A stretch of DNA of 64,000 bases. Source: Glaciihabitans sp. INWT7. Lineage in GTDB: Bacteria; Actinomycetota; Actinomycetes; Actinomycetales; Microbacteriaceae. The DNA lies in NCBI RefSeq assembly GCF_014217685.1, contig NZ_CP043653.1, forward strand, positions 2,856,419 to 2,920,418. Direction: 5' to 3'. Shown piece after piece: positions 1 through 64,000 of the stretch. Below the pieces are notes generated by a model that made no database searches, had not been told where the DNA came from, and saw nothing but the letters and a program-made list of their open reading frames with translations. The position numbers and the translations under genes are program-made. How positions within the stretch are numbered: the stretch's first letter is position 1; each line of letters opens with the position of its first letter.

Positions 1-3
1 TCG

Positions 4-993
4 TCATCGCAGCGCCAACAGGCCGTCGGCGACCGACTCGAGGTCGAGTGAGTTCACCGCCCGCACGGTCTCGCGCGCCTCCGCGGGGAATGCTGTGGAG
101 CCTGAGACCGCGCCCCCGATCGCTCCGGCCATCGCGGCCACGGTATCGCTGTCGCCGCCGAGCGAAGCCGCGGCGCAGACGGCCCGCCAGGGATCGTGCG
201 GGAAGGTGGCGAGGATCCCGAACGCGGCCGGCACGGACTCCTGCGTGGCGAGACTCGTGCCGATGACCTCGTACAGGCGGGTGAGACTGCCGTGGGGATC
301 GGCGGGATCGGCCAGGTCGATCGCGAGGCGGATGCGTGCCGACACATCCGCCGCCGCGACCCAGTAGCCCCGGCTCGCGCCCAGCCGGGCCGCCTCGATC
401 GCCGTGTCGAAGGCCTCACCGAGGTCGGCGCCGTCGATTCCGGCGCTGATGGCGGCAGCGACCGCGCTCGCTCCGGCTATCGCGACGCCGGTGTTGTGCG
501 AGACGAGGCTGGTCGACGCGACGAGGTCGACCAGGGTGTCAACAGGCTGCCATGTGCGGATGATGCCGACCGGTGTCACCCGCATGGCGGCACCATTCGT
601 CGTTCCGAACCGACCGGCGGTCGCTATCGGCTCGCCGTCGAGCACGGCGCGCACGGCGCGCTTCGTCGACGGCCCGAGAAGGTCGAGCGAACCTCGCTCT
701 CGCATGTCGTCCTCCCACGCCACGAGAGCGGCGGCGAATGCCCCCGGATCCACCGTGCCCCGCCCCGCGATGAGGAGGTCGGCGAGCAAGAGCGCCTGCT
801 CGGTGTCATCCGTGATGTGTCCCGCCGGGAGCCCACCGGCGAGGGGATGCCCAGGATCCGCGGCCCGGAAGCCATCGATGACGCCATAGCGGCCGGCGAT
901 CTCGGCGCGTGACATCTGCTGGGTCGGCATGCCCAGGGCATCGCCGATCGCGAGTCCGTACAGGGCTGCGATGGCGTGCTCGCGAGCGCTCAC
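4..993 (-). CDS. ADP-ribosylglycohydrolase family protein
   Basis: A 329-residue protein of the ADP-ribosylglycohydrolase (DraG/ARH) superfamily, which hydrolyses N-glycosidic bonds of ADP-ribosyl or ribosyl substrates using a di-Mg centre. Visible metal-site motifs are GDALG (residues 17-21), TDDTE (61-65) and a C-terminal GGDSDT. I chose the GTG at 993, whose GTGA overlaps the stop of the upstream gntR gene; a longer open frame upstream is only a shadow of gntR. It is the last gene of a four-gene operon with an NCS1 permease and a cysteine hydrolase, so a role in salvage or breakdown of a ribosylated base is more likely than protein de-ADP-ribosylation. That role is inference; the family call is firm. 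Confidence 0.88.
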   Translation of the reverse strand: MSAREHAIAALYGLAIGDALGMPTQQMSRAEIAGRYGVIDGFRAADPGHPLAGGLPAGHITDDTEQALLLADLLIAGRGTVDPGAFAAALVAWEDDMRERGSLDLLGPSTKRAVRAVLDGEPIATAGRFGTTNGAAMRVTPVGIIRTWQPVDTLVDLVASTSLVSHNTGVAIAGASAVAAAISAGIDGADLGEAFDTAIEAARLGASRGYWVAAADVSARIRLAIDLADPADPHGSLTRLYEVIGTSLATQESVPAAFGILATFPHDPWRAVCAAASLGGDSDTVAAMAGAIGGAVSGSTAFPAEARETVRAVNSLDLESVADGLLALR

Positions 994-1715
994 TCGTGCG
1001 CCGAGAACTGGAAGTGCAGGCTGAAGTGAGCGGGATCGAGCAGGCTCTCCACGTGCTCCACGAGCTCGCCGACGGCGTTGCGGGTGACGCAGCGCGACCA
1101 GAGGAATGGCGCCGCGGGCGGGCGCTCGAGAAGTGCGGCCTCCGTCGAGTCGAGCATCCTCACCTCCACCCACTGCTCGCCGGTCGACGCGACGAGGTCG
1201 CACTCGAGCAGCATGCGAGTGAGCGATCCCGCGGCCTGGCCGGCCGCGACCGCGTCGGCCACCTGAGCCGTCGCCCGCACCCGTGATCTCTCGTAGGAGA
1301 TCACCGGGCCGTTCACGATGGACCGCAGGCGATCGATCGCGATGAAGCTGTCGCTCGGTTCCCCGAGCGATGCGGCGAGCGCGGCATCCTGCACGGGTTG
1401 CGCGCCGATGACCCGCACCGTCGTCTCGAGCCCCTGCTCTTGGAGGGCCCGCGCCCAGCCGAGCCTCACGTTGAGCGGTCGACCATCGTAGGTGACGAAG
1501 GATCCCTTGCCCGAGCGCGTGCTGATGAGCCCGGCACGGCCGAGCTCGGTGAGGGCCGCGCGCACAGTGTTGCGGCTCACCGAGAATCTCTCGGCGAGAG
1601 TGGTCTCCCCGGGCAGCTGCAGCCCGTACGGCACCTCGCCCGCGCGGATCTCCCCGGTGAGGATGCGCGCGATCTCCTCGTGTTTGAGCCCAGAGACCCG
1701 TGCGCCGCCGACCAT
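990..1715 (-). CDS. GntR family regulator, HutC/UTRA subfamily
   Basis: A 241-residue transcription factor with an N-terminal winged helix-turn-helix (about residues 8-75, with the typical LPGETTLAERFSVSRNTVR stretch) and a C-terminal UTRA effector-binding domain (about 95-235). This layout is that of HutC-type repressors that bind small metabolites. It sits inside the operon between the hydrolase (start overlaps that gene's stop by one base, TGATG) and the ADP-ribosylglycohydrolase, so it probably controls its own operon; tandem repeats just downstream of the operon promoter are the likely operator. The effector is unknown but should be the permease substrate or a derivative. Confidence 0.92.
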   Translation of the reverse strand: MVGGARVSGLKHEEIARILTGEIRAGEVPYGLQLPGETTLAERFSVSRNTVRAALTELGRAGLISTRSGKGSFVTYDGRPLNVRLGWARALQEQGLETTVRVIGAQPVQDAALAASLGEPSDSFIAIDRLRSIVNGPVISYERSRVRATAQVADAVAAGQAAGSLTRMLLECDLVASTGEQWVEVRMLDSTEAALLERPPAAPFLWSRCVTRNAVGELVEHVESLLDPAHFSLHFQFSAHE

Positions 1716-2254
1716 CAGGACATCACGGCGTCAGCGCTCGTGACCTCGATCAGCGGGCCGTAGAGCGCCATCGCGTCGAGGGCGCGCTGGTGGTCTGCCG
1801 CACTCAATCCGGCGCAGGCGTCCTGCGCGACGAGCACGCGCACCCCGGCATCCGCGGCGGCGAGGGCGGTCGAGAGCACGCAGCAGTCGGTGGAGACGCC
1901 GGCGAGCACCACCGCCGCATCCGGTCCGATGATCGTGGAGAGTTCATCTCCCCATTTGCCGAAGGTCGTGCGCGAGATCACCGGATGGTCGGTGCCGGAG
2001 AACGCCGGCATCAGCTCGTAGAGCGGATCGCTGTGGTGCACGAGGGCGAACGGCCACAGCTCGTAATAGGGCACCCAGGCGCCGGTCGGATGCTCCGGCG
2101 CGATGAACCGCGTGTACACGACCCGCTCACCGAAGTGTTCGACGAGACGCGCGACGGTCGGTTCGATCGCCGCGTAGCCCGGGGTGAACCAGGCGCTGCT
2201 CGGATCCCCGAACACCACCTGCATGTCGATGACGACCAGCCAGGGACCGTTCAT
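1715..2254 (-). CDS. Isochorismatase-family cysteine hydrolase
   Basis: A 179-residue cysteine hydrolase of the isochorismatase superfamily, which includes nicotinamidase, ureidoacrylate hydrolase and N-carbamoylsarcosine amidase. The expected triad is visible: Asp10 in VVIDMQ, Lys100 in TFGKWGDEL and Cys125 in GVSTDCCV. Its stop overlaps the start of gntR, and its own start overlaps the end of the permease gene by 4 bp (ATGA). With an NCS1 permease next to it, an amidase step on an imported base-like compound is plausible. The exact substrate cannot be read from the sequence. Confidence 0.88.
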   Translation of the reverse strand: MNGPWLVVIDMQVVFGDPSSAWFTPGYAAIEPTVARLVEHFGERVVYTRFIAPEHPTGAWVPYYELWPFALVHHSDPLYELMPAFSGTDHPVISRTTFGKWGDELSTIIGPDAAVVLAGVSTDCCVLSTALAAADAGVRVLVAQDACAGLSAADHQRALDAMALYGPLIEVTSADAVMS

Positions 2255-3735
2255 CGCACTACGGTCTCAACGGGCTCCTCGATCGGCAGTGCCTCCTGGC
2301 GACGGATTGTCGCCCGGCTGAAGACGATCGTGCCCAAGAAGCCGACGAGCAACGACAGCAGCACCCCGAGGTTGGCGTAGGACCAGTCCTTCGCGAGGCC
2401 GAGCGGGCCGAGGAAGTAGCCCTGCCAGTTGAGCCACGGCACGTCGGCGGTGGCCACGACGAGTCCCCAGCCGAGACCGGTGCCCACGACGATGAGCAGG
2501 ATCGGCACCCAGCGCACGTCGCCGTAGCGCCCGGTGGTCGAGTAGAGCTCTGCCTCCGCGTAGTCCTTGCGGCGCAGGATCACGTCGGCGACCATCACCC
2601 CGCACCACACTGCGACCGGCACTCCGAGGGTGATGAGGAAGCCCTGGAACGGACCGATGAAGTTCGTCGCGAAGAAGACGACCACGATCGCGCCGACGAT
2701 CATCACCACGCCGTCGATGCCGGCGGCGGCGAAGCGGGGGATTCGGATGCCGGCGCTGAGCAGCGCAAGACCGGAGGAGTAGATGTCGAGCACCGCTCCC
2801 CCGACGAGGCCGAGCACGGCGACGAGCGCAAACGGAATCAGGAACCAGACCGGGAGGATCGACGTGAGCGCGCCGATCGGGTCACCGCTGATCGCGTCGC
2901 TCAGCTTGGAGGAGGATCCGGCGAGGAGCAGTCCGAACACCACGAGCACGATCGGCGCGACGGCGGCTCCGAAGGTGGTCCATCCGACCACGGCCGAGCT
3001 GCGGGTGGATCGCGGGAGATAGCGCGAATAGTCCGCCGCGGCATTGACCCAACCGAGGCCGAAGCCAGTCATGACGAGCACGAGAGCGCCGACGACGGCC
3101 TGGGGCTGGCCGGCCGGGATGGCCGCGATCTTCGCGAAGTCGATGCTGGGCAGCGCGAGCACGATGTAGACGACGGTGAGCACTCCCGTGATCACGGTGA
3201 TCCATACCTGAAGACGCATGATGAAGTCGATGCCGACGATGCCCGCGACCACGATGAGGGCCGCGATCACGATCAAAGCGACGATCTTCGTCGCGATCCC
3301 CCCGTCGAAGCCGAGCTCCGTGAACACCGTGGAGGTCGCGAGCACGGCGAGAGCGGTCAGCGCCGTCTCCCAGCCCACCGTGAGCACCCAGGACAGCACG
3401 GCGGGAACCCGGTTTCCCCGCACCCCGAAGGCCGCCCGGCTGAGCACCATCGTCGGGGCCGAGCCACGCTTGCCGGCGAGCGCGACGATGCCGCAGAGCA
3501 GGAACGAGACGATGATGCCGACAAGGCTGACGAAAGTCGCCTGCCAGAACGAGATGCCGAAGCCGAGGATGAAGGATCCGTAGCTGATGCCGAAGACCGA
3601 GACGTTCGCGCCGAACCACGGCCAGAACAGGCTGGACGCCGTTCCCTTTCGCTCGGACTCCTGAATCGTGTTGATGCCATTGAGCTCGATGCCCCTGGCT
3701 TCCCGCAGGTCTCGTGGGGTGTCGGTGGTGCTCAC
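2251..3735 (-). CDS. NCS1 family nucleobase/cation permease
   Basis: A 494-residue integral membrane transporter of the nucleobase:cation symporter-1 family (cytosine, purine, hydantoin or allantoin permeases), with about twelve hydrophobic segments. The N-terminal part reads GIELNGINTIQESERKG and then a FWPWFGANVSV first helix, as in CodB/PucI-like proteins. The GTG at 3735 is preferred over an upstream ATG (3768) because a strong GGAGGA lies six bases before it. It is the first gene of the operon and is followed by a 4-bp overlap with the hydrolase. Import of a nucleobase-like compound into the cytoplasm is well supported; the substrate is not. Confidence 0.9.
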   Translation of the reverse strand: MSTTDTPRDLREARGIELNGINTIQESERKGTASSLFWPWFGANVSVFGISYGSFILGFGISFWQATFVSLVGIIVSFLLCGIVALAGKRGSAPTMVLSRAAFGVRGNRVPAVLSWVLTVGWETALTALAVLATSTVFTELGFDGGIATKIVALIVIAALIVVAGIVGIDFIMRLQVWITVITGVLTVVYIVLALPSIDFAKIAAIPAGQPQAVVGALVLVMTGFGLGWVNAAADYSRYLPRSTRSSAVVGWTTFGAAVAPIVLVVFGLLLAGSSSKLSDAISGDPIGALTSILPVWFLIPFALVAVLGLVGGAVLDIYSSGLALLSAGIRIPRFAAAGIDGVVMIVGAIVVVFFATNFIGPFQGFLITLGVPVAVWCGVMVADVILRRKDYAEAELYSTTGRYGDVRWVPILLIVVGTGLGWGLVVATADVPWLNWQGYFLGPLGLAKDWSYANLGVLLSLLVGFLGTIVFSRATIRRQEALPIEEPVETVVR

Positions 3736-3773
3736 AGAATTCCTCCGGTTCGTCGTGACAACGCGCATACTGC

Positions 3774-3793
3774 ACCTGTTCAGACCTGTTCAG
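3774..3793. promoter_or_regulatory. Tandem direct repeat, probable GntR operator
   Basis: Two perfect head-to-tail copies of ACCTGTTCAG (3774-3783 and 3784-3793) lie 11-12 bases downstream of the -10 box and before the start of the permease gene. Bound protein there would block the operon promoter. The assignment to the operon's own GntR protein is inference from position. Confidence 0.5.
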
Positions 3794-3804
3794 TCCGTGA
3801 GCAC

Positions 3805-3834
3805 ACGCTAGTGGGCTCCCCGCCAGGCTGTCAA
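3805..3834 (-). promoter_or_regulatory. Promoter of the NCS1 permease operon
   Basis: On the minus strand, a perfect -35 TTGACA (3829-3834) is separated by 18 bases from a -10 TAGCGT (3805-3810). Transcription would start near 3798 and run through the tandem repeats into the permease gene. The -35 box nearly touches the leaderless promoter of the divergent yrdB-like gene. Confidence 0.6.
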
Positions 3835-3854
3835 TGCATCGCTACTGTTGGGGT

Positions 3855-4247
3855 GTGACAACGCCAGGAACTGTTGCGGTGCGAATCGGGCCGAATGACG
3901 TGCTTCGCTTCGTCCTCGAGCTGTTCGCCCTGTTCTCCCTCGGATTCTGGGGATACCTCGCCTGGCCGTTTCCGTGGCCCGGAGTGCTCTTCATGGTCGG
4001 CGCTCCGCTCTTCGCCGCCGTGGTCTGGGCCCTGTTCCGATCCCCGAAGGCGGTGTTCCCGCTCGATGTCGTCGGCCGCAGCCTCGTGGAGATCTTCGTG
4101 ATGGGGGCCGCCGTCGCCGTCTGGTTCATGATCGGATACCCCGTAGTCGGCGTGATCTTCGGTGTTGTCGCCGCGATCAGCGGCGTCATCGCGGGCCGCG
4201 CGGAAATCGCGGCGGAACTGACAGCACAGGAAGCAGAACCACGATGA
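3855..4247 (+). CDS. YrdB-like (DUF2568) membrane protein
   Basis: A 130-residue protein with about four hydrophobic helices and the opening VLRFVLELFALFSLGFWGYL typical of the YrdB/DUF2568 family, whose function is unknown. I chose the GTG at 3855: a -10-like TACTGT (3843-3848) ends six bases before it, so the mRNA would begin at the start codon. An ATG at 3834 lies in frame but upstream of that promoter. The last codons overlap the nagA start by 4 bp (ATGA), so the two are translated from one transcript. Why a membrane protein of this kind is paired with nagA is not clear. Confidence 0.8.
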   Translation: MTTPGTVAVRIGPNDVLRFVLELFALFSLGFWGYLAWPFPWPGVLFMVGAPLFAAVVWALFRSPKAVFPLDVVGRSLVEIFVMGAAVAVWFMIGYPVVGVIFGVVAAISGVIAGRAEIAAELTAQEAEPR

Positions 4248-5377
4248 CCACCCTCTTTCACAGTGCCCGCAAGCTCGATGGCCACGGACAGGTCGACGAC
4301 TTCTGGGCGCTCGTGCGCGGTGACACGATCGACTCCGTCGGCTCCGGACCGCAGCATCCGCAGGCCGACACCGTGGTCGACGTCGGAGGCCGCTGGTTCG
4401 TGCCCGGTTTCATCGACATCCACGCGCACGGAGGAGGAGGGCACTCCTTCGACAACGGCGGGGAGGAGATCGCCGCGGCACTCGATGCTCACCGCGCCCA
4501 TGGCACCACCCGCTCGGTGATCAGCCTCGTGGCGAATCCGGTCGCACAGTTGCGCGAGAGTCTCGGCGTGATCGCCGAGCTGGCGGCATCCGATCCACTC
4601 GTGCTCGGCTCGCACCTCGAGGGGCCGTTCCTCTCTTCCGATCGCCGGGGTGCCCACAACCCGCAGTTCCTCCTCGACCCCCTCCCGTGGGCGGTCGACG
4701 AACTGCTCGGCGCCGCTCGCGGCACCCTGCGCCAGATCACGATCGCTCCCGAGCGCGAAGGCGCCCTCGAGGCGATCGACGTGCTGGTGGAGAATCGGGT
4801 GACCGTGGCAGTGGGCCACACCGATGCCGGATTCGACCTCACCCGCGAGGCCTTCGACCGGGGAGCGCGCCTGCTCACCCACGTCTTCAATGCCATGGCG
4901 CCGATCCATCATCGGGCGCCGGGACCGATCATCGCCGCTTTCGAAGACGAGAGGGTGACCATCGAGCTCATTCTCGACGGCCTCCACGTGCATCCGGATG
5001 TCGCTGCGATGGTGTTCCGTTCGGCACCCGGCCGGGTCGCACTGGTGACCGACGCGATGGCCGCGGCGGCATCCGACGACGGAGACTACCGCCTCGGTTC
5101 CCTCAATGTGACGGTGAAAGACGGCCTTGCCGTGCTGTCGGGCACCTCGACCATCGCGGGCTCCACCCTCACCCAGGACGCCGCGCTGCGCTGCGCGATC
5201 GAGGCGACCGGGATCTCACCACGGGATGCGGTCGCAGCCCTCACCATCACTCCCGCCACCGCGCTCGGCTACGGGCACCGCTTCGGGTACCTCGCTCCCG
5301 GCTTCGCCGCCGATGCAGTGCTGCTCGATCACGAGTGGCAGGTCTCCGAGGTGTGGGCGGCCGGCGCGAAGCTGTAG
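4244..5377 (+). CDS. nagA: N-acetylglucosamine-6-phosphate deacetylase
   Basis: A 377-residue amidohydrolase that deacetylates GlcNAc-6-phosphate to glucosamine-6-phosphate in the cytoplasm. Seen: the metal-binding FIDIHAHGGGG near residue 60, EGPFLSSDRRGAHNPQ carrying the metal-site Glu, VGHTDAG and THVFNAMAPIHHR with metal or substrate His residues, and the catalytic Asp in VALVTDAMA. Length is normal for NagA. It starts at the ATG inside the stop of the yrdB-like gene. nagB lies convergently 63 bp away and supplies the next step, so the two halves of the amino-sugar pathway are read from opposite strands. Confidence 0.95.
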   Translation: MTTLFHSARKLDGHGQVDDFWALVRGDTIDSVGSGPQHPQADTVVDVGGRWFVPGFIDIHAHGGGGHSFDNGGEEIAAALDAHRAHGTTRSVISLVANPVAQLRESLGVIAELAASDPLVLGSHLEGPFLSSDRRGAHNPQFLLDPLPWAVDELLGAARGTLRQITIAPEREGALEAIDVLVENRVTVAVGHTDAGFDLTREAFDRGARLLTHVFNAMAPIHHRAPGPIIAAFEDERVTIELILDGLHVHPDVAAMVFRSAPGRVALVTDAMAAAASDDGDYRLGSLNVTVKDGLAVLSGTSTIAGSTLTQDAALRCAIEATGISPRDAVAALTITPATALGYGHRFGYLAPGFAADAVLLDHEWQVSEVWAAGAKL

Positions 5378-5406
5378 CCTCGCCGGGGCATCCCCCGTCT
5401 CCTGCG

Positions 5407-5434
5407 CCTCGACCGCCATTCGAGCGGGTCGAGG
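5407..5434. terminator. Hairpin between convergent nagA and nagB
   Basis: CCTCGACC (5407-5414) pairs perfectly with GGTCGAGG (5427-5434) around a 12-base loop in the 63-bp gap between the ends of nagA and nagB. Position suggests a bidirectional terminator; no clear T run is seen on either side. Confidence 0.5.
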
Positions 5435-5440
5435 GGCGGG

Positions 5441-6211
5441 CTACAGGCCCTCCCACTCCGGCTTGTTGGCCCAGGCGTAGCGGTAGTAGTCGACGTTCGC
5501 GAGGCCGGAAGCGGCGGCCTCATCGACGATCACCGTGACGTGCGAGTGCAGCTGGATCGCGGATCCGGGAGCACTCGCTGTCACCGGACCCTCCACCGCC
5601 GCCGCGATCGCCGCCGCCTTGCCCTCGCCGAAGGCGAGCAGCACCAGGTGACGGGCACGACGGATGGTGCCGAGTCCCTGTGTGATGCAGTTGACCGGCA
5701 CCTCGTCGACCGAGGCGAAGAACCGGGCATTGTCACGGCGCGTCTGCTGTGTCAGTGTCTTGACACGGGTGAGCGACTCGAACGACGAGCCGGGCTCATT
5801 GAAGCCGATGTGCCCGTCGGTGCCGATGCCAAGCACCTGCAGGTCGACTCCCCCGGCAGCCCGGATGGCGAGCTCATAGTCCTCGCCCGCTGTCTCGATC
5901 GGCCCGAGGTGGCCGGGCACCGCCACGAGTGATTCGTCGAGCCCGAGCGGTTCGACAACCTCCCGGGTGATCACGGCGCGATAGCTCTCCGGATGGCCGT
6001 CGGGCAGTCCGACATACTCGTCGAGGGCGAAGCCGCGCGCCCGGGAGAGATCGGCCCGCCGGCCAGCGAGGGCGCGCCAGACCCCGAGCGGAGTCGATCC
6101 GGTCGCGAGGCCGAGCACGGCATCCGCTCTTCTCGCGACGAGCGCGAGGATGGCATCGGCCGCCAACTCGCCCGCCTCTGCGGTGTCTTTCACGATCACG
6201 ATCTCAGCCAT
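5441..6211 (-). CDS. nagB: Glucosamine-6-phosphate deaminase
   Basis: A 256-residue isomerase/deaminase converting glucosamine-6-phosphate to fructose-6-phosphate and ammonia. Family motifs are clear: LGLATGSTPLGVW (phosphate loop), FALDEYVGL with the catalytic Asp, and GIGTDGHIGFNEPGSS with the catalytic His and Glu. The ATG at 6211 gives the normal N-terminus MAEIVIVKD; an upstream in-frame start is a shadow. It overlaps the end of the ROK kinase gene by 8 bp and is the last gene of the minus-strand nag operon. Confidence 0.95.
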   Translation of the reverse strand: MAEIVIVKDTAEAGELAADAILALVARRADAVLGLATGSTPLGVWRALAGRRADLSRARGFALDEYVGLPDGHPESYRAVITREVVEPLGLDESLVAVPGHLGPIETAGEDYELAIRAAGGVDLQVLGIGTDGHIGFNEPGSSFESLTRVKTLTQQTRRDNARFFASVDEVPVNCITQGLGTIRRARHLVLLAFGEGKAAAIAAAVEGPVTASAPGSAIQLHSHVTVIVDEAAASGLANVDYYRYAWANKPEWEGL

Positions 6212-7199
6212 CGGTCGATGCCCTTCCCTGGTCTGCTTCTCTGTTCTGTTGCGGTTCTGGTCGAACGAGCGGGGTCGGCCGCGGGCCATCGCCGATCGAT
6301 GGCGCCCCGACGAAGGCGGCCCCGACCGCCGACACGGGAGTGCCCGCGGGCACGAGTCGCACTCGCTCGGAGAGTCGCAGCGAGGCGATGAATGGCGAGT
6401 GCTCCGACCAACCGTCGAGCGCTGCCCGGATTCCGGCCAACAGCGGGTCTCCGAGCGAACTGATGCCGCCGCCGATCACCACGGTCTCCACATCGACGCT
6501 CAACACGAGGATCCGCACCGCGGAGGCCACATTGGCCAGGAAGCGTTGCCTGACCTCGACAGCGAGGGGCTCGCCCGCGAGCGCGGACTCGAAGAGTGCG
6601 TGCACCGGGGACGCGGCGTCGCTCGGCCACTGTCGCGAGACCGCCGATCCGGAAGCCACCATCTCGAGGCATCCACGTTGTCCGCACTGGCAGACCGGAC
6701 CTTCGGTGTCGACCGGGATGTGCCCGATCTCGCCCGCGGTACCGCGGGCACCGCGCCACAGCCGACCCTCGAGAACGAGGCCCGCGGCGAGCCCGGTACC
6801 GAGGTTGAGATAGGCCATGGATGTCGTCGGCGGCAGCTCGAGCAGATGGAAGGCTCCCAGAGCCGCGGCATTCACATCGTTCTCCACCCGCACCGCAACC
6901 CCGAGCATGCGGGAGAGCTCGCCGCCGAGTTCGAGCTCATCCAGCCCGAGATTGACCGCGTGCGAGACGCGTCCACTCGAGCTGTCGACCGCGCCGGGTA
7001 CTCCGACTCCCACTGACTCGATGCTGCCGACCGGCACCCGCAAAGCGGTCGCGAGAGACGAGACCACTCCCGCTGTCGTCTGCAGCACCGAGGTGGCGCC
7101 GAAGCCGGTGGATACTCTCAACTGGTGCAGGATGCGACCCGTCTCGTCGATGGCCACCGCGTCGGTCTTCGTGCCGCCGACGTCCACTCCGACCCTCAT
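6204..7199 (-). CDS. ROK family sugar kinase, probable N-acetylglucosamine kinase
   Basis: A 331-residue ROK (repressor, ORF, kinase) protein without a DNA-binding domain. It has the ATP-binding VDVGGTKTD at residues 5-13, the catalytic region ENDVNAAALG, GTGLAAG, GEIGH and the zinc motif CQCGQRGCLE. It sits between a GH3 hexosaminidase (4-bp overlap) and nagB (8-bp overlap), so GlcNAc is the likely substrate, making the GlcNAc-6-phosphate that NagA uses. Glucose or another hexose cannot be excluded. The last 30 residues are proline- and charge-rich and look like a disordered tail. Confidence 0.85.
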   Translation of the reverse strand: MRVGVDVGGTKTDAVAIDETGRILHQLRVSTGFGATSVLQTTAGVVSSLATALRVPVGSIESVGVGVPGAVDSSSGRVSHAVNLGLDELELGGELSRMLGVAVRVENDVNAAALGAFHLLELPPTTSMAYLNLGTGLAAGLVLEGRLWRGARGTAGEIGHIPVDTEGPVCQCGQRGCLEMVASGSAVSRQWPSDAASPVHALFESALAGEPLAVEVRQRFLANVASAVRILVLSVDVETVVIGGGISSLGDPLLAGIRAALDGWSEHSPFIASLRLSERVRLVPAGTPVSAVGAAFVGAPSIGDGPRPTPLVRPEPQQNREADQGRASTDG

Positions 7200-8647
7200 G
7201 CGCCGGCCCGCCTCTCCAGCCAGCGGAGCAGGGCGAGGCCCGCGTGACGGGACGCCCCGAAGGTGGCGACATCTGCATAGCGCCGGTCGTCCGACGGCCA
7301 GCCCATCTCCACCACGAAGGTGGACGGATGCTGTCGGCGCACCTCGTCGATCAGGCTCCGCACCCAGGCCCGGCGGTGATTGCCCCGACCGACGATCACC
7401 GGTTGGACACCGGGAAGCAGGTGAAGTGTCTCTCCGTCCCGCACCACGATCGCCTCCGCGCCGGCCGCGACCGGCCCCCAGGGACAGGCGCCGACGGCGA
7501 TGTTCGCCTCGGTTTCCAGGACGACGATGGCGCGATCCGGCTCGATCCGATGAGCAGCAGTGTCGAACGCCGCAGTGTCGAATGAGGCGGCGGTCCGTTC
7601 GAGCGAGAACCGAAGATCCGCCTCATATGCCGGCAGCGGAATGTGGCGGGCTTCCTCCTCGGAATCCCGAGCCAGCCGCCGCACCCGTGCGGAGGCATCG
7701 GCAAGCCGGCCGGGGTCCAGCCGTCCTGACGCCACGGCATCGGCGAGTACCTGCTCGATGTCGTCGAGCTGATCGGCCGTGTTCTCTGTGCCGATGCAGA
7801 GGAGGTCGCAGCCCGCGGCCACAGCCCTCACGGCAGCCTCGGGGATGCCGATCTCGCCGCTGGCCCCCGCCATATCGAGGGCGTCGGTGACGATCACCCC
7901 GTCGAATCCGAGTTCTCGCCGCAAGAGGTCCCCGAGCACCGTGGGAGAAAAGGTCGCGGGAGACTGCGCATCGAGCTGAGGCACCATGATGTGCGAGGTC
8001 ATGATCGTACGCACGCCCGCAGCGATCGCGGCGACGAAGGGCGCGAGCTCACGGTCACGGAGCTGGTCGAGCGATCGATCGATCACTGGCAGCGCCAGGT
8101 GGGAGTCGAGAGCGGTGTCGCCGTGTCCCGGAAAGTGTTTGGCGCTGCCGGCGATTCCGGTGGCCTGGAGTCCCGCGACCCAGGCGGCGCTATGGCGGGC
8201 GACCAGCGAGGGATCCGTTCCGAAGCTGCGCACACCGATCACCGGGTTGTCCGGGTTGGAGTTGATGTCGACATCCGGAGCGAAATCGAGCGTGCACCCG
8301 GCCCGGCGCAACTCCCAGCCCACGGTCGTCGCTATGGCCTTCGTGTAGTCGACGTCGTCGGTGCGGCCGAGGATGGCGTTGCCCGGATAGGGCGAGCCGA
8401 CCCGGTCGTGCAGGCGGGTCACGTCGCCGCCCTCCTCGTCCACGGCGATCACGGCGAGGGGATTGGCGGCACGGATGGCGGCGGTGAGTTCGCTGAGTTG
8501 CGCCGCAGAGACGATGTTCTGCCCGAAGAGACAGACGCCGGCGAGACCGCCGCGAAGCCGGACAGCGAGCCAGTCGGGAAGAGCGTGACCGACGAAGCCC
8601 GGAAGCAGGATTCCAGCGGTCGTGGCCCGGGAAGGTCGACTGGCCAC
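7196..8647 (-). CDS. Glycoside hydrolase family 3 beta-N-acetylhexosaminidase (NagZ-like)
   Basis: A 483-residue GH3 enzyme. The NagZ signature KHFPGHGDTALDSH is present, which carries the Asp-His acid/base dyad of bacterial hexosaminidases, and the nucleophile Asp is in GVIVTDALDMAGA. No signal peptide is visible, so it should act in the cytoplasm on imported chito- or muropeptide-derived sugars. The GTG at 8647 is preferred because AAGGGAG precedes it by a good distance; an ATG at 8668 has no ribosome site. The C-terminal third (after about residue 330) is an extra domain as in two-domain NagZ proteins. First gene of the hexosaminidase-kinase-nagB operon. Confidence 0.88.
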   Translation of the reverse strand: MASRPSRATTAGILLPGFVGHALPDWLAVRLRGGLAGVCLFGQNIVSAAQLSELTAAIRAANPLAVIAVDEEGGDVTRLHDRVGSPYPGNAILGRTDDVDYTKAIATTVGWELRRAGCTLDFAPDVDINSNPDNPVIGVRSFGTDPSLVARHSAAWVAGLQATGIAGSAKHFPGHGDTALDSHLALPVIDRSLDQLRDRELAPFVAAIAAGVRTIMTSHIMVPQLDAQSPATFSPTVLGDLLRRELGFDGVIVTDALDMAGASGEIGIPEAAVRAVAAGCDLLCIGTENTADQLDDIEQVLADAVASGRLDPGRLADASARVRRLARDSEEEARHIPLPAYEADLRFSLERTAASFDTAAFDTAAHRIEPDRAIVVLETEANIAVGACPWGPVAAGAEAIVVRDGETLHLLPGVQPVIVGRGNHRRAWVRSLIDEVRRQHPSTFVVEMGWPSDDRRYADVATFGASRHAGLALLRWLERRAGA

Positions 8648-8680
8648 GCGGTGCTCCCTTCGAATCATGGGACGGGGTTT

Positions 8681-8699
8681 GTTAGTAGAGCTTACTAAC
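8681..8699. promoter_or_regulatory. Probable ROK repressor operator upstream of the GH3 gene
   Basis: GTTAGTA (8681-8687) and TACTAAC (8693-8699) form perfect 7-bp arms around GAGCT. The site lies between the end of the ROK repressor gene and the start of the hexosaminidase operon. A matching site lies before the repressor's own start (9931-9949); on the minus strand both continue as CTAACAAAC. Confidence 0.7.
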
Positions 8700-8720
8700 G
8701 TGACCGGCTGCGGCGAAAGG

Positions 8721-9926
8721 TCACGACACCCCCAGTCGCGAAGAGATCACCATGACCGCGGCGCCGCGCAAGACGATGTCGTTCCCGAGGGTCGAGAGGC
8801 GCAGGGCGAGACCCCCGTGGAATCTGTCCATCGTTCGGCCGCGAATCGTCTCGAGAGTCGCCTCGGTGAGGGAGCCGCCGAGCAGCGAATCGGGGCCGCT
8901 CAGCACCACTTCGCTGAGGTTGAGGGCCCCGACGATCGGCGCGAGCGCGATTCCCAGCCGCGTGCCCGCCTCGCGCAGGATGACGGCGCGGCGCGCCGCG
9001 GGATCCGCATCGTCGTCGGCCTGCCGCAGCTTCGCCTCGAGCCGGGGTGCGGCGAGCCAGGTCTCGAGACAACCGTGCTTGCCGCAGCTGCAGAGCTCCC
9101 CGCCGTCGGTGCCGACGACGACGTGACCGATCTCGCCCGCCGCGAATCTGCTGCCGTGCAGCAGGGTACCCCCGAGCAGGAGTCCGGCACCGACCCCGCG
9201 GCCGACCCGCACGAGCATGAGGTCTCCCTGCGCGTCGCCGTAGCTGTGCTCGGCGAGAACCGCCGCGTTGGCATCGTTGGTCACCACGACCGGCACTCCG
9301 AATCGCTCCGAGAGCTTGGCCTGCAACGGCAGCCCGGTCCAGTGGAGGTTGGGGGCGCTCACGACTGACCCCGCGAGGTCGACGATGCCGGGAGATCCGA
9401 CGCCGATTCCGAGCAGGGGCGCCGTCACCACAGCGAGCAGGTCCTCGATGAGGGAGAACACCTGCTGAAGTGCCGCCTCCCCCGCACTTCCCGCGATCGG
9501 AAGCTCCACCCGGTGAAGGATCGTGCCTCCGAGGTCGAGTACGGCCCCGCGGAAGACCTCGGAATCGCTGAGGTCGATGCCCACGATCTGAAACGCTGCG
9601 CGATCGATGTCGAGCAGGATCGCCGGCTTGCCCGGCCGGGGTCCGTCACGCTGGCCGGTCTCGACAACAAGGGCCTCCGCCATGAGCTCGGTGACCAGAT
9701 CGGACACGGTCACCCTGGTGAGCCCGGTGCTGCGCGCGACATCCGCCCGGCTCTGCTGGCCGGCCGTGAAGAGCGTCTGGAGCACGAGAGCACGGTTGTG
9801 TCCGCGCGCATGTTCCGGCAGCACTTTGGAGTTCGGTCGAAGCGGGCGCCCTGAAACGCCGGCGCTGCGCTGCGAGAGGAAGGATGCCCGCGAGCGAGCC
9901 GCCCCGGTCTCGCCTGGCTGCGTCAT
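8721..9926 (-). CDS. ROK family transcriptional repressor (NagC/XylR type)
   Basis: A 401-residue protein with an N-terminal winged helix-turn-helix (about residues 40-100; GQQSRADVARSTGLTRVTVS) followed by a full ROK sugar-sensing domain with the zinc motif CSCGKHGCLE. Proteins of this kind repress sugar operons until a phosphorylated or free sugar binds. Palindromes of the same sequence lie at its own start and upstream of the hexosaminidase operon, so autoregulation and control of the nag genes are likely. The inducer is probably GlcNAc, GlcNAc-6-phosphate or GlcN-6-phosphate, by inference from its neighbours. Confidence 0.92.
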   Translation of the reverse strand: MTQPGETGAARSRASFLSQRSAGVSGRPLRPNSKVLPEHARGHNRALVLQTLFTAGQQSRADVARSTGLTRVTVSDLVTELMAEALVVETGQRDGPRPGKPAILLDIDRAAFQIVGIDLSDSEVFRGAVLDLGGTILHRVELPIAGSAGEAALQQVFSLIEDLLAVVTAPLLGIGVGSPGIVDLAGSVVSAPNLHWTGLPLQAKLSERFGVPVVVTNDANAAVLAEHSYGDAQGDLMLVRVGRGVGAGLLLGGTLLHGSRFAAGEIGHVVVGTDGGELCSCGKHGCLETWLAAPRLEAKLRQADDDADPAARRAVILREAGTRLGIALAPIVGALNLSEVVLSGPDSLLGGSLTEATLETIRGRTMDRFHGGLALRLSTLGNDIVLRGAAVMVISSRLGVS

Positions 9927-9930
9927 GTTT

Positions 9931-9949
9931 GTTAGTAAAGCTTACGAAG
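9931..9949. promoter_or_regulatory. Second ROK operator, at the repressor's own start
   Basis: GTTAGTA-AAGCT-TACGAAG differs from the site at 8681-8699 at the centre and in two right-arm bases. It ends four bases before the repressor's ATG on the minus strand, which would allow direct autorepression. Confidence 0.6.
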
Positions 9950-9976
9950 GGGGGTGCCGCAACACACCCCCCTTCG
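9945..9976. terminator. Terminator hairpin after the subtilase gene
   Basis: A perfect 12-bp stem (CGAAGGGGGGTG, 9945-9956, with 9965-9976) around an 8-base loop, starting 8 bases past the stop of the subtilase gene. Its lower arm touches the ROK operator, so termination and repressor binding share the same few bases. Confidence 0.7.
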
Positions 9977-9984
9977 CACTGCGG

Positions 9985-12900
9985 CTAGAAGATGACCAGA
10001 TAGCGCTTCGTCGGACTGGTCGAACCGGCGACCGTTTCGGCCGCCGTCGGCACGAAGCTCGCGCGCACAGAGTAGATGCCACTGCCCCTCTTCGGCAATG
10101 GATAGCTCACGACGCCCGAGCTACCCGCGGCGATCGGGATGGTGGCGACCGCACGACCGTTCACGGTGACCACCACCTGCCCCGCCGGCAGCGTGGCGGC
10201 ACCGGATGTCAGCTTCACGGTCGCCGTCGTCTGCTGCCAGGAGAACAGCACGTTGCGGCTCAGGGAGAGGCTCGTCGCGGTGACGAACTTCACCGTGACC
10301 GCGGCAGAGGTGGCCGTACCCGGGGGCAGCGTGCCCTTCGTCGCGGTGACCACCACGGTGAGTGTCTTGCCCTGGTCAGCAGTCGCTACGCGATAGTTCG
10401 CCCGGGTCGCACCGGGGATGTCCACCCCGTTCGCCTGCCACTGGTAGGCGAAGCGAAGGCCCGCGACATCCCACGTTCCCGGCGTCACGGTGAGCCGCTG
10501 ACCGACCTCAGGGGTGCCGGTGATGGCCGGCGGAGCGGTGTTGAGGGGCGTACCCGGCTTCACGTCCGCCTGTGTCACCACATTGACGACGGTGTAGGCA
10601 CCGGTGTCCCCATAATTCACGAGCCCGAGATAGCTGGAGTAGGCCGCGAGACCCGCCCAGGCAGCCGTGTAGGTCGCCGGCACACCCTGCCTCCCCGGCA
10701 GGACCGGGGGCGTGAGGGTGAGCGGGGCGCCCCCGTCGGACACTGCGTAGGTGCGCAGGTCGAAGGTGGTCGGCGCGGGTGCCGCGTAGACGGTCACCTC
10801 CACGAGATAGCTTCCGGCATCCGGAGCGAGCAGGTTCACCCGCTCGTCGGCCGAGCCGGTCGCCGACTGGAAGGCCGCGACCGGAGTGCCCGCGGCATCC
10901 AGCTGGTAGACCACGAGGTCGAGGTCGGCAGCGTTGTCGGTGGTGTCGAGATCGAACCTGGCGTATTTCGATCCGGCGGGCACGGCGACCGTGTAGTCGA
11001 AGGTGTCAGCCTCGGCACTCGACCCCGAGTGGCCGGGCGTGCCGCCGGCGGTGGGGTCGGGCTGCAACGTTCCGGCGGTGAGACCGGTGGTCGTCAGCGG
11101 GATGTCTCCATCCCCGCCCGGGGTGACGGTCACGTCGACCGATCCATAAGTACCGGTCCCGCTGGCGGATGCGGGTGCCACGATCGTCACGGGCTGTACC
11201 GCGATCGGACTGCGGACCGTCGTCGAGCCGCTGGTCCAGGTGAGGGAACCCGTCGCGAAGGCATCCAGCGGCGCGGTCGTGCGGCTGAAGGTGACCGTGA
11301 AGCTCTTGGACTCGCCCGCCGCACCGAAGCTGAGGGTCGACGGGGTGACCACCGCGTCGATCCCCGGCACGCTCACCGCAGCGGTGAAGGTGCCTGCCTG
11401 GGTCGAGGTGACCGTGCGAGTGACGGTCTGTGAGCCGGTGAGAGATCCGATGCCGATGGAGGCGAGGTTGAGATCACTCGGATCGATCGGGGCGACTCCC
11501 ACATCGTAGCCGGCACCCTGGATGTAGCCATACCAGTCGTCGAGACCGTTGAGGTACAGGAGTCCCGGCGAGAAGTACCGGGTCGGGTCGGCGTGACCGG
11601 CTCCCTGAGTGAATGGATCGGTCACCGCCTTTCCGGCGCCGTCCTTCGTGTCGTAGGCGGTGGTCATCAACGCAGATTTGATCTCCGACGGCGTCGCGGT
11701 GGGGTGCACACCGAGGTAGAGCAGGCCGAGACCGGAGATGTGCGGAGCGGCCATCGAGGTTCCGGAGAGGAACTGGAAGGTCGGCTCCGCGCCGGCCGCG
11801 TTCGCCCCGTCGGCGATGATCGCCACCCCGGGGGCGGAGATGTCGGGCTTGATGATGTCGCTGCCGTCGGCGAGCACCGGGCCGCGCGACGAGAAGCCCG
11901 CGACGATCGGAGTGGGCGGGGTGTCACCGGCGGTGTTGTCCGGGGTGAAGGTGGCCGTGGCTCCTGCGGTCGCCGCGTAGGCGAGCACCTGGTCGTGGTA
12001 CTGCGCATCCAGATGGACCGTCGGCACCGAGTGCGGGTCGAGATCGAGCGATCCCGGCACCACATTGACGAGGACCATGCCGATTCCTCCAGCACGCGCG
12101 ACCTCGGCGGACTTGTCCACGCGGGCGTTGGTCCCCCGCTCACAGACCACGATCTTGCCGGCCGCCTTCGCCGGGTCGAGGGAGTTCGCGAAGCAGAGGT
12201 TGGGGCTCGTGCCACCCGCGAGTGCCACGCTTGCCGCGGTCACGAGAGGCCCCGTGAGGGGAGTCACCCCCGCGGTGCGGTCGACGGAGACGGATGCACC
12301 GCCGAACTTGCTTCCGTCGCCGAGGGTCACTGTCGCCTCGTAGCTCGGGATCGTGCTCGCCGCGACCGTGGTGATCCAGGGAGACGCGTTATCGAGAGTG
12401 GATGCGCCCGGGCCGGAGTTGCCCGCCGAGGCGGAGACGAAGACTCCGGCGGCGGCAGCGCCGAGGAAGGCCTGGTCGGTCGGTGACACCGTGGTCTGCG
12501 CCGCCCCGCCGCCGATCGAGTAGTTGATCACGTCGACGCCGTCTGCGACCGCCTGGTCGATTCCGGCGAGGAGGTCGGAGGTGGCGCATCCGTCGTCCGT
12601 CGTCACCGAGGGATCGGGACCGGACCAGCAGACCTTGTACACCGCGATCTTCGCTGCCGGAGCGACACCGGTGATCGTGCCGTAACTCGTGCCACTGACG
12701 GACGCGGGGACTCGGGCGTCACCTGCGGCCGTGCTCGCGGTGTGAGATCCGTGGCCGTCGCCGTCACGGGGCGAGACGTACTCGCCTGTCGCTGCGGTTC
12801 CGATCTTGCCGGCGCCGAAGCCGGCGAGGAAGTAGCGGGCGCTGATGATCTTGGTGGAGCAGTCAGCCGCGGTGAATTGCTCTCCGGTCTGGCAGACACC

Positions 12901-13575
12901 GGTGAAGGTGGCCCCATCGGCCTTCGCGAAGGTGGTGGTGGTGCCGTTGAGGTAGGGGTCCGCACCGGCCGTGGTTCCGAGGGGCGAACCGGCGAAAGAG
13001 GGGTTCTCCGGGGCGATGCCGGTGTCGAGATCGCCGAGCACGATGCCCTTGCCCGCCTTGTCGAGACCGCCGATCTTGTCCCACACACCGCCCGTGCCAT
13101 CGAGGCCGAGGAACGAGGTCGACGGTGTCGCAGTCACGTGCTTGAGTTCGTCCGGCGCGAGCGACGCGACCTTCCGGTCGGAGGAGAGCGCGGCGAGCTG
13201 TTTCACCGTGAGGGTCGCGGAGAAGGCGTTGAGCGCGAGTGTGTACGACTGGTCGATCTTGACGGCCGCCGCTCCCGCGACATCCTTCTGCTCGCTGGAG
13301 AGGTATTCGGAGTAGGTCTGCACGGCCTTGGCCCGGGCGTTGAGCTGCTTGCCCTCGACGGGCTTCGTGGCCGCATAGCCCTTCACCCCTCCGCGATACG
13401 TCGCCACGGCCGGGTCGGCGAGGGTCACGATGTACCGACCGGGAGTGAAAGTGGTCTGGTGTTGACCGCCGATGCCGGTGGGCGCGGCGGTCGCGCTGAG
13501 CGCGGTGCCGGCGACGAGGGAGGTGGTGACCAAGCCGACGATGGCCAGGCCCGACAGTGCTTTCCGAATGCTCAC
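9985..13575 (-). CDS. Secreted S8 subtilisin-like serine protease
   Basis: A 1196-residue exported protease. A signal peptide covers residues 1 to about 31, ending in ALSATAAPT. An I9-type propeptide follows (about 40-145). The S8 catalytic domain has Asp184 (DLDTGIAP), His275 (DGHGSHTAS), the oxyanion Asn386 (SAGNSGPG) and Ser607 (SGTSMAAPHISG), with a PA domain inserted at about 435-545. After the catalytic part come Fn3-like, pre-peptidase (PPC-like; YTVAVPAGSKYARFDLD) and two Ig-like domains. The start is GTG at 13575 with AAAGGA seven bases ahead. No LPXTG sorting signal or membrane anchor is seen, so it is probably released. The substrate is unknown. Confidence 0.92.
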   Translation of the reverse strand: MSIRKALSGLAIVGLVTTSLVAGTALSATAAPTGIGGQHQTTFTPGRYIVTLADPAVATYRGGVKGYAATKPVEGKQLNARAKAVQTYSEYLSSEQKDVAGAAAVKIDQSYTLALNAFSATLTVKQLAALSSDRKVASLAPDELKHVTATPSTSFLGLDGTGGVWDKIGGLDKAGKGIVLGDLDTGIAPENPSFAGSPLGTTAGADPYLNGTTTTFAKADGATFTGVCQTGEQFTAADCSTKIISARYFLAGFGAGKIGTAATGEYVSPRDGDGHGSHTASTAAGDARVPASVSGTSYGTITGVAPAAKIAVYKVCWSGPDPSVTTDDGCATSDLLAGIDQAVADGVDVINYSIGGGAAQTTVSPTDQAFLGAAAAGVFVSASAGNSGPGASTLDNASPWITTVAASTIPSYEATVTLGDGSKFGGASVSVDRTAGVTPLTGPLVTAASVALAGGTSPNLCFANSLDPAKAAGKIVVCERGTNARVDKSAEVARAGGIGMVLVNVVPGSLDLDPHSVPTVHLDAQYHDQVLAYAATAGATATFTPDNTAGDTPPTPIVAGFSSRGPVLADGSDIIKPDISAPGVAIIADGANAAGAEPTFQFLSGTSMAAPHISGLGLLYLGVHPTATPSEIKSALMTTAYDTKDGAGKAVTDPFTQGAGHADPTRYFSPGLLYLNGLDDWYGYIQGAGYDVGVAPIDPSDLNLASIGIGSLTGSQTVTRTVTSTQAGTFTAAVSVPGIDAVVTPSTLSFGAAGESKSFTVTFSRTTAPLDAFATGSLTWTSGSTTVRSPIAVQPVTIVAPASASGTGTYGSVDVTVTPGGDGDIPLTTTGLTAGTLQPDPTAGGTPGHSGSSAEADTFDYTVAVPAGSKYARFDLDTTDNAADLDLVVYQLDAAGTPVAAFQSATGSADERVNLLAPDAGSYLVEVTVYAAPAPTTFDLRTYAVSDGGAPLTLTPPVLPGRQGVPATYTAAWAGLAAYSSYLGLVNYGDTGAYTVVNVVTQADVKPGTPLNTAPPAITGTPEVGQRLTVTPGTWDVAGLRFAYQWQANGVDIPGATRANYRVATADQGKTLTVVVTATKGTLPPGTATSAAVTVKFVTATSLSLSRNVLFSWQQTTATVKLTSGAATLPAGQVVVTVNGRAVATIPIAAGSSGVVSYPLPKRGSGIYSVRASFVPTAAETVAGSTSPTKRYLVIF

Positions 13576-13653
13576 AGATAGGTCCTTTTCGTGGAAGGTG
13601 AATCTCTGCCGGGCAGTCGGGAACTGCGCGCGATTGTCTCAACCTAGGGTTCT

Positions 13654-13726
13654 ACCCCCGTCCCGGGGGTGCCTCGTTACTATTCCGTTACCGGAATGTC
13701 CCCCGTCCGTCCGTGAACGGGGGACA
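13654..13726. terminator. Cluster of hairpins upstream of the subtilase gene
   Basis: Three inverted repeats are seen: ACCCCCG/CGGGGGT (13654-13660, 13664-13670), ATTCCG/CGGAAT (13682-13687, 13692-13697) and a perfect 10-bp stem TGTCCCCCGT/ACGGGGGACA (13697-13706, 13717-13726). The last may terminate icd read-through; the first lies in the likely leader of the subtilase mRNA. Confidence 0.45.
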
Positions 13727-13781
13727 CTTCGTCCGGCGCGTCGGCGGTTGGCGTGACGACGGAGGAATCGCGCAGCAACGA

Positions 13782-13817
13782 CGAACGCACGGGCGCCATG
13801 CGGCACCCGTGCGTTCG
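13782..13817 (-). terminator. Terminator hairpin after icd
   Basis: A perfect 12-bp stem, CGAACGCACGGG (13782-13793) with CCCGTGCGTTCG (13806-13817), begins 32 bases past the icd stop on the minus strand. The following bases are only moderately T-rich. Confidence 0.65.
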
Positions 13818-13849
13818 GAAGACGTGCCTGGCGAGCCCAGGCAGGCGGA

Positions 13850-15079
13850 CTAACCCAGTCGCGCGGCGAGGTTCTTGTCGAGCGTGTCCAGGAACTCCTC
13901 GGTGGTCTCCCACTTCTGGTCCGGTCCGACGAGCAGCGCGAGGTCCTTCGTCATGTGACCGGCCTCCACGGAGGTGATCACGACATCTTCGAGGGTCGCG
14001 GCGAATTCCTCGAGCTCGGGGTTGTTGTCGAGGGTTGCACGGTGCGAGAGACCGCGGGTCCAGGCATAGATCGACGCGATCGGGTTGGTCGAGGTGGGCT
14101 TGCCCTGCTGGTGCATCCGGTAGTGACGCGTCACGGTTCCGTGCGCGGCCTCGGCCTCGACGACCGATCCATCCGGAACCGAGAGCACCGACGTCATCAG
14201 ACCGAGCGAGCCGAAGCCCTGCGCGACGGTGTCGGACTGCACATCACCGTCGTAGTTCTTGCAGGCCCAGACGTAGCCGCCCTCCCACTTCATGGCGGAG
14301 GCCACCATGTCGTCGATCAGGCGGTGCTCATAGGTGAGACCGGCAGCATCGAACTTCTCCTTGAACTCGGCCTCGAAGACCTCCTCGAAGATGTCCTTGA
14401 AGCGGCCGTCGTAGGCCTTGAGGATGGTGTTCTTGGTCGAGAGGTACACCGGGTAGTTGCGGGTGAGGCCGTAGTTGAGGCTCGAGCGCGCGAAGTCGCG
14501 GATCGAGTCGTCCAGGTTGTACTGCACCTGGGCGACGCCATCGCCCGGGGCGTCGTAGACCTCGAACTTGAGCGGCTCGGATCCGTCTTCCGGGGTGAAC
14601 TCCACGGTGAGCTTTCCCTTGCCCTGAAAACGGAAGTCCGTGGCACGGTACTGGTCGCCGAACGCGTGGCGTCCGATGATGATCGGCTTGTTCCATCCTG
14701 GAACCAGTCGCGGGATGTTGGAGATGATGATCGGCTCGCGGAAGATCACACCGCCGAGGATGTTGCGGATGGTGCCGTTCGGCGACTTCCACATCTTCTT
14801 CAACCCGAACTCCTCGACGCGGGCCTCATCGGGGGTGATGGTCGCGCACTTCACTCCGACACCGTGCTTCTGGATGGCGTGGGCCGCGTCGATGGTGACC
14901 TGGTCGTCGGTCGCGTCGCGGTGCTCGATTCCGAGGTCGTAGTACTCGAGGTCGATGTCGAGGTAGGGGTGGATCAGAGTGTCCTTGATCTTCTGCCAGA
15001 TGATTCGCGTCATCTCATCGCCGTCGAGTTCGACGACAGTTCCTACGACCTTGATCTTTTCAACCTGGCTCTTGGACAA
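13850..15079 (-). CDS. icd: NADP-dependent isocitrate dehydrogenase
   Basis: A 409-residue enzyme of the type also found in eukaryotes (homodimeric, ~410 residues), oxidising isocitrate to 2-oxoglutarate in the TCA cycle. Seen: [15 protein letters not shown] at the N-terminus, KSPNGTIRN binding isocitrate, and the metal and coenzyme regions [24 protein letters not shown] and [12 protein letters not shown]. The start is a TTG at 15079 with AAGGAG six bases ahead; it gives the expected N-terminus. An 18-bp palindrome 64-81 bases upstream is shared almost exactly with sucCD. It is transcribed alone. Confidence 0.96.
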
Positions 15080-15142
15080 GCGATTCTCCTTACACGACGG
15101 GGCATTCTGCGCACCGCCTATAAGCTTACCGGTTTCTCGAAG

Positions 15143-15160
15143 TATCTCGACATCAAGATA
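15143..15160. promoter_or_regulatory. Palindromic operator upstream of icd
   Basis: TATCTCGACATCAAGATA is an inverted repeat of the form TATCTyGAyrTCrAGATA. The same sequence with one change occurs upstream of sucC. I do not know which regulator binds it; a shared TCA-cycle regulator is inferred. Confidence 0.65.
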
Positions 15161-15222
15161 CTTTCCCGACTCTCAGCGACTCCGACTACCCCCGGATCGG
15201 TGGCGGGGGTTAGCCTGTGCTC

Positions 15223-15675
15223 ATGGCTGAACTGAGACTGGAAGAGTTGTCGGCGAGAACAATCGTTGCCGCCAACAGCCTCACGCTTCGACGCGGGCAG
15301 GAGCAGTTCGTCACTCCCCCGTCTTATGCGATCGCGGATGCGTACCTCAGTCCGGTCACCTCCTGGCCGCGGGTGGTACTCGACGGGGACACCGTCGTGG
15401 GCTTCATCCGGGGAAATTTCGACCCGGAGGCCACGCAGGAGGAATTCCGCAGCTGCATCTGGCGCGTCACGGTCTCCGCCGATGCGCAGGGCACCGGAGT
15501 CGGGCGTTTCGCCGTCTGGGCCCTCGCAGAGGAGGCCCGCCAGCGCGGCTTCGCTCGCATCACCGCCATCTGGGAAGAGGGCGAGGAAGGTCCGGAGCAG
15601 TTCTTCCTCCACACCGGCTTCACCGTGGTCGGCGAGACCCAATACGGCGAGAAGATCGGCGAACTCGGGCTGTGA
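15223..15675 (+). CDS. GNAT family N-acetyltransferase
   Basis: A 150-residue acetyltransferase of the GNAT fold. The acetyl-CoA loop is visible as VSADAQGTGVGRFAVWAL, followed by the late strand FFLHTGFTVVGET. The ATG at 15223 lies six bases after TAGCCT (15211-15216), which fits a leaderless mRNA; a GTG at 15217 is less likely because it would touch the -10 box. The acceptor is unknown; overall look and size are close to diamine/spermidine-type or small-molecule acetyltransferases, without a residue that settles it. Confidence 0.82.
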   Translation: MAELRLEELSARTIVAANSLTLRRGQEQFVTPPSYAIADAYLSPVTSWPRVVLDGDTVVGFIRGNFDPEATQEEFRSCIWRVTVSADAQGTGVGRFAVWALAEEARQRGFARITAIWEEGEEGPEQFFLHTGFTVVGETQYGEKIGELGL

Positions 15676-15892
15676 TCCGCTTGCTCCGGGGGATCGGCGC
15701 ATCGTTTCTTCGCATCACCAGGGCCGTGCTCCCCGGCATCGCGGGCCGCAATCCGGAGCCGGAGCGCGCGACGCCGCGCCCACCGGAGTATCGGCCATAG
15801 CCGGGCAACCCTCGGATCGAGCGAGCTTCGACGCGGCAGTCTCTGATGCGGCGGACTTCGACGCGAGGGGCTCTGACGCGCCCGTCTCTGAC

Positions 15893-16198
15893 GTGGCCGC
15901 CGACGACTTCGTGTCCCGCGTCCTCGCGGTGGTCGAGGCCATCCCGAGTGGGCGGGTGATGACCTACGGTGATGTCGCCGCCGCCATCGGATCCCGAGCG
16001 GCCCGCGCCGTCGGCCAGACGATGGCCTACTACGGGTCGGATGTGACGTGGTGGCGAGTCATCCGGGCGAGCGGCCACCCGGCGGCAGATCACGAGTCAG
16101 CGGCCCTCGAACATTTCCGCGCCGAGGGAACGCCGTTGACCTGGTCGGTCTCCGGAGTCTTCCGCGTCGACCTCCCCGCAGCGCGCTGGTCGCCCTGA
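15893..16198 (+). CDS. Alkyltransferase-like protein (ATL, MGMT-related)
   Basis: About 101 residues, matching the DNA-binding half of O6-alkylguanine transferases: SGRVMTYGDVAAAIG, ARAVGQTM and WWRVIRASG. The Cys of the PCHRV active site is replaced by Trp (TWWRV), the mark of ATL proteins, which bind alkylated guanine and flag it for nucleotide excision repair. Start uncertain: GTG at 15893 is chosen; GTG at 15908 is possible. The frame is open further upstream but has no start codon there and encodes an Ser/Asp/Ala-rich stretch. No ribosome site is obvious. Confidence 0.75.
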   Translation: MAADDFVSRVLAVVEAIPSGRVMTYGDVAAAIGSRAARAVGQTMAYYGSDVTWWRVIRASGHPAADHESAALEHFRAEGTPLTWSVSGVFRVDLPAARWSP

Positions 16199-16903
16199 CT
16201 CGGGCCTTCCGTGCGCTGTTCGCGCCCCCAGCACTCCGCCGAACCGTCACAAACAGCCCTCCGCCGCACCCAGACGAGCCGATCCTGACGGATGACCCGG
16301 AGCATCTCTGCTCACCCTTCGCCGAACTGTCACCAAGTGCGCTCCAGCGTGCCCGTTCCATCGTTGGGTGACGGCGGATCGATCCACCTCTCTCGGCTCT
16401 GTACTCAGTTCGCTCAACCGTCGGATGACGGCTGATCGTCGCGGCCGCCCGACGCCCGGGGCCAAGACCTGCCGAACCGTCACAGACTGCCCGTGAATCT
16501 GCCTGCGCGAGCTCTTTGTGGCGGATGACACGGACAATCCCGGCACACCACCTCGCCGAACCGTCACAAGCTGCGCTCTAGCGCGCTCGCTCGAGCACTT
16601 CTTGACGGGAGACCGTCGCCCGGTCGGCTCAGGCGCCCGGGCTGAGCCACCGGCCGCCGTGCACCACCTCGCAGAACCGTCAGAAACTGCGCTCTAGCGC
16701 GCCCGCTCGAGCACTTCTTGACGGGTGACCGCCGCGCGCGGATTCACCCGGCGACCCCGCGGCCCGGCCCCGGCGCGCACGCGGGCCGGCCCCGCGCGCC
16801 CGCCCGGCGCCCCCGGCGCCCCGACTACGCCGTGGCCCGCCGCCTCCGCCCTTGGCGCTCGAGAGCGCCAAGGGCGGCATGCCGCAGCCCCGGCGACGCG
16901 TCC
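16199..16903. repeat. Gene-free stretch with repeat array A (51-bp element)
   Basis: No credible gene lies here. Five copies of a 51-bp element start at 16241, 16324, 16474, 16558 and 16674, all on the plus strand and without indels. Shared blocks in order are CCGTCACA, 4 bases, GCGCT, 15 bases, GAGCACTT, 3 bases, GACGG; the first, second and fourth copies are more diverged. Spacing is near 83, 150, 84 and 116 bp, and a weak partial copy may lie near 16400. Copies are preceded by C-rich CACCACCTCGCC-like sequence. The last two are almost identical to each other. The rest (16740-16840) is extremely GC-rich with no clear feature. Confidence 0.8.
16847..16876 (-). terminator. Terminator hairpin after the ABC exporter operon
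   Basis: A perfect 13-bp stem, CGCCCTTGGCGCT (16847-16859) with AGCGCCAAGGGCG (16864-16876), closed by a four-base loop. It begins 28 bases past the stop of the exporter gene on the minus strand. There is no T run, as is common in such genomes. Confidence 0.65.
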
Positions 16904-18718
16904 CTAGACCAGCGACTCCCGCCACGCGGCATGCAGCTTCGCGAAGCGACCGGTTCCGGCGATGAGGTCGCGCGGCGCACCATCCTCCACGATGATGCCG
17001 TGTTCCATCACGAGCACACGGTCGGCAATCGCCACAGTCGACAGGCGGTGGGCGATGATGATCGCGGTGCGGTCGGCGAGCAGGGTCTGCAGACCCTCCT
17101 GAACGAGGCGTTCTGAAGGGATGTCGAGCGACGCGGTAGCCTCATCGAGAATCAGCACGACGGGATCCGCGAGGAACGCCCGGGCAAACGAGATGAGCTG
17201 GCGCTGGCCGGCCGAGACACGACCGCCGCGCTTGTTCACATCGGTGTCGTAGCCATCCGGAAGCGACTGGATGAATTCGTGAGCTCCGACCGCCTTCGCG
17301 GCGGCACGTATCTCCTCCGGCGTCGCATCCGGCTTCCCGAGCGCGATGTTGTCGGCGACGGAGCCCGAGAAGAGGTACGCCTCCTGGGTGACCATCACGA
17401 TCGCCCGCCGCAGGTCCTTCGGGTGCAGCCGGCGAAGGTCGATGCCATCGAGCGACACGACGCCATCCGAGGGGTCGTAGAACCGGGAGATGAGCTTCGC
17501 CAGGGTCGACTTGCCCGCTCCCGTCGATCCCACGAGCGCGATGGTCTGCCCGGCAGGGATCTCGAGATCGAAGTGCGGGAGGATCACCCGGTCCGCCTTG
17601 TAGGCGAACTCGACCCCCTCGAATTTCAGCTCGCCCTCCGCCTTCCAGAGGTCGATCGGACGCGTCGGGTCCGGCACACTCGGCTGTTCCTCAAGCACCC
17701 CGGAGATCTTCTCGAGCGCAGCTGTCGCAGACTGGTAGGAGTTGTAGAACATCGCCATCTCCTGCGCCGGCGCGAAGAACGACCGCGTGTAGAGCAGCGC
17801 CGCGAGCAGCACACCGATGGCGAGTCCTCCGCCGGCGACGCGAAGCCCGCCGACGAGCAGCACCACGGCGAGCGCCACGTTGCCGATCAGCACGAGACCG
17901 GGATCGAGCACTCCGAAGAGCTTGATGGTGCGCAGGTTGGCGAGGCGGTAGTCCTCCACGAGTTCACCGAACTCGGTCTCGTTGCGCTTCTCCTTGCGGA
18001 ACGCCTTCACCGCCCGGATTCCGGTCATCGTCTCCACGAACTGCACGATGAGACGAGCGGATGCCGTGCGTGTCTCGCGGAACGCCTTCTGCGAGCGCAC
18101 CTGGAACCAGCGGATCAGGAAGCCGAGAGGCACGAGCGAACCGAACAGCACGACTCCGCTCACCCAATCGATCGAGAACAGTGCAACGGCGATGAACACC
18201 ATGTACAACCCACCCTGGATCAGCTGGTTGATGCCCGAATCGAGTAGCTCGCGGATGGCATCCAGGTCACTGGTCTGGCGCGCGATGATGCGGCCGGAGG
18301 TGTAGCTCTCGTGGAACTCGAGGCTCAGGCGCTGGGTGTGAAGGAAGACGCGCTTGCGCAGATCGATCAGGATGGCCTGGCTGATGCGCGCCGTGAGCAC
18401 GGTGTACCAGGCGATCAGAACGGCCCCGATCACCCCGGTGAAGAGGTAGGCACCGACCGCGAAGCCGAGCGGCACCCAGTCGTGCTTCACCAGGGCGGGC
18501 AGGCCAGTGTCGATCCCGAACGCGATCAGCGCGGGACCGGCGACCTGCGCGGCGGTCGACACGACCACCACGATGATCGTGAGGGTGACGCGGGCCCAGA
18601 GTGGGCGCAGCAGCGAGTTGAGCAGGCGAAGCGAGCGGTCCCGGATCTGCCGGCTCTCCGCCTTGCTGAAGTCGTTGCGCTCTTCGCCTTCGACACCGGT
18701 GATGTTGGCGGCGCTCAT
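16904..18718 (-). CDS. ABC exporter half-transporter, subunit B
   Basis: A 604-residue fusion of a six-helix type IV ABC exporter domain (about residues 35-335) and a nucleotide-binding domain (from about 365). Walker A is GSTGAGKST, the signature is VSAGQ instead of LSGGQ, and Walker B is VLILDEAT with an intact catalytic Glu. It overlaps its partner gene by 4 bp (ATGA). With the partner's degenerate Walker B it forms a heterodimer like TM287/288 or BmrCD, one active and one inactive ATP site. Multidrug or lipid export is typical of such pairs; the substrate is unknown. Confidence 0.92.
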
Positions 18719-20559
18719 GCGGTGACCTCCTGCGCTTCGCGCTTCTCTTCATCCTCGAGGCTCGAGATGACGAACCTGTAGTGATCGCTCGATTCGAGCA
18801 GTTCGCTGTGCCGACCGACGGCGGCGATGCGGCCGCGTTCGAGCAGTGCGACACGGTCGGCAAGCATGACGGTGGACGGGCGGTGCGCCACGATGAGTGC
18901 GGTCGTCGAGGCGAGCACCCGACGGAGCGCCGCCTCCACGAGTGCCTCGGTGTCCACATCCAGTGCGGAGAGGGGGTCGTCGAGCACGAGTACCTCCGGG
19001 CGCGCCGCGACCGCACGCGCGAGCGCGAGCCGCTGGCGCTGGCCACCGGAGAGGCTGAGCCCCTCCTCTCCCACCTTCGTGTCGATGCCGAAGGGCAGGT
19101 CGTAGACGAAGTCCGCCTGCGCGATGTCGAGGGCCTCGGCGAGGTCGGCATCCGATCCCTCCGGACGCCCGAGCATCACGTTGTCGCGCACGGATGCCGA
19201 GAACAGCGTGGCATCCTCGAACGCCATGGCGATGTGGGTGCGAAGGTCGAGTCGCCCGAGGTCCCGGATGTCGACGCCATCCAGCCGGATCGCCCCACCG
19301 GTCACGTCGTAGAGCCGCGTGGTGAGCGCGGTGAGAGTCGACTTGCCAGAGCCGGTGAGTCCTACGACCGCCATCGTCTCCCCGGGTTCGAGCTCGAGGT
19401 CGATGCCGTCGAGGAGGTCGTCGTACTGGCTCGGCGAATCGGAGTAGCGGAAGTGCACGTCGTCGAAGACCAGACGCCCCTCGGGTTTCGCGATCGTCTT
19501 CGGGTGCTCGGGGTCGACGATCGTGTTCTTCGCGTCCATCACCTCGAAGAAGCGATCGGCGGCGGTGCGCGTGTCGAAGGTCATCGACAGCAGAAAGCCG
19601 ATCGACTCCACAGGGAAGCGCAACACGGTGGCGGTGGCGAAGAACGCGACGAGCTGGCCGACCGAGATCTGGTCGGCAGCGGCGAGCCAGACGCCGCCGA
19701 GAAGACAGAGCCCGAACGTGACGTCCGGCACCATCAGCAGCCAGAGCCAGATGCCAGCGATCGCCTTGGCCTTCTCGATTTCGGTGCCGCGCAAGTCCTC
19801 CGCCTGGGAGGCGAAGTTCTTGAGCGCGTGGGGACCGCGGCCGAAGGCCTTGAGCACCCGGATGCCGTGCACCGACTCCTCGACGGCGGTCGCGAGGTCG
19901 CCGGCCTGGTCCTGGCTGCGGCGTGCGACCACCGAGTATTTCTGTTCAAAGAGGTAGCCGTAGATCCAGAGCGGAATCGAGCAGAGCACGAAGACGACAC
20001 CGAGGATCCAGCTGATGGAGAGCAGGAACACGAATCCGATGAGGATGGTGATCGTGTTGACGACGAGCAGCACGATGCCGAAGGAGATCCACCGGCGCAC
20101 CAGGTTGAGGTCGCTCACGGCGCGGGAGAGCAACTGGCCGCTCGCCCAGCGGTCGTGGAAGTTCACCGGCAGGTCCTGGAGCTGCTTGTAGAGCGAGTTG
20201 CGCAGATCCGCCTCGACGTGCGTGCCGGGCTGAAGCACGAACCAGCGGCGGAACCAGATCATCACCGCTTCGAGCACACCGAGCCCGAGCACGGCGGCCA
20301 CGGGCCACCAGATCTGGCTCGAGTCACCGTCTTGGAGCGGGCCGTCGACGAGGGCCCGCAGCACCTGAGGGATGAGCAGCGCGACGAGCGCCGCGATGAG
20401 TGCGGACACCATGCCGAGGTAGATGCGCGGCATCGCCGGCTTCGCCCACGGATAGATGCGCACGATCGAGGCGAAGGTGCCCTGGCGTCTCACGGCCGGG
20501 GCCTTCGCTATGGGGGCCTTCGCTGTCGGAAGCGAGCGTTTGCGGTTGTCTGCAGACAA
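18715..20559 (-). CDS. ABC exporter half-transporter, subunit A (degenerate ATP site)
   Basis: A 614-residue exporter subunit with a membrane domain (about residues 45-340) and an ATPase domain with Walker [10 protein letters not shown], an intact LSGGQ signature and Walker [10 protein letters not shown], where the catalytic Glu is Asp. In a head-to-tail dimer its Walker B faces the altered VSAGQ of subunit B, so both altered motifs fall into the same inactive site. The start is TTG at 20559 with AAGGAAA six bases ahead. A 26-codon leader ORF and about 160 bases of untranslated RNA precede it, which suggests expression controlled by translation of the leader. Confidence 0.92.
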
Positions 20560-20718
20560 AGGATTTCCTTGCGGATTGGATGGCTCGCACCGATGTGGTG
20601 GTGGCCGAAAACAAGAGAAGTGGGAGATGTGGAGGATGCCGTGCGGACGCGTCAGTACGGGCCGGGCGACGGACGGTGGAGCTGGCGGGGCAGGCGAGCT
20701 ACTCGGCGGCCCCGGGTG

Positions 20719-20799
20719 TTACCGGGTGCCGATGAAGGGGACGAACGGAAGGACGGCACCACGCGTCGCGCCTGCAGTTGCGAGAGATGTGATGGTCAT
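20719..20799 (-). CDS. 26-codon leader ORF upstream of the ABC exporter
   Basis: ATG at 20799 is preceded by a very strong GGAGG (five bases away) and encodes 26 residues, MTITSLATAGATRGAVLPFV followed by PFIGTR, ending in TAA. It lies between a good promoter and the exporter genes, with about 160 bases before the exporter start. A GC-rich hairpin (CCCGG/CCGGG) overlaps its stop. Leader peptides of this size upstream of drug exporters often sense ribosome-stalling antibiotics. There is no similarity I recognise, and the role is inferred. Confidence 0.55.
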   Translation of the reverse strand: MTITSLATAGATRGAVLPFVPFIGTR

Positions 20800-20878
20800 G
20801 GTGTCCTCCGGAACAGTTGTGTCTTCACCAGTGTGGCCAGGATTCGGCCCCTCGTAGGGGTCAACCGGACAGCCCTAC

Positions 20879-20908
20879 AGGATATGCCCACTACTTACCC
20901 ACATACAA
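20879..20908 (-). promoter_or_regulatory. Candidate promoter of the leader ORF and ABC exporter
   Basis: On the minus strand, TTGTAT (20903-20908) and TATCCT (20879-20884) are 18 bases apart. Transcription would begin near 20872, leaving about 70 bases before the leader ORF. The rest of the 20560-20965 gap holds only the leader and its downstream untranslated region. Confidence 0.45.
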
Positions 20909-20965
20909 CCTTTGTCACGAATTCGTCGCAGATTCCCTCTCCGAGGGGACCGACGACCGAGGAGT

Positions 20966-22165
20966 TCAGCGCACGCGCACCGAGAGGCAGGTGACGCAGC
21001 CCTCGAGCTTCTCGAACTCGCTGATGTCGGTGGTGAGCACGCGGTATCCGAGGTCCGCGATGAGCGCGGCGGACTTCGGCGCTGCGGATGACATCAGCAC
21101 CGTGTCATCCGCCAGCACCACAACGGCCACGCCTTCCGCTTCCGGCACCGCGAGGTAGCGGCCGAACACCGATGGGTCGTCGACGAGGGGCGGGTAGCCG
21201 ATGACCGTGCCATCCGGAAGCGCCGTCACAGCGCTCTTGAGGTGCAGGGCCTTGGTCACGGGCACCGCGACGACCGTGTAGCCGAGCGGCGTCACGAGGG
21301 ATCGCAGCTGGCGGATGCCCTCCGCATTCGTGCGGCCGCCGCGACCGACGAAGACGGTGCGATCCACCTTGAGCACGTCGCCGCCGTCGAGGGTGCCGGG
21401 CATCTCGATGCGGCGGATGCTGAGGCCGAGCGCCGCGACGGCGCGCTCCGCTTCGACGATCTCCCCGGCACGCGACTCGGCTCCGGGGCTGCCGATGATG
21501 GCCGTGCCGCCGAAGATCACCATGGTGTCCTCCACGAACACGGAATCGGGTTGGCCGGTCGCCACCGGCACCTCCACGACGTCCCACCCGGCGTTCGAGA
21601 GCAGTGCGACGTATTCGTCCCACTGGGAGTTGGCGAGCTCGAGGTCGACCGGCACTCGTTCTATGTGGGTGACCTGCCCGTCGGCGAGGCTGTCTGCAGG
21701 GGCACGAACGAGCACGATGCGACGGCTGGCGGCATCCGCCTGACTTCCCACCAGCAGTCGCCAGACCGCATATCCCGCGGAGACTGTGCCGATGATCGCC
21801 GCAAGCACGAAAGGGAGATTCGTACCGATGAGCTGGGTTGCGACAGTTTCGGTGACGGGAGAGGCGCTTCGGGCAACCGTGATCGCCGCCCCGGCGACGG
21901 CTCCGACCAGACCGGCGACGATGCCGCCGATGAGCCTGAGGTACCAATAGCGATAGAAGCCGACGAGAGCGAAGACGGTGAGGACGACGAAGACGATGAG
22001 GGTCGAGCCGAGGAAGAAGTCGAGCACCTGGCCGAGAGTGGAGATGCTGCCGCCGTAGAACAGCAGGGAGACGGCCACGAGCGAGATCAGGGACACGGTG
22101 AGGGCGGAGACGATCGCGCCCGTGAGTCGGCGGAGAAATGGCGAGCGGGCGCTGTCGACGGTCAT
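20966..22165 (-). CDS. Membrane-anchored dimethylargininase-like amidinohydrolase
   Basis: A 399-residue fusion. Residues 1 to about 140 hold four hydrophobic helices (roughly 14-38, 50-72, 77-97, 118-138). From about 148 to the end it is a guanidino-group-modifying enzyme of the DDAH (dimethylarginine dimethylaminohydrolase) type: VEDTMVIFGG with the Glu/Asp pair, GTLDGGDVL, catalytic His308 in ALHLKSAV and Cys393 in EGCVTCLSVRV. It should hydrolyse methylarginine or a similar guanidine to citrulline, on the cytoplasmic face if the topology has an even number of helices. Free-standing DDAH is about 250-280 residues, so the membrane half is extra. TAGGGT lies eight bases before the ATG. Confidence 0.82.
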   Translation of the reverse strand: MTVDSARSPFLRRLTGAIVSALTVSLISLVAVSLLFYGGSISTLGQVLDFFLGSTLIVFVVLTVFALVGFYRYWYLRLIGGIVAGLVGAVAGAAITVARSASPVTETVATQLIGTNLPFVLAAIIGTVSAGYAVWRLLVGSQADAASRRIVLVRAPADSLADGQVTHIERVPVDLELANSQWDEYVALLSNAGWDVVEVPVATGQPDSVFVEDTMVIFGGTAIIGSPGAESRAGEIVEAERAVAALGLSIRRIEMPGTLDGGDVLKVDRTVFVGRGGRTNAEGIRQLRSLVTPLGYTVVAVPVTKALHLKSAVTALPDGTVIGYPPLVDDPSVFGRYLAVPEAEGVAVVVLADDTVLMSSAAPKSAALIADLGYRVLTTDISEFEKLEGCVTCLSVRVR

Positions 22166-23098
22166 GGGTCCCGACCCTAGGGGATGTCGGCTATGGATCG
22201 GCTGTGCCGGGCCGGTGGGTGGGTACCGAGACGAGGTTGGCTCCGGTGGTGTCGATACGCTCGCAACTCGACCGGCATGGCTGTCGTGGGCGCCACCGCG
22301 GGTCACCTGTCGGCGCTCAGCCGGCGGCGCTCTGCCCGTGGCGGCGCGGGTCAGCTGGCGGCGCGCTGGCCCAGCCGACGCAAAGTGCTCTCAGGGACAG
22401 GGCTCAGCGCCGAATGTGACGGATGAGCGGGCCGGGCGACGCTGACGCCCGGGGGGGGTGCGATGCCCGCGGCGGGGGGGTCAGCTGGCGGCCCGCTGGC
22501 CAACCCGACGCGAAGTGCTCTCTGCCGCATGGCTCAAAGCCGAATATGACGGATGCGCGGGCCGGGCGACGCTGACGCCCGGGGCGGTGCGATGCCCGCG
22601 GCCCACGGCGCGGGCTCAGCCGAAGGCGCCGGCCCATCCGACGCAAAGCGTTCTCTGCGGCAGGGCTCAGCGCCGAATGTGGCTGTTGAGCGCCCGGGCG
22701 ACACCGCCCGCAGCGCTGCGCCTGCCGCCGTGCGGTTCGAACCGGCGCAAACTGCTCTCAGGGGACTAGCAGAGCGCCGAATGTGACGGATGCGCGGGCC
22801 GGGCGACGCTGACGCCCGCGGGCGGCGCGGCGCGGCACCGCCGGCGCTGGCGGCGCGGCGCTCGCCGCGGCGGCGGCACCGCCGGCGCGGCGCTCGCCGC
22901 GCGGGCCGAACCGGCGCGAAGCGCTCCCGAGGGGCCAGCTCAGCGCCGATTGTGACCGTTGGCGGGTAGGCCCGCCAATCGCCCACTACTCCCCCGGCCG
23001 ATCGCCTCGCGCGATCCGGCCGAGCGGACGCGAACTGCTCCCCGCGGCGGGCTTCAGCGCGGAGTTCGACGGCTGGGGCACCCGGCCGGGGCAGCGCC
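22166..23098. repeat. Gene-free stretch with repeat array B (51-bp element)
   Basis: More than 900 bases without a credible gene. Six copies of the 51-bp element occupy 22375-22425, 22505-22555, 22638-22688, 22743-22793, 22911-22961 and 23025-23075, all on the minus strand and all exactly 51 bp. Their minus-strand blocks CCGTCACA, GCGCT and GAGCACTT are in the same register as in array A. Between copies is very GC-rich sequence with small inverted repeats such as GGGCGACGCTGACGCCC. At 22251-22273 is a fragment resembling a family-wide palindrome (GTCGATACGCTCGC then CTCGACC). Open frames here do not keep one frame across copies, so it is not coding. Confidence 0.8.
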
Positions 23099-24703
23099 CT
23101 AGTGGTAGAAGTGACGCTCGGCCGTGAAGTACATGGTGACTCCGGCCGCCTTCGCTGCCTCGATCACATCGGCGTCGCGGATCGACCCACCGGGCTGCAC
23201 CACCGCGCGCACGTCCGCATCGAGCAGGATCTGCAGGCCGTCGGCGAACGGGAAGAAGGCGTCGGATGCCGCAACCGATCCGGCCGCGCGATCGCCCGCT
23301 CGCGATACCGCGAGCCGGCAGGAGTCCACGCGGTTGACCTGGCCCATACCGACGCCGACCGAGGCGCCCTCATCGGCCAGCAGGATCGCGTTGGACTTGA
23401 CCGCGCGCACCGCACGCCAGGCGAATTCCAGGTCGGCGCGGGTGGCGTCATCCGCCTCTTCACCGGAGACGAGGGTCCAGCCGTCGCTGGAGAATTCGTC
23501 GAAGACATCGGGCTGTTGCACCAGGAGCCCCCCGCTGATCTGTTTGAACTCGAGGGCTTCGCGCGTGTAGCCCTCCGGCAGCTTGAGAAGCCGGAGGTTC
23601 TTCTTGGTCTGCAGGAGTTCGAGGGCCTCCGGGTCGAAGTCGGGAGCGATCACCACCTCGGTGAAGATGTCCTTCACTGTGCGGGCCATCTCTATGCTGA
23701 CGGGGCGGTTCGCCGCGATCACCCCGCCGTAGGCCGAGACCGGATCGCAGTCGTGGGCGCGCTGGTGCGCCGAGGCGATGGGATCGCCGGCCCCACGCGC
23801 GACCGCGATGCCGCAGGGCTGGGCATGCTTGATGATGGCCACGGCAGGCTCGCGGAAGTCGTAGGCGGTGCGGAGCGCGGCATCCGCGTCCACGTAGTTG
23901 TTGTACGACATCTCCTTGCCGCCGAGCTGGGTCGCCTGCGCGATTCCCGCGCCGTGCTCGGTGACGTAGAGCGAGGCGTCCTGGTGCGAATTCTCGCCGT
24001 AGCGCAGAACGTTCTTGAGCGACGCGGTCACGCTGAAGGTGTGGGCTTCCTCGCGCGGATGCTCCGCCCGGATCCCCACGTTCGCGGCGAAGAACTCGGC
24101 CACAGCGGTGTCGTACGCAGCGGTGTGCGCGAAAGCCTCACCCGCGAGACGCTGTCGCTGAGCGAGAGTAGTGCCGCCAAGGGTCACGGACTTGATCACC
24201 TGGGCGTAGCTGTCGGGCGACACGACGATCGCGACGTTGGCGTGGTTCTTGGCCGCCGCGCGCACCATGGCCGGTCCGCCGATGTCGATCTGCTCGATCG
24301 CATCGTCGCCGACGATCCCCGAGGCGATGGTCTCGACGAAGGGGTAGAGGTTCACGACGACGAGCTCGAAGGGCCGGATGTCGAGCTCGGCGAGCTGCGC
24401 CTCATGGCTCGCGAGCCGCAGGTCCGCCAGGATGCCGGCATGGATGGCGGGATGCAGGGTCTTCACCCTCCCATCGAGGGTCTCCTGGAATCCGGTGACG
24501 CTCGCGACCTCGGTGACGGGGTGCCCGGCATCCGCGATCGTCTTCGCGGTCGAGCCGGTGGAGACGATCTCGACCCCCGCGCCCGCGAGGGCTGCGGCAA
24601 GCTCGAGGAGACCGGTCTTGTCGCTCACGGAGATGAGGGCGCGGGCGATCGGGATGGCATCCCGCGCGCGGTAGTCGGAGGGGTCGTGGGTCGGTGCGCT
24701 CAT
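23099..24703 (-). CDS. purH: Bifunctional AICAR transformylase / IMP cyclohydrolase
   Basis: A 534-residue enzyme for the last two steps of IMP synthesis. The N-terminal cyclohydrolase (MGS-like) domain shows [15 protein letters not shown] and STGSTAKTI; the C-terminal transformylase shows [34 protein letters not shown] and FFPFADGLQ. Full length. It overlaps purN by 4 bp (ATGA) and ends at array B. Cytoplasmic; uses 10-formyl-THF. Confidence 0.97.
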
Positions 24704-25338
24704 GGGGCACTCCTCAGGTCTGGCGCAGCCGTTTCGGAAGCTGCTTTGCGTGCGGCGATGGTCGGGAGGTCGATGGCGCTGTTGGCGATGTCGAGCACGG
24801 CCTGCACGAGCAGTTCGCGTTCGACCGGCTTGATGCGCTCGTGGAGGGTGGATTCGGTGTCGCCGGGCAGCACGGGAACGCGGCGCTGGGAGATGATCGG
24901 TCCGGCATCCACTCCGTTGTCGACGATGATGATGCTGGCTCCGGTCTCGGTGACGCCCGCGGCGAGGGCATCCCGCACGCCATGGGCCCCCGGGAATTCG
25001 GGGAGGTAGGCCGGATGCGTGTTGATGAGGTTGGGGCTGAGAGCCGCGATCACCCGCGGCGGCAGCAGCTTCATGAAACCGCTGAGGATCACGAGGTCCG
25101 GCTTCCAGACCCGGATCTGGTCCAGGAGCGCATCACCCCAGCTCTCCCGGTCATCGAAGCTCGACAGTGCGGCCGCGAAGGTGGGGATGCCATAGGCCTC
25201 GGCATGCTCGAAACCGTCCGCATCCCGGTCCGCTCCCACCGCGATGACCCGGGCCGGGAACTCGGCGTCCTCGGAGGCCTCGAGAAGCGCGCGGAGGTTC
25301 GACCCTCCGCCGGAGATCAACACGACCAATGAGAGCAC
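24700..25338 (-). CDS. purN: Phosphoribosylglycinamide formyltransferase
   Basis: A 212-residue formyl-THF-dependent GAR transformylase, the third step of purine synthesis. Seen: [14 protein letters not shown] (phosphate binding), [15 protein letters not shown] with the catalytic His and Asn, and VDAGPIISQ. The GTG at 25338 lies six bases after TAGGCT (25345-25350, minus strand), so the purN-purH mRNA is probably leaderless and starts at this codon. It is followed by purH with a 4-bp overlap. Confidence 0.96.
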
Positions 25339-25364
25339 CCACAGAGCCTATCGGAGTGCCCGTC

Positions 25365-25381
25365 GGTCGAGTATCGAGACC
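25365..25381. repeat. Short palindrome GGTCGAGTATCGAGACC
   Basis: A 17-bp near-palindrome between the end of the PerM gene and purN. I associate this sequence, usually as a longer hairpin, with many intergenic sites in Microbacteriaceae genomes; here only the core is present. Confidence 0.45.
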
Positions 25382-25389
25382 GCGGGCCC

Positions 25390-26607
25390 TCAGCGGCGAG
25401 ACGGCCGCCCGGCCAGTAGGCCGATGACCGCGGCGACGCCGATCTCGAGCGCGCCGAACCCGCCGACGAGCCATGGTGACGGCCCGACATCCACCAGTCG
25501 CCCGGGGCCGGCAGAACCGGCGGATGCCCAGGCGAGCAGCGCGAGGAGGATTCCGCCGACGACGCCACTCGCGAGTCCGGCGGCGATGAAGGAGCTCACA
25601 GAGGCCCGGGGGCCGAGCTCGCGGGCCAGGCGCGGCCGCACGACGAGAGCGACGAAGAAGCCGGCGAGCACGGGCACGAGGAGTCCGAGGAATCCCCACC
25701 CGAGGGCGCCCGGGGCGGGAATCGCGCCGAGCACGGGGATGGCGGGAATGGGTCCGAGCGTGGTGCCGAGCGGCGTGACGGAAGAGCCCGTTCCCATGGC
25801 GAAGCCGGGCCCGATGAACCACGCGGCGCCCCAGATCACGAGATTGGGCAGCACTGCCAACTGCCCGATGGTGAGCGCGATGCCTCCGAGGACACCCGCG
25901 TGCACGCCCTCGTACAGGGAGATGATGGCCGCATAATTCGCGAGGAACAGCACCGCGACGGCGAGGGCGGATGCGGCGATCACCACGCTCGCGGAGCCGA
26001 CGCCACCGCGCAGCCCCGCCACGATGATCGTGCGCACGTCCGGACGCCAGCCCCGCACGATTCCCCGGGCGCTGTCGCCGAGCACGTCTGCGGCGGCAGT
26101 GGGCGGGCGCAGAATCTCGGAGCCGATCACGATCCCGAGGGCGAAGACGAGAGTCGGCAGCAGCGTTCCCTGCCAGATGGAGGGTCGCGCGGCGGGCAGG
26201 AGCACGCTGAGCGTGAGCCCGAGCGAGATCACGGCGAAAGCGGCGACGGACACCGCCATCCCCAACAGTCGATGAGGGGTCTCACCGATGCGACGGCCGG
26301 CGCGCACCCCGAGCAGCACGGTCACGAGCGCGAACCCCAGCGGGGCGATGGTGACGATGAACGGGGTTCCCGCACCATCGAATCCCAGCCCGGAGGCCAT
26401 CACCGGGTCGAGGGTGAGCTGGATGTCCACGCCGGAACCGAGCAGCCAGAGGTCGACCGCGGTGCGCCAGAACACGATGAAATCGACTTGGAGTCCGTAC
26501 TGGAAGGCCCACAGCACCGTGAGCGGCACGAGCGGGATCGCGACCCCGATGGCGGCAACGAGTAGCGCTTCCAGCGCGGAGAAGAGGGCGGTGAGCGGAC
26601 GATTCAT
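25390..26607 (-). CDS. PerM/DUF6350 membrane protein, cell-division associated
   Basis: A 405-residue integral membrane protein with about ten helices and no catalytic motifs. Its place directly ahead of purN-purH matches the conserved actinobacterial gene known as perM (DUF6350), which in mycobacteria is linked to cell division and septum stability. That function is taken from the family, not visible in the sequence. The ATG at 26607 has GGAGG-like sequence only in antisense; a -10-like TAGGCT lies ten bases ahead. Confidence 0.75.
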   Translation of the reverse strand: MNRPLTALFSALEALLVAAIGVAIPLVPLTVLWAFQYGLQVDFIVFWRTAVDLWLLGSGVDIQLTLDPVMASGLGFDGAGTPFIVTIAPLGFALVTVLLGVRAGRRIGETPHRLLGMAVSVAAFAVISLGLTLSVLLPAARPSIWQGTLLPTLVFALGIVIGSEILRPPTAAADVLGDSARGIVRGWRPDVRTIIVAGLRGGVGSASVVIAASALAVAVLFLANYAAIISLYEGVHAGVLGGIALTIGQLAVLPNLVIWGAAWFIGPGFAMGTGSSVTPLGTTLGPIPAIPVLGAIPAPGALGWGFLGLLVPVLAGFFVALVVRPRLARELGPRASVSSFIAAGLASGVVGGILLALLAWASAGSAGPGRLVDVGPSPWLVGGFGALEIGVAAVIGLLAGRPSRR

Positions 26608-26623
26608 ACCGGAGGTGAGCCTA

Positions 26624-26646
26624 CCGGCGGCCTCGCGATCCGCCGG
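26624..26646 (-). terminator. Hairpin after the dhaKLM operon
   Basis: CCGGCGG (26624-26630) pairs with CCGCCGG (26640-26646) in the 89-bp gap between dhaM and the PerM gene. A short but perfect stem without a T run. Confidence 0.4.
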
Positions 26647-26696
26647 TCCGCCGATCCGTCGTGGCGCAAACGCGATTGCCGCTGAGCTTCACCTCC

Positions 26697-27449
26697 TCAG
26701 ACCTCGCCGAATCCCTCCGTCACGAGCTCGGTCACCCGCGCGAGCGCCTCCGCCGCCTGGGCTCCGGATGCGGCCACCGTCAACACGTCGCCGGACTTCG
26801 CCCCGAGCGACAGCAGGCCGATGAGGCTATTGGCCGCCACCGGGCCCGTACCGGAGCGCGTATTCACCACGGTGAGTTTCGCGTCGAACCCGGCGAGGGT
26901 CGACACCAGCGTCGCAGCCGGCCGGGCGTGCAGCCCGTCGGGATTGACGATCGTGAGCTCGGCGGAAAGCCCGGCTGGTGCGGTTTCCGCACCGGATGCT
27001 GTGGCGCCCGAGGTCGTGACTTCTGGGACAGGGGCTTCCGGGGCGGGGGCGTCACCCAGCATCGAGATCTTCGGCTCGAGTGCGCCGCGCGCCTCCCGGT
27101 CGACATCGTCGAGGCTCGCTCCCCCGGCCGCTGTGACGACCGCGGCGAGGATCCCCTCGACGAATGGCGCACTCGATAGACGCACCTCCGCCTCGGACGA
27201 ACGGAAGTCGAGCGCCATCTCCGCGCTCATCACCGCCGAGCCGAGGTCCATGATCACGAGCACCCCATCGGGCGAGGCCACCTCGTCGATCGCTGCAGAG
27301 ACCGCCGTGGCATCCGTTCCGATCAGTCCCTCGCCCGCTCCGGCGGCGATCGCGATCGCCGGTTTCTCGCCCGGCACCATCTGCAGGGCGAGATCCACGG
27401 CGGCATGCGCGAGGGCGGGGCTGTGGGACACCACCACCACTCCGATCAC
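26697..27449 (-). CDS. dhaM: DhaM phosphotransfer protein, EIIA-HPr fusion
   Basis: A 250-residue phosphoryl carrier for PTS-dependent dihydroxyacetone kinase. The N-terminal mannose-type EIIA domain has the active His9 in VVVVSHSPALAH; a Pro/Ala-rich linker spans about 130-160; the C-terminal HPr-like domain has His174 in NPDGLHARPA. The E. coli protein carries an extra EI-like domain that is absent here, so general EI must feed this one. It overlaps dhaL by 4 bp and ends the operon. Confidence 0.93.
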   Translation of the reverse strand: MIGVVVVSHSPALAHAAVDLALQMVPGEKPAIAIAAGAGEGLIGTDATAVSAAIDEVASPDGVLVIMDLGSAVMSAEMALDFRSSEAEVRLSSAPFVEGILAAVVTAAGGASLDDVDREARGALEPKISMLGDAPAPEAPVPEVTTSGATASGAETAPAGLSAELTIVNPDGLHARPAATLVSTLAGFDAKLTVVNTRSGTGPVAANSLIGLLSLGAKSGDVLTVAASGAQAAEALARVTELVTEGFGEV

Positions 27450-28084
27450 GCGACTGCTTCGGCGAGCGCCTGGAACAGGAACGCGGTGGACGTCGCGCCC
27501 GGATCGAGATGACCGGCGCTGCGATCACCCAGGTAGCTCGCCCGGCCCTTTCGGGCGACGAGGGGCTCTGTGGCATCCCGCCCCGCCACTGCGGCCGCCG
27601 CCGCGCCCGCGGTCGCGGTGGCGATGTCGGCTCCCGCGGCGATTTCGGCATCGAGCGCATCCACCGCGGGCGACATGGCATCGAACATCGTCTTGTCTCC
27701 CAGCTCCGCCTTGCCGCGCGCGAGGATACCGCCGAGGCCGGCCCGCAGGGATGCCGCAAGAGCACCGGCATCCAGCTCCGCCACCGGTCCGGCGGTAGAT
27801 CCGAAGCGCAGGAAGAAGGTGCCGTAGAGCGGACCGCTTGCCCCGCCGACGGAAGTGACGAGGGTCATGCCGACCTGCTTGAACAGTTCGTCGACGGCGG
27901 TCGACGGGGTGGCACCGATCTTCTCCATCACCGCGGTCATGCCCCGAGCCATGTTCGACCCGTGATCGGCATCACCGATCGCCGAGTCCAGCTCCGTGAG
28001 ATAGCTGCGGTTCTCCGCCATGAGCGCGTCGAAACGACTCAGCCAGCGCACCAGCTGGTCGATGGTCACAGTGCCACCCGCCAT
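27446..28084 (-). CDS. dhaL: Dihydroxyacetone kinase ADP-binding subunit
   Basis: A 212-residue all-helical subunit that keeps ADP bound and passes phosphate from DhaM to dihydroxyacetone on DhaK. The metal-binding Asp residues are in DSAIGDADHGSNM (Asp33, 38, 40), and SVGGASGPLYGTFF is the nucleotide loop. It starts five bases after the dhaK stop and overlaps dhaM. Confidence 0.95.
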   Translation of the reverse strand: MAGGTVTIDQLVRWLSRFDALMAENRSYLTELDSAIGDADHGSNMARGMTAVMEKIGATPSTAVDELFKQVGMTLVTSVGGASGPLYGTFFLRFGSTAGPVAELDAGALAASLRAGLGGILARGKAELGDKTMFDAMSPAVDALDAEIAAGADIATATAGAAAAAVAGRDATEPLVARKGRASYLGDRSAGHLDPGATSTAFLFQALAEAVA

Positions 28085-28089
28085 GGCGT

Positions 28090-29088
28090 TCAGACCCCCC
28101 AGCGCAGGCCGGCGGTGTTCACCGGTGCGTCCCAGAATCTGAGGATCTCGTCATCCGCCTTCAGGATCGTGACCGAGCATCCCGCCATGTCGAGCGAGGT
28201 GATGTAGTTGCCCACGAGGCTGCGGGCCACGGTGATCCCCGACTTCTCGAGGATCTTCTTCACCTCTCCGTACATCAGGTAGAGCTCGATGAGGGGAGAT
28301 CCGCCCATGCCGTTGAGCATGACGATCGAGGGTCCGTCGGTGAAGTCGAAGTCGTGGAGGATGGGCTCCACCAGCTGCTGGGCGATGGATGCCGCGGGTG
28401 CGAGCGGCACGCGATGCCGGCCCGGCTCGCCGTGGATGCCCACGCCCATCTCCATCATGTCGTCGGGGATCTCGAAGGTCGGCTTTCCCGCCGCGGGCAC
28501 TGTGCAGCTCGTCAGCGCCATTCCCATGGAACGCCCCTGCGCATTCACCTTGCGAGCGAGCGCTCCGACGGCGGTGAGGTCGGCCCCGGCCTCGGCGGCC
28601 GCGCCGACGATCTTCTCCAACAGCACCGTCACTCCGACTCCGCGTCGGCCGGCGGTCCAGGTGGAGTCCTCTACGGCGACATCATCGTTGGTGACCACCG
28701 TCTCGACCTTGACCCCGGCATCCGCCTCGGCCAGTTCCGCCGCCATCTCGAAGTTCATGACGTCACCCGTGTAGTTCTTCACGATGTGCAGCACGCCCGC
28801 CCCGGCATCCGCCACCTTCGTCGCTTCCTGCATCTGGTCGGGGGTGGGGCTGGTGAACACTTCTCCGGCACACGCCGCATCCAGCATCCCGAACCCGACG
28901 AATCCGCCGTGCAGCGGTTCGTGCCCGGATCCGCCGCCCGAGATCAGGGCGACTTTGCCCGGTTTCGTCGGCTCGCCGCGATAGATGATGCGGTTGACAT
29001 GGTCGACCCGCAGTTCCGGATGCGCCGCCTCGACCCCCACGAGGGAATCGGCAAGCACGTTCTCTGGGTCGTTGATGAGCTTTTTCAC
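28090..29088 (-). CDS. dhaK: Dihydroxyacetone kinase substrate-binding subunit
   Basis: A 332-residue subunit that binds dihydroxyacetone covalently through His219 in GVGIHGEPG. Other motifs are SGGGSGHEPLHGGFVG and VKNYTGDVMNFEMA. The start is GTG at 29088. With dhaL and dhaM it makes dihydroxyacetone phosphate from dihydroxyacetone using PEP-derived phosphate. No DhaR/DhaS-type regulator is next to it. Confidence 0.96.
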   Translation of the reverse strand: MKKLINDPENVLADSLVGVEAAHPELRVDHVNRIIYRGEPTKPGKVALISGGGSGHEPLHGGFVGFGMLDAACAGEVFTSPTPDQMQEATKVADAGAGVLHIVKNYTGDVMNFEMAAELAEADAGVKVETVVTNDDVAVEDSTWTAGRRGVGVTVLLEKIVGAAAEAGADLTAVGALARKVNAQGRSMGMALTSCTVPAAGKPTFEIPDDMMEMGVGIHGEPGRHRVPLAPAASIAQQLVEPILHDFDFTDGPSIVMLNGMGGSPLIELYLMYGEVKKILEKSGITVARSLVGNYITSLDMAGCSVTILKADDEILRFWDAPVNTAGLRWGV

Positions 29089-29333
29089 GGGTGAGACCTC
29101 TTCCTCGAGTTTTCCTGGATATCACGCTAGACCCGAGCACTGTGGCGCGCCAGAGCGCAGCCCTCCCCACCAGAAAATCGCGGAAGTCGACCCAGCCGGA
29201 CGGTGTCGGCCTGGACCGACACGACCGGTCGGTGCGTCTCGATTCGCCCGGGCTGATGCCGGCATCCGTCGGCGTCGCAGGGCGAGTCGGGAGTACCGGT
29301 GGGTTCGTCACCAAGACGACGCACCAGTTAACG

Positions 29334-29363
29334 ACGGAAGGCCAGCCGAGGCTGGCCTTCCGT
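29334..29363 (-). terminator. Terminator hairpin after sucCD
   Basis: ACGGAAGGCCAG pairs perfectly with CTGGCCTTCCGT over 12 bp with the loop CCGAGG. It begins 12 bases past the sucD stop on the minus strand. The 29089-29333 stretch below it is the dhaK upstream region, where I see no certain promoter. Confidence 0.75.
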
Positions 29364-29374
29364 TTCGCACACTG

Positions 29375-30259
29375 TTACAGCGAGGCGAGAACCTCGCGCA
29401 TGAGGGTGGCGGTCTCGCTCGGCGTCTTGCCGACCTTGACCCCGGCGGCCTCGAGGGCCTCCTTCTTTCCCTGCGCGGTGCCCGCTCCGGAGGAGACGAT
29501 GGCGCCGGCGTGGCCCATGGTCTTGCCCTCGGGCGCGGTGAAACCGGCGACGTAGCCGACGACGGGCTTGGTGACGTGCGCCTTGATGTAGTCCGCGGCA
29601 CGCTCCTCGGCGTCGCCGCCGATCTCACCGATCATGACGATCGCCTTGGTGTCGGGGTCCGCCTCGAACGCGGCGAGCGCGTCGATGTGAGTGGTGCCGA
29701 TGATCGGGTCGCCGCCGATGCCGATGGCGGTCGAGAATCCGAGGTCGCGCAGCTCGTACATCATCTGGTACGTGAGCGTTCCCGACTTCGAGACGAGCCC
29801 GATCGGGCCCTTCCCGGTGATCGTTGCTGGCGTGATGCCCACGAGCGACTCGCCCGGGGTGATGATGCCGGGGCAGTTCGGTCCGATGATCCGGGTCTTG
29901 CCCGAGGCCTTCGCCGTGGCCCAGAACTCGGCCGAGTCCTGGATCGGGATGCCCTCGGTGATCACGACGACGAGCGGGATCTCGGCCTCGATGGCCTCGA
30001 GCACGGCGTCCTTGGCGAAGGCCGGGGGAACGAAGACGATGGAGACATCCGCTCCGGTCTTCTCGATGGCCTCGGTGACCGTGCCGAAGACGGGCAGTTC
30101 CACGTCGCCGTGGGTGACTGTCGTGCCGGCTTTGCGGGCGTTCACGCCCCCGACGACCTGCGTGCCAGCCTTCAGCATGAGGGCGGTGTGCTTGGTGCCC
30201 TCACCGCCGGTGATGCCCTGCACGATGACCTTGGAGTCCTTATTGAGGAAGATCGACAT
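29375..30259 (-). CDS. sucD: Succinyl-CoA synthetase alpha subunit
   Basis: A 294-residue CoA-binding subunit. The Rossmann CoA site is near [15 protein letters not shown], the conserved [11 protein letters not shown] follows, and the phospho-His is in [10 protein letters not shown]. The ATG at 30259 has AAGGGA at a good distance; an upstream open frame belongs to a shadow. It lies 14 bases downstream of sucC in the same operon. Confidence 0.97.
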
Positions 30260-30273
30260 TTCTCTGTAGTCCC

Positions 30274-31437
30274 TTACTTCGAAGCCAGCTCGGCGGCCTT
30301 GGCGGCGCCGTCGTCCATGGTGTCGGCGAGCGACACGAGCGGGTGCGCGTATTCGGCGAGGATCGCGCGGCCCTCCTCGACCTTGTTGCCGTCGAGACGA
30401 ACGACAAGGGGCTTGGATGCGGTGTCGCCCAGTGTCTTGAGTGCACCGACGATGCCGTTGGCCACCGCGTCGCACGCGGTGATGCCACCGAAGACGTTCA
30501 CAAACACGCTCTTCACCTGCGGGTCGCCGAGGATCACGTCGAGGCCGTTGGCCATCACCTCAGCGGATGCTCCGCCGCCGATGTCGAGGAAGTTGGCCGG
30601 CTTCACGCTGCCGAAGTTCTCTCCCGCGTAGCTGACCACGTCGAGGGTGGACATCACGAGGCCGGCACCGTTTCCGATGACACCCACCTCGCCGTCGAGC
30701 TTCACGTAGTTGAGACCGAGCTTCTTGGCCTTCGCCTCGAGCGGGTCCTCCGAGTCGATGTCTACGAGCGCCTCGTGGTTGGGGTGACGGAACTCGGCGT
30801 TCTCGTCCAGCGAAACCTTGCCGTCGAGCGCGACGATGTCGCCGTCTTCGGTGATCACGAGCGGGTTGACCTCGACGAGCGTGGCATCCTCGCCCTTGTA
30901 GACCTCGTAGAGCTTCACGAACACCGGGGCGACCTTCTCGACGATGTCGGCCGGGAACTTGCCCGCGATCGCGATCTCGGTGGCCCTGGCGAGGTCGATG
31001 CCGGTGAGCGGGTCGATCTCGATGCGGGCGAGGGCCTCCGGCCGCTCGACGGCGAGCTCTTCGATCTCCATGCCACCCTCGTAGCTGGCGAGCGAGAGGT
31101 AGCTGCGGTTCGCGCGGTCGAGCAGCACGGAGAAGTAGTACTCCTCCTTGATGCGGGCTCCGGCGGCGACCATGACCCGCTTGACGGTGTGGCCCTTGAT
31201 GTCGAGACCGAAGATTCCTTCGGCGGCAGCGGCAGCATCGTCCGGGTTGTGGGCGACCTTCACGCCGCCCGCCTTGCCGCGTCCGCCGGCCTTGACCTGC
31301 GCCTTGACGACGACCGTGCCGCCGAGCTTCGTCGCGGCCGCGCGCACCTCTTCCGGCGTATCGGCGATGATGCCGGCGAGCACCGGCACTCCATAGGATT
31401 CGAAGAGATCTCGGGCCTGGTACTCAAATAGATCCAC
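30274..31437 (-). CDS. sucC: Succinyl-CoA synthetase beta subunit
   Basis: A 387-residue ATP-grasp subunit of the TCA-cycle enzyme that couples succinyl-CoA cleavage to nucleotide triphosphate synthesis. Seen: [44 protein letters not shown] and [10 protein letters not shown]. The GTG at 31437 gives the conserved N-terminus; the longer frame to 31482 would run into the operators. Two overlapping copies of the icd-type palindrome lie 47-80 bases upstream. Confidence 0.96.
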
Positions 31438-31483
31438 GCTGCTGTGTCCAATCCGCAGTTCGTATGTCTGATGTGGCGGCAAG

Positions 31484-31517
31484 TCTCTCGATATCGAGAT
31501 AGCTCGACATCAAGATA
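31484..31517. promoter_or_regulatory. Tandem palindromic operators upstream of sucCD
   Basis: Site 1 (31484-31501) holds the perfect palindrome CTCGATATCGAG. Site 2 (31500-31517), TAGCTCGACATCAAGATA, matches the icd site at 17 of 18 bases. The two overlap by two bases. Regulator unknown; a common TCA-cycle regulator is inferred. Confidence 0.65.
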
Positions 31518-31612
31518 TTTGGGCCACCAAGCACTCTACCCCCGGCGACTCGGGAGCTTGGCTCGAGCGAGGCGGCCACGAGGGAAACTTTGGGGGTTCT
31601 TACGCTCGCGAT

Positions 31613-33028
31613 TCAGACGGCGAACTGCACGGTGCCCGTCGGAATGTCCGCCATCACCAGGGTGGCGCGCACCCGGCTGCCCGCCTCGAGCGTGCCGCTG
31701 CAGTTGGCCGCCACGGCCGGGTCTGCTAGCTGGATGACTCCCCCGCCCTTTCGCGCGGAGATCACCGTCGCGTCGAAGACCTCGCCCACACGTCCACGCA
31801 GCACCGCGGCCTCGACCGCGTCGATCGAGCCGCGGCTGAGACGGGAGGCGATGCCGTCCGACGCAGCCATGATCGCCGGGATCGCCGGCAGCGCCGACCG
31901 CACCCAGGACGGCACCGGATTCCCGGCCACGATCGCCTCGCAGGTGACGAGCACGAAGCGGTCGACGAGGCGCCGCAACGGTGCGGTGGTATGCGCGTAG
32001 GGCGCCCCGACCGCGGCCTGCAGCGTCACCTCCGGAGCCCCTCCGTCGAACACCGTATAGCCGGCGCCGCGGAAGAGCGAGCCGGCCGCATGGATGATCG
32101 CGAGCTGTTTCGGGTCGTCGGAGTCCAGGGTGCGCAGGTATTCGCCGTAGGCGAGCTGAGGCGCCCACGGCCAGCCGAGGGCCACGGTCTGCAGCCGGAA
32201 ACGGTCGATGGCTGAGGCATCCGGGGCCGGCATGGTGCGCAGGATGCCCACTCCCCCCTCGATCATGATGCCGGCGGCTGCCATGCCGGTCATCAGGGAG
32301 AGCTGGGCGTTCCAATCCTCCACCGGAAGTGACCGGCGACGCTCCAGCCGGTAGACGTGATCGACCTCGGTGACCTCCTGGTCGGCGCGATTGAGGCTCG
32401 CTCCGCCGCGCTTCCTCTCGAGAGAGATGCGTTTCTCGCCGACCTCGCGCAGCAGCTGCAGTGAATCGCTCGCCGTGCCCGCATCGATCTCCTGCTGCAC
32501 TTCGGCGTAGTCGCACTGGCGGATGCTGCGAATGCGGGCACGGGCGACGGTGGCGGCGATCACGTCGGCGTCGACGTCGAGCGTGAAGTCCCACACGAAA
32601 GCGCCACGCACCTCACCCGGCAGCAGCGACGCGGCATCCTCACTGATGACAGTCGGATGCAAGGGGATGCGGCCGTCCGGCGCGTACATGGTCTGGCCAC
32701 GCCGGCGGGCCTCCGCGTCGATCGGACCGTTCGGTGCCACGAACGCGGGCACATCGGCGATGGCGTACCGCACGCGGTATCCGTCGGCGCTCCGCTCGAG
32801 GTGGAGCGCCTGGTCGAGGTCGGTCGCACCCGCGGGATCGATCGTGACGAAAGGGATCGCCGTGCTGTCCACCTCCGGGAGCACCTGGTGGGCGATCACG
32901 GACCGGGCATCCGCCTCGACCACCGCGGGGAATTCCGCGCTGAGTCCCAGCTCCGCGCGCAACTGGGCGAAACGCTCGGCGAGCTGACCGGATGACGGAA
33001 GCACGAGGTGCATTGAAGACACGGTCAT
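31613..33028 (-). CDS. RNB domain ribonuclease (RNase II/R-like)
   Basis: A 471-residue protein with an RNB exonuclease domain. The Mg-binding segment reads IDPAGATDLDQA: Asp64, Asp70 and Asp72 are kept, while the fourth acidic position is Gln73. There is no recognisable cold-shock or S1 domain at full strength, and the protein is shorter than RNase II (~640) or RNase R. The ATG at 33028 lies seven bases after TAGGCT (33036-33041), fitting a leaderless mRNA. It is divergent from the MpaB-like gene. It probably degrades RNA 3' to 5'; activity with the altered site should be checked. Confidence 0.85.
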   Translation of the reverse strand: MTVSSMHLVLPSSGQLAERFAQLRAELGLSAEFPAVVEADARSVIAHQVLPEVDSTAIPFVTIDPAGATDLDQALHLERSADGYRVRYAIADVPAFVAPNGPIDAEARRRGQTMYAPDGRIPLHPTVISEDAASLLPGEVRGAFVWDFTLDVDADVIAATVARARIRSIRQCDYAEVQQEIDAGTASDSLQLLREVGEKRISLERKRGGASLNRADQEVTEVDHVYRLERRRSLPVEDWNAQLSLMTGMAAAGIMIEGGVGILRTMPAPDASAIDRFRLQTVALGWPWAPQLAYGEYLRTLDSDDPKQLAIIHAAGSLFRGAGYTVFDGGAPEVTLQAAVGAPYAHTTAPLRRLVDRFVLVTCEAIVAGNPVPSWVRSALPAIPAIMAASDGIASRLSRGSIDAVEAAVLRGRVGEVFDATVISARKGGGVIQLADPAVAANCSGTLEAGSRVRATLVMADIPTGTVQFAV

Positions 33029-33079
33029 GCGCGCCAGCCTACGTGGCAACGCTCCTCTGGCACGGCGCACAATGGACGG

Positions 33080-33832
33080 ATGAAACCCGTGGCGCTCACC
33101 GACATCGGCGCCGAGGCCGTACTGCTCGCCGGTGGCGGTCGCGCGATCCTGCTGCAGCTGGCCAAGCCCGCGGTGGGTCACGCCGTCGCCGAACACAGCA
33201 ACTTCGCCGCCGACCCGCTGCGGCGACTACGCAACACGTTGACATACGTGTATGCGCTGGTCTTCGGCACCCCGACTCAGGTCGCGGCGGTGACGGCGAT
33301 GGTGCAACGTGCCCACGCCCCGGTGCGGTCCGCCAGCTACGACGCGTCGGATGCCGGGCTGCAGCTCTGGGTGGCGGCCACTCTCTACGAGACGGCGACC
33401 ACGCTGCATGAGCGCGTGTTCGGACCACTCGACGAGGCATCCGCCGACCGGGTCTATCGGGACTATGCGGTCGTGGGCACCGCGCTCGGCATGCCCGCAG
33501 AGCTCTGGCCCGCCGACCGGGAGGCCTTCGGTCGCTACTGGCGAGAACAACTGGCGGGGCTCGAGGTCGACGACCGGGTTCGCGCGGTCTCGGTGCAATT
33601 GCTACGACCGGCATCCGGTCCGCTCTGGATGCGGGCACTGATGCCGATGGCGCGCCTCGCGACCGCCGGATTGCTCTCTCCTCCGCTTCGCGAGGCCTAT
33701 GCGCTGCCGTGGGACGACCGCCGCCAGCGCCGCTTCGATCGCCTGATGGATGTCACGGCACGCGTCTACCCGCGGCTGCCCGCCCGGCTGCGGCACTGGC
33801 CGAAGAACCACCTGCTCAAACGACTCGGCTGA
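33080..33832 (+). CDS. MpaB/DUF2236 family oxygenase
   Basis: A 250-residue protein of the DUF2236 family, which includes MpaB and the rubber oxygenase Lcp catalytic domain. Seen are the family-typical GGGRAILLQLAKPAVGHAVAEHS at the N-terminus, RTLTYVYALVFG-like sequence (here RNTLTYVYALVFG), and WVAATLYETA. Such proteins bind heme b or act on lipids, but the substrate is unknown. Only 51 bp separate it from the divergent ribonuclease gene. An imperfect 25-bp hairpin follows its stop. Confidence 0.82.
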   Translation: MKPVALTDIGAEAVLLAGGGRAILLQLAKPAVGHAVAEHSNFAADPLRRLRNTLTYVYALVFGTPTQVAAVTAMVQRAHAPVRSASYDASDAGLQLWVAATLYETATTLHERVFGPLDEASADRVYRDYAVVGTALGMPAELWPADREAFGRYWREQLAGLEVDDRVRAVSVQLLRPASGPLWMRALMPMARLATAGLLSPPLREAYALPWDDRRQRRFDRLMDVTARVYPRLPARLRHWPKNHLLKRLG

Positions 33833-33868
33833 AGACCGGTCAAACGACGGACCTCCGAGCACAGCAAG

Positions 33869-33933
33869 CGCCAGAACTGGCAGTCGGTGTTGCGGAAGCT
33901 GTCCTTCGGCGACACCAACTGCCAGTCCTGGCG
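33869..33933. repeat. Long imperfect palindrome between convergent genes
   Basis: Two 25-base arms (33869-33893 and 33909-33933) match at 22 positions, with one further G-U pair possible, around a 15-base loop. The core is ACTGGCAGT facing ACTGCCAGT. It lies between the MpaB-like gene and the old yellow enzyme gene, and may serve as a bidirectional terminator or be a palindromic repeat unit. Confidence 0.65.
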
Positions 33934-33971
33934 GCGGATGGGGCCACCGTGGGCTACACGGCGGCCCTGGC

Positions 33972-35045
33972 TCAGATCGCGAGTGCGGGGTAGTCCGTGT
34001 AACCCTCGCCGGTCGCACCGTAGAAGGTGCTCGGGTTGGGCTCGTTGAGCTCGCGGTCGTCGCGCCAGCGGGCGACGAGGTCGGGGTTCGCGATAGCCTG
34101 GCGGCCGACGGCGACGACATCCGCGTGGTTCGCCTCCACGAACTCCATCGCCTCGTCGCGGGTGGTCAGCTGACCGAATCCGCTGTTCACCATGAGCGGG
34201 CCGCCGAAGCGGGAGCGGAGGTCCTGCACGAGCTCGCCGGCCGGATCGCTGTGCAGCACGCTGAGGTAGGCGAGGCCGAGTGGGGCGATGCCGTCGATCA
34301 GAGCGTCGTAGGTGGCCTTGGTCTCCGCCTCATCCGTCTCGAAGACGTCCTGGATGTTGTGCGAGGGCGAGATGCGGATGCCCACCCGATCCGCTCCGAC
34401 CGCTTCGGCTACGGCCGTCACGGTCTCGATTCCGAACCGGGCGCGGTTGGCGGGGGATCCGCCGTAACCATCGGTGCGCACGTTGGACACGGGCGACAGG
34501 AACTCGTGCAGCAGGTATCCGTTCGCGGAGTGCACCTCGACGCCGTCGAACCCGGCCTCGATCGCGTTACGGGCCGCCTGCACGATCTCTGCGGTCACGC
34601 CGGGGAGTTCGTCGGTCTCGAGGGCGCGGGGCTCGGGGTAGCGCTTCTTGCCGAGAGGGGTGTGCGTCTCGCCGTCGATCGCGATGGCGCTCGGAGCCAC
34701 CGGCGTGAGGCCGTTGATGATCTCGGGGTGCGTCACGCGGCCGCCGTGCATGAGCTGCATGACGATGATTCCACCCTCGGCGTGCACGGCTTCGGTAACG
34801 CGACGCCAGCCCGCGATCTGCTCGGGGGTGACGATGCCGGGCTGTCCCGGGTACGCGCGACTCACCGGGCTCGGGAAGGTGCCCTCGGTCACGATGAGGC
34901 CGAGGGTGGCGCGCTGCCGATAGTGCTCGACGAGCAGGTCGTTCGGCACCCCGGCGTCACCGGCACGCAGCCGGGTGAGGGGCGCCATGACGACACGGTT
35001 GGACAGGGCGAGGGCCCCGAGGTTCACGGGCGCGAAGAGTTGCAC
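33972..35045 (-). CDS. Old yellow enzyme family alkene reductase
   Basis: A 357-residue FMN-dependent NAD(P)H:flavin oxidoreductase. Seen: NRVVMAPLTRLRA at the N-terminus, MQLMHGGRVTHPE, the active-site HSANGYLLHEFLSP and the late VAVGRQAIANPDLV. The His-Ala-Asn (H-x-x-N) pair that binds the carbonyl is kept. Such enzymes reduce activated C=C bonds. The GTG at 35045 has AAGGAA at the right distance. It is expressed alone. Confidence 0.92.
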   Translation of the reverse strand: MQLFAPVNLGALALSNRVVMAPLTRLRAGDAGVPNDLLVEHYRQRATLGLIVTEGTFPSPVSRAYPGQPGIVTPEQIAGWRRVTEAVHAEGGIIVMQLMHGGRVTHPEIINGLTPVAPSAIAIDGETHTPLGKKRYPEPRALETDELPGVTAEIVQAARNAIEAGFDGVEVHSANGYLLHEFLSPVSNVRTDGYGGSPANRARFGIETVTAVAEAVGADRVGIRISPSHNIQDVFETDEAETKATYDALIDGIAPLGLAYLSVLHSDPAGELVQDLRSRFGGPLMVNSGFGQLTTRDEAMEFVEANHADVVAVGRQAIANPDLVARWRDDRELNEPNPSTFYGATGEGYTDYPALAI

Positions 35046-35148
35046 GGTACTTCCTTCTGGACTGGGTTTCAGATACCGAGTCCACAACGGGCACACTCCC
35101 CGCACTATTCCCCCGCGTCCCTGTGGCACTCGCAGCTAGCCTGAGACG

Positions 35149-36591
35149 ATGGATGACCCAACACGCGAGTTTCTCTCCACCTTCCAGCGATTCATGTCCG
35201 AGGTCGTCAACCAGGTCTCTGTCGACTCGAGCGACCTCACGCCCCTCGGCGCCGTTGTGCAGGACTTTCTCGGAACAGATATCTCCACCCTGCCTGCCAT
35301 CACCCATGGGCTTCCCGCTCACCGGCTCGTCGATGCCGACCTCGCTCTCGCGGAGCTCGGCCGTGACTCTGGCCAACCTCCCATCGGCGTCAGCGGCGGA
35401 CAGCAACGCGAGCACCTCCCGCTCTCCGAACTGCTCTTCAGCCCCTACGGCCGCTTCTCTCCTGCGCCGATCGACTACCTCTCGATAGCCGATGGCCCAG
35501 AGACCGCGCGACGCGTGATCGCGTTCGGCCTTCACCGCATCACTTTCGAGGGCCACCCTGTTGTCGTTCTCGAACGCGCGGCCCAGCCGCAATTCGGCCG
35601 CCCGGGAGCCCAACTCGAGATCCTCTCCCGCGACACCGAGACGTCGTCGCGGTTCCTCGACGAGTTCTCCCGACTCGTGCTGAGTCTCAGTGTGCTGCGT
35701 GGCAAGGTGCTGTCATTCACCGGAAATGAATACGGCAATTCGTCGGCGGGCGCTACCTTCCTGCACCGACCGGCTGTCGACGCGGATGATGTCGTCCTTC
35801 CGCCTGGCGTGCTAGAGACCGTGGTGCGCCATGTCGTCGGTATCGGCGAGCAGCGCGAGCATCTGCTCGCTGCCGGACAACACCTCAAGCGCGGGGTATT
35901 GCTCTATGGGCCTCCCGGTACGGGGAAGACCCTCACTGTGCGTCACCTGCTGTCACGCACCCCCGGCACAACAGCCGTGCTCCTCACCGGATCGAGCATC
36001 CAATTCATCACCGAGGCCGCTGAACTGGCACGCGCGATGCAACCCGCCATCGTGGTGCTCGAGGATGTAGACCTGGTCGCCGAAGAGCGCGGAATGCACG
36101 GACCGCAGCCTCTGCTCTTCGCAGTGCTGGATGCGCTGGACGGCTTGGAGGGGGATGCCGATGTCACCTTCATCCTGACGACGAACCGCGTCCAGGTGCT
36201 GGAGCGAGCGCTCGCGGAGCGCCCTGGGCGCGTGGACCTCGCAGTCGAGATCCCCCTTCCCGACGCGAGCTCGCGGCGACGCCTGTTCCGGCACTATGCC
36301 GGCGGTTTGCCCCTCACGACGGAGGCTACCGATGCGGCTGCAGACCGGGCCACCGAGACCACCGGATCCTTCGCGAAAGAGCTGGTGCGTCGCGCCGTCC
36401 TCACTGCGGCCGAGCAGCATCGCGCCGTCACCGACGAGGATCTCTCGGCCTCGCTCGATGGGCTCCTGGAGGCGGGCACCCAGCTCGCTCGTAACCTCCT
36501 CGGTGGTGGCGCAGCCCCCGAGAATGATGGTCGCTCGCCGCGCCAGTGGGGCGCCTACGCGCCGCTCTCCCCGGGTTCCACGCTGGGGTAG
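35149..36591 (+). CDS. AAA family ATPase with an unassigned N-terminal domain
   Basis: A 480-residue protein. Residues 1 to about 215 match no family I recognise; they are predicted to be mixed alpha/beta. From about 220 comes one AAA module with Walker A GPPGTGKT (254-261), Walker B VVLEDVD (302-308), sensor 1 in ILTTNRV and an arginine-finger candidate in ERPGRVDLAVEIPLP. The module is closest in style to CDC48/FtsH-type AAA domains. There is no protease or membrane segment. The ATG lies six bases after TAGCCT (35137-35142), fitting a leaderless mRNA. It stands alone between an oxidoreductase and uvrD, so partners are unknown; a remodelling ATPase is the safest call. Confidence 0.85.
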   Translation: MDDPTREFLSTFQRFMSEVVNQVSVDSSDLTPLGAVVQDFLGTDISTLPAITHGLPAHRLVDADLALAELGRDSGQPPIGVSGGQQREHLPLSELLFSPYGRFSPAPIDYLSIADGPETARRVIAFGLHRITFEGHPVVVLERAAQPQFGRPGAQLEILSRDTETSSRFLDEFSRLVLSLSVLRGKVLSFTGNEYGNSSAGATFLHRPAVDADDVVLPPGVLETVVRHVVGIGEQREHLLAAGQHLKRGVLLYGPPGTGKTLTVRHLLSRTPGTTAVLLTGSSIQFITEAAELARAMQPAIVVLEDVDLVAEERGMHGPQPLLFAVLDALDGLEGDADVTFILTTNRVQVLERALAERPGRVDLAVEIPLPDASSRRRLFRHYAGGLPLTTEATDAAADRATETTGSFAKELVRRAVLTAAEQHRAVTDEDLSASLDGLLEAGTQLARNLLGGGAAPENDGRSPRQWGAYAPLSPGSTLG

Positions 36592-36608
36592 CCCTCAGGA
36601 CCCACATC

Positions 36609-36699
36609 ATTCAGGAAGGTGTGGGGCGGGAGTGGCCAGAGTGCGTGATGCGTTCCCACACGAGTCATCCCGCCCCTTCAGCCCCACACCTTCCTGAAT
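36609..36699. repeat. 91-bp palindromic element between convergent genes
   Basis: Perfect 18-bp outer arms (ATTCAGGAAGGTGTGGGG at 36609-36626 with 36682-36699) enclose a second perfect pair GGGGCGGGA / TCCCGCCCC (36623-36631, 36668-36676). It fills the gap between the AAA ATPase and uvrD, which run towards each other. It could be a bidirectional terminator, but the length and nested arms also fit a palindromic repeat or MITE-like unit. Confidence 0.7.
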
Positions 36700-36735
36700 A
36701 ATGAAAGGCACAGCGGAGGCAGAGGGACGCGCGAG

Positions 36736-39174
36736 CTAGAGCTTCTCGATGGGCGCCAGTTTGATCAGCAGGCGTTTGCGCCCGGCGGTGTCGAATTGCA
36801 CCTCGGCGATCGACTTGGGCCCGATGCCGGTCACGCCGGTCACGCGACCGTCACCGAAGTCGATGTGGCGGATGCGATCCCCCGCCGCGAGCGTGAGGTC
36901 GCCGTTGTCCCGCACCACGTTCGTCACCCGGTTGGCCCACTGGGTCTTGGGCTGCGCCGCTCGCTCGGCACGGGCGGCACGGGCGAGAGCCGTCGCCCCC
37001 GGTCCACTGGACGCAACATAGCCCGAGCCCAGCGCCGGGGCATCCTCGGCACCGAATCCGCCGCGGCGCGCGTTGAGCGCCCGCGGTTGGGTGCCCCCGC
37101 GCGACGTGGCCATGCCGGGCGACTGGCGCCAGTCGATGAGCTCGGGTGGGATCTCCTGCAGGTAGCGCGACGGCATGGCGACGGAGACCTCACCGAACTG
37201 CGCCCGGGTCATCGCGAGCGAGAGGTAGAGCTTTCGGCGTGCGCGGGTGATGCCCACGTAGAACAGTCGCCGCTCCTCGGCGGGCCCGCCGGGCTCGTTC
37301 GCCGACATCCGGTGCGGGAGCAGGTCTTCCTCGATGCCGGTGAGGAAAACGGCCTCGTACTCCAGGCCCTTCGCGGTGTGGAGCGTCATGAGCGAGACGG
37401 TGCCGCTCGAGTCGTCGATGTCGTCTGCCGCGGCCACGAGCGAGGTCTCGGTGAGGAAGTCGAGCAGCGTGCCATCCGGATTGTTCTTGTTGAACTCCTT
37501 GGTCACCGCCACAAGCTCCTCGATGTTCTCGGCGCGAGCTTCGTCCTGGGGGTCGCGGGATGCCCGCAGCGCCTCGACGAGCCCCGTCTTGGTGATGAGG
37601 GCGGTGAGGATGTCGGCGACCGCTGCGGTGTCGGAGGTGAGCGCCACCTCGTCGAGGATCGCGCCGAGGCCGAGTATCGCTCCGGTGATCTTGGGCCCGA
37701 AGCCCATCTCGTCCGCGTGCCGAAGTGACTCGCGCAGGGTGATCCCGTGCGTCTCCGCGTAGCGCTGCAGGGTCGCCTCGGTGACGCCGCCGATGCCGCG
37801 TTTCGGGGTGTTGAGGATGCGACGCAGGGCCATCGGGTCCGCCGGGTTCGCGATGGCGATGAGGTAGCCGAAGGCATCCTTGATCTCGGCGCGTTCGTAG
37901 AACTTGGTTCCGCCGAGCACCCGATAGGGCAGGGCCGAGCGGATGAAGATCTCTTCCAGCGCTCTCGTCTGGGCGTTGGTGCGGTAGAAGACGGCGATGT
38001 CGCGGTACTCGATGTTGCCGGTGGAATGGAGCTCGGTGATCTCGTCCGCGATGAACTGGGCTTCGTCGTGCTGGCTGTAGCCGGTGAAGCCCACGATCTT
38101 GTCGCCGTCGCCGACGGTGGTGAAGAGCTTCTTGTCCTTGCGGTCGAAGTTGTTCGAGATCACCGCATTCGCCGCACTCAGGATGTTCTGTGTCGAGCGG
38201 TAGTTCTGCTCGAGCAACACCACCTTGGAGTTCGGGAAGTCGCGTTCGAACTCCACGATGTTGCGGATGTCGGCGCCGCGGAACGCGTAGATCGACTGGT
38301 CGGAGTCACCGACGACCGTGAGCGAGGCGGGCTCGAGGTATTTCGTGGGGTTGCTGAGCAGCGAGCCGTCGAATCCCGTCGCACCACCGAGCAGGTCGGT
38401 GCGCGGCGGCTGGGTGAGCTCCCGGATCAGCGAATACTGCGCGTGGTTCGTGTCCTGATACTCATCGACCAGGATGTGCCGGAAGCGCCGCTGGTAGAGC
38501 GCGGCCACCTGCGGGAAGGCCCGGAACAGGTAGACGGTCTGGCCGATGAGGTCGTCGAAGTCGAAGGCGTTGGCGCTCTGCAGGCTGCGCGTGTACTCGC
38601 GGAAGATGTCGAGGAACACCCTCTCCTGCGGGTCATTGAAGTTCGCCCCGCGCGCGTAGGACTCCACGTCGTTCAGCTCGTTCTTGAGCTTGGAGATCTT
38701 GCCAGCAACGCTCGAGACGGTGAAACCGAAGGTGTCGGCATCCAGGTCCTTGATGATCCGCTTGATCAGCGCACGGGAGTCCGCGGAGTCGTAGATCGTG
38801 AAGTTCTTTCCGAAACCGAAGTGCTCGGCCTCCCGGCGCAGGATGCGCACGCAGGCGGAGTGGAAGGTTGAGATCCACATGCCCTGGGACGCCTGCCCCA
38901 GTATGGCCTCGACGCGCTCGCGCATCTCGGCGGCGGCCTTGTTGGTGAAGGTGATCGCGAGGATCTGAGACGGCCAGGCATCCTGGCTCTCGATCAGGCT
39001 CGCGACCCGCCGGGTCAGCACGCTGGTCTTGCCGGACCCGGCGCCCGCGACGATGAGCAGTGCATGGCCGCGATACTCGACGGCTTCGCGCTGCTGCGGA
39101 TTGAGTCCGGCGAGCAGAGGCGACTCTCTCGGCTCGGAACGCGAGGACTCGGCCGGATCCAGGATGAAGGTCAT
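36736..39174 (-). CDS. pcrA: ATP-dependent DNA helicase, UvrD/PcrA type
   Basis: An 812-residue superfamily 1 helicase unwinding DNA 3' to 5' in excision and mismatch-linked repair and in clearing RecA or RNA polymerase. Motifs in order: Q motif LNPQQREAV, Walker A GAGSGKT, ITFTNKAAAEMR, VDEYQDTN, GDSDQSIYAFRGA, EQNYRS, VSLMTLHTAKGLE and VGITRARRKL. A C-terminal Tudor-like domain (GDRIRHIDFGDGRVTGV) that binds RNA polymerase is present. The ATG at 39174 gives MTFILDP; TACAAT lies ten bases ahead. Full length. Confidence 0.95.
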   Translation of the reverse strand: MTFILDPAESSRSEPRESPLLAGLNPQQREAVEYRGHALLIVAGAGSGKTSVLTRRVASLIESQDAWPSQILAITFTNKAAAEMRERVEAILGQASQGMWISTFHSACVRILRREAEHFGFGKNFTIYDSADSRALIKRIIKDLDADTFGFTVSSVAGKISKLKNELNDVESYARGANFNDPQERVFLDIFREYTRSLQSANAFDFDDLIGQTVYLFRAFPQVAALYQRRFRHILVDEYQDTNHAQYSLIRELTQPPRTDLLGGATGFDGSLLSNPTKYLEPASLTVVGDSDQSIYAFRGADIRNIVEFERDFPNSKVVLLEQNYRSTQNILSAANAVISNNFDRKDKKLFTTVGDGDKIVGFTGYSQHDEAQFIADEITELHSTGNIEYRDIAVFYRTNAQTRALEEIFIRSALPYRVLGGTKFYERAEIKDAFGYLIAIANPADPMALRRILNTPKRGIGGVTEATLQRYAETHGITLRESLRHADEMGFGPKITGAILGLGAILDEVALTSDTAAVADILTALITKTGLVEALRASRDPQDEARAENIEELVAVTKEFNKNNPDGTLLDFLTETSLVAAADDIDDSSGTVSLMTLHTAKGLEYEAVFLTGIEEDLLPHRMSANEPGGPAEERRLFYVGITRARRKLYLSLAMTRAQFGEVSVAMPSRYLQEIPPELIDWRQSPGMATSRGGTQPRALNARRGGFGAEDAPALGSGYVASSGPGATALARAARAERAAQPKTQWANRVTNVVRDNGDLTLAAGDRIRHIDFGDGRVTGVTGIGPKSIAEVQFDTAGRKRLLIKLAPIEKL

Positions 39175-39284
39175 AACCGACCCAATTGTAGGGCGAGGCA
39201 CCGACGGTTCTGCGAAAGTGCTGATGGGCCAGGGGCTCGATCGGGATCGCCTTTACTCTGAGACCGAGCCCCTTGGAGAGAACA

Positions 39285-40706
39285 GTGCCCGCATCCCCCG
39301 TCGATCGTGACTTCGACGTCGTCGTCATCGGAGCCGGGCCCGCCGGCACTGCCGCCGCCCTGCGCGCCGCCGAACTCGGAGCGCGCGTCGCCGTGCTCGA
39401 ATCGGATCGCACCGGCGGCACCTGCGTGAACACCGGCTGCGTTCCCACCCGGGTTCTCGCCCGGACCGCCCGCATCACCCGCGAGATGCGCACCGCCGGG
39501 TCGTGGGGAATCATCCTCACCGAACAGTCTCTCGACTGGCCGGAGACCGTCGCCCGGGTGACGCGCACGGTAGACCGGGTGCGCTCGATCAAAGCCGAGG
39601 CCGATCGATTTGCTGCCGCCGGGATCGAGCTGATCCTCGAGGGTCGCGCGCGATTCTCCGACGCCAACACCCTTGTGCTCGACAGCGGTCGCGTGGTCAC
39701 CGCCGACTCGGTCATCATCTGCGTCGGCGGGCACTCTCGCCGGCTGCCGATTCCCGGGGCTCACCTCGCGACGGTTCCGGAAGACATCCTCTCCCTGCCG
39801 GAGTTGCCCGCTCGCCTCGCCGTGATCGGGGCGGGCAACACCGGGGCGCAGCTCGTGACGGTTTTCAATTCCTTCGGCAGCGCCGTCACCGTGTTGGATG
39901 TCGCGCCCCGCCTTCTCATGGCGTCGGACGCCGCGATCGCCGAGGCCGTGAGCGAGGCCTTCGTTCAGCAGGGCGTGTCCGTGCGCACCGGTGTCGACGG
40001 GGTGGACGGCCTCTCACGGGCTGCCGATGGCTCGATCAGCCTGAGCTGGCGAGAGGGTGGTGCTGAGACATCCGCCGAATTCGATGCCGTGATCATGGCG
40101 ACCGGCTGGCCCGCGGATGTGGATGACCTCAGTCTCGAGCACGCGGGGATCACCCCGGCCCGATCAGCGATTCCCGTCGACCAGTACTTCCGCACGGCCG
40201 TGCCGCACATCTTCGCCGTGGGAGATGCGAACGGACGGGACATGCTCGTGCAGGCCGCACACTTCGAGGGTGAGGCCGCTGCGGAGAACGCGGTGCTCGA
40301 CGCGAATCGACGCACCCCGCATCACCTCCTGCCCGCGGGCGGCTTCACCGACCCGGACTATGCCGGAGTGGGACTCACCGAGGCCGTGGCGCGCGAGCGC
40401 GATCCGCACTGTGTAGTCGCCCGAGTCGATTACTCCACGCTCGACCGGGCCGTGATCGACGACCGGGAGCGCGGATTCCTCATGCTCATCTCCGATCGCC
40501 GTCGCGAGCTGATTCTCGGTGCGCACGCCGTCGGCGAGAACGCGATCGAGGTGGTGCAGTCGGTCACCACAGCGATGGCGGCCGGCATCGACGTAGCGAC
40601 CCTCGCGAACGTCAAGTTCGCCTATCCCACCTACAGTGCGGTGATCGGGCTGGCCGCGAGGGCACTGCTGACGGAGCGGAAAGAGCCGGTTCCCCCGCTT
40701 CAGTGA
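39285..40706 (+). CDS. Pyridine nucleotide-disulfide oxidoreductase family flavoprotein
   Basis: A 473-residue FAD protein of the Lpd/glutathione reductase/SthA group. Seen: FAD-binding VVVIGAGPAGTAAALRAAE, the redox pair GGTCVNTGCVPTR, the NAD(P)-binding LAVIGAGNTGAQL, and FAVGDANGRDML. The C-terminal dimer domain has FAYPTYSA where disulfide reductases have the His-(x)-Pro-Thr...Glu of the catalytic base, so the usual His and Glu are missing. Reduction of a disulfide by the normal route is therefore doubtful; a transhydrogenase or quinone/other reductase role is possible. The GTG at 39285 has GGAGAG ahead; a TTG at 39273 is the alternative. Confidence 0.85.
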   Translation: MPASPVDRDFDVVVIGAGPAGTAAALRAAELGARVAVLESDRTGGTCVNTGCVPTRVLARTARITREMRTAGSWGIILTEQSLDWPETVARVTRTVDRVRSIKAEADRFAAAGIELILEGRARFSDANTLVLDSGRVVTADSVIICVGGHSRRLPIPGAHLATVPEDILSLPELPARLAVIGAGNTGAQLVTVFNSFGSAVTVLDVAPRLLMASDAAIAEAVSEAFVQQGVSVRTGVDGVDGLSRAADGSISLSWREGGAETSAEFDAVIMATGWPADVDDLSLEHAGITPARSAIPVDQYFRTAVPHIFAVGDANGRDMLVQAAHFEGEAAAENAVLDANRRTPHHLLPAGGFTDPDYAGVGLTEAVARERDPHCVVARVDYSTLDRAVIDDRERGFLMLISDRRRELILGAHAVGENAIEVVQSVTTAMAAGIDVATLANVKFAYPTYSAVIGLAARALLTERKEPVPPLQ

Positions 40707-41077
40707 GGCGTGAGGCCGGTCCAGTTGAGCGGCGGCTGGCCATTCGGGGTGGGTGCCCCCGGGTTGTCGAAACGGGTGTTGGCTCGGCCGGAGGAGGACT
40801 GCGGATCACCGGTGCCCGCTCGCCGCTGGGTCTGGATGCCGACCACGACGAGGGCGATGCCCGACACGAGCGCCACGATACCTACCGCGACGTCGATCGT
40901 TCCGACGGTGGAATCGATCGTGGCTGCGGCGAGCGCGATGATCGACTGCGGCACGAGCCACCAGGATCCGATGACCGCAAGCACGCCGAGCGCGATCAGA
41001 AGCCCACCGTTGCGCCGGCCGCGAAGCCGGAGCTCGTCCTGCTGCAGCGCACGTTCGGTGAGGTCGACAGTGTCCAT
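40700..41077 (-). CDS. Small two-helix membrane protein, unknown
   Basis: A 125-residue protein with a charged N-terminus, two hydrophobic helices (about residues 25-45 and 60-82) and a Pro/Gly/Asn-rich tail. No family is recognised. The ATG lies six bases after TACTCT (41084-41089, minus strand), which supports both the start and a leaderless mRNA. It overlaps the end of the convergent flavoprotein gene by 7 bp. Confidence 0.7.
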   Translation of the reverse strand: MDTVDLTERALQQDELRLRGRRNGGLLIALGVLAVIGSWWLVPQSIIALAAATIDSTVGTIDVAVGIVALVSGIALVVVGIQTQRRAGTGDPQSSSGRANTRFDNPGAPTPNGQPPLNWTGLTPH

Positions 41078-41137
41078 ATCGTGAGAGTAGTTCGTCTGTC
41101 ACCGGGTGTCGAGGATTTCGACACCGCCGCCGGCCTA

Positions 41138-42154
41138 CTAGATGACTAACGCGGATCTCGCCGCGATCGCGAGATCGGGCTGGTCGGTGAAAACCCCGTC
41201 GACCCCCATTCCCATCAACTCGAGGAATTCGGTCTTCCAGTCACCGAACCGGCTCGCGGATGTGCCGTTCCTCAGTGCCTTCGCGAGAAATTTGTTCTCC
41301 GCGCGGAGCGTCCAACAGAACACGGTGAGTCCTGCGGCGTGGGCGCGCGCGACGAGTTCGGCGCCGACGGGTGAGCCCGAGGCATCCGTGTGCTGCAGCA
41401 GATGCTTGTCGAAGCTGATGCCGTCTGCGCCCACAGCCAGTGCCGCCAGGCCGTCGACGGTGAGGTAGGAGGAGAAGGGACGAGCGTCGTCGCCGTACCG
41501 GGCGACCTGGTCGGCGGGGGCACCCTCGACGTCGACGAGGAACACATAGCGCGCCCGCACTCCCCGGTCGCGGATCTGCCCGAGCACGGTCTCTTCGAAG
41601 CTCTCGACCGTGAGCCTGTCGTCGTCGGCCCAGCCCGCTGCGGCGAGCTCCCTGCCGAAGAGTTCGTCGAGGGGCAGGCCGATCGACGCGAAATAGCTGG
41701 CGTGCTTGATCTCCGCGACCATGCCGATTCGCGCGCCGCGAGCGCTCAGCGGTGCCGCATCGAGCAGCACAATCAGGTCGACGAGCCTCAGGATGCGCTC
41801 ATCCGAGTACTGGGCGTTGTGGGGCCGCACCTTGGCAAGCCGCTCCCGCGCGTGCAGCGTTGCAAGTTCAGCCCAGGTGAAGTCCTCGGTGAACCATCCG
41901 GTGAGACTCACCCCGTCGATGTCTCGTGTCGTGCGACGGTCGGCGAACTCGGGATGCGAGTCAACATCAGTCGTGCCAGAGATCTCGTTCTCGTGGCGGA
42001 TCACGAGCACGCGGTCCTTGGTCGCGACCAGATCGGGCTCCACGGCATCCACCCCCTGTGCGAAGGCGAGCTCATAGGCAGAACGGGTGTGTTCGGGCCG
42101 GTAGCCACTCGCTCCACGATGACCGATCACGAGGGGGCCGGGGGCAATAGTCAC
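41138..42154 (-). CDS. Glycerophosphodiester phosphodiesterase
   Basis: A 338-residue GDPD-family enzyme that hydrolyses glycerophosphodiesters to glycerol-3-phosphate and an alcohol. Seen: VIGHRGASGYRPEHT with the catalytic His, AVEPDLVATKDRVLVIRHE with metal-binding Glu/Asp and the second His, and MVAEIKHA. No signal peptide is visible, so it should be cytoplasmic. The GTG at 42154 lies seven bases after TAGCGT (42162-42167), consistent with a leaderless start; the longer frame upstream is antisense to the zinc-ribbon gene. Confidence 0.9.
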   Translation of the reverse strand: MTIAPGPLVIGHRGASGYRPEHTRSAYELAFAQGVDAVEPDLVATKDRVLVIRHENEISGTTDVDSHPEFADRRTTRDIDGVSLTGWFTEDFTWAELATLHARERLAKVRPHNAQYSDERILRLVDLIVLLDAAPLSARGARIGMVAEIKHASYFASIGLPLDELFGRELAAAGWADDDRLTVESFEETVLGQIRDRGVRARYVFLVDVEGAPADQVARYGDDARPFSSYLTVDGLAALAVGADGISFDKHLLQHTDASGSPVGAELVARAHAAGLTVFCWTLRAENKFLAKALRNGTSASRFGDWKTEFLELMGMGVDGVFTDQPDLAIAARSALVI

Positions 42155-42212
42155 AGCGCCAACGCTACGGGATGCCGCTGGCGCGCTCGGCGGAGTTGCT
42201 ACTCTCGTGGCC

Positions 42213-42494
42213 ATGGGGAAATGCGCGAACTGTGGGACGACGCTCGATCCGAGTTGGAAGTTCTGCATCGCGTGCGGGGAGCCCGTCGCGGCCGCCGAGG
42301 AGACCGCCGCGGAGGGTGGCACTGCCGCCCAGCCGCGCGAGCCGATCCCCTCGGCCATCCGTCCCGACGAGCCGGACGAACCGATGCCCCGCAAGCGAAT
42401 GGATGCGGCCGTCATCTTCGGAGTGGCCATGGCCCTCGGTGGCGGTGTGCTGATCATCCTCGTGGCGATCGCCGTCTTCAGCCCCCGGGTCTGA
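42213..42494 (+). CDS. Zinc-ribbon single-helix membrane protein
   Basis: A 93-residue protein with an N-terminal zinc ribbon (CANCG...CIACG, residues 4-24), an acidic Pro/Ala/Glu-rich linker and one C-terminal transmembrane helix. The pattern MGKCANCGT is common in small bacterial zinc_ribbon_2 proteins of unknown function. The ATG at 42213 lies seven bases after TACTCT (42200-42205); a GTG at 42207 is next to the -10 box and unlikely. It is divergent from the glycerophosphodiesterase and is followed after four bases by a membrane-protein gene. Confidence 0.75.
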   Translation: MGKCANCGTTLDPSWKFCIACGEPVAAAEETAAEGGTAAQPREPIPSAIRPDEPDEPMPRKRMDAAVIFGVAMALGGGVLIILVAIAVFSPRV

Positions 42495-42498
42495 GCCG

Positions 42499-42996
42499 AT
42501 GGTGACGGGTCCCGGCTGGCAGGAACCGACCGCACGAATCCCCCTGCGCTGGGGCAGCTACCGCGTGCGCTATCCCGGTGCCCTCGCGCTCATCCTGGCC
42601 GGCGCCCTCGTGCTGCAGGCCGGGTCCGCCTATGCCGACTATCTGATCGTCCTCGGCGCCGGAGCACACATCGCCGGCTGGCTGATCCTTCCCGCACGGG
42701 GTGCCCGACGGGCGGCCGTCGCGGTGCCGAGTGCGCTTCTCGTCGGTTCCCTGCTGATCGGATCGGTGGCCGCGGTGCTTCTCGTCGGATCACTCGCCTT
42801 CTGGCTGTTGCTGCGGGAGCGCCCCGGGCGCAGCTATCTCGCGACGCTTCTTCCGCTGGCCAGCGGTCTCCTCCTCGCGCAGCTCTATCCGCAGTACGGG
42901 GACGGGGCGATCGTGGTGGCCGTCTCTCTGGTGGTGATCGTGGCATCCGCCTGGATCGCGCGCGGTATCGCCGTGCGCACAACGCAGGGCCGATAG
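42499..42996 (+). CDS. Multi-helix membrane protein, unknown
   Basis: A 165-residue protein with about five hydrophobic helices and almost no polar motifs apart from an Arg-rich loop (ARGARRAAV). No family is recognised. It begins four bases after the zinc-ribbon gene, so the two are probably co-expressed. A GTG one codon after the ATG is an alternative start. Confidence 0.7.
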   Translation: MVTGPGWQEPTARIPLRWGSYRVRYPGALALILAGALVLQAGSAYADYLIVLGAGAHIAGWLILPARGARRAAVAVPSALLVGSLLIGSVAAVLLVGSLAFWLLLRERPGRSYLATLLPLASGLLLAQLYPQYGDGAIVVAVSLVVIVASAWIARGIAVRTTQGR

Positions 42997-43045
42997 CGGG
43001 GCAATCCCCAGCATTTCGGATGCCTCGGCCGATAAACTCATAGCT

Positions 43046-43876
43046 ATGGCTTCCTCGAACCCGGCATTTAACCGTTCCCCCGCTTTCTCGTCCAATCGCG
43101 ACGTCGCGGCGAAGATGCAGTCCGGCGCAACTCCCGCGGTCTCGACCGAGGGAATGACTGCGGCTCAGCTCACCGAGCTCTACAGCGCACCCTCGGCGAC
43201 ACCCACCGACACCGACCGCATGACCTATGAAGACACGATGGTCAAGATCGTCGTCTCGTTCGTGATCCTGCTGGTCGGCGCCGCCGTCGGCTGGTTCTTC
43301 CCGGTGCTCGCCCTCCCGGCCGCCATCGTCGGATTCGTGCTCGCTCTCGTCAACATCTTCAAGAAGAAGCCCTCTCCCGCCCTGGTGCTCAGCTACGCCG
43401 CCGTCGAGGGGATCTTCGTCGGTGGGATCACCGTGTTCTTCGAATCGCGCTTCCCGGGCATCGCCGTCCAGGCGGTTCTCGGCACCCTCGTGGTCGTGGG
43501 CGTGACCCTCGCCCTCTTCGTCAGCGGCAAGATCCGCGCATCCAAGCGTGCGACCAAGGTGTTCCTGATCGCGATGATCGGCTACGGCGTCTTCTCGCTG
43601 ATCAACTTCATCCTCATCGCTACCGGCGTCAACTCCGATGCCTTCGGCCTGCGAGGCAGCGTTCTCGTCTTCGGCATCCCGCTCGGCGTGATCCTCGGCC
43701 CGCTCGTGATCATCATGGCGGCGTACTCCCTGGTACTCGACTTCGACAGCATCAAGACGGGGGTGCAGCGTGGAGCGCAGCGCGCCTACGGCTGGACCGC
43801 CGCCTTCGGCATCATGGTCACCGTCGTCTGGCTCTACCTCGAGATCCTGCGCCTGCTCGCCCTTCTGCGCCGATAG
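43046..43876 (+). CDS. Bax inhibitor-1/YccA family membrane protein
   Basis: A 276-residue protein with a disordered N-terminal 60 residues and seven helices, matching the long actinobacterial YccA/Bax inhibitor-1 group (TYEDTMVKIV at the start of helix 1, SYAAVEGIFVGGIT, LVLDFDSIKTGVQRGA near the end with the conserved Asp pair). Related proteins are pH-sensitive Ca2+ leak channels; the bacterial role is not settled. The ATG lies seven bases after TAAACT (43033-43038), fitting a leaderless mRNA. Confidence 0.88.
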   Translation: MASSNPAFNRSPAFSSNRDVAAKMQSGATPAVSTEGMTAAQLTELYSAPSATPTDTDRMTYEDTMVKIVVSFVILLVGAAVGWFFPVLALPAAIVGFVLALVNIFKKKPSPALVLSYAAVEGIFVGGITVFFESRFPGIAVQAVLGTLVVVGVTLALFVSGKIRASKRATKVFLIAMIGYGVFSLINFILIATGVNSDAFGLRGSVLVFGIPLGVILGPLVIIMAAYSLVLDFDSIKTGVQRGAQRAYGWTAAFGIMVTVVWLYLEILRLLALLRR

Positions 43877-44062
43877 CTCCAGCAGGGCCCAGGCGACCGC
43901 GGGGCATTCTGTCCGTCGGTCCCCCGACGATCAGGTACATCGCGACTGGGCCCGCGTCATGCGAGAAACGACACCCAACTTCTGGGGGTCGTCAGAGCGT
44001 GCGCACAGCCCCGGCGGAACCTAGGCTTTATTGCACCGAACCGCCAAGCGAAGGAACCGTCC

Positions 44063-44575
44063 GTGACATCCGCTGAACTGGCTGCGCGGCAGGCACCCCT
44101 CGTGTCGGATGACGCGCATCTCCTCGGCGAGCCGGGGAGCCCCACGCGCCTTCTGGCGCGAGCCCTCCACCATCTCGACATCGAGCATCGTCGCATCCGT
44201 GGGGTCTTCGCCGACTCTCTCGGGGTGAGCGCCTCGGAATTCAACGCGCTGATGCATCTGGGCGAGATCGGCGAGGTCACTCCCAAGGCGCTGGCTCAGG
44301 AGCTCGGCCTCACCACCGGCGCGATGACCGCGATGGTCGATCGACTCGAGGCGTCTCGATTGGTCTTACGTCGCCCGAACCCGGACGATCGCCGATCCCT
44401 CTACGTGCGCCTGTCGCCCACTGGCCAGGAGGCACGCGAGCACGTCTATCGCCGCTACTTCGAGGCCGTGTCGCACGCCGACGGCACCTGGCGACCAGAC
44501 GATACCGCCTCGGCAATCGATGCGCTCGAGCACATTGCGCAATCGATCCGCAGCACCATCAGCGTGACGGAGTAG
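44063..44575 (+). CDS. MarR family transcriptional regulator
   Basis: A 170-residue winged-helix regulator. Recognition region LTTGAMTAMVDRLEASRLVLR and wing NPDDRRSLYVRLSPTG are typical of MarR. The GTG at 44063 has GAAGGAACC ahead. It is transcribed from a possible TAGGCT -10 near 44022. The gene is convergent with guaA (stops 2 bp apart), so its target is not obvious from context. Confidence 0.9.
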   Translation: MTSAELAARQAPLVSDDAHLLGEPGSPTRLLARALHHLDIEHRRIRGVFADSLGVSASEFNALMHLGEIGEVTPKALAQELGLTTGAMTAMVDRLEASRLVLRRPNPDDRRSLYVRLSPTGQEAREHVYRRYFEAVSHADGTWRPDDTASAIDALEHIAQSIRSTISVTE

Positions 44576-44577
44576 GG

Positions 44578-46159
<1,582 letters not shown>

Positions 46160-46164
<5 letters not shown>

Positions 46165-46615
46165 GATTCGTTACCTCCGAGGGGGCGGCCGGAGCCGGGA
46201 CGGCCTGTTCGAGCTCGGCGAGCTCGAGACGCACGCGACGCGTGATGAAGTGCTCGACGATGAAAGACAGGAACGGCACGACCCCACCGAGCGCGATCTG
46301 GATGAAGCGCAGGAAGGGCCAGCGCATGAAGCTCCACAGGCGGAAGTCGGCGAAGAGATAGACCACGTACAACCAGCCGTGCGCGATGAGGATGCCGGTG
46401 GAGAGGTTGATCGCGCGAACCGTGCCATCCGGAACCAGGGCGATGAAACCCTGGCTGCCCCCGAGCTCGATCTCCCGCTGGATCGGCGAGTACTTGAGCA
46501 CCATCTCGAGCACCAGCAGCAGCAGCAGTGTTCCGGTGACATACGCGGACACCCGGTACCATTTCACCGCTCCGCGGATCTTCGGGATGTCGGACAGTCG
46601 GGGTCGAAGCGCCAT
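46160..46615 (-). CDS. DUF3817 membrane protein
   Basis: A 151-residue protein with three to four hydrophobic helices and the DUF3817 features [21 protein letters not shown] and [16 protein letters not shown]. Function unknown; the domain is common beside guaA in actinobacteria. The ATG lies six bases after TAAACT (46622-46627), which overlaps the end of SURF1, so an internal promoter may drive DUF3817-guaA. Its stop overlaps the putative ATT start of guaA. Confidence 0.85.
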
Positions 46616-46619
46616 GGGC

Positions 46620-47447
46620 CTAGTTTACGTGCGCAGCTTGGGCGTCCGCCGCGCCTCCCTCGACCGCTACGCCCTCTGCGGCCTCCTCGCGCTCACGCTC
46701 CCAGGTGTCGCGCACGAGGCGGTACCAGAGGAAGATCGCGAAGCCGGCGAAGACCACCCATTCGACCGCATAGAAGACGTTGAGCAGGTTGACCTCGACA
46801 TCGGAGGAAGGCTTCGGCGAATCGATCTTGGCGAGACCGGCGGCGGGATCGGCCGCGGTGAGGTAGCCGCCATAGACTCCCGCGACATCCGGTGTCTTCC
46901 AGGTGTTGAGGAACGCGCCGGGCGTCATCGTGGAGAGCTTGCCGTGCTCGAAGTCGCTGTCCTGCGGCCCCTCGGCGGGGATGTATCGCCCCTCGATCGG
47001 CACCACGGCGACACTCGACTGTTTCTCCAGAGTCTTCATTGTGGATACCGCACCCGCGCGGTCCGCGGACCAGCCGACCGCGACGGCCAGCCCGGCCGAG
47101 GTACCGGAGTCGAGCGCGGCCGAGAAATGGCCGACCACCCAATACCCGGCGGTCGCCTTGTTCAGCCGATCGCTCACGATCGAATAATCCCCCGCATTCC
47201 AGCGGCCAGACGCGGTCACCAACTGCGCGTTAGCACGATCTGAGACGGGAGACTGTGGCTTCGCCACATCCTCCAACGGCACCGCGGTCTCGGTGTCTCG
47301 CTCGATCACCGTACCGGTGGCCACCGCGCGGGCGAGCTGCCACTGGCTGAGCCCGGCGAATCCGGCCGCGACGATGAGCGCCAGAGCGAGGGCGCCGATC
47401 CACCGTGGTCGGCGGGCGACGCTCCATACCGTTTCTGTCTCGGTCAT
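46620..47447 (-). CDS. SURF1 family cytochrome oxidase assembly protein
   Basis: A 275-residue protein with one transmembrane helix at each end (about 17-35 and 225-245) and a central extracytoplasmic domain, the SURF1 layout. Seen: LSQWQLARA, VTASGRWN, YWVVGHF, VAVGW, EGRYIPAEGP and NVFYAVEWVVFAGFAIFLWYRLVRD. SURF1 helps insert heme into cytochrome c oxidase subunit I. It begins four bases after the K+/H+ antiporter gene. Confidence 0.88.
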   Translation of the reverse strand: MTETETVWSVARRPRWIGALALALIVAAGFAGLSQWQLARAVATGTVIERDTETAVPLEDVAKPQSPVSDRANAQLVTASGRWNAGDYSIVSDRLNKATAGYWVVGHFSAALDSGTSAGLAVAVGWSADRAGAVSTMKTLEKQSSVAVVPIEGRYIPAEGPQDSDFEHGKLSTMTPGAFLNTWKTPDVAGVYGGYLTAADPAAGLAKIDSPKPSSDVEVNLLNVFYAVEWVVFAGFAIFLWYRLVRDTWEREREEAAEGVAVEGGAADAQAAHVN

Positions 47448-47451
47448 GCTG

Positions 47452-48804
47452 TCAATATTCCGGATCCCTCATGCGTTCGGCCTGCGCGTCAGACTGTTGC
47501 ATCGCCTGCTCGATCAGCCGGTCGGCTGCGGTCACAGCGTGCTCCGGCTCTCCGGCATCGAGACCGGCAGTCGCGGCTTCGACCAAGGCGATATTCTCCT
47601 CCGCCATGATGGGAATCGGCTTTGCGGCGGCTTTCTTCTTCTTCGTGCGCAGCACGACCGCGCCGATCTTCTCCGAGTTCGCGGCGAGGATAGGCCCCAT
47701 GATCGACATCACGAGCACATAGAGTCCCGCGAACGGCACGATCCGGCTGTCGAGCCCCGCGCTGATCGAGAGTGTCGCGAGGATGAGGGCGAATTCCCCG
47801 CGGTTCTGCAGGATGACAGTGGCGTTGATCCCCGCCTGCGGACCGAGCTTGTTGAGCCAGGCGACGAACTGCCCCGCGAGCACGTTCAGCACCACCGTCA
47901 TCACGACGGCGCCGGCCACCGGTACGAACACCGACGGGAACTCCCCGATGTTCAGCGTGAGACCGAAGTTGAGGAAGAAGAAGGCGCCGAAGACATCCCG
48001 CATCGGCAGGGAGAGATGTTCGATCTTCGAGCGGTACTTCGTGGCGCCCAGCACGAGACCGATCAGGAACGCCCCGATGGCATCCGTCACGCCCAGCAGT
48101 TCCCCGATGCCGCCGAAGGCGACCGCGAGCCCGAAGAACAGGATGGTGAAGAGCTCATCGTCCTTGGTGCGGAAGAGTTTCGAGACCCACCTGCCACCCC
48201 AGCGCGCGATGGTGAACATCACGACGAGGAAGAGGAATGAGATCCCCAGCTTTCCGACCACCGGCCAGATCGCCGTCTCGCCGCTCAGGACGACGCCGAC
48301 GATCGCGAGGTAGATCGCGATGAAGATGTCTTCGACCACCGTGACGCCCAGGATCATCGGGGTCTCGCGATTGGGCAGCCGATTGAGCTCGATCAGGAGC
48401 TTCGTGACAATGGCGCTCGAGGAGGTCGCGGTGATGCCGGCGATGATCAGCGCCTCGCGGGTGCCCCAGCCGACCCAGAATCCGAAGGCGAGGCCCACGG
48501 CCATGTTGACGAGGATGTACGAGCCGCCCGAGACGATCAGCTTGCCGGCGTTGCCGAAGAACTCGTCCTGGTCGAACTCCAGACCGAGATTGAACAGCAG
48601 CAGGATCAGCCCGAAGATCGCGATGAGCTCGATCTGGCCGGAGTCGAAGTTGAGCGGGAACCATCCGGTGTGCGGGCTCGCCAGCAGACCGACCAGCATG
48701 TAGACCGGGATGGCGGGAAGGCCGATCAGCTTGCCCAGCCTGCCGAACACGTAGGCGATGATGAGGAGCGCCCCGAGAATCGCGAGCTCTTCACCCAGAT
48801 GCAC
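47452..48804 (-). CDS. khtU: K+/H+ antiporter, CPA2 family (KhtU-like)
   Basis: A 450-residue cation:proton antiporter of the CPA2/KefB type with about 12-13 helices and the conserved FNLGLEFDQDEF and ATSSSAIVTKLL segments. It lacks the C-terminal TrkA-N domain of KefB/C. The adjacent TrkA-C-type protein two bases upstream makes it a KhtTU-like pair, which expels K+ (or NH4+) under alkaline or electrophile stress. Name by analogy with Bacillus. Confidence 0.85.
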   Translation of the reverse strand: MHLGEELAILGALLIIAYVFGRLGKLIGLPAIPVYMLVGLLASPHTGWFPLNFDSGQIELIAIFGLILLLFNLGLEFDQDEFFGNAGKLIVSGGSYILVNMAVGLAFGFWVGWGTREALIIAGITATSSSAIVTKLLIELNRLPNRETPMILGVTVVEDIFIAIYLAIVGVVLSGETAIWPVVGKLGISFLFLVVMFTIARWGGRWVSKLFRTKDDELFTILFFGLAVAFGGIGELLGVTDAIGAFLIGLVLGATKYRSKIEHLSLPMRDVFGAFFFLNFGLTLNIGEFPSVFVPVAGAVVMTVVLNVLAGQFVAWLNKLGPQAGINATVILQNRGEFALILATLSISAGLDSRIVPFAGLYVLVMSIMGPILAANSEKIGAVVLRTKKKKAAAKPIPIMAEENIALVEAATAGLDAGEPEHAVTAADRLIEQAMQQSDAQAERMRDPEY

Positions 48805-48806
48805 GG

Positions 48807-49358
48807 CTAGCCTCCGGGCGGTGCGTCGACGGGCGTCGGACCGGCGGGCGTCCGCGCGGCGAGCGTCAGCTCACCCGTGCGGTAGAAATTGAAGGCCTTG
48901 TTCACCTTCTCCGGGGAGCCGGCGACCACGAGGGTGTCGCCGGGGAAGACCTTGAAGTCCTCGGCCGGAACCGGATTCGCCGATTCACCACGCACCACCG
49001 CGACGACCGTGAGTCCAACCACACCGTGGGAGGCGAGGTTACCGAGTTGCTGGCCCGCGATGTGGTCGTCGTAGTCGACAGTGAACCAGTCGATGGAGAG
49101 ACCCGGGATCTGGTCGAGCTTGTCGAGGCCCTCGGTGATGCGGGTGCCGCCGAGCAGTTCGGCGAGAGTGTGAGCCTCGTCTTCGCTCAGGCGCAGGGAT
49201 ACCTTGCTGGCATCGGATCCGTCTTCTTCGTCGGCGAAGGTGATCAGATCGCTGTGACCGGAACGGTGGGTGATCACGCCGGCCTTGCCGCCGTCGGCGG
49301 TCACGAAGGTGTGGAGCACACCAACACCGGGGAGTTTGACCCGTCGAACATCGACCAT
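48807..49358 (-). CDS. khtT: TrkA-C regulatory subunit of the antiporter (KhtT-like)
   Basis: A 183-residue cytoplasmic protein with an N-terminal domain of about 90 residues and a C-terminal TrkA-C (RCK_C) domain (VVGLTVVAVVRGESANPVPAEDFKVFPGDTLVVAG). KhtT proteins gate KhtU through bound nucleotide and pH. The ATG at 49358 is preferred over the open frame to 49436, with AAAGG nine bases ahead; TAGACT near 49400 may be its -10 box. It ends two bases before khtU. Confidence 0.85.
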   Translation of the reverse strand: MVDVRRVKLPGVGVLHTFVTADGGKAGVITHRSGHSDLITFADEEDGSDASKVSLRLSEDEAHTLAELLGGTRITEGLDKLDQIPGLSIDWFTVDYDDHIAGQQLGNLASHGVVGLTVVAVVRGESANPVPAEDFKVFPGDTLVVAGSPEKVNKAFNFYRTGELTLAARTPAGPTPVDAPPGG

Positions 49359-49454
49359 CGTGCTGACCCTTTCACCGACCGGACAATCAGGGGCCAGTCT
49401 ACCGGGGCGCCCCTGGACGACCCCCGGAGGGGCCATCCGAAGGGCGGACGGGAC

Positions 49455-51185
49455 CTACTTGCTCGAGACGATGTCCGGGGCCTCGAGCCGCACGCGGTCG
49501 GCGGATTCGTCGTCGGGCTCGAGCTGGCTGTCGCGCTCGGCCTGCACCCGCTTGAGGTAGTTGTTGGTCTCCGCCTCCACCCTCGCGGCGTCCCAGCCGA
49601 GCACATCGCCCATCAGCTTCGCCGCGACCGGGGCTGCGGAGATGCCGCGGTCCCAGGCCTCGATCGAGATGCGGGTACGGCGCGCGAGCACGTCCTCCAG
49701 GTGGAGGGCGCCCTCGTGGGTGGCCGCGTACACGACCTCTGCTTCGATGTAGTCGTCGGCGCCGGGCAGCGGGGTGTTGAGCGACGGCGTCTCCCGGATG
49801 AGATCGAGCAGCTCATCCGTCATCACCCCATAACGGTTGAGGAGGTGCTCGATGCGCACCTTGTGCACGCCGAACGCCCGGGCGATCTTCGCCCGCTTGT
49901 TCCACGCCGCCTGATATCCCTCTGCGCCGAGGAGAGCGATGTCCTGGGTGACGCTCTTGGGCACGTTCGCGTCGAGAGCGGCGGCGGCGGCATCGATCGC
50001 ATCCTTTGCCATGATGCGGTAGGTGGTCCACTTGCCTCCGGCGACCACGACGAGCCCGGGCACGCTGTGCGCGACAATGTGCTCGCGGGAGAGTTTGGAG
50101 GTCTGGTCCGATTCCCCGGCGAGCAGCGGACGAAGGCCGGCGTAGACGCCTTCGACGTCGTCGCGCGTCAGCTTCACCGCGAGCACGTCATTCACGTGCT
50201 GGAGGATGTAGTCGATGTCGGCCGCGGTCGCAGCCGGGTGCGACTTGTCGAGGTGCCAGTCGGTGTCGGTCGTACCGATCAGCCAGTGACGACCCCACGG
50301 GATCACGAAGAGCACACTCTTCTCGGTGCGCAGCAACAGGCCCATGCTCGACTGGAAGCGGTCCCGCGGCACCACGAGGTGCACGCCCTTTGAGGCCCGC
50401 ACCTTGAACTGGCCGCGCTCGCCCACCATGGACTGCGTGTCATCCGTCCACACACCGGTCGCGTTGACGACCTGCTTGGCGCGGATCTCGAACTTCTCGC
50501 CGGTCTCGAGGTCGTGCGCGTTGACGCCGACCACCCGCTCGCCCACCTTGATGAAGCCCTCGACGCGCACCCGGCTGGCGACGTGCGCGCCGTAGAAGGA
50601 TGCCGTGCGGGCCAAGCTCGCCACATAGCGTGCGTCGTCCACCTGGGCATCGTAGTAGGTGATGCCACCGACGAGCGCGTCGTTCGACAGGCTCGGGATC
50701 GAGCGCATCACCTGGGTCTTGGAGAGGTGACGGTGATGCGGCACACCGGGCGGTCGACCGCCGGTGTAGCTGAAGATGTCGTAGAGCAGCATGCCCGCGC
50801 CGATGTAGAGACGCTCTATGACGCGCTTCTTGAGCGGGTAGAGGAAGCGCACCGGCTTCACGAGATGAGGGGCGAGCCGCTGCAGCAGAAGGCCACGCTC
50901 GATGAGAGCCTCACGCACGAGCCGGAAATCCAGCTGCTCGAGGTAGCGGATGCCGCCGTGCACGAGCTTCGACGACCGGCTCGACGTGCCGCTCGCCCAG
51001 TCGCGCGCCTCGACCATGCCCACGCTCAGACCACGGGTCACGGCGTCGAGGGCACTGCCCGTTCCGACGATCCCGCCCCCCACGACGAGGATGTCGAGTT
51101 CCTTCTCCTTGAGCGCAGTGATCGCATCAGCGCGCTCCTCCGGTCCCAGTTTCGATGAGCGGGTTACCGTCTTGAGCCTGGCCAT
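49455..51185 (-). CDS. glpD: Aerobic glycerol-3-phosphate dehydrogenase
   Basis: A 576-residue FAD enzyme oxidising glycerol-3-phosphate to dihydroxyacetone phosphate and passing electrons to quinone at the membrane. Seen: DILVVGGGIVGTGSALDA (FAD), GTSSRSSKLVHGGIRYLE, GTTDTDWHLDK and VVVAGGKWTTYR. The C-terminal DAO_C domain is present. ATG has GGAGG seven bases ahead. It can use glycerol-3-phosphate from the glycerophosphodiesterase at 41-42 kb. No glpF or glpK is next to it. Confidence 0.95.
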   Translation of the reverse strand: MARLKTVTRSSKLGPEERADAITALKEKELDILVVGGGIVGTGSALDAVTRGLSVGMVEARDWASGTSSRSSKLVHGGIRYLEQLDFRLVREALIERGLLLQRLAPHLVKPVRFLYPLKKRVIERLYIGAGMLLYDIFSYTGGRPPGVPHHRHLSKTQVMRSIPSLSNDALVGGITYYDAQVDDARYVASLARTASFYGAHVASRVRVEGFIKVGERVVGVNAHDLETGEKFEIRAKQVVNATGVWTDDTQSMVGERGQFKVRASKGVHLVVPRDRFQSSMGLLLRTEKSVLFVIPWGRHWLIGTTDTDWHLDKSHPAATAADIDYILQHVNDVLAVKLTRDDVEGVYAGLRPLLAGESDQTSKLSREHIVAHSVPGLVVVAGGKWTTYRIMAKDAIDAAAAALDANVPKSVTQDIALLGAEGYQAAWNKRAKIARAFGVHKVRIEHLLNRYGVMTDELLDLIRETPSLNTPLPGADDYIEAEVVYAATHEGALHLEDVLARRTRISIEAWDRGISAAPVAAKLMGDVLGWDAARVEAETNNYLKRVQAERDSQLEPDDESADRVRLEAPDIVSSK

Positions 51186-51219
51186 CTCTGCCTCCGTCAG
51201 TCGTGCTGGTTGTTCGGTG

Positions 51220-52338
51220 CTACTTCTGGTAGGGCGCGACCACCACTTCGACCCGCTGGAATTCCTTGAGGTCGGAGTACCCGGTGGTCGCCATCGATCG
51301 GCGCAATGCGCCGACGAGGTTCACGGTGCCATCCGCAACTGTGGATGGGCCGAAAAGAATCTGTTCGAGGGGCGCGACCTGGCCGACTTCGACCCGGTTG
51401 CCGCGCGGGAACTCGCTGTGGTGCGCTTCCGCACCCCAGTGCCATCCGCCGCCCGGAGCCTCGGTGGCGCGTGCGAGCGTCGAGCCGAGCATCACGGCAT
51501 CCGCTCCTACCGAGAACGCCTTGGCGATGTCGCCGGAGGTTCCGAGCCCGCCGTCGGCGATCACGTGAACGTAACGCCCGCCGGACTCGTCCATGTAGTC
51601 GCGGCGTGCGCCCGCGACATCCGCCACCGCGGTGGCCATCGGAGCGTGGATGCCGAGGCTCGCGCGCGTCGACGACGCCGCTCCCCCGCCGAAGCCGACG
51701 AGCACACCCGCCGCTCCGGTGCGCATCAGGTGAAGCGCGGGAGTGTATCCGGCGGCTCCACCGACGATCACCGGCACGTCGAGCTCGTAGATGAATTTCT
51801 TGAGGTTGAGCGGTTCCTGGTTCTGCGAGACGTGCTCGGCGCTCACGGTCGTACCGCGGATGACGAAGAGGTCGACTCCGGCCTCGACGACAGTCTTGTA
51901 GAGCTCCTGGGTGCGTTGCGGTGAGAGGGCAGCGGCGACCGTCACTCCGGCGGCGCGGATCTCGGCCAGGCGGGAGATCACGAGCTCCGGCTTGATCGGC
52001 TCCGCGTAGATCTCCTGCATCCGGCGGATTGCCTGCGCATCAGGAAGCGCGCGGATCTCCGCGAACAGCGGTTCCGGGTTCGCGTAGCGCGTCCAGAGCC
52101 CCTCGAGGTCGAGCACACCCAGTCCGCCGAGCTTGCCCATGAGGATCGCCGTGGCGGGAGAGACGACCGAGTCCATCGGAGCCGCCAGGAACGGGATCGA
52201 GAACTGGTAGGCGTCGATGCCCCAGTTGACCGAGACATCCTGGGGGTCCCGAGTGCGTCGATTCGGCACGATGGCGATGTCATCGAAGGCATACACCCGG
52301 CGAGCGCGCTTGGCGCGGCCGATTTCTACGTCACTCAC
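51220..52338 (-). CDS. guaB3: GuaB3 family IMP dehydrogenase-related protein
   Basis: A 372-residue (beta/alpha)8 protein of the GuaB3 group, without CBS domains. Motifs: AFDDIAIVPNRRTRDPQDV, SIPFLAAPMDSVVS, VHVIADGGLGTSGDIAKAFSVGADAVMLGS and LVGALRRSMATTGYSDLKEFQ. In the active loop the Cys of IMP dehydrogenase is Ser (GAASSTRASLG), so it may not act as a normal IMPDH. The GTG at 52338 lies seven bases after TAGGGT (52346-52351), fitting a leaderless mRNA. Paired with guaB, as in other actinobacteria. Confidence 0.92.
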   Translation of the reverse strand: MSDVEIGRAKRARRVYAFDDIAIVPNRRTRDPQDVSVNWGIDAYQFSIPFLAAPMDSVVSPATAILMGKLGGLGVLDLEGLWTRYANPEPLFAEIRALPDAQAIRRMQEIYAEPIKPELVISRLAEIRAAGVTVAAALSPQRTQELYKTVVEAGVDLFVIRGTTVSAEHVSQNQEPLNLKKFIYELDVPVIVGGAAGYTPALHLMRTGAAGVLVGFGGGAASSTRASLGIHAPMATAVADVAGARRDYMDESGGRYVHVIADGGLGTSGDIAKAFSVGADAVMLGSTLARATEAPGGGWHWGAEAHHSEFPRGNRVEVGQVAPLEQILFGPSTVADGTVNLVGALRRSMATTGYSDLKEFQRVEVVVAPYQK

Positions 52339-52483
52339 GGGTCCAACCCTACCCGGGGTGCGCGGCTGGGGTAGCCCTCGGCAGTGCGGGTTGGTGGGTG
52401 ATGATGGCGACCGTCGGTCTCCGGCATCCGTCGCGGCGGGAGACCCGCGCGCTCCCGGACTCTCAACGCCCTCGCGGACGGAG

Positions 52484-53446
52484 TCACACATCCCTCCACG
52501 ACGTCATAGCCCCGCCGCGAGGGACACCGGCCTGCAGCAGCATCCGCTCGAGTCGCACAGGAGCTTCCACATGTTCCGTGAGGATGCGGGTCACCCCGAC
52601 CTCCAGTGCGCGCAACCTGTCCTCCCGCTTCTTCTCCCTCCAGACGACATCTCCGGGGTCGCCCCTGGTGAATTCGTCCCTGGTGTACTTGGACTTACCG
52701 TCGAACTCCGCAGCCCTGCGAACCGAGCGCCAGAAGAAGTCGGGCTCGATCCTTCCTTGGGCGTCGACGAATTCGACCTGCAACTCAGGAGCGTCGAATC
52801 CCAGCAGATGGATGACGGAACGCGCCGTCGACTCCCCGAAAGAGTCCGACAGGCTGGTCGAGAATCCGATGCACCGCTGCAGGTGACGAATTCCGAATCG
52901 CGGATGGAGCCGATCCAGTTCCTCGACGAGCGCGGCCTTCTCGAGTGCCCCGGATCGCTTCCTCCACAGCACCCAGTCCAAAGAACCGATCGCTTTGGTA
53001 AAGCTGTGAGTGCGAGCGACATCGATTGCGGTCCGCTCGATCGATGTCACCGGGATTCCGTCCACCACCTGGATGGATGCCGTCCGGAATCCGCTTGCGG
53101 TCTTGCGCACTCCCGGCTCTGAGCGGCCGCCGCCTCTCCATTCATCGAGGATCGTGACCTCTGTCGGCCAGGCCTCATCGATGGGCATCCCCCAGACGGC
53201 TGCGGCAGAGACACCGGCCAAGGCAGCGGGCCGTTGCACGGCCGCCAGGGCAGCCCGCGCTCGGAGAAGGTGTCGTTCCCGTGTGTCAGCAGCGTCCCAG
53301 ACTGTCCGGGTGACGAACGCTCCACGGCGGAGTTTCACGAGTATCCCACGCTCGGCGTCGCGGCGAAGAGCTCTCGAATCGCCGAGCACGTCCCGAAGTT
53401 GGGTGAAGAGAATCAGTCCGTTGCGGCCGAGAGCGTCGTAGTCCAT
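52484..53446 (-). CDS. AbiEi-like protein with a nuclease-type C-terminus
   Basis: A 320-residue protein. The N-terminal part has a helix-turn-helix-like region and the layout of AbiEi antitoxin-type proteins found widely in Microbacteriaceae (RRDAERGILVKLRRGAFV, then ALAGVSAAAVWGMP). The C-terminal half carries IEPDFFW and EFDGKSKYTR, which fits a PD-(D/E)xK-like fold (DUF559 type). No AbiEii nucleotidyltransferase lies next to it, so it is an orphan and its role is unknown. It is inserted between guaB and guaB3, on the same strand. ATG at 53446 chosen over a longer frame by similarity of layout; no clear ribosome site. Confidence 0.65.
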   Translation of the reverse strand: MDYDALGRNGLILFTQLRDVLGDSRALRRDAERGILVKLRRGAFVTRTVWDAADTRERHLLRARAALAAVQRPAALAGVSAAAVWGMPIDEAWPTEVTILDEWRGGGRSEPGVRKTASGFRTASIQVVDGIPVTSIERTAIDVARTHSFTKAIGSLDWVLWRKRSGALEKAALVEELDRLHPRFGIRHLQRCIGFSTSLSDSFGESTARSVIHLLGFDAPELQVEFVDAQGRIEPDFFWRSVRRAAEFDGKSKYTRDEFTRGDPGDVVWREKKREDRLRALEVGVTRILTEHVEAPVRLERMLLQAGVPRGGAMTSWRDV

Positions 53447-53662
53447 GTGCAGAAACTGCCGTGAACCGGAATCGCGCGCGCCACGCCAGCGAAGTTCTGG
53501 GAGACTTCGCGAACATCCACCGCCTGTCGAGGAGGGGATAAGACGACACGGACGGCGACACGAATCCGTCCACGAGGCCGGCACGACTCCGGGAAGGGGC
53601 GTATCCCCCGCCACGGGTTCCGTCGCGACCGAGTTCGGGCCCGCGACCGCGCGCGCCCCGCG

Positions 53663-55237
<1,575 letters not shown>

Positions 55238-55288
55238 TTAACCGGTTAGACCTCGCGGCTATTCCACGGCCATAATGGGCCAACCACA

Positions 55289-55323
55289 GATTGTGTCCCT
55301 GACGAAACATGGGGGACACAATC
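55289..55323. promoter_or_regulatory. Inverted repeat between guaB and livH
   Basis: GATTGTGTCCC (55289-55299) and GGGACACAATC (55313-55323) are perfect 11-bp arms with a 13-base spacer, in the divergent gap between guaB and the liv operon. A smaller near-perfect hairpin follows at 55361-55381. Operator or RNA hairpin; not distinguishable here. Confidence 0.5.
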
Positions 55324-55404
55324 CGCCAGTAACGTCAACGACGACGTACGCCAGAACGGCCCGGGAACCCCTTTGTTCCGGCTGGCGCTCGTCTTGGAGG
55401 ATTC

Positions 55405-56784
55405 GTGACACTCGTACCCAGTGCCCGCCCACAGCGAACACGCTGGCTGATCGGCATCGCAGCGGTGCTGCTCGCCGTCTTCGCGTTCTCGGCCAGCCCG
55501 GCGTTACTGACCGCGGCGAATGCGGCCACGACCACTCCGGTCGACCCCGCGACCGCGAAACAGTCGATGCAGATCTGGGTGCGGCTCGACTCGGACAAGA
55601 CCGGCGTTCCGAACGTCAGCGTCAACGTCACCGGAAAGAGTGGATTCGACGAAACCGTCGTCACGGGCCCTGACGGCAAGGTGCTCGTCGGCTTCGCCAA
55701 GTCCGGCACCTACACCGTCACCGTCGACGAGAAGTCGTTGCCGGCAGGCGCGGGATACCCCAATCTCAACCCGAGAAAAGTGGATGTCTTCGCCCAGGGC
55801 ATCGAGATTCCCGCCTACTTCCTCGTCTCCCCGTCGAACCCGGCCATCGGCAGCACTCCGACGCCGGGACCCAGCGACGGCATCTCCAACGAGTCCAGCG
55901 CCCAGTTCTGGAGCGTCTTCTGGTCGAAGGTCGTCACCGGGCTCATCTTCGGACTGCTTCTCGCCCTCGCGGCGATCGGCCTCTCCCTGATCTACGGCAC
56001 CACGGGGCTCAACAACTTCGCCCACGGAGAGCTCGTCACCTTCGGTGCGCTCATGGCCTATACCTTCAGCGGAATCCTGCACTGGCCGGCCTGGATTGCG
56101 ATCATCATCGCGGTGGTTCTCGGCGGCGCGTTCGGCTGGGTGCAGAACGCCGGGCTGTGGGCGCCGTTGCGCAAGCGCAACCTCGGCCTCATCCCCCTGA
56201 TGATCGTGACGATCGGCCTCTCCCTGGCCCTCCGCTACATCTTCGTGTTCTTCTGGGGAGCCGACCGCCTCACCCTCCCCAACTCCACCAAGCCCTTCCT
56301 GGTGATCGGGGCGATCAGCCTCAAGTTCACGGATGTCGCGGGCGCGGTAGTGGCGATCGTGCTCCTGCTCGCCGTGGCCTACGTGCTGCTGCGCACCAAG
56401 ATCGGCAAAGCGACCCGCGCGGTGGCCGACAACCGCTCGCTCGCCGCGGCATCCGGAATCGACGTCGAAGGCGTCATCCGCACCGTGTGGATCGGAGGAG
56501 CGGCCCTCGCCGCCCTCTCCGGCGTCTTCGTCGGGTACTACCAGTCGCTGCGCTGGGACACGGGGGCCTCGATCTTGCTCCTGATCTTCGCCGCCGTCAC
56601 CCTCGGTGGCCTCGGTACCGCATTCGGAGCCCTCATCGGCTCCATCGTGATCGGCGTCTTCATCAACGTGTCGACAGTCTGGCTTCCGGAGAACCTGAAG
56701 TACGTGGCCGCCCTGGTGGTCATGATCCTCATCCTCCTCTTCCGCCCACAGGGCATCCTCGGTCGACGAGACCGCATCGGTTAA
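55405..56784 (+). CDS. livH: Branched-chain amino acid ABC permease with extracytoplasmic N-terminal domain
   Basis: A 459-residue LivH-type permease. The transport core starts near residue 170 (IGLSLIYGTTGLNNFAHGELVTFGA) and ends with GGLGTAFGALIGSIVIG. Ahead of it is an unusual extension: a signal-like helix (about 14-40) and a beta-rich domain (about 50-145; VSVNVTGKSG, GTYTVTVDE) resembling carboxypeptidase-regulatory or Ig-like folds, then a Pro/Ser linker. Normal LivH is about 290-310 residues. The GTG has GGAGG at perfect distance, so the extension is really translated. First gene of livHMGF. Confidence 0.9.
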   Translation: MTLVPSARPQRTRWLIGIAAVLLAVFAFSASPALLTAANAATTTPVDPATAKQSMQIWVRLDSDKTGVPNVSVNVTGKSGFDETVVTGPDGKVLVGFAKSGTYTVTVDEKSLPAGAGYPNLNPRKVDVFAQGIEIPAYFLVSPSNPAIGSTPTPGPSDGISNESSAQFWSVFWSKVVTGLIFGLLLALAAIGLSLIYGTTGLNNFAHGELVTFGALMAYTFSGILHWPAWIAIIIAVVLGGAFGWVQNAGLWAPLRKRNLGLIPLMIVTIGLSLALRYIFVFFWGADRLTLPNSTKPFLVIGAISLKFTDVAGAVVAIVLLLAVAYVLLRTKIGKATRAVADNRSLAAASGIDVEGVIRTVWIGGAALAALSGVFVGYYQSLRWDTGASILLLIFAAVTLGGLGTAFGALIGSIVIGVFINVSTVWLPENLKYVAALVVMILILLFRPQGILGRRDRIG

Positions 56785-56800
56785 GGGAGCGAAACACACC

Positions 56801-57775
56801 ATGGACTACAACTTCATCCCCCTCTCGTTCGGCGAACTGTTCTCGCCGACCACCGCGGCCTATGCGCTGGCGACGATCGGGCTGGCCGTGCACTTCGGCT
56901 TCACCGGGCTGCTCAACTTCGGCCAGGCCGGCTTCATGGCCATCGGCGGGTACGCCTTCGCCATCACCTCGGTGAAGTGGCACTGGCCGCTCTACGGCTC
57001 TGTGCTCGCCACGATCGTCGCGGCCACGATCTTCGCCCTCATCCTCGGGATCCCCACGCTGAGACTCAGGGCGGACTATCTGAGTATCGTGACGATCGCC
57101 GCAGCGGAGATCATCCGACTATCGGTGAAAACACCGGAGTTCTCGAGCGTCACCGGTGGCTCCGAGGGCATCAACGGGTCGGCGATCACCTTCAACGCCA
57201 CCAACCCGTTGCCCGAGGGCAGATTCGGCTTCGGGGTGCTCACCTACTCGTCCGACCAATGGTGGGTGCGAATAGTCGGCTGGGCGCTCGTCGCTCTCGC
57301 CGCTCTCCTGGTGTTCCTGCTCATCCGCAGCCCCTGGGGCCGCGTGATCCGCGGAATCCGTGAGGACGAGGATGCCGTGCGCAGCCTCGGTAAGAACGTG
57401 TACTCCTACAAGATGCAGGCCCTCGTGCTCGGTGGCGTGTTCGGCGGACTCGCCGGTGCTCTCTTCATTTTGCCGCGGTCGCTGCAGCCCGACAACTACG
57501 GCACGCAGCTCACCTTCTTCCTCTACACGATCCTCTTGCTCGGAGGAGCGGCGACGGTGTTCGGGCCCATCATCGGGTCGATCATCTTCTGGGTGACGCT
57601 GTCTCTCTCAGATGGGCTGCTCAGCCTCGGGGTGAATGCTCATGTCATCCCGATCTCCTCGATCCAGCAGGGGCCGATCCGATTCGTCATCGTCGGCGTC
57701 GCCCTCATGATCCTGGTGATCTTCCGACCACAGGGAATTTTCGGCAAGAAGAAGGATGCACAGTTCAGTGTCTAA
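56801..57775 (+). CDS. livM: Branched-chain amino acid ABC permease LivM
   Basis: A 324-residue permease with about nine helices and the LivM-typical FTGLLNFGQAGFMAIGGYAFA, RADYLSIVTIAAAEIIR, RAIREDEDAVRSLG-like loop (here RGIREDEDAVRSLGKN) and GGAATVFGPIIGSIIFW. It follows livH after 16 bases, with GGGAG ahead, and overlaps livG. Confidence 0.93.
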   Translation: MDYNFIPLSFGELFSPTTAAYALATIGLAVHFGFTGLLNFGQAGFMAIGGYAFAITSVKWHWPLYGSVLATIVAATIFALILGIPTLRLRADYLSIVTIAAAEIIRLSVKTPEFSSVTGGSEGINGSAITFNATNPLPEGRFGFGVLTYSSDQWWVRIVGWALVALAALLVFLLIRSPWGRVIRGIREDEDAVRSLGKNVYSYKMQALVLGGVFGGLAGALFILPRSLQPDNYGTQLTFFLYTILLLGGAATVFGPIIGSIIFWVTLSLSDGLLSLGVNAHVIPISSIQQGPIRFVIVGVALMILVIFRPQGIFGKKKDAQFSV

Positions 57776-58754
57776 TCGAACTCCCACCGCAGAACTCGTT
57801 GCCGGCCCCGCGGTGCCCGGTGTAGCCAAGATCGACCCGATCCTCATCGCCGACAAGGTGAGCCGCCACTTCGGCGGACTCATGGCCGTCGAGGTGGACC
57901 ACCTCGAGATCCCGCGGGGTGCGATCACCGCGCTCATCGGTCCGAACGGTGCCGGCAAGACCACCTTCTTCAACCTGCTCACCGGATTCGACAAACCGAA
58001 CACCGGCACCTGGAACTTCGGGGGCAAGAACCTCGCCCGGATGCCCGCATTCCGCGTCTCTCGCCTCGGGATGGTGCGCACCTTCCAACTGACCAAGGCG
58101 CTCGGTCGGCTCACGGTGCTCGAGAACATGCTGCTCGGCGCGAAGGAGCAGGGGGGCGAGAACCTCTTCGTTGCTCTGGTCCGTCCGTTCTGGCGCAAGC
58201 GCGAGGATGCCATCACCGAGCGCGCGATGTCGCTGCTGGCGAAGTTCAAGCTCGACACCAAGTCCGAGGACTACGCGGCAAGCCTCTCCGGCGGCCAGCG
58301 CAAGCTCCTCGAGATGGCCCGTGCGCTCATGAGCGAGCCGGAGATGGTCATGCTCGACGAGCCGATGGCCGGGGTGAACCCGGCGCTGACGCAGTCTCTG
58401 CTCCACCACATCCAGGATCTGAAGGCCGAGGGTATGACCGTGCTGTTCGTCGAGCACGACATGCACATGGTCAACGAGATCGCGGACTGGGTCGTGGTGA
58501 TGGCCGAGGGCCGCATCGTCGCAGAGGGCCCTCCGGGTGTGGTGATGAACGACCAGGCCGTGATCGACGCCTACCTCGGGGCGCACCACGAGACCGACCT
58601 CGGGACCCTGACAGGGCAGATGGAGATCGCCGAGGGAATGGACTCGGATCTCGTGAAGGACGAGATCGAGACCGACCTCGCTGCGGAACACTCCACGACC
58701 GACACAGTCACGCCGAGCGCAGGCGCCCCCGACGCGAAGGCGGACGACAAATGA
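57756..58754 (+). CDS. livG: Branched-chain amino acid ABC ATPase LivG
   Basis: A 332-residue ATP-binding protein with Walker A GPNGAGKTT, signature LSGGQRKL and Walker B VMLDEPMAGVNP. It has about 25 extra residues at the start and a 60-residue acidic, low-complexity tail after the usual LivG end (near AYLGAHHE), longer than the ~255-residue family norm. The start is uncertain: ATG 57756 overlaps livM by 20 bp; GTG 57768 by 8 bp. Confidence 0.92.
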   Translation: MHSSVSNRTPTAELVAGPAVPGVAKIDPILIADKVSRHFGGLMAVEVDHLEIPRGAITALIGPNGAGKTTFFNLLTGFDKPNTGTWNFGGKNLARMPAFRVSRLGMVRTFQLTKALGRLTVLENMLLGAKEQGGENLFVALVRPFWRKREDAITERAMSLLAKFKLDTKSEDYAASLSGGQRKLLEMARALMSEPEMVMLDEPMAGVNPALTQSLLHHIQDLKAEGMTVLFVEHDMHMVNEIADWVVVMAEGRIVAEGPPGVVMNDQAVIDAYLGAHHETDLGTLTGQMEIAEGMDSDLVKDEIETDLAAEHSTTDTVTPSAGAPDAKADDK

Positions 58755-59500
58755 GCGAGATCGTACTCGAGACCACGGATCTGGTTGCCGGCTACCTGCC
58801 CGGTGTCAACATCCTGAACGGCTGCAACGTGCATGTCGGAAAGGGCGAGCTCGTGGGCATCATCGGCCCGAACGGCGCCGGGAAGTCGACGCTGCTGAAG
58901 GCGATCTTCGGCCAGGTGAACATCCGCAGCGGAAGCGTCATGCTCAAGGGCGACAACATCACCGGTCTGAAGGCCGACAAACTCGTCTCCAAAGGCGTCG
59001 GCATGGTGCCGCAGAACAACAACGTCTTTCCCAGCCTCACCATCGAAGAGAATCTGCAGATGGGCATCTACCAGGAGCCCAAGATGTACAAGCCGAGGCT
59101 GGACTTCGTCACGAGTCTGTTCCCCGAGCTCGGTAAGCGACTCAAGCAGCGGGCCGGATCGCTCTCCGGTGGGGAGCGCCAGATGGTGGCGATGTCCCGC
59201 GCTCTCATGATGGAACCGAGCGTCCTGCTTCTCGACGAGCCGAGTGCGGGGCTCTCCCCGGTGCGGCAAGACGAGACCTTCATCAACGTGGCCGCCATCA
59301 ACCGTGCCGGTGTCTCGATCATGATCGTGGAGCAGAACGCGCGGCGCGCCCTGCAGATCTGCGATCGCGGCTACGTGCTCGACCAGGGGACGGATGCCTA
59401 CACCGGCACCGGCCGCGACCTCATGAAGGACCCGAAGGTCATCGAGCTCTACCTCGGAACCCTTGCGGCCGACCAGGAGAAGTCGAAAGCCGCCAGCTAA
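58751..59500 (+). CDS. livF: Branched-chain amino acid ABC ATPase LivF
   Basis: A 249-residue ATPase partner of LivG with Walker A GPNGAGKST, the LivF-typical MVPQNNNVFPSLTIEENLQMG, signature LSGGERQM and Walker B LLLDEPSAGLSP. It overlaps livG by 4 bp (ATGA) and ends the operon before a strong terminator. Confidence 0.95.
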   Translation: MSEIVLETTDLVAGYLPGVNILNGCNVHVGKGELVGIIGPNGAGKSTLLKAIFGQVNIRSGSVMLKGDNITGLKADKLVSKGVGMVPQNNNVFPSLTIEENLQMGIYQEPKMYKPRLDFVTSLFPELGKRLKQRAGSLSGGERQMVAMSRALMMEPSVLLLDEPSAGLSPVRQDETFINVAAINRAGVSIMIVEQNARRALQICDRGYVLDQGTDAYTGTGRDLMKDPKVIELYLGTLAADQEKSKAAS

Positions 59501-59512
59501 GCCAGCGGAACG

Positions 59513-59545
59513 AGCGCGGGTGGACTCGGTCCGCCCGCGCTTTTC
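59513..59545 (+). terminator. Rho-independent terminator of livHMGF
   Basis: A 13-bp stem (59513-59525 with 59529-59541, one G-U pair) with loop TCG is followed by TTTTCT. It starts 12 bases past the livF stop. Confidence 0.85.
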
Positions 59546-59734
59546 TGTGCGCTGCAGCGCCCTCCAGCACGCTCTGGCGGCTCTCCCTGTGCCGCGCCGC
59601 ACGGCCCGAGCTGTGCGGGCCGGGATCTGTTGCGAGTTACGAGGCGCACAAATCGCATCCACTCCCGACTCGATGGCGCCGGTCCTCCAGGTGTCGCGGA
59701 CACGTAGCCGCTGGACCCCACCGCAGACGCGCAA

Positions 59735-59764
59735 AAGGGGCCCGACCTCGCGGTCGGACCCCTT
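59735..59764 (-). terminator. Rho-independent terminator of the receptor gene
   Basis: AAGGGGCCCGACC (59735-59747) pairs with GGTCGGACCCCTT (59752-59764), with one weak pair; on the minus strand the stem ends in TTTT. It begins 16 bases past the receptor stop. Nothing else is seen between the two terminators. Confidence 0.85.
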
Positions 59765-59780
59765 CTTGCACTAGCGGCGG

Positions 59781-61052
59781 TTACAGCTTGCCGTAGACCT
59801 GCTGCTCGAACGCGTTGGTGTTACCCGTCGCGTACTTGTAGATGGAGACATAGGCCTCGGTCGGGTCGCCGTTCTTGTCGAACGTGATCGGACCGGACAG
59901 ACCGTCGTAGTTGATGTCCTTCTTGTCTGCGATCAGCTTGGCGCAGTCGGCGTACGACGTGCACTTGGTGCCCTTCTCGGAGACCGACTGCAGGTTCGCC
60001 TTGATGGTCGCACCATCGGTCGCGCCACCCTGGAGCGCGGCGAGAGCAGCGACAACCACGGCGTCGTAAGACTCGGCCGCGTAGCTGAAGACGTTCAGTT
60101 CTGAACCGCCCTGCTTCTTGACGAGAGTTTGAAGGTCGGCCTGGAACTTCTTGGTCGCCTCGACACCCGGGTTGGTGAACTGCGCGCCGGCGATGTCGAC
60201 GTTGGTGTCCTTCTCGCCGATGACGCCGTAGTTGCCGTCCGTGCCGTAGAACTTCTTGAAGTCGAAGCCCTTCGCCGCGAGCTGCTCCGCGATCGTCTTG
60301 ATCTCGTCGAACGAGATCACGACGAGGGCGTCGGGGCTGGTCGCCAGCAGCGAGGTGATCGCACTGTTGAAGTCGGTGGATGCCGGCTCGAAGATCTCTT
60401 CACCGGCGATGGTTGCGCCACCGGCGGTGAGGGCCTTCTTGACGTTGGACTCGAGGCCCGTGCCGTACGCGTCGTTCATGTACAGGATGGCGACCTTAGT
60501 CGCGCCGTCCTTCAGGATCTTGTTGCCGAGGATGCGGCCCTGGAGAACGTCGGACGGGGCGGTGCGCCAGTAGTAGCCGTCATCCGCGTAGTTGGTGAAG
60601 TCCGGCGAGGTGTTCGCACCGGAGATCTGCACGACACCGGCCTGCGTGACCTGGTCGATGAAGGTCTTGGAGACGCCGGAGGAGGCTGCTCCGATGATGA
60701 CCGAGACGCCATCGGCCAGGAGCGCCGTCGCCGACTGGGTCGCGATGTCGGTGGTGGTGTCGCCCGAGTCCTTGTGGGTGACAGAGATCTTGAGCCCCGC
60801 CTTGGCGGCGTTGATGTCCTGCACGGCGAGGTCGACGCCGGCGATCTCGGGCGGGCCGAGAACCGCGAGGGTTCCGGTCTGCGGAAGAATGCTGCCGATT
60901 TTGAGGCTCAGGTCCTTGCCGTCAGTGGTGGTGCTGCCCGTGGATGCACAGGCGCTGAGAAGAAGCGCGCTGACACCGAGGATCGCAATACCGCTGATGG
61001 TGGACTTGAGGGCCCGTGAGCGGGAGGCCTTAGCCTTCGCGAAAACGCTCAT
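59781..61052 (-). CDS. livJ: ABC substrate-binding lipoprotein (LivJ-like)
   Basis: A 423-residue receptor of the peripla_BP_6 (Leu/Ile/Val-binding) family. A lipoprotein signal ends at the lipobox LLLSACAS. The core has IGSILPQTGTLAVLGPPEIAGVDLAVQDIN and the late ESYDAVVVAALAAL. ATG at 61052 has AAGGAG ahead. It faces the livHMGF operon and is almost certainly its receptor, though read from the other strand. Branched-chain amino acids are the default ligand; amides or urea are other options for this family. Confidence 0.9.
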   Translation of the reverse strand: MSVFAKAKASRSRALKSTISGIAILGVSALLLSACASTGSTTTDGKDLSLKIGSILPQTGTLAVLGPPEIAGVDLAVQDINAAKAGLKISVTHKDSGDTTTDIATQSATALLADGVSVIIGAASSGVSKTFIDQVTQAGVVQISGANTSPDFTNYADDGYYWRTAPSDVLQGRILGNKILKDGATKVAILYMNDAYGTGLESNVKKALTAGGATIAGEEIFEPASTDFNSAITSLLATSPDALVVISFDEIKTIAEQLAAKGFDFKKFYGTDGNYGVIGEKDTNVDIAGAQFTNPGVEATKKFQADLQTLVKKQGGSELNVFSYAAESYDAVVVAALAALQGGATDGATIKANLQSVSEKGTKCTSYADCAKLIADKKDINYDGLSGPITFDKNGDPTEAYVSIYKYATGNTNAFEQQVYGKL

Positions 61053-61264
61053 GATGCTCCTTGCGTTGAGTTGTGATGAGGACGTGACAATACGGGGTAC
61101 TGCACTGCTATCGAAGGTATTGCCCCGGAGGTCTCGAAACAATACGTGCGTGTTACAGCCACGTAACACGGCCGAATCGTTACTTTCCGTTACGTTGAGA
61201 TCGTTCTCCGGTCGAAAAGCTCCGTTTTCGGCGCGAGCCACGCCGTCTTCTGCCACCAGCGGCG

Positions 61265-62527
61265 TCAGCCGGCCAGAATGTCGCCGACGCGCGCGAAGCG
61301 TCCGGCGGGGTCGTAGCGGTAGAGCCCGAAGTGCACGGGACTCGTGTCGCCGTTGGCGTCGAATGTGGTGGCGCCCGAGATTCCGTCGTAGTCGATGTCG
61401 GCGGATGTCTTCAGCACGCCGACACACTCGCTGAAAGTAGTGCACTCGATTCCTCCGCCCGACACCTCTCGCAGGTTGGACGCGATCGCTGAGCCGCTCG
61501 CATCCTTCGCCACCGTCGCCGCGAGGGCGGCGAGAATCGTGGCGTCATAGGCTTCCTCGGCATACTGCAGGTCGGTGACCGCCGGTGCGAGAGCCGCGAC
61601 ACGCGCGACGAAGGCGGGAGTCGGCTGCGCCCCCTCGAGGATGCCGTTCACGCCCGCCAGCGTGCCGACCGGCAGGGCCTGGGAGTAGTCCGCGGTGTTC
61701 TGTCCGGTGAGCCAGAGTTTCGCTCCGCCGAATCCCGCCGCCGTCAGCTGAGTGATCATTGCCGTGTTCTGCGCCATTGCGCTGAACGGGCTCACGAAGA
61801 CGACGTCGTCTGGTTTCGAGCTCTTCACCGCGGCGATGATGGGCGCAAGGTCCTTCGTGGTCGCATCGATCTTCTGCACAGCCACCACGCCTCCGGATGC
61901 CGCAAGTGCCGCCCGCATCGTGCCGAGAACCGCCCGACCCATGTCGTCATCGAAGTAGACGATCGCGATGCGGGCCCTTCCGCCACCGATGGTCTTCGCG
62001 AGGGCGTCCCCTTCCAGGGCTGAAGAGCCGATCGTGCGAAAGAAATAGCCGCCGGATGCCACAGAACTGAGACGCATGGCGGTGGCGGCGGGAGAGATCA
62101 TCGGCAGCTTCGCCGCGACGAGCTTCGGGATGACCCTCTCGGCCAGCACCGATGACGACGGCCCGACGAGCACGTCGGCCTTCGCGGTCACGAGGTCGGC
62201 GATCGACGCCTCGATGGTCGCGGTGGAGACATCGCCGGAGTCCCGGGCGAGCACTTCGACGGGTTTGCCGAGCACGCCACCGGCATCGTTGATCTCCTTG
62301 ACGGCCACCGCGACACCCGCGGCCTGTGCGCCGCCGAGATAGGACTGGGTGCCGGTGCTGGGGAAGAGAGTGCCGATGCGCAGTACCCCGTCGCCCGATG
62401 GCGTAGCCGTCGATGTGGCCGACGGTGCCGACGGAAGTGGCGTGGGGGTTGCGACAGAGCAGGACACGAGCGCAAGGCAGAACACCACTCCAGAGACGGC
62501 AGCGAGAAGCGTTCGGGAGCGCGACAT
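61265..62527 (-). CDS. Second ABC substrate-binding lipoprotein (LivJ-like)
   Basis: A 420-residue receptor with a lipobox LALVSCS and the same fold as its neighbour (RIGTLFPSTGTQSYLGGAQAAGVAVAVKEIN; EEAYDATILAALAA; ADIDYDGISGATTFDANGD). The two share the C-terminal pattern of a CTxxxxC disulfide-like pair (ECTTFSEC here, KCTSYADC there), so they are likely paralogues, strongly diverged elsewhere. It lies upstream of the first receptor on the same strand with 212 bp between. It may widen the substrate range of the LivHMGF transporter. Confidence 0.88.
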   Translation of the reverse strand: MSRSRTLLAAVSGVVFCLALVSCSVATPTPLPSAPSATSTATPSGDGVLRIGTLFPSTGTQSYLGGAQAAGVAVAVKEINDAGGVLGKPVEVLARDSGDVSTATIEASIADLVTAKADVLVGPSSSVLAERVIPKLVAAKLPMISPAATAMRLSSVASGGYFFRTIGSSALEGDALAKTIGGGRARIAIVYFDDDMGRAVLGTMRAALAASGGVVAVQKIDATTKDLAPIIAAVKSSKPDDVVFVSPFSAMAQNTAMITQLTAAGFGGAKLWLTGQNTADYSQALPVGTLAGVNGILEGAQPTPAFVARVAALAPAVTDLQYAEEAYDATILAALAATVAKDASGSAIASNLREVSGGGIECTTFSECVGVLKTSADIDYDGISGATTFDANGDTSPVHFGLYRYDPAGRFARVGDILAG

Positions 62528-62572
62528 GATGGTCCTTCGGGTAGATCGGGTATGTCGAACCCTACAGTTCGG

Positions 62573-63505
62573 TCACTGGGCCGGCAGCGAGGCGCGACGT
62601 GCCCGCGGCGCCGAGACGAAGATGTCGACGGTGAGGATCGTGAGCGCAACCCAGACGAGGGCGAATCCAATCCAGCGCGCGGGCGGCATGTCCTCCCCCA
62701 GCACGAAAGCACCCACCACGAACTGGAGCACCGGCGCGAGGTACTGGGTGAGCCCGAGGTAGACGAGGGGCAGTCGTCGCGCGGCGGCGGCGAAGAGCAG
62801 AAGGGGAACCGCGGTCACGACACCCGCACTCACGAGGAGAAGCGTGTGGGCGAGGCTCACCGTGCCGAAGGTGAGGCCGGCACTGGTGCCGACGACGGCA
62901 AGCTGCACGATCGCGACCGGTGCGAGCCAGGCCGTCTCGAGCGTGAGCCCGCTCACGGCATCCACCGCTGGGCCCACTCGCTTCTTGATGAGCCCGTACA
63001 GCCCGAAGGAGAAGGCGAGCACAAGCGAGATCCACGGCAACGTCCCGTAGTTGAATGCGAGCACGACGACCGCGACGAGGCTCGTGCCGACGGCGATCCA
63101 CTGCGCAATCCGCAATCTCTCCCGCAGGAAGAGCACCCCGAGCAGAACTGTGACGATGGGATTGATGAAGTAGCCGAGGGATGCCTCGATCACCTTGCCA
63201 TCGAGCGTCGCGAAGACGTAGACCTGCCAGTTGACGAAGATGAAGACCGCGGCGAGACCCATGGTGAAGACGATGCGCGGCTGGCGCAGGATCGCGACGA
63301 GCGCGGGCCATTTGCGCGTGACGGTGATGATCATCGCGCAGAACACCAGGGAGAACAGGATGCGAAGCCCAACGATCTCGAAGGCGCCCGAGGGTTGGAG
63401 CAACAGGAAGTAGAGCGGCAGGATGCCCCAGAGCGCGTAGGCCGCGACGGCCATCACCACACCCGATCGCTCCGTGGACTGTTCGGGGGTTCGCGAGCTG
63501 GACAT
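62573..63505 (-). CDS. rarD: EamA family transporter RarD
   Basis: A 310-residue protein with ten predicted helices in the DMT superfamily. RarD-typical sequences are GVVMAVAAYALWGILPLYFLLL, EIVGLRILFSL, NWQVYVFAT, EASLGYFINPIVTVLLGV and LGLTQYLAPVLQF. The substrate is unknown (chloramphenicol sensitivity in E. coli gave the name). The ATG at 63505 lies seven bases after TAACAT (63513-63518), which supports a leaderless mRNA and this start over two upstream ATGs. Confidence 0.88.
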   Translation of the reverse strand: MSSSRTPEQSTERSGVVMAVAAYALWGILPLYFLLLQPSGAFEIVGLRILFSLVFCAMIITVTRKWPALVAILRQPRIVFTMGLAAVFIFVNWQVYVFATLDGKVIEASLGYFINPIVTVLLGVLFLRERLRIAQWIAVGTSLVAVVVLAFNYGTLPWISLVLAFSFGLYGLIKKRVGPAVDAVSGLTLETAWLAPVAIVQLAVVGTSAGLTFGTVSLAHTLLLVSAGVVTAVPLLLFAAAARRLPLVYLGLTQYLAPVLQFVVGAFVLGEDMPPARWIGFALVWVALTILTVDIFVSAPRARRASLPAQ

Positions 63506-63530
63506 CATGGGGATGTTACGGCACAAAAGA

Positions 63531-63569
63531 GAAGGGGCCCATTCCGAGGTGATCGGAATGGGCCCCTTC
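63531..63569 (-). terminator. Rho-independent terminator of groES
   Basis: A perfect 17-bp stem (63531-63547 with 63553-63569) with a five-base loop, starting 14 bases past the groES stop; on the minus strand it is followed by TCTTTTGTG. The rarD -10 box (63513-63518) lies just beyond, and its -35 region would fall inside this stem. Confidence 0.88.
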
Positions 63570-63583
63570 GTGAAGAAGTGGTC

Positions 63584-63880
63584 TTAGTGGGTGACGACCG
63601 CGAGCACGTCGCGAGCCGAAAGCACGAGCAGGTCTTCCCCGCCGTACTTGACCTCGGTCCCACCGTACTTGGAGTAGATGACCTTGTCGCCGACGGCGAT
63701 GTCGAGGGGGATGCGGTTGCCGTTGTCGTCGATGCGACCCGGTCCCACAGCGACGACCTCGCCCTCCTGGGGCTTCTCCTTCGCGGTGTCCGGGATGACG
63801 AGACCGGATGCAGTGGTCTGCTCGGCTTCGACCTGCTTGATGACAATGCGATCTTCGAGCGGCTTGATGGAGACTGCCAC
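63584..63880 (-). CDS. groES: Co-chaperonin GroES
   Basis: A 98-residue co-chaperonin that caps the GroEL ring. Seen: the start [20 protein letters not shown], the mobile loop [18 protein letters not shown] and the roof hairpin. The strong terminator directly after it and the different gene beyond show that groEL is not downstream, as is usual for the separate groEL2 of actinobacteria. Two CIRCE elements lie upstream, so HrcA repression and heat induction are expected. Confidence 0.97.
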
Positions 63881-63919
63881 GGTTGACCTCTTTCTTGAAG
63901 TACTTCGAAATCTGGAGGG

Positions 63920-63946
63920 TTAGCACCCTCCCGAGGAGAGTGCCAG
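63920..63946. promoter_or_regulatory. CIRCE element, proximal and degenerate
   Basis: TTAGCACCC, nine bases, GAGTGCCAG: three differences from the TTAGCACTC-N9-GAGTGCTAA consensus. It lies 40-66 bases upstream of groES. Confidence 0.8.
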
Positions 63947-63964
63947 ATGTAGCTTAGCCGCGCG

Positions 63965-63991
63965 TTAGCACTCCTGCAAGGTGAGTGCCAA
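63965..63991. promoter_or_regulatory. CIRCE element, distal
   Basis: TTAGCACTC, nine bases, GAGTGCCAA: one difference from the consensus. It is the stronger of two HrcA sites upstream of groES and lies near the window end. Confidence 0.9.
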
Positions 63992-64000
63992 TCGGTGGCT

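Follow-up and report, generated by a model that had tools for sequence, protein, structure and literature searches.

A 51-bp repeat of Glaciihabitans is probably a degenerate form of a palindromic site paired with a DUF559-like nuclease

Two types of REP element are described in the portion of PMC3733652 available to us. GTAG REPs are palindromes of 20-40 bp that carry an unpaired GTAG tag and are paired with a RAYT, a Y1 tyrosine transposase; in such pairings, the REPtrons, tens of extragenic palindromes of species-specific sequence lie mostly downstream of coding regions, repeats flank the enzyme gene, and a genome may hold several enzyme genes with differing repeats (PMC3733652). CGTC REPs have 8-9 bp stems, 4-5 bp loops, an unpaired CGTC tag and mostly a CCA tail; that portion of the paper gives no dedicated transposase for them, and Actinomycetota is not among the five phyla in which it places them (PMC3733652). 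Uptake sequences also form dyads: in Neisseria and Pasteurellaceae these act as terminators, and the word generally occurs 1,000 times or more (PMC1852404, in the part accessible). Finally, the accessible part of PMC5217627 reports unexplained spaced palindromes near gene ends in genomes such as those of Bradyrhizobium japonicum and Acidovorax ebreus.

We analysed a stretch of 64,000 nucleotides of Glaciihabitans sp. INWT7 (positions 2,856,419 to 2,920,418 of contig NZ_CP043653.1; hereafter the window), in which the initial annotation had described eleven copies of a 51-base element in two intergenic arrays. A copy is present at all eleven positions (Table 1), and the gapless 51-base alignment holds for the copies, with one start corrected: the copy placed at 22743 is in register at 22742-22792. 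The exact sequence blocks proposed as the shared signature match, as judged by eye, only part of the copies; the common feature is instead a dyad, CCGTCA..AA..GC and its reverse complement, and because of this inverted symmetry the plus and minus strands given to the copies are largely arbitrary labels. The symmetry itself had been overlooked. Array 1 is flanked by convergent genes, with a separate perfect hairpin between it and the ABC transporter gene, and array 2 is bounded by two minus-strand genes. That the copies are more than chance matches, as had been supposed, is borne out: with an HMM built from 67 copies, none of them from the window, ten of the eleven (36.4 to 12.8 bits) beat the best score in twenty dinucleotide-shuffled windows (10.4 bits), a comparison that is not fully independent because the 67 copies were found with model R1, 9 of whose 45 training copies came from the window. 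Rfam gave no match at gathering score in the window.

Table 1. Copies of the element in the window and neighbouring features, with scores under model R1 and outcome with the HMM built without window copies
Feature	Position	Strand	R1 score	HMM without window copies
Array 1, copy 1	16241..16291	+	61.3 bits	recovered
Array 1, copy 2	16324..16374	+	18.3 bits, E 0.04 (weak)	12.8 bits
Array 1, copy 3	16474..16524	+	50.1 bits	recovered
Array 1, copy 4	16558..16608	+	56.3 bits	recovered
Array 1, copy 5	16674..16724	+	58.3 bits	recovered
Array 2, copy 1	22375..22425	-	55.7 bits	recovered
Array 2, copy 2	22505..22555	-	45.7 bits	recovered
Array 2, copy 3	22638..22688	-	47.9 bits	recovered
Array 2, copy 4	22742..22792	-	56.5 bits	recovered
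Array 2, copy 5	22911..22961	-	55.2 bits	recovered
Array 2, copy 6	23025..23075	-	26.3 bits, E 2e-4 (weak)	missed
Gene flanking array 1 (DNA_binding_1 match)	3' end 16198			
Gene flanking array 1 (ABC transporter)	3' end 16904			
Perfect hairpin	16846..16877			
Gene bounding array 2	20966..22165	-		
Gene bounding array 2 (AICARFT/IMPCHase match, i.e. purH)	23099..24703	-		

The whole-genome HMM search proposed with the annotation shows that the element extends beyond the window as a genome-wide family, with at least 118 matches at E ≤ 0.1 (both strands counted) among the best 150 of 4273 candidates scored, and about 76 copies in 19 clusters; the site list keeps one strand per site and omits three more weak places (17.0 to 17.5 bits). 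The related genomes likewise contain the family, in 59 of the 199 Microbacteriaceae genomes searched, and it occurs in 16 of 16 Herbiconiux genomes; it occurs in many soil actinobacteria. Its architecture is that of an inverted repeat in which half-sites like CCGTCRnnAAnnGC face each other, usually 20 bp apart, giving a length of 48 bp, or about 62 bp (range to 64 bp) with the wings. The half-site spacing is constant inside each genome, at 20 in most and at 21, 22 or 31 in others, the lists across genomes also containing chance matches at other distances. Half-site matches number 31, against 2 in the reversed control, and 27 of them are at paired sites. Like uptake sequences (PMC1852404, in the part accessible), the element is a genome-specific word in inverted pairs at gene ends; unlike them, it has few single copies. 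Isolated half-sites as marks of a larger transposon were considered and discarded, with only 4 of the 31 matches off paired sites, near the control of 2.

Elements flank, on both sides, a gene for a protein of about 300 amino acids with a C-terminal DUF559/MTES_1575 (PD-(D/E)XK-type) match. This arrangement is found in the Glaciihabitans genome itself (locus L099, nuclease gene at C1:3164991) and at loci L088, L128, L228, L183 and L188; one flanking copy sits just 3' of the nuclease gene. The domain assignment is a weak one: a scan of 19 sequences, in which one gene is counted twice and three frames are partial, gave six that reached the DUF559 cut-off and none that reached that of MTES_1575, while PDB sequence matches and Foldseek fold matches to PvuRts1I and Vsr were weak and non-significant. 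Eight aligned nucleases share invariant E, D and E residues. Nucleases of this type occur in 112 of 150 Microbacteriaceae genomes, with up to 15 matches scored per genome.

In a de novo test, matched palindromes were present on both sides of 20 of 50 nuclease genes (the best one-per-genome loci, 30 in number, plus 20 picked by hand down the match list, and so not a random draw) versus 1 of 395 distinct control genes. With all 437 controls (taken from element-bearing stretches and the window; 42 repeat a gene fetched twice), the comparison is 20/50 versus 1/437 (p about 4e-20). The sole control to pass, a Frigoribacterium gene, has a member of one and the same element family on either side. The strict test was failed by 30 of the 50 nuclease genes and, outside Microbacteriaceae, by 26 of 29; for the named records, the genus-to-family assignments are those we presume to hold. 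Arm sequences vary from nuclease to nuclease and are alike on both sides of one gene, and a second nuclease locus in the Glaciihabitans genome is flanked by a different palindrome, again as a matched pair. The flank arm of genome G019 has 51 + 52 (103) half-site matches in that genome and 0 to 2 in six other genomes; in G023, 11 matches were found at 3 mismatches. The equal spacing in the G019 stretches is partly a matter of choice, because the stretches were picked from visible pairs. The correspondence is looser elsewhere: the arms of G090 form only 3 paired sites, and the nuclease has 2 of these next to it, and in G119 and G423 the nuclease-side arm is unlike the dispersed copies of the same genome.

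The explanation that we consider best, and probably correct, is that a nuclease is paired with palindromic repeats of its own, in a REPtron-like manner and without a RAYT transposase, and that the 51-bp element represents a locally degenerated version of the palindromic site, of about 60 bp, of such a pair. The number and placing of the palindromes, their species-specific sequences, the flanked enzyme gene and the several enzyme genes per genome with differing repeats, all named for REPtrons in PMC3733652, have their counterpart here. The enzyme, unlike in REPtrons, is a DUF559-like nuclease and not a Y1 tyrosine transposase; the element is about 60 bp long, with two half-sites at constant spacing, and the consensus of alignments A1 and A3 (the latter 73 pattern-selected copies) has, by eye, no conserved GTAG; and the hosts are Actinomycetota, the word Actinobacteria being absent from the main text of PMC3733652. 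The same resemblance, in that tens of palindromes lie at the ends of genes and next to that of an enzyme, would also suit classical REP elements moved by a RAYT, a reading we regard as very improbable given the difference in length from 20-40 bp and the rarity of Y1_Tnp (PF01797) matches, which occur in 2 of 40 genomes searched (including G023, with one) and are absent from G007 and from the Glaciihabitans genome, where a RAYT link is contradicted. CGTC REPs are alike in having no known dedicated transposase, as far as the available part of PMC3733652 goes, and in that CGTC stands in the core of the present element; here, unlike there, it is paired inside a much longer arm, and several other nucleases have arms that lack it. 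The Bradyrhizobium and Acidovorax palindromes, compared by description alone, also have constant spacing and are located close to 3' ends or, often, in convergent gaps; no nuclease link is mentioned for them in the accessible part of PMC5217627.

A single locus offers a comparison among species. In 13 of 16 Herbiconiux genomes the nuclease lies downstream of a gene that we take, from its protein sequence, to be dapD, and in 11 a gene recognised in the same way as presumably gltA is also within reach. Palindromes are present on both sides of the nuclease in 10 of these genomes and on one side in 3, with a left/right arm similarity of 18-25 in nine and 13 in G180. The arms at this locus vary among Herbiconiux species, and in Mantel tests, with one arm per species, from one side and selected by eye, arm divergence followed nuclease divergence (r 0.53, p 0.0002) and showed no link to that of the neighbouring dapD (r -0.003, p 0.50). 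G413 has the sole empty site, which lacks clear boundaries and could be a deletion; none of the loci compared shows an insertion with clear boundaries. A wider proposal, to which we give a little less than even credence, is that Actinomycetota harbour a class of nuclease-palindrome systems unrelated to RAYT, in which each DUF559-like nuclease would recognise, spread and homogenise a private palindrome of about 60 bp, nuclease specificity and repeat co-evolving fast from one species to the next while the chromosomal locus stays the same.

Element sites are intergenic and nearly always 3' of a gene. Gap orientation, counted by hand for 47 sites (four others omitted: two within called genes, two at the ends of contigs), is convergent in 25, co-directional in 21 and divergent in 1, against 23, 53 and 30 background gaps drawn, with our own gene calls and with element gaps included, from the window and element-bearing stretches. 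Such positions would be expected of plain bidirectional intrinsic terminators, alike by common descent or local copying and only coincidentally neighbours of nucleases. Eleven of eleven relative copies, chosen from pattern-selected ones, keep their hairpins and fold strongly (z -6 to -12), and many A3 copies show, by eye, an A-run, a GC stem and a T-run. The arms of the g106 genomes may resemble mycobacterial terminator motifs. As a full explanation this is nevertheless unlikely, and we reject it because the wing CCGTC, located beyond the T-run, ranks with the most conserved parts of the element. It also leaves unexplained why the arms go with the nuclease, array 1 already has the separate perfect hairpin between it and the ABC gene, and when ten window copies (16324 excepted) were folded as RNA, z was above -2 in eight and below it in two. 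In most window copies the ability to fold as a hairpin has been lost, but half-sites and spacing are kept.

The initial annotation had taken kept spacing amid diverged sequence as a sign of selection on structure or on a binding protein. The structural half of this finds no support in these copies: a check for covariation found essentially none in the pairing within the Glaciihabitans genome, and an RNA hairpin under selection there was rejected. That spacing persists while the sequence diverges is indeed a sign of selection on a recognised site, in agreement with the constant half-site spacing and with an excess of conservation in the core. Five of the six array sets examined here have a core identity of 0.79-0.93, versus 0.45-0.74 for non-core and 0.48-0.75 for spacer, a comparison that carries some ascertainment bias; in array L106 the excess is absent (0.63 core, 0.61 non-core, 0.67 spacer). 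This last array, the weak pairing in the Glaciihabitans genome and its tandem units of about 93 bp would fit neutral repeats, old palindromes multiplied by slippage and now decaying. We judge that account improbable in view of the other five sets, the kept spacing, and arms that change together across species; several intergenic gaps are occupied by elements in two or more species, the arms having changed symmetrically. We also dropped the idea that the hairpins of this genome decayed because its nuclease had, since its reading frame stays open throughout the match. Counting against the pairing, the G007 nuclease at the shared locus is broken into two frames, while the copies of that genome fold well. 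A recognised site could also be an operator, the protein acting through the palindromes to regulate the gene that encodes it, with the dispersed copies as its regulon. Dyad half-sites at constant spacing and a weak N-terminal AbiEi match in 2 of 8 members are in keeping with this, but divergent gaps are avoided (1 of 47) and one of the flanking copies follows immediately after the 3' end of the nuclease gene, which makes the operator reading quite unlikely.

If the nuclease and its palindromes do form a pair, recognition and spreading might proceed as follows. The nuclease, probably as a dimer, would read both half-sites, as a duplex dyad or an extruded hairpin, and would nick or cut at them; repair or copying could then spread the palindrome and homogenise it within a genome. 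Solo elements downstream of genes would be tolerated and, where still folding, may act as two-way transcription terminators. In Glaciihabitans, the copies would have multiplied as tandem arrays, many of them losing base pairing with half-sites and spacing retained.

A literature search, mostly outside subscription papers, found nothing that looked relevant on DUF559 with palindromic repeats, and no settled role for these nucleases was found in the literature searched. Should the pairing prove real, a large number of these genes carry their own candidate target site on either side, and the function of the nuclease is therefore directly testable. Dispersed extragenic palindromes could then also arise by a second route, independent of the first, which bears on repeats without a known enzyme, and changes in specificity could be studied in a naturally occurring series of nuclease variants with their matching sites. 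Together, these results suggest a little-explored partnership between an enzyme and its private repeat.

A copy of the 51-bp element lies at every one of the eleven places where the initial annotation had put one, with a single start off by one base. In a shuffled-sequence check, 10 of these 11 copies scored above the best of twenty shuffled windows, using an HMM built from 67 copies outside the window that had originally been found by a model containing nine window copies. Alignment of 45 copies revealed that the form of the element is an inverted repeat, a symmetry absent from the initial annotation, with the consensus AACCGTCACAAACnGC ... GAGCAGTTTGTGACGG and a poorly conserved middle. In Glaciihabitans sp. 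INWT7 the half-sites are 20 bp apart in 63 cases, the next most frequent spacing accounting for 4. This spacing is also dominant in Lacisediminihabitans profunda, Herbiconiux gentiana and H. solani; spacings of 21 (six genomes), 22 (two sites in G142) and 31 (four sites in G082, i.e. about one helical turn longer) were also observed.

The arms, i.e. the paired outer parts of each palindrome, covary between species: among 73 pattern-selected copies, INWT7 excluded, 81.9% of cells were paired versus 70.3% after shuffling, and the covariation score was reached by none of 500 shuffles of this set. Covariation is essentially nil inside INWT7 and inside L. profunda, and some is seen at variable positions within H. 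solani, H. gentiana and VKM Ac-1786. RNA folding gave z-scores of +1.4 to -2.6 for ten window copies and of -6 to -12 for eleven chosen copies from relatives. In 5 of 6 INWT7 array sets, copies agree more closely at core positions than elsewhere, array L106 being the exception. In this genome, tandem multiplication and lost pairing have left the half-sites and their spacing as the conserved part.

The INWT7 genome (3.48 Mb) contains 118 matches to the profile model R1 at E<=0.1, both strands counted, and the stretches retrieved from it hold 76 sites, counting weak matches with scores as low as 18 bits, grouped into 19 clusters. A strict pattern run over GTDB species genomes returned 51 stretches, 45 from Microbacteriaceae, with Herbiconiux, L. 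profunda, Agreia, Agromyces and Frigoribacterium represented. A second profile, R2, detects the element in at least 59 of 199 Microbacteriaceae genomes and at least 39 of 85 genera (up to 26 candidates scored per genome), and the element is present in all 16 Herbiconiux genomes. At class level, R2 found it in 16 of 197 genomes, three of them Microbacteriaceae, several of the 16 having one or two weak matches only. Many matches occur in G234, from another actinobacterial family, where the copies (L205-L215) are often near-perfect with arms CGCCCAACCGTCTC and match length suggests a spacing of 22 in 10 of 11 read.

Gene orientation was readable at 47 intergenic sites or clusters in three genomes; counted by hand, 25 lie in convergent, 21 in co-directional and 1 in divergent gaps, versus 23, 53 and 30 background gaps, respectively; divergent gaps are depleted (p 6e-5) and convergent gaps enriched (p 3e-4) among element sites. 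Several gaps are occupied by elements across species, some of them in both Herbiconiux and Lacisediminihabitans, and the arms there have been rewritten; in one such orthologous gap, A/T replaces a C/G pair with the loop identical. The copies in these gaps, at least, are therefore long-standing residents.

Tracing one common gap led to a gene adjoining dapD, with the element on both sides in H. gentiana, H. solani and G419; such a gene, flanked on both sides, was found at other loci in G218 and Frigoribacterium faeni (G192). The protein, a candidate nuclease of about 300 residues, has a DUF559/MTES_1575 match at its C-terminus; in a scan of 19 sequences, 6 reached the DUF559 cut-off and none the MTES_1575 cut-off. 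A weak AbiEi match is present at the N-terminus in 2 of 8, and eight aligned members all share E, D and E residues in the C-terminal half. An AlphaFold model built with four sequences is usable for the C-terminal half only (mean pLDDT 77.7 there), the structural neighbours of which include, as non-significant matches, PvuRts1I and Vsr, both PD-(D/E)XK-type nucleases. The L. profunda gene looks broken or mis-assembled, as its matches are split over two overlapping frames.

Coordinates of nuclease loci and of neighbouring or similar features
Feature	Location	Observation
INWT7 nuclease gene	C1:3164991-3165878	Frame open; elements both sides
Second INWT7 nuclease locus	G000:C1:1160822-1161706 (L348)	One in-frame stop
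Palindrome pair at second locus	L348 1156-1213 and 2198-2255	Matched, different pair, CGAGTTGCA...
L. profunda nuclease	L068 12228-13162	At common locus
Nuclease-like match	window 52484-53269	Weak (42 bits); no palindromes scoring 14 or more nearby
Hairpin	window 16846-16877	Perfect; just 3' of ABC transporter gene, between this gene and array 1; resembles ordinary terminator
TCGATACGC stretch	window 22231-22280	Resembles, by eye, part of GGCGTATCGAGACC palindrome; possibly another repeat family
GGCGTATCGAGACC palindrome	L167 1888-1934	Adjoins G072 nuclease
Match to second H. gentiana palindrome family	G023 C11:24999-25018	Adjoins Y1 match
Y1 transposase match	G023 C11:24558-24878	Sole one in this genome

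Fifty nuclease genes were also screened de novo for palindromes, out to 500 bp from each gene, and left arms were compared with right arms. An arm similarity of 14 or more was reached at 20 of the 50 versus 1 of 437 other genes (395 distinct, mostly from element-bearing stretches; p about 4e-20), and of 18 or more at 16 nuclease genes versus no controls. The INWT7 gene fails this test because the palindromes there are all below threshold; outside Microbacteriaceae, 3 of 29 nuclease genes pass. Different nucleases have different arms, even inside one genome (G090, G019 and INWT7). Used as a search pattern, an arm flanking a G019 nuclease matches that genome 51 times in forward and 52 times in reverse orientation, versus 0 to 2 matches in six other genomes and, at three mismatches, 11 in H. 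gentiana, which may hold a related family. Spacing is identical in all 20 G019 pairs retrieved, picked from those visible among the matches listed. A second trial, with a G090 arm, was weak, yielding three paired sites, two of them adjoining the nuclease.

In Herbiconiux, 13 of the 16 genomes have the nuclease gene downstream of dapD at a distance of up to 1.5 kb, with palindromes on both sides in ten and on one side in three; left/right arm similarity at the two-sided loci is 18 to 25 in nine and 13 in G180. Arms at this locus vary between species, and their identity tracks that of the nuclease (Mantel r 0.53, p 0.0002; partial correlation 0.54) and shows no correlation with dapD identity (Mantel r -0.003, p 0.50). 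In G413 the dapD-gltA gap measures 39 bp and holds neither nuclease gene nor element; in G411 and G420 neither nuclease nor gltA is in reach of dapD. Against a simple picture, nuclease-adjoining arms in G119 and G423 are unlike the dispersed copies read there, and L. profunda copies fold well despite the split nuclease.

The system resembles REPtrons (PMC3733652) in its layout, with an enzyme gene flanked by its own repeats and further copies standing alone at the ends of genes. It differs in that the enzyme is a DUF559-like nuclease candidate, not a Y1 transposase. Given this difference, and since no Y1 transposase was found in INWT7 or L. profunda, we do not count it as a REPtron member. We infer that the nuclease would recognise the dyad and that its action would spread and homogenise the copies; transcription termination by well-folded copies is likely a by-product. 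DUF559-type genes with private palindromes are not described in the literature searched, the coverage of which is partial. Extragenic palindromes tied to an enzyme are a known kind; a DUF559-type gene as partner would be new.
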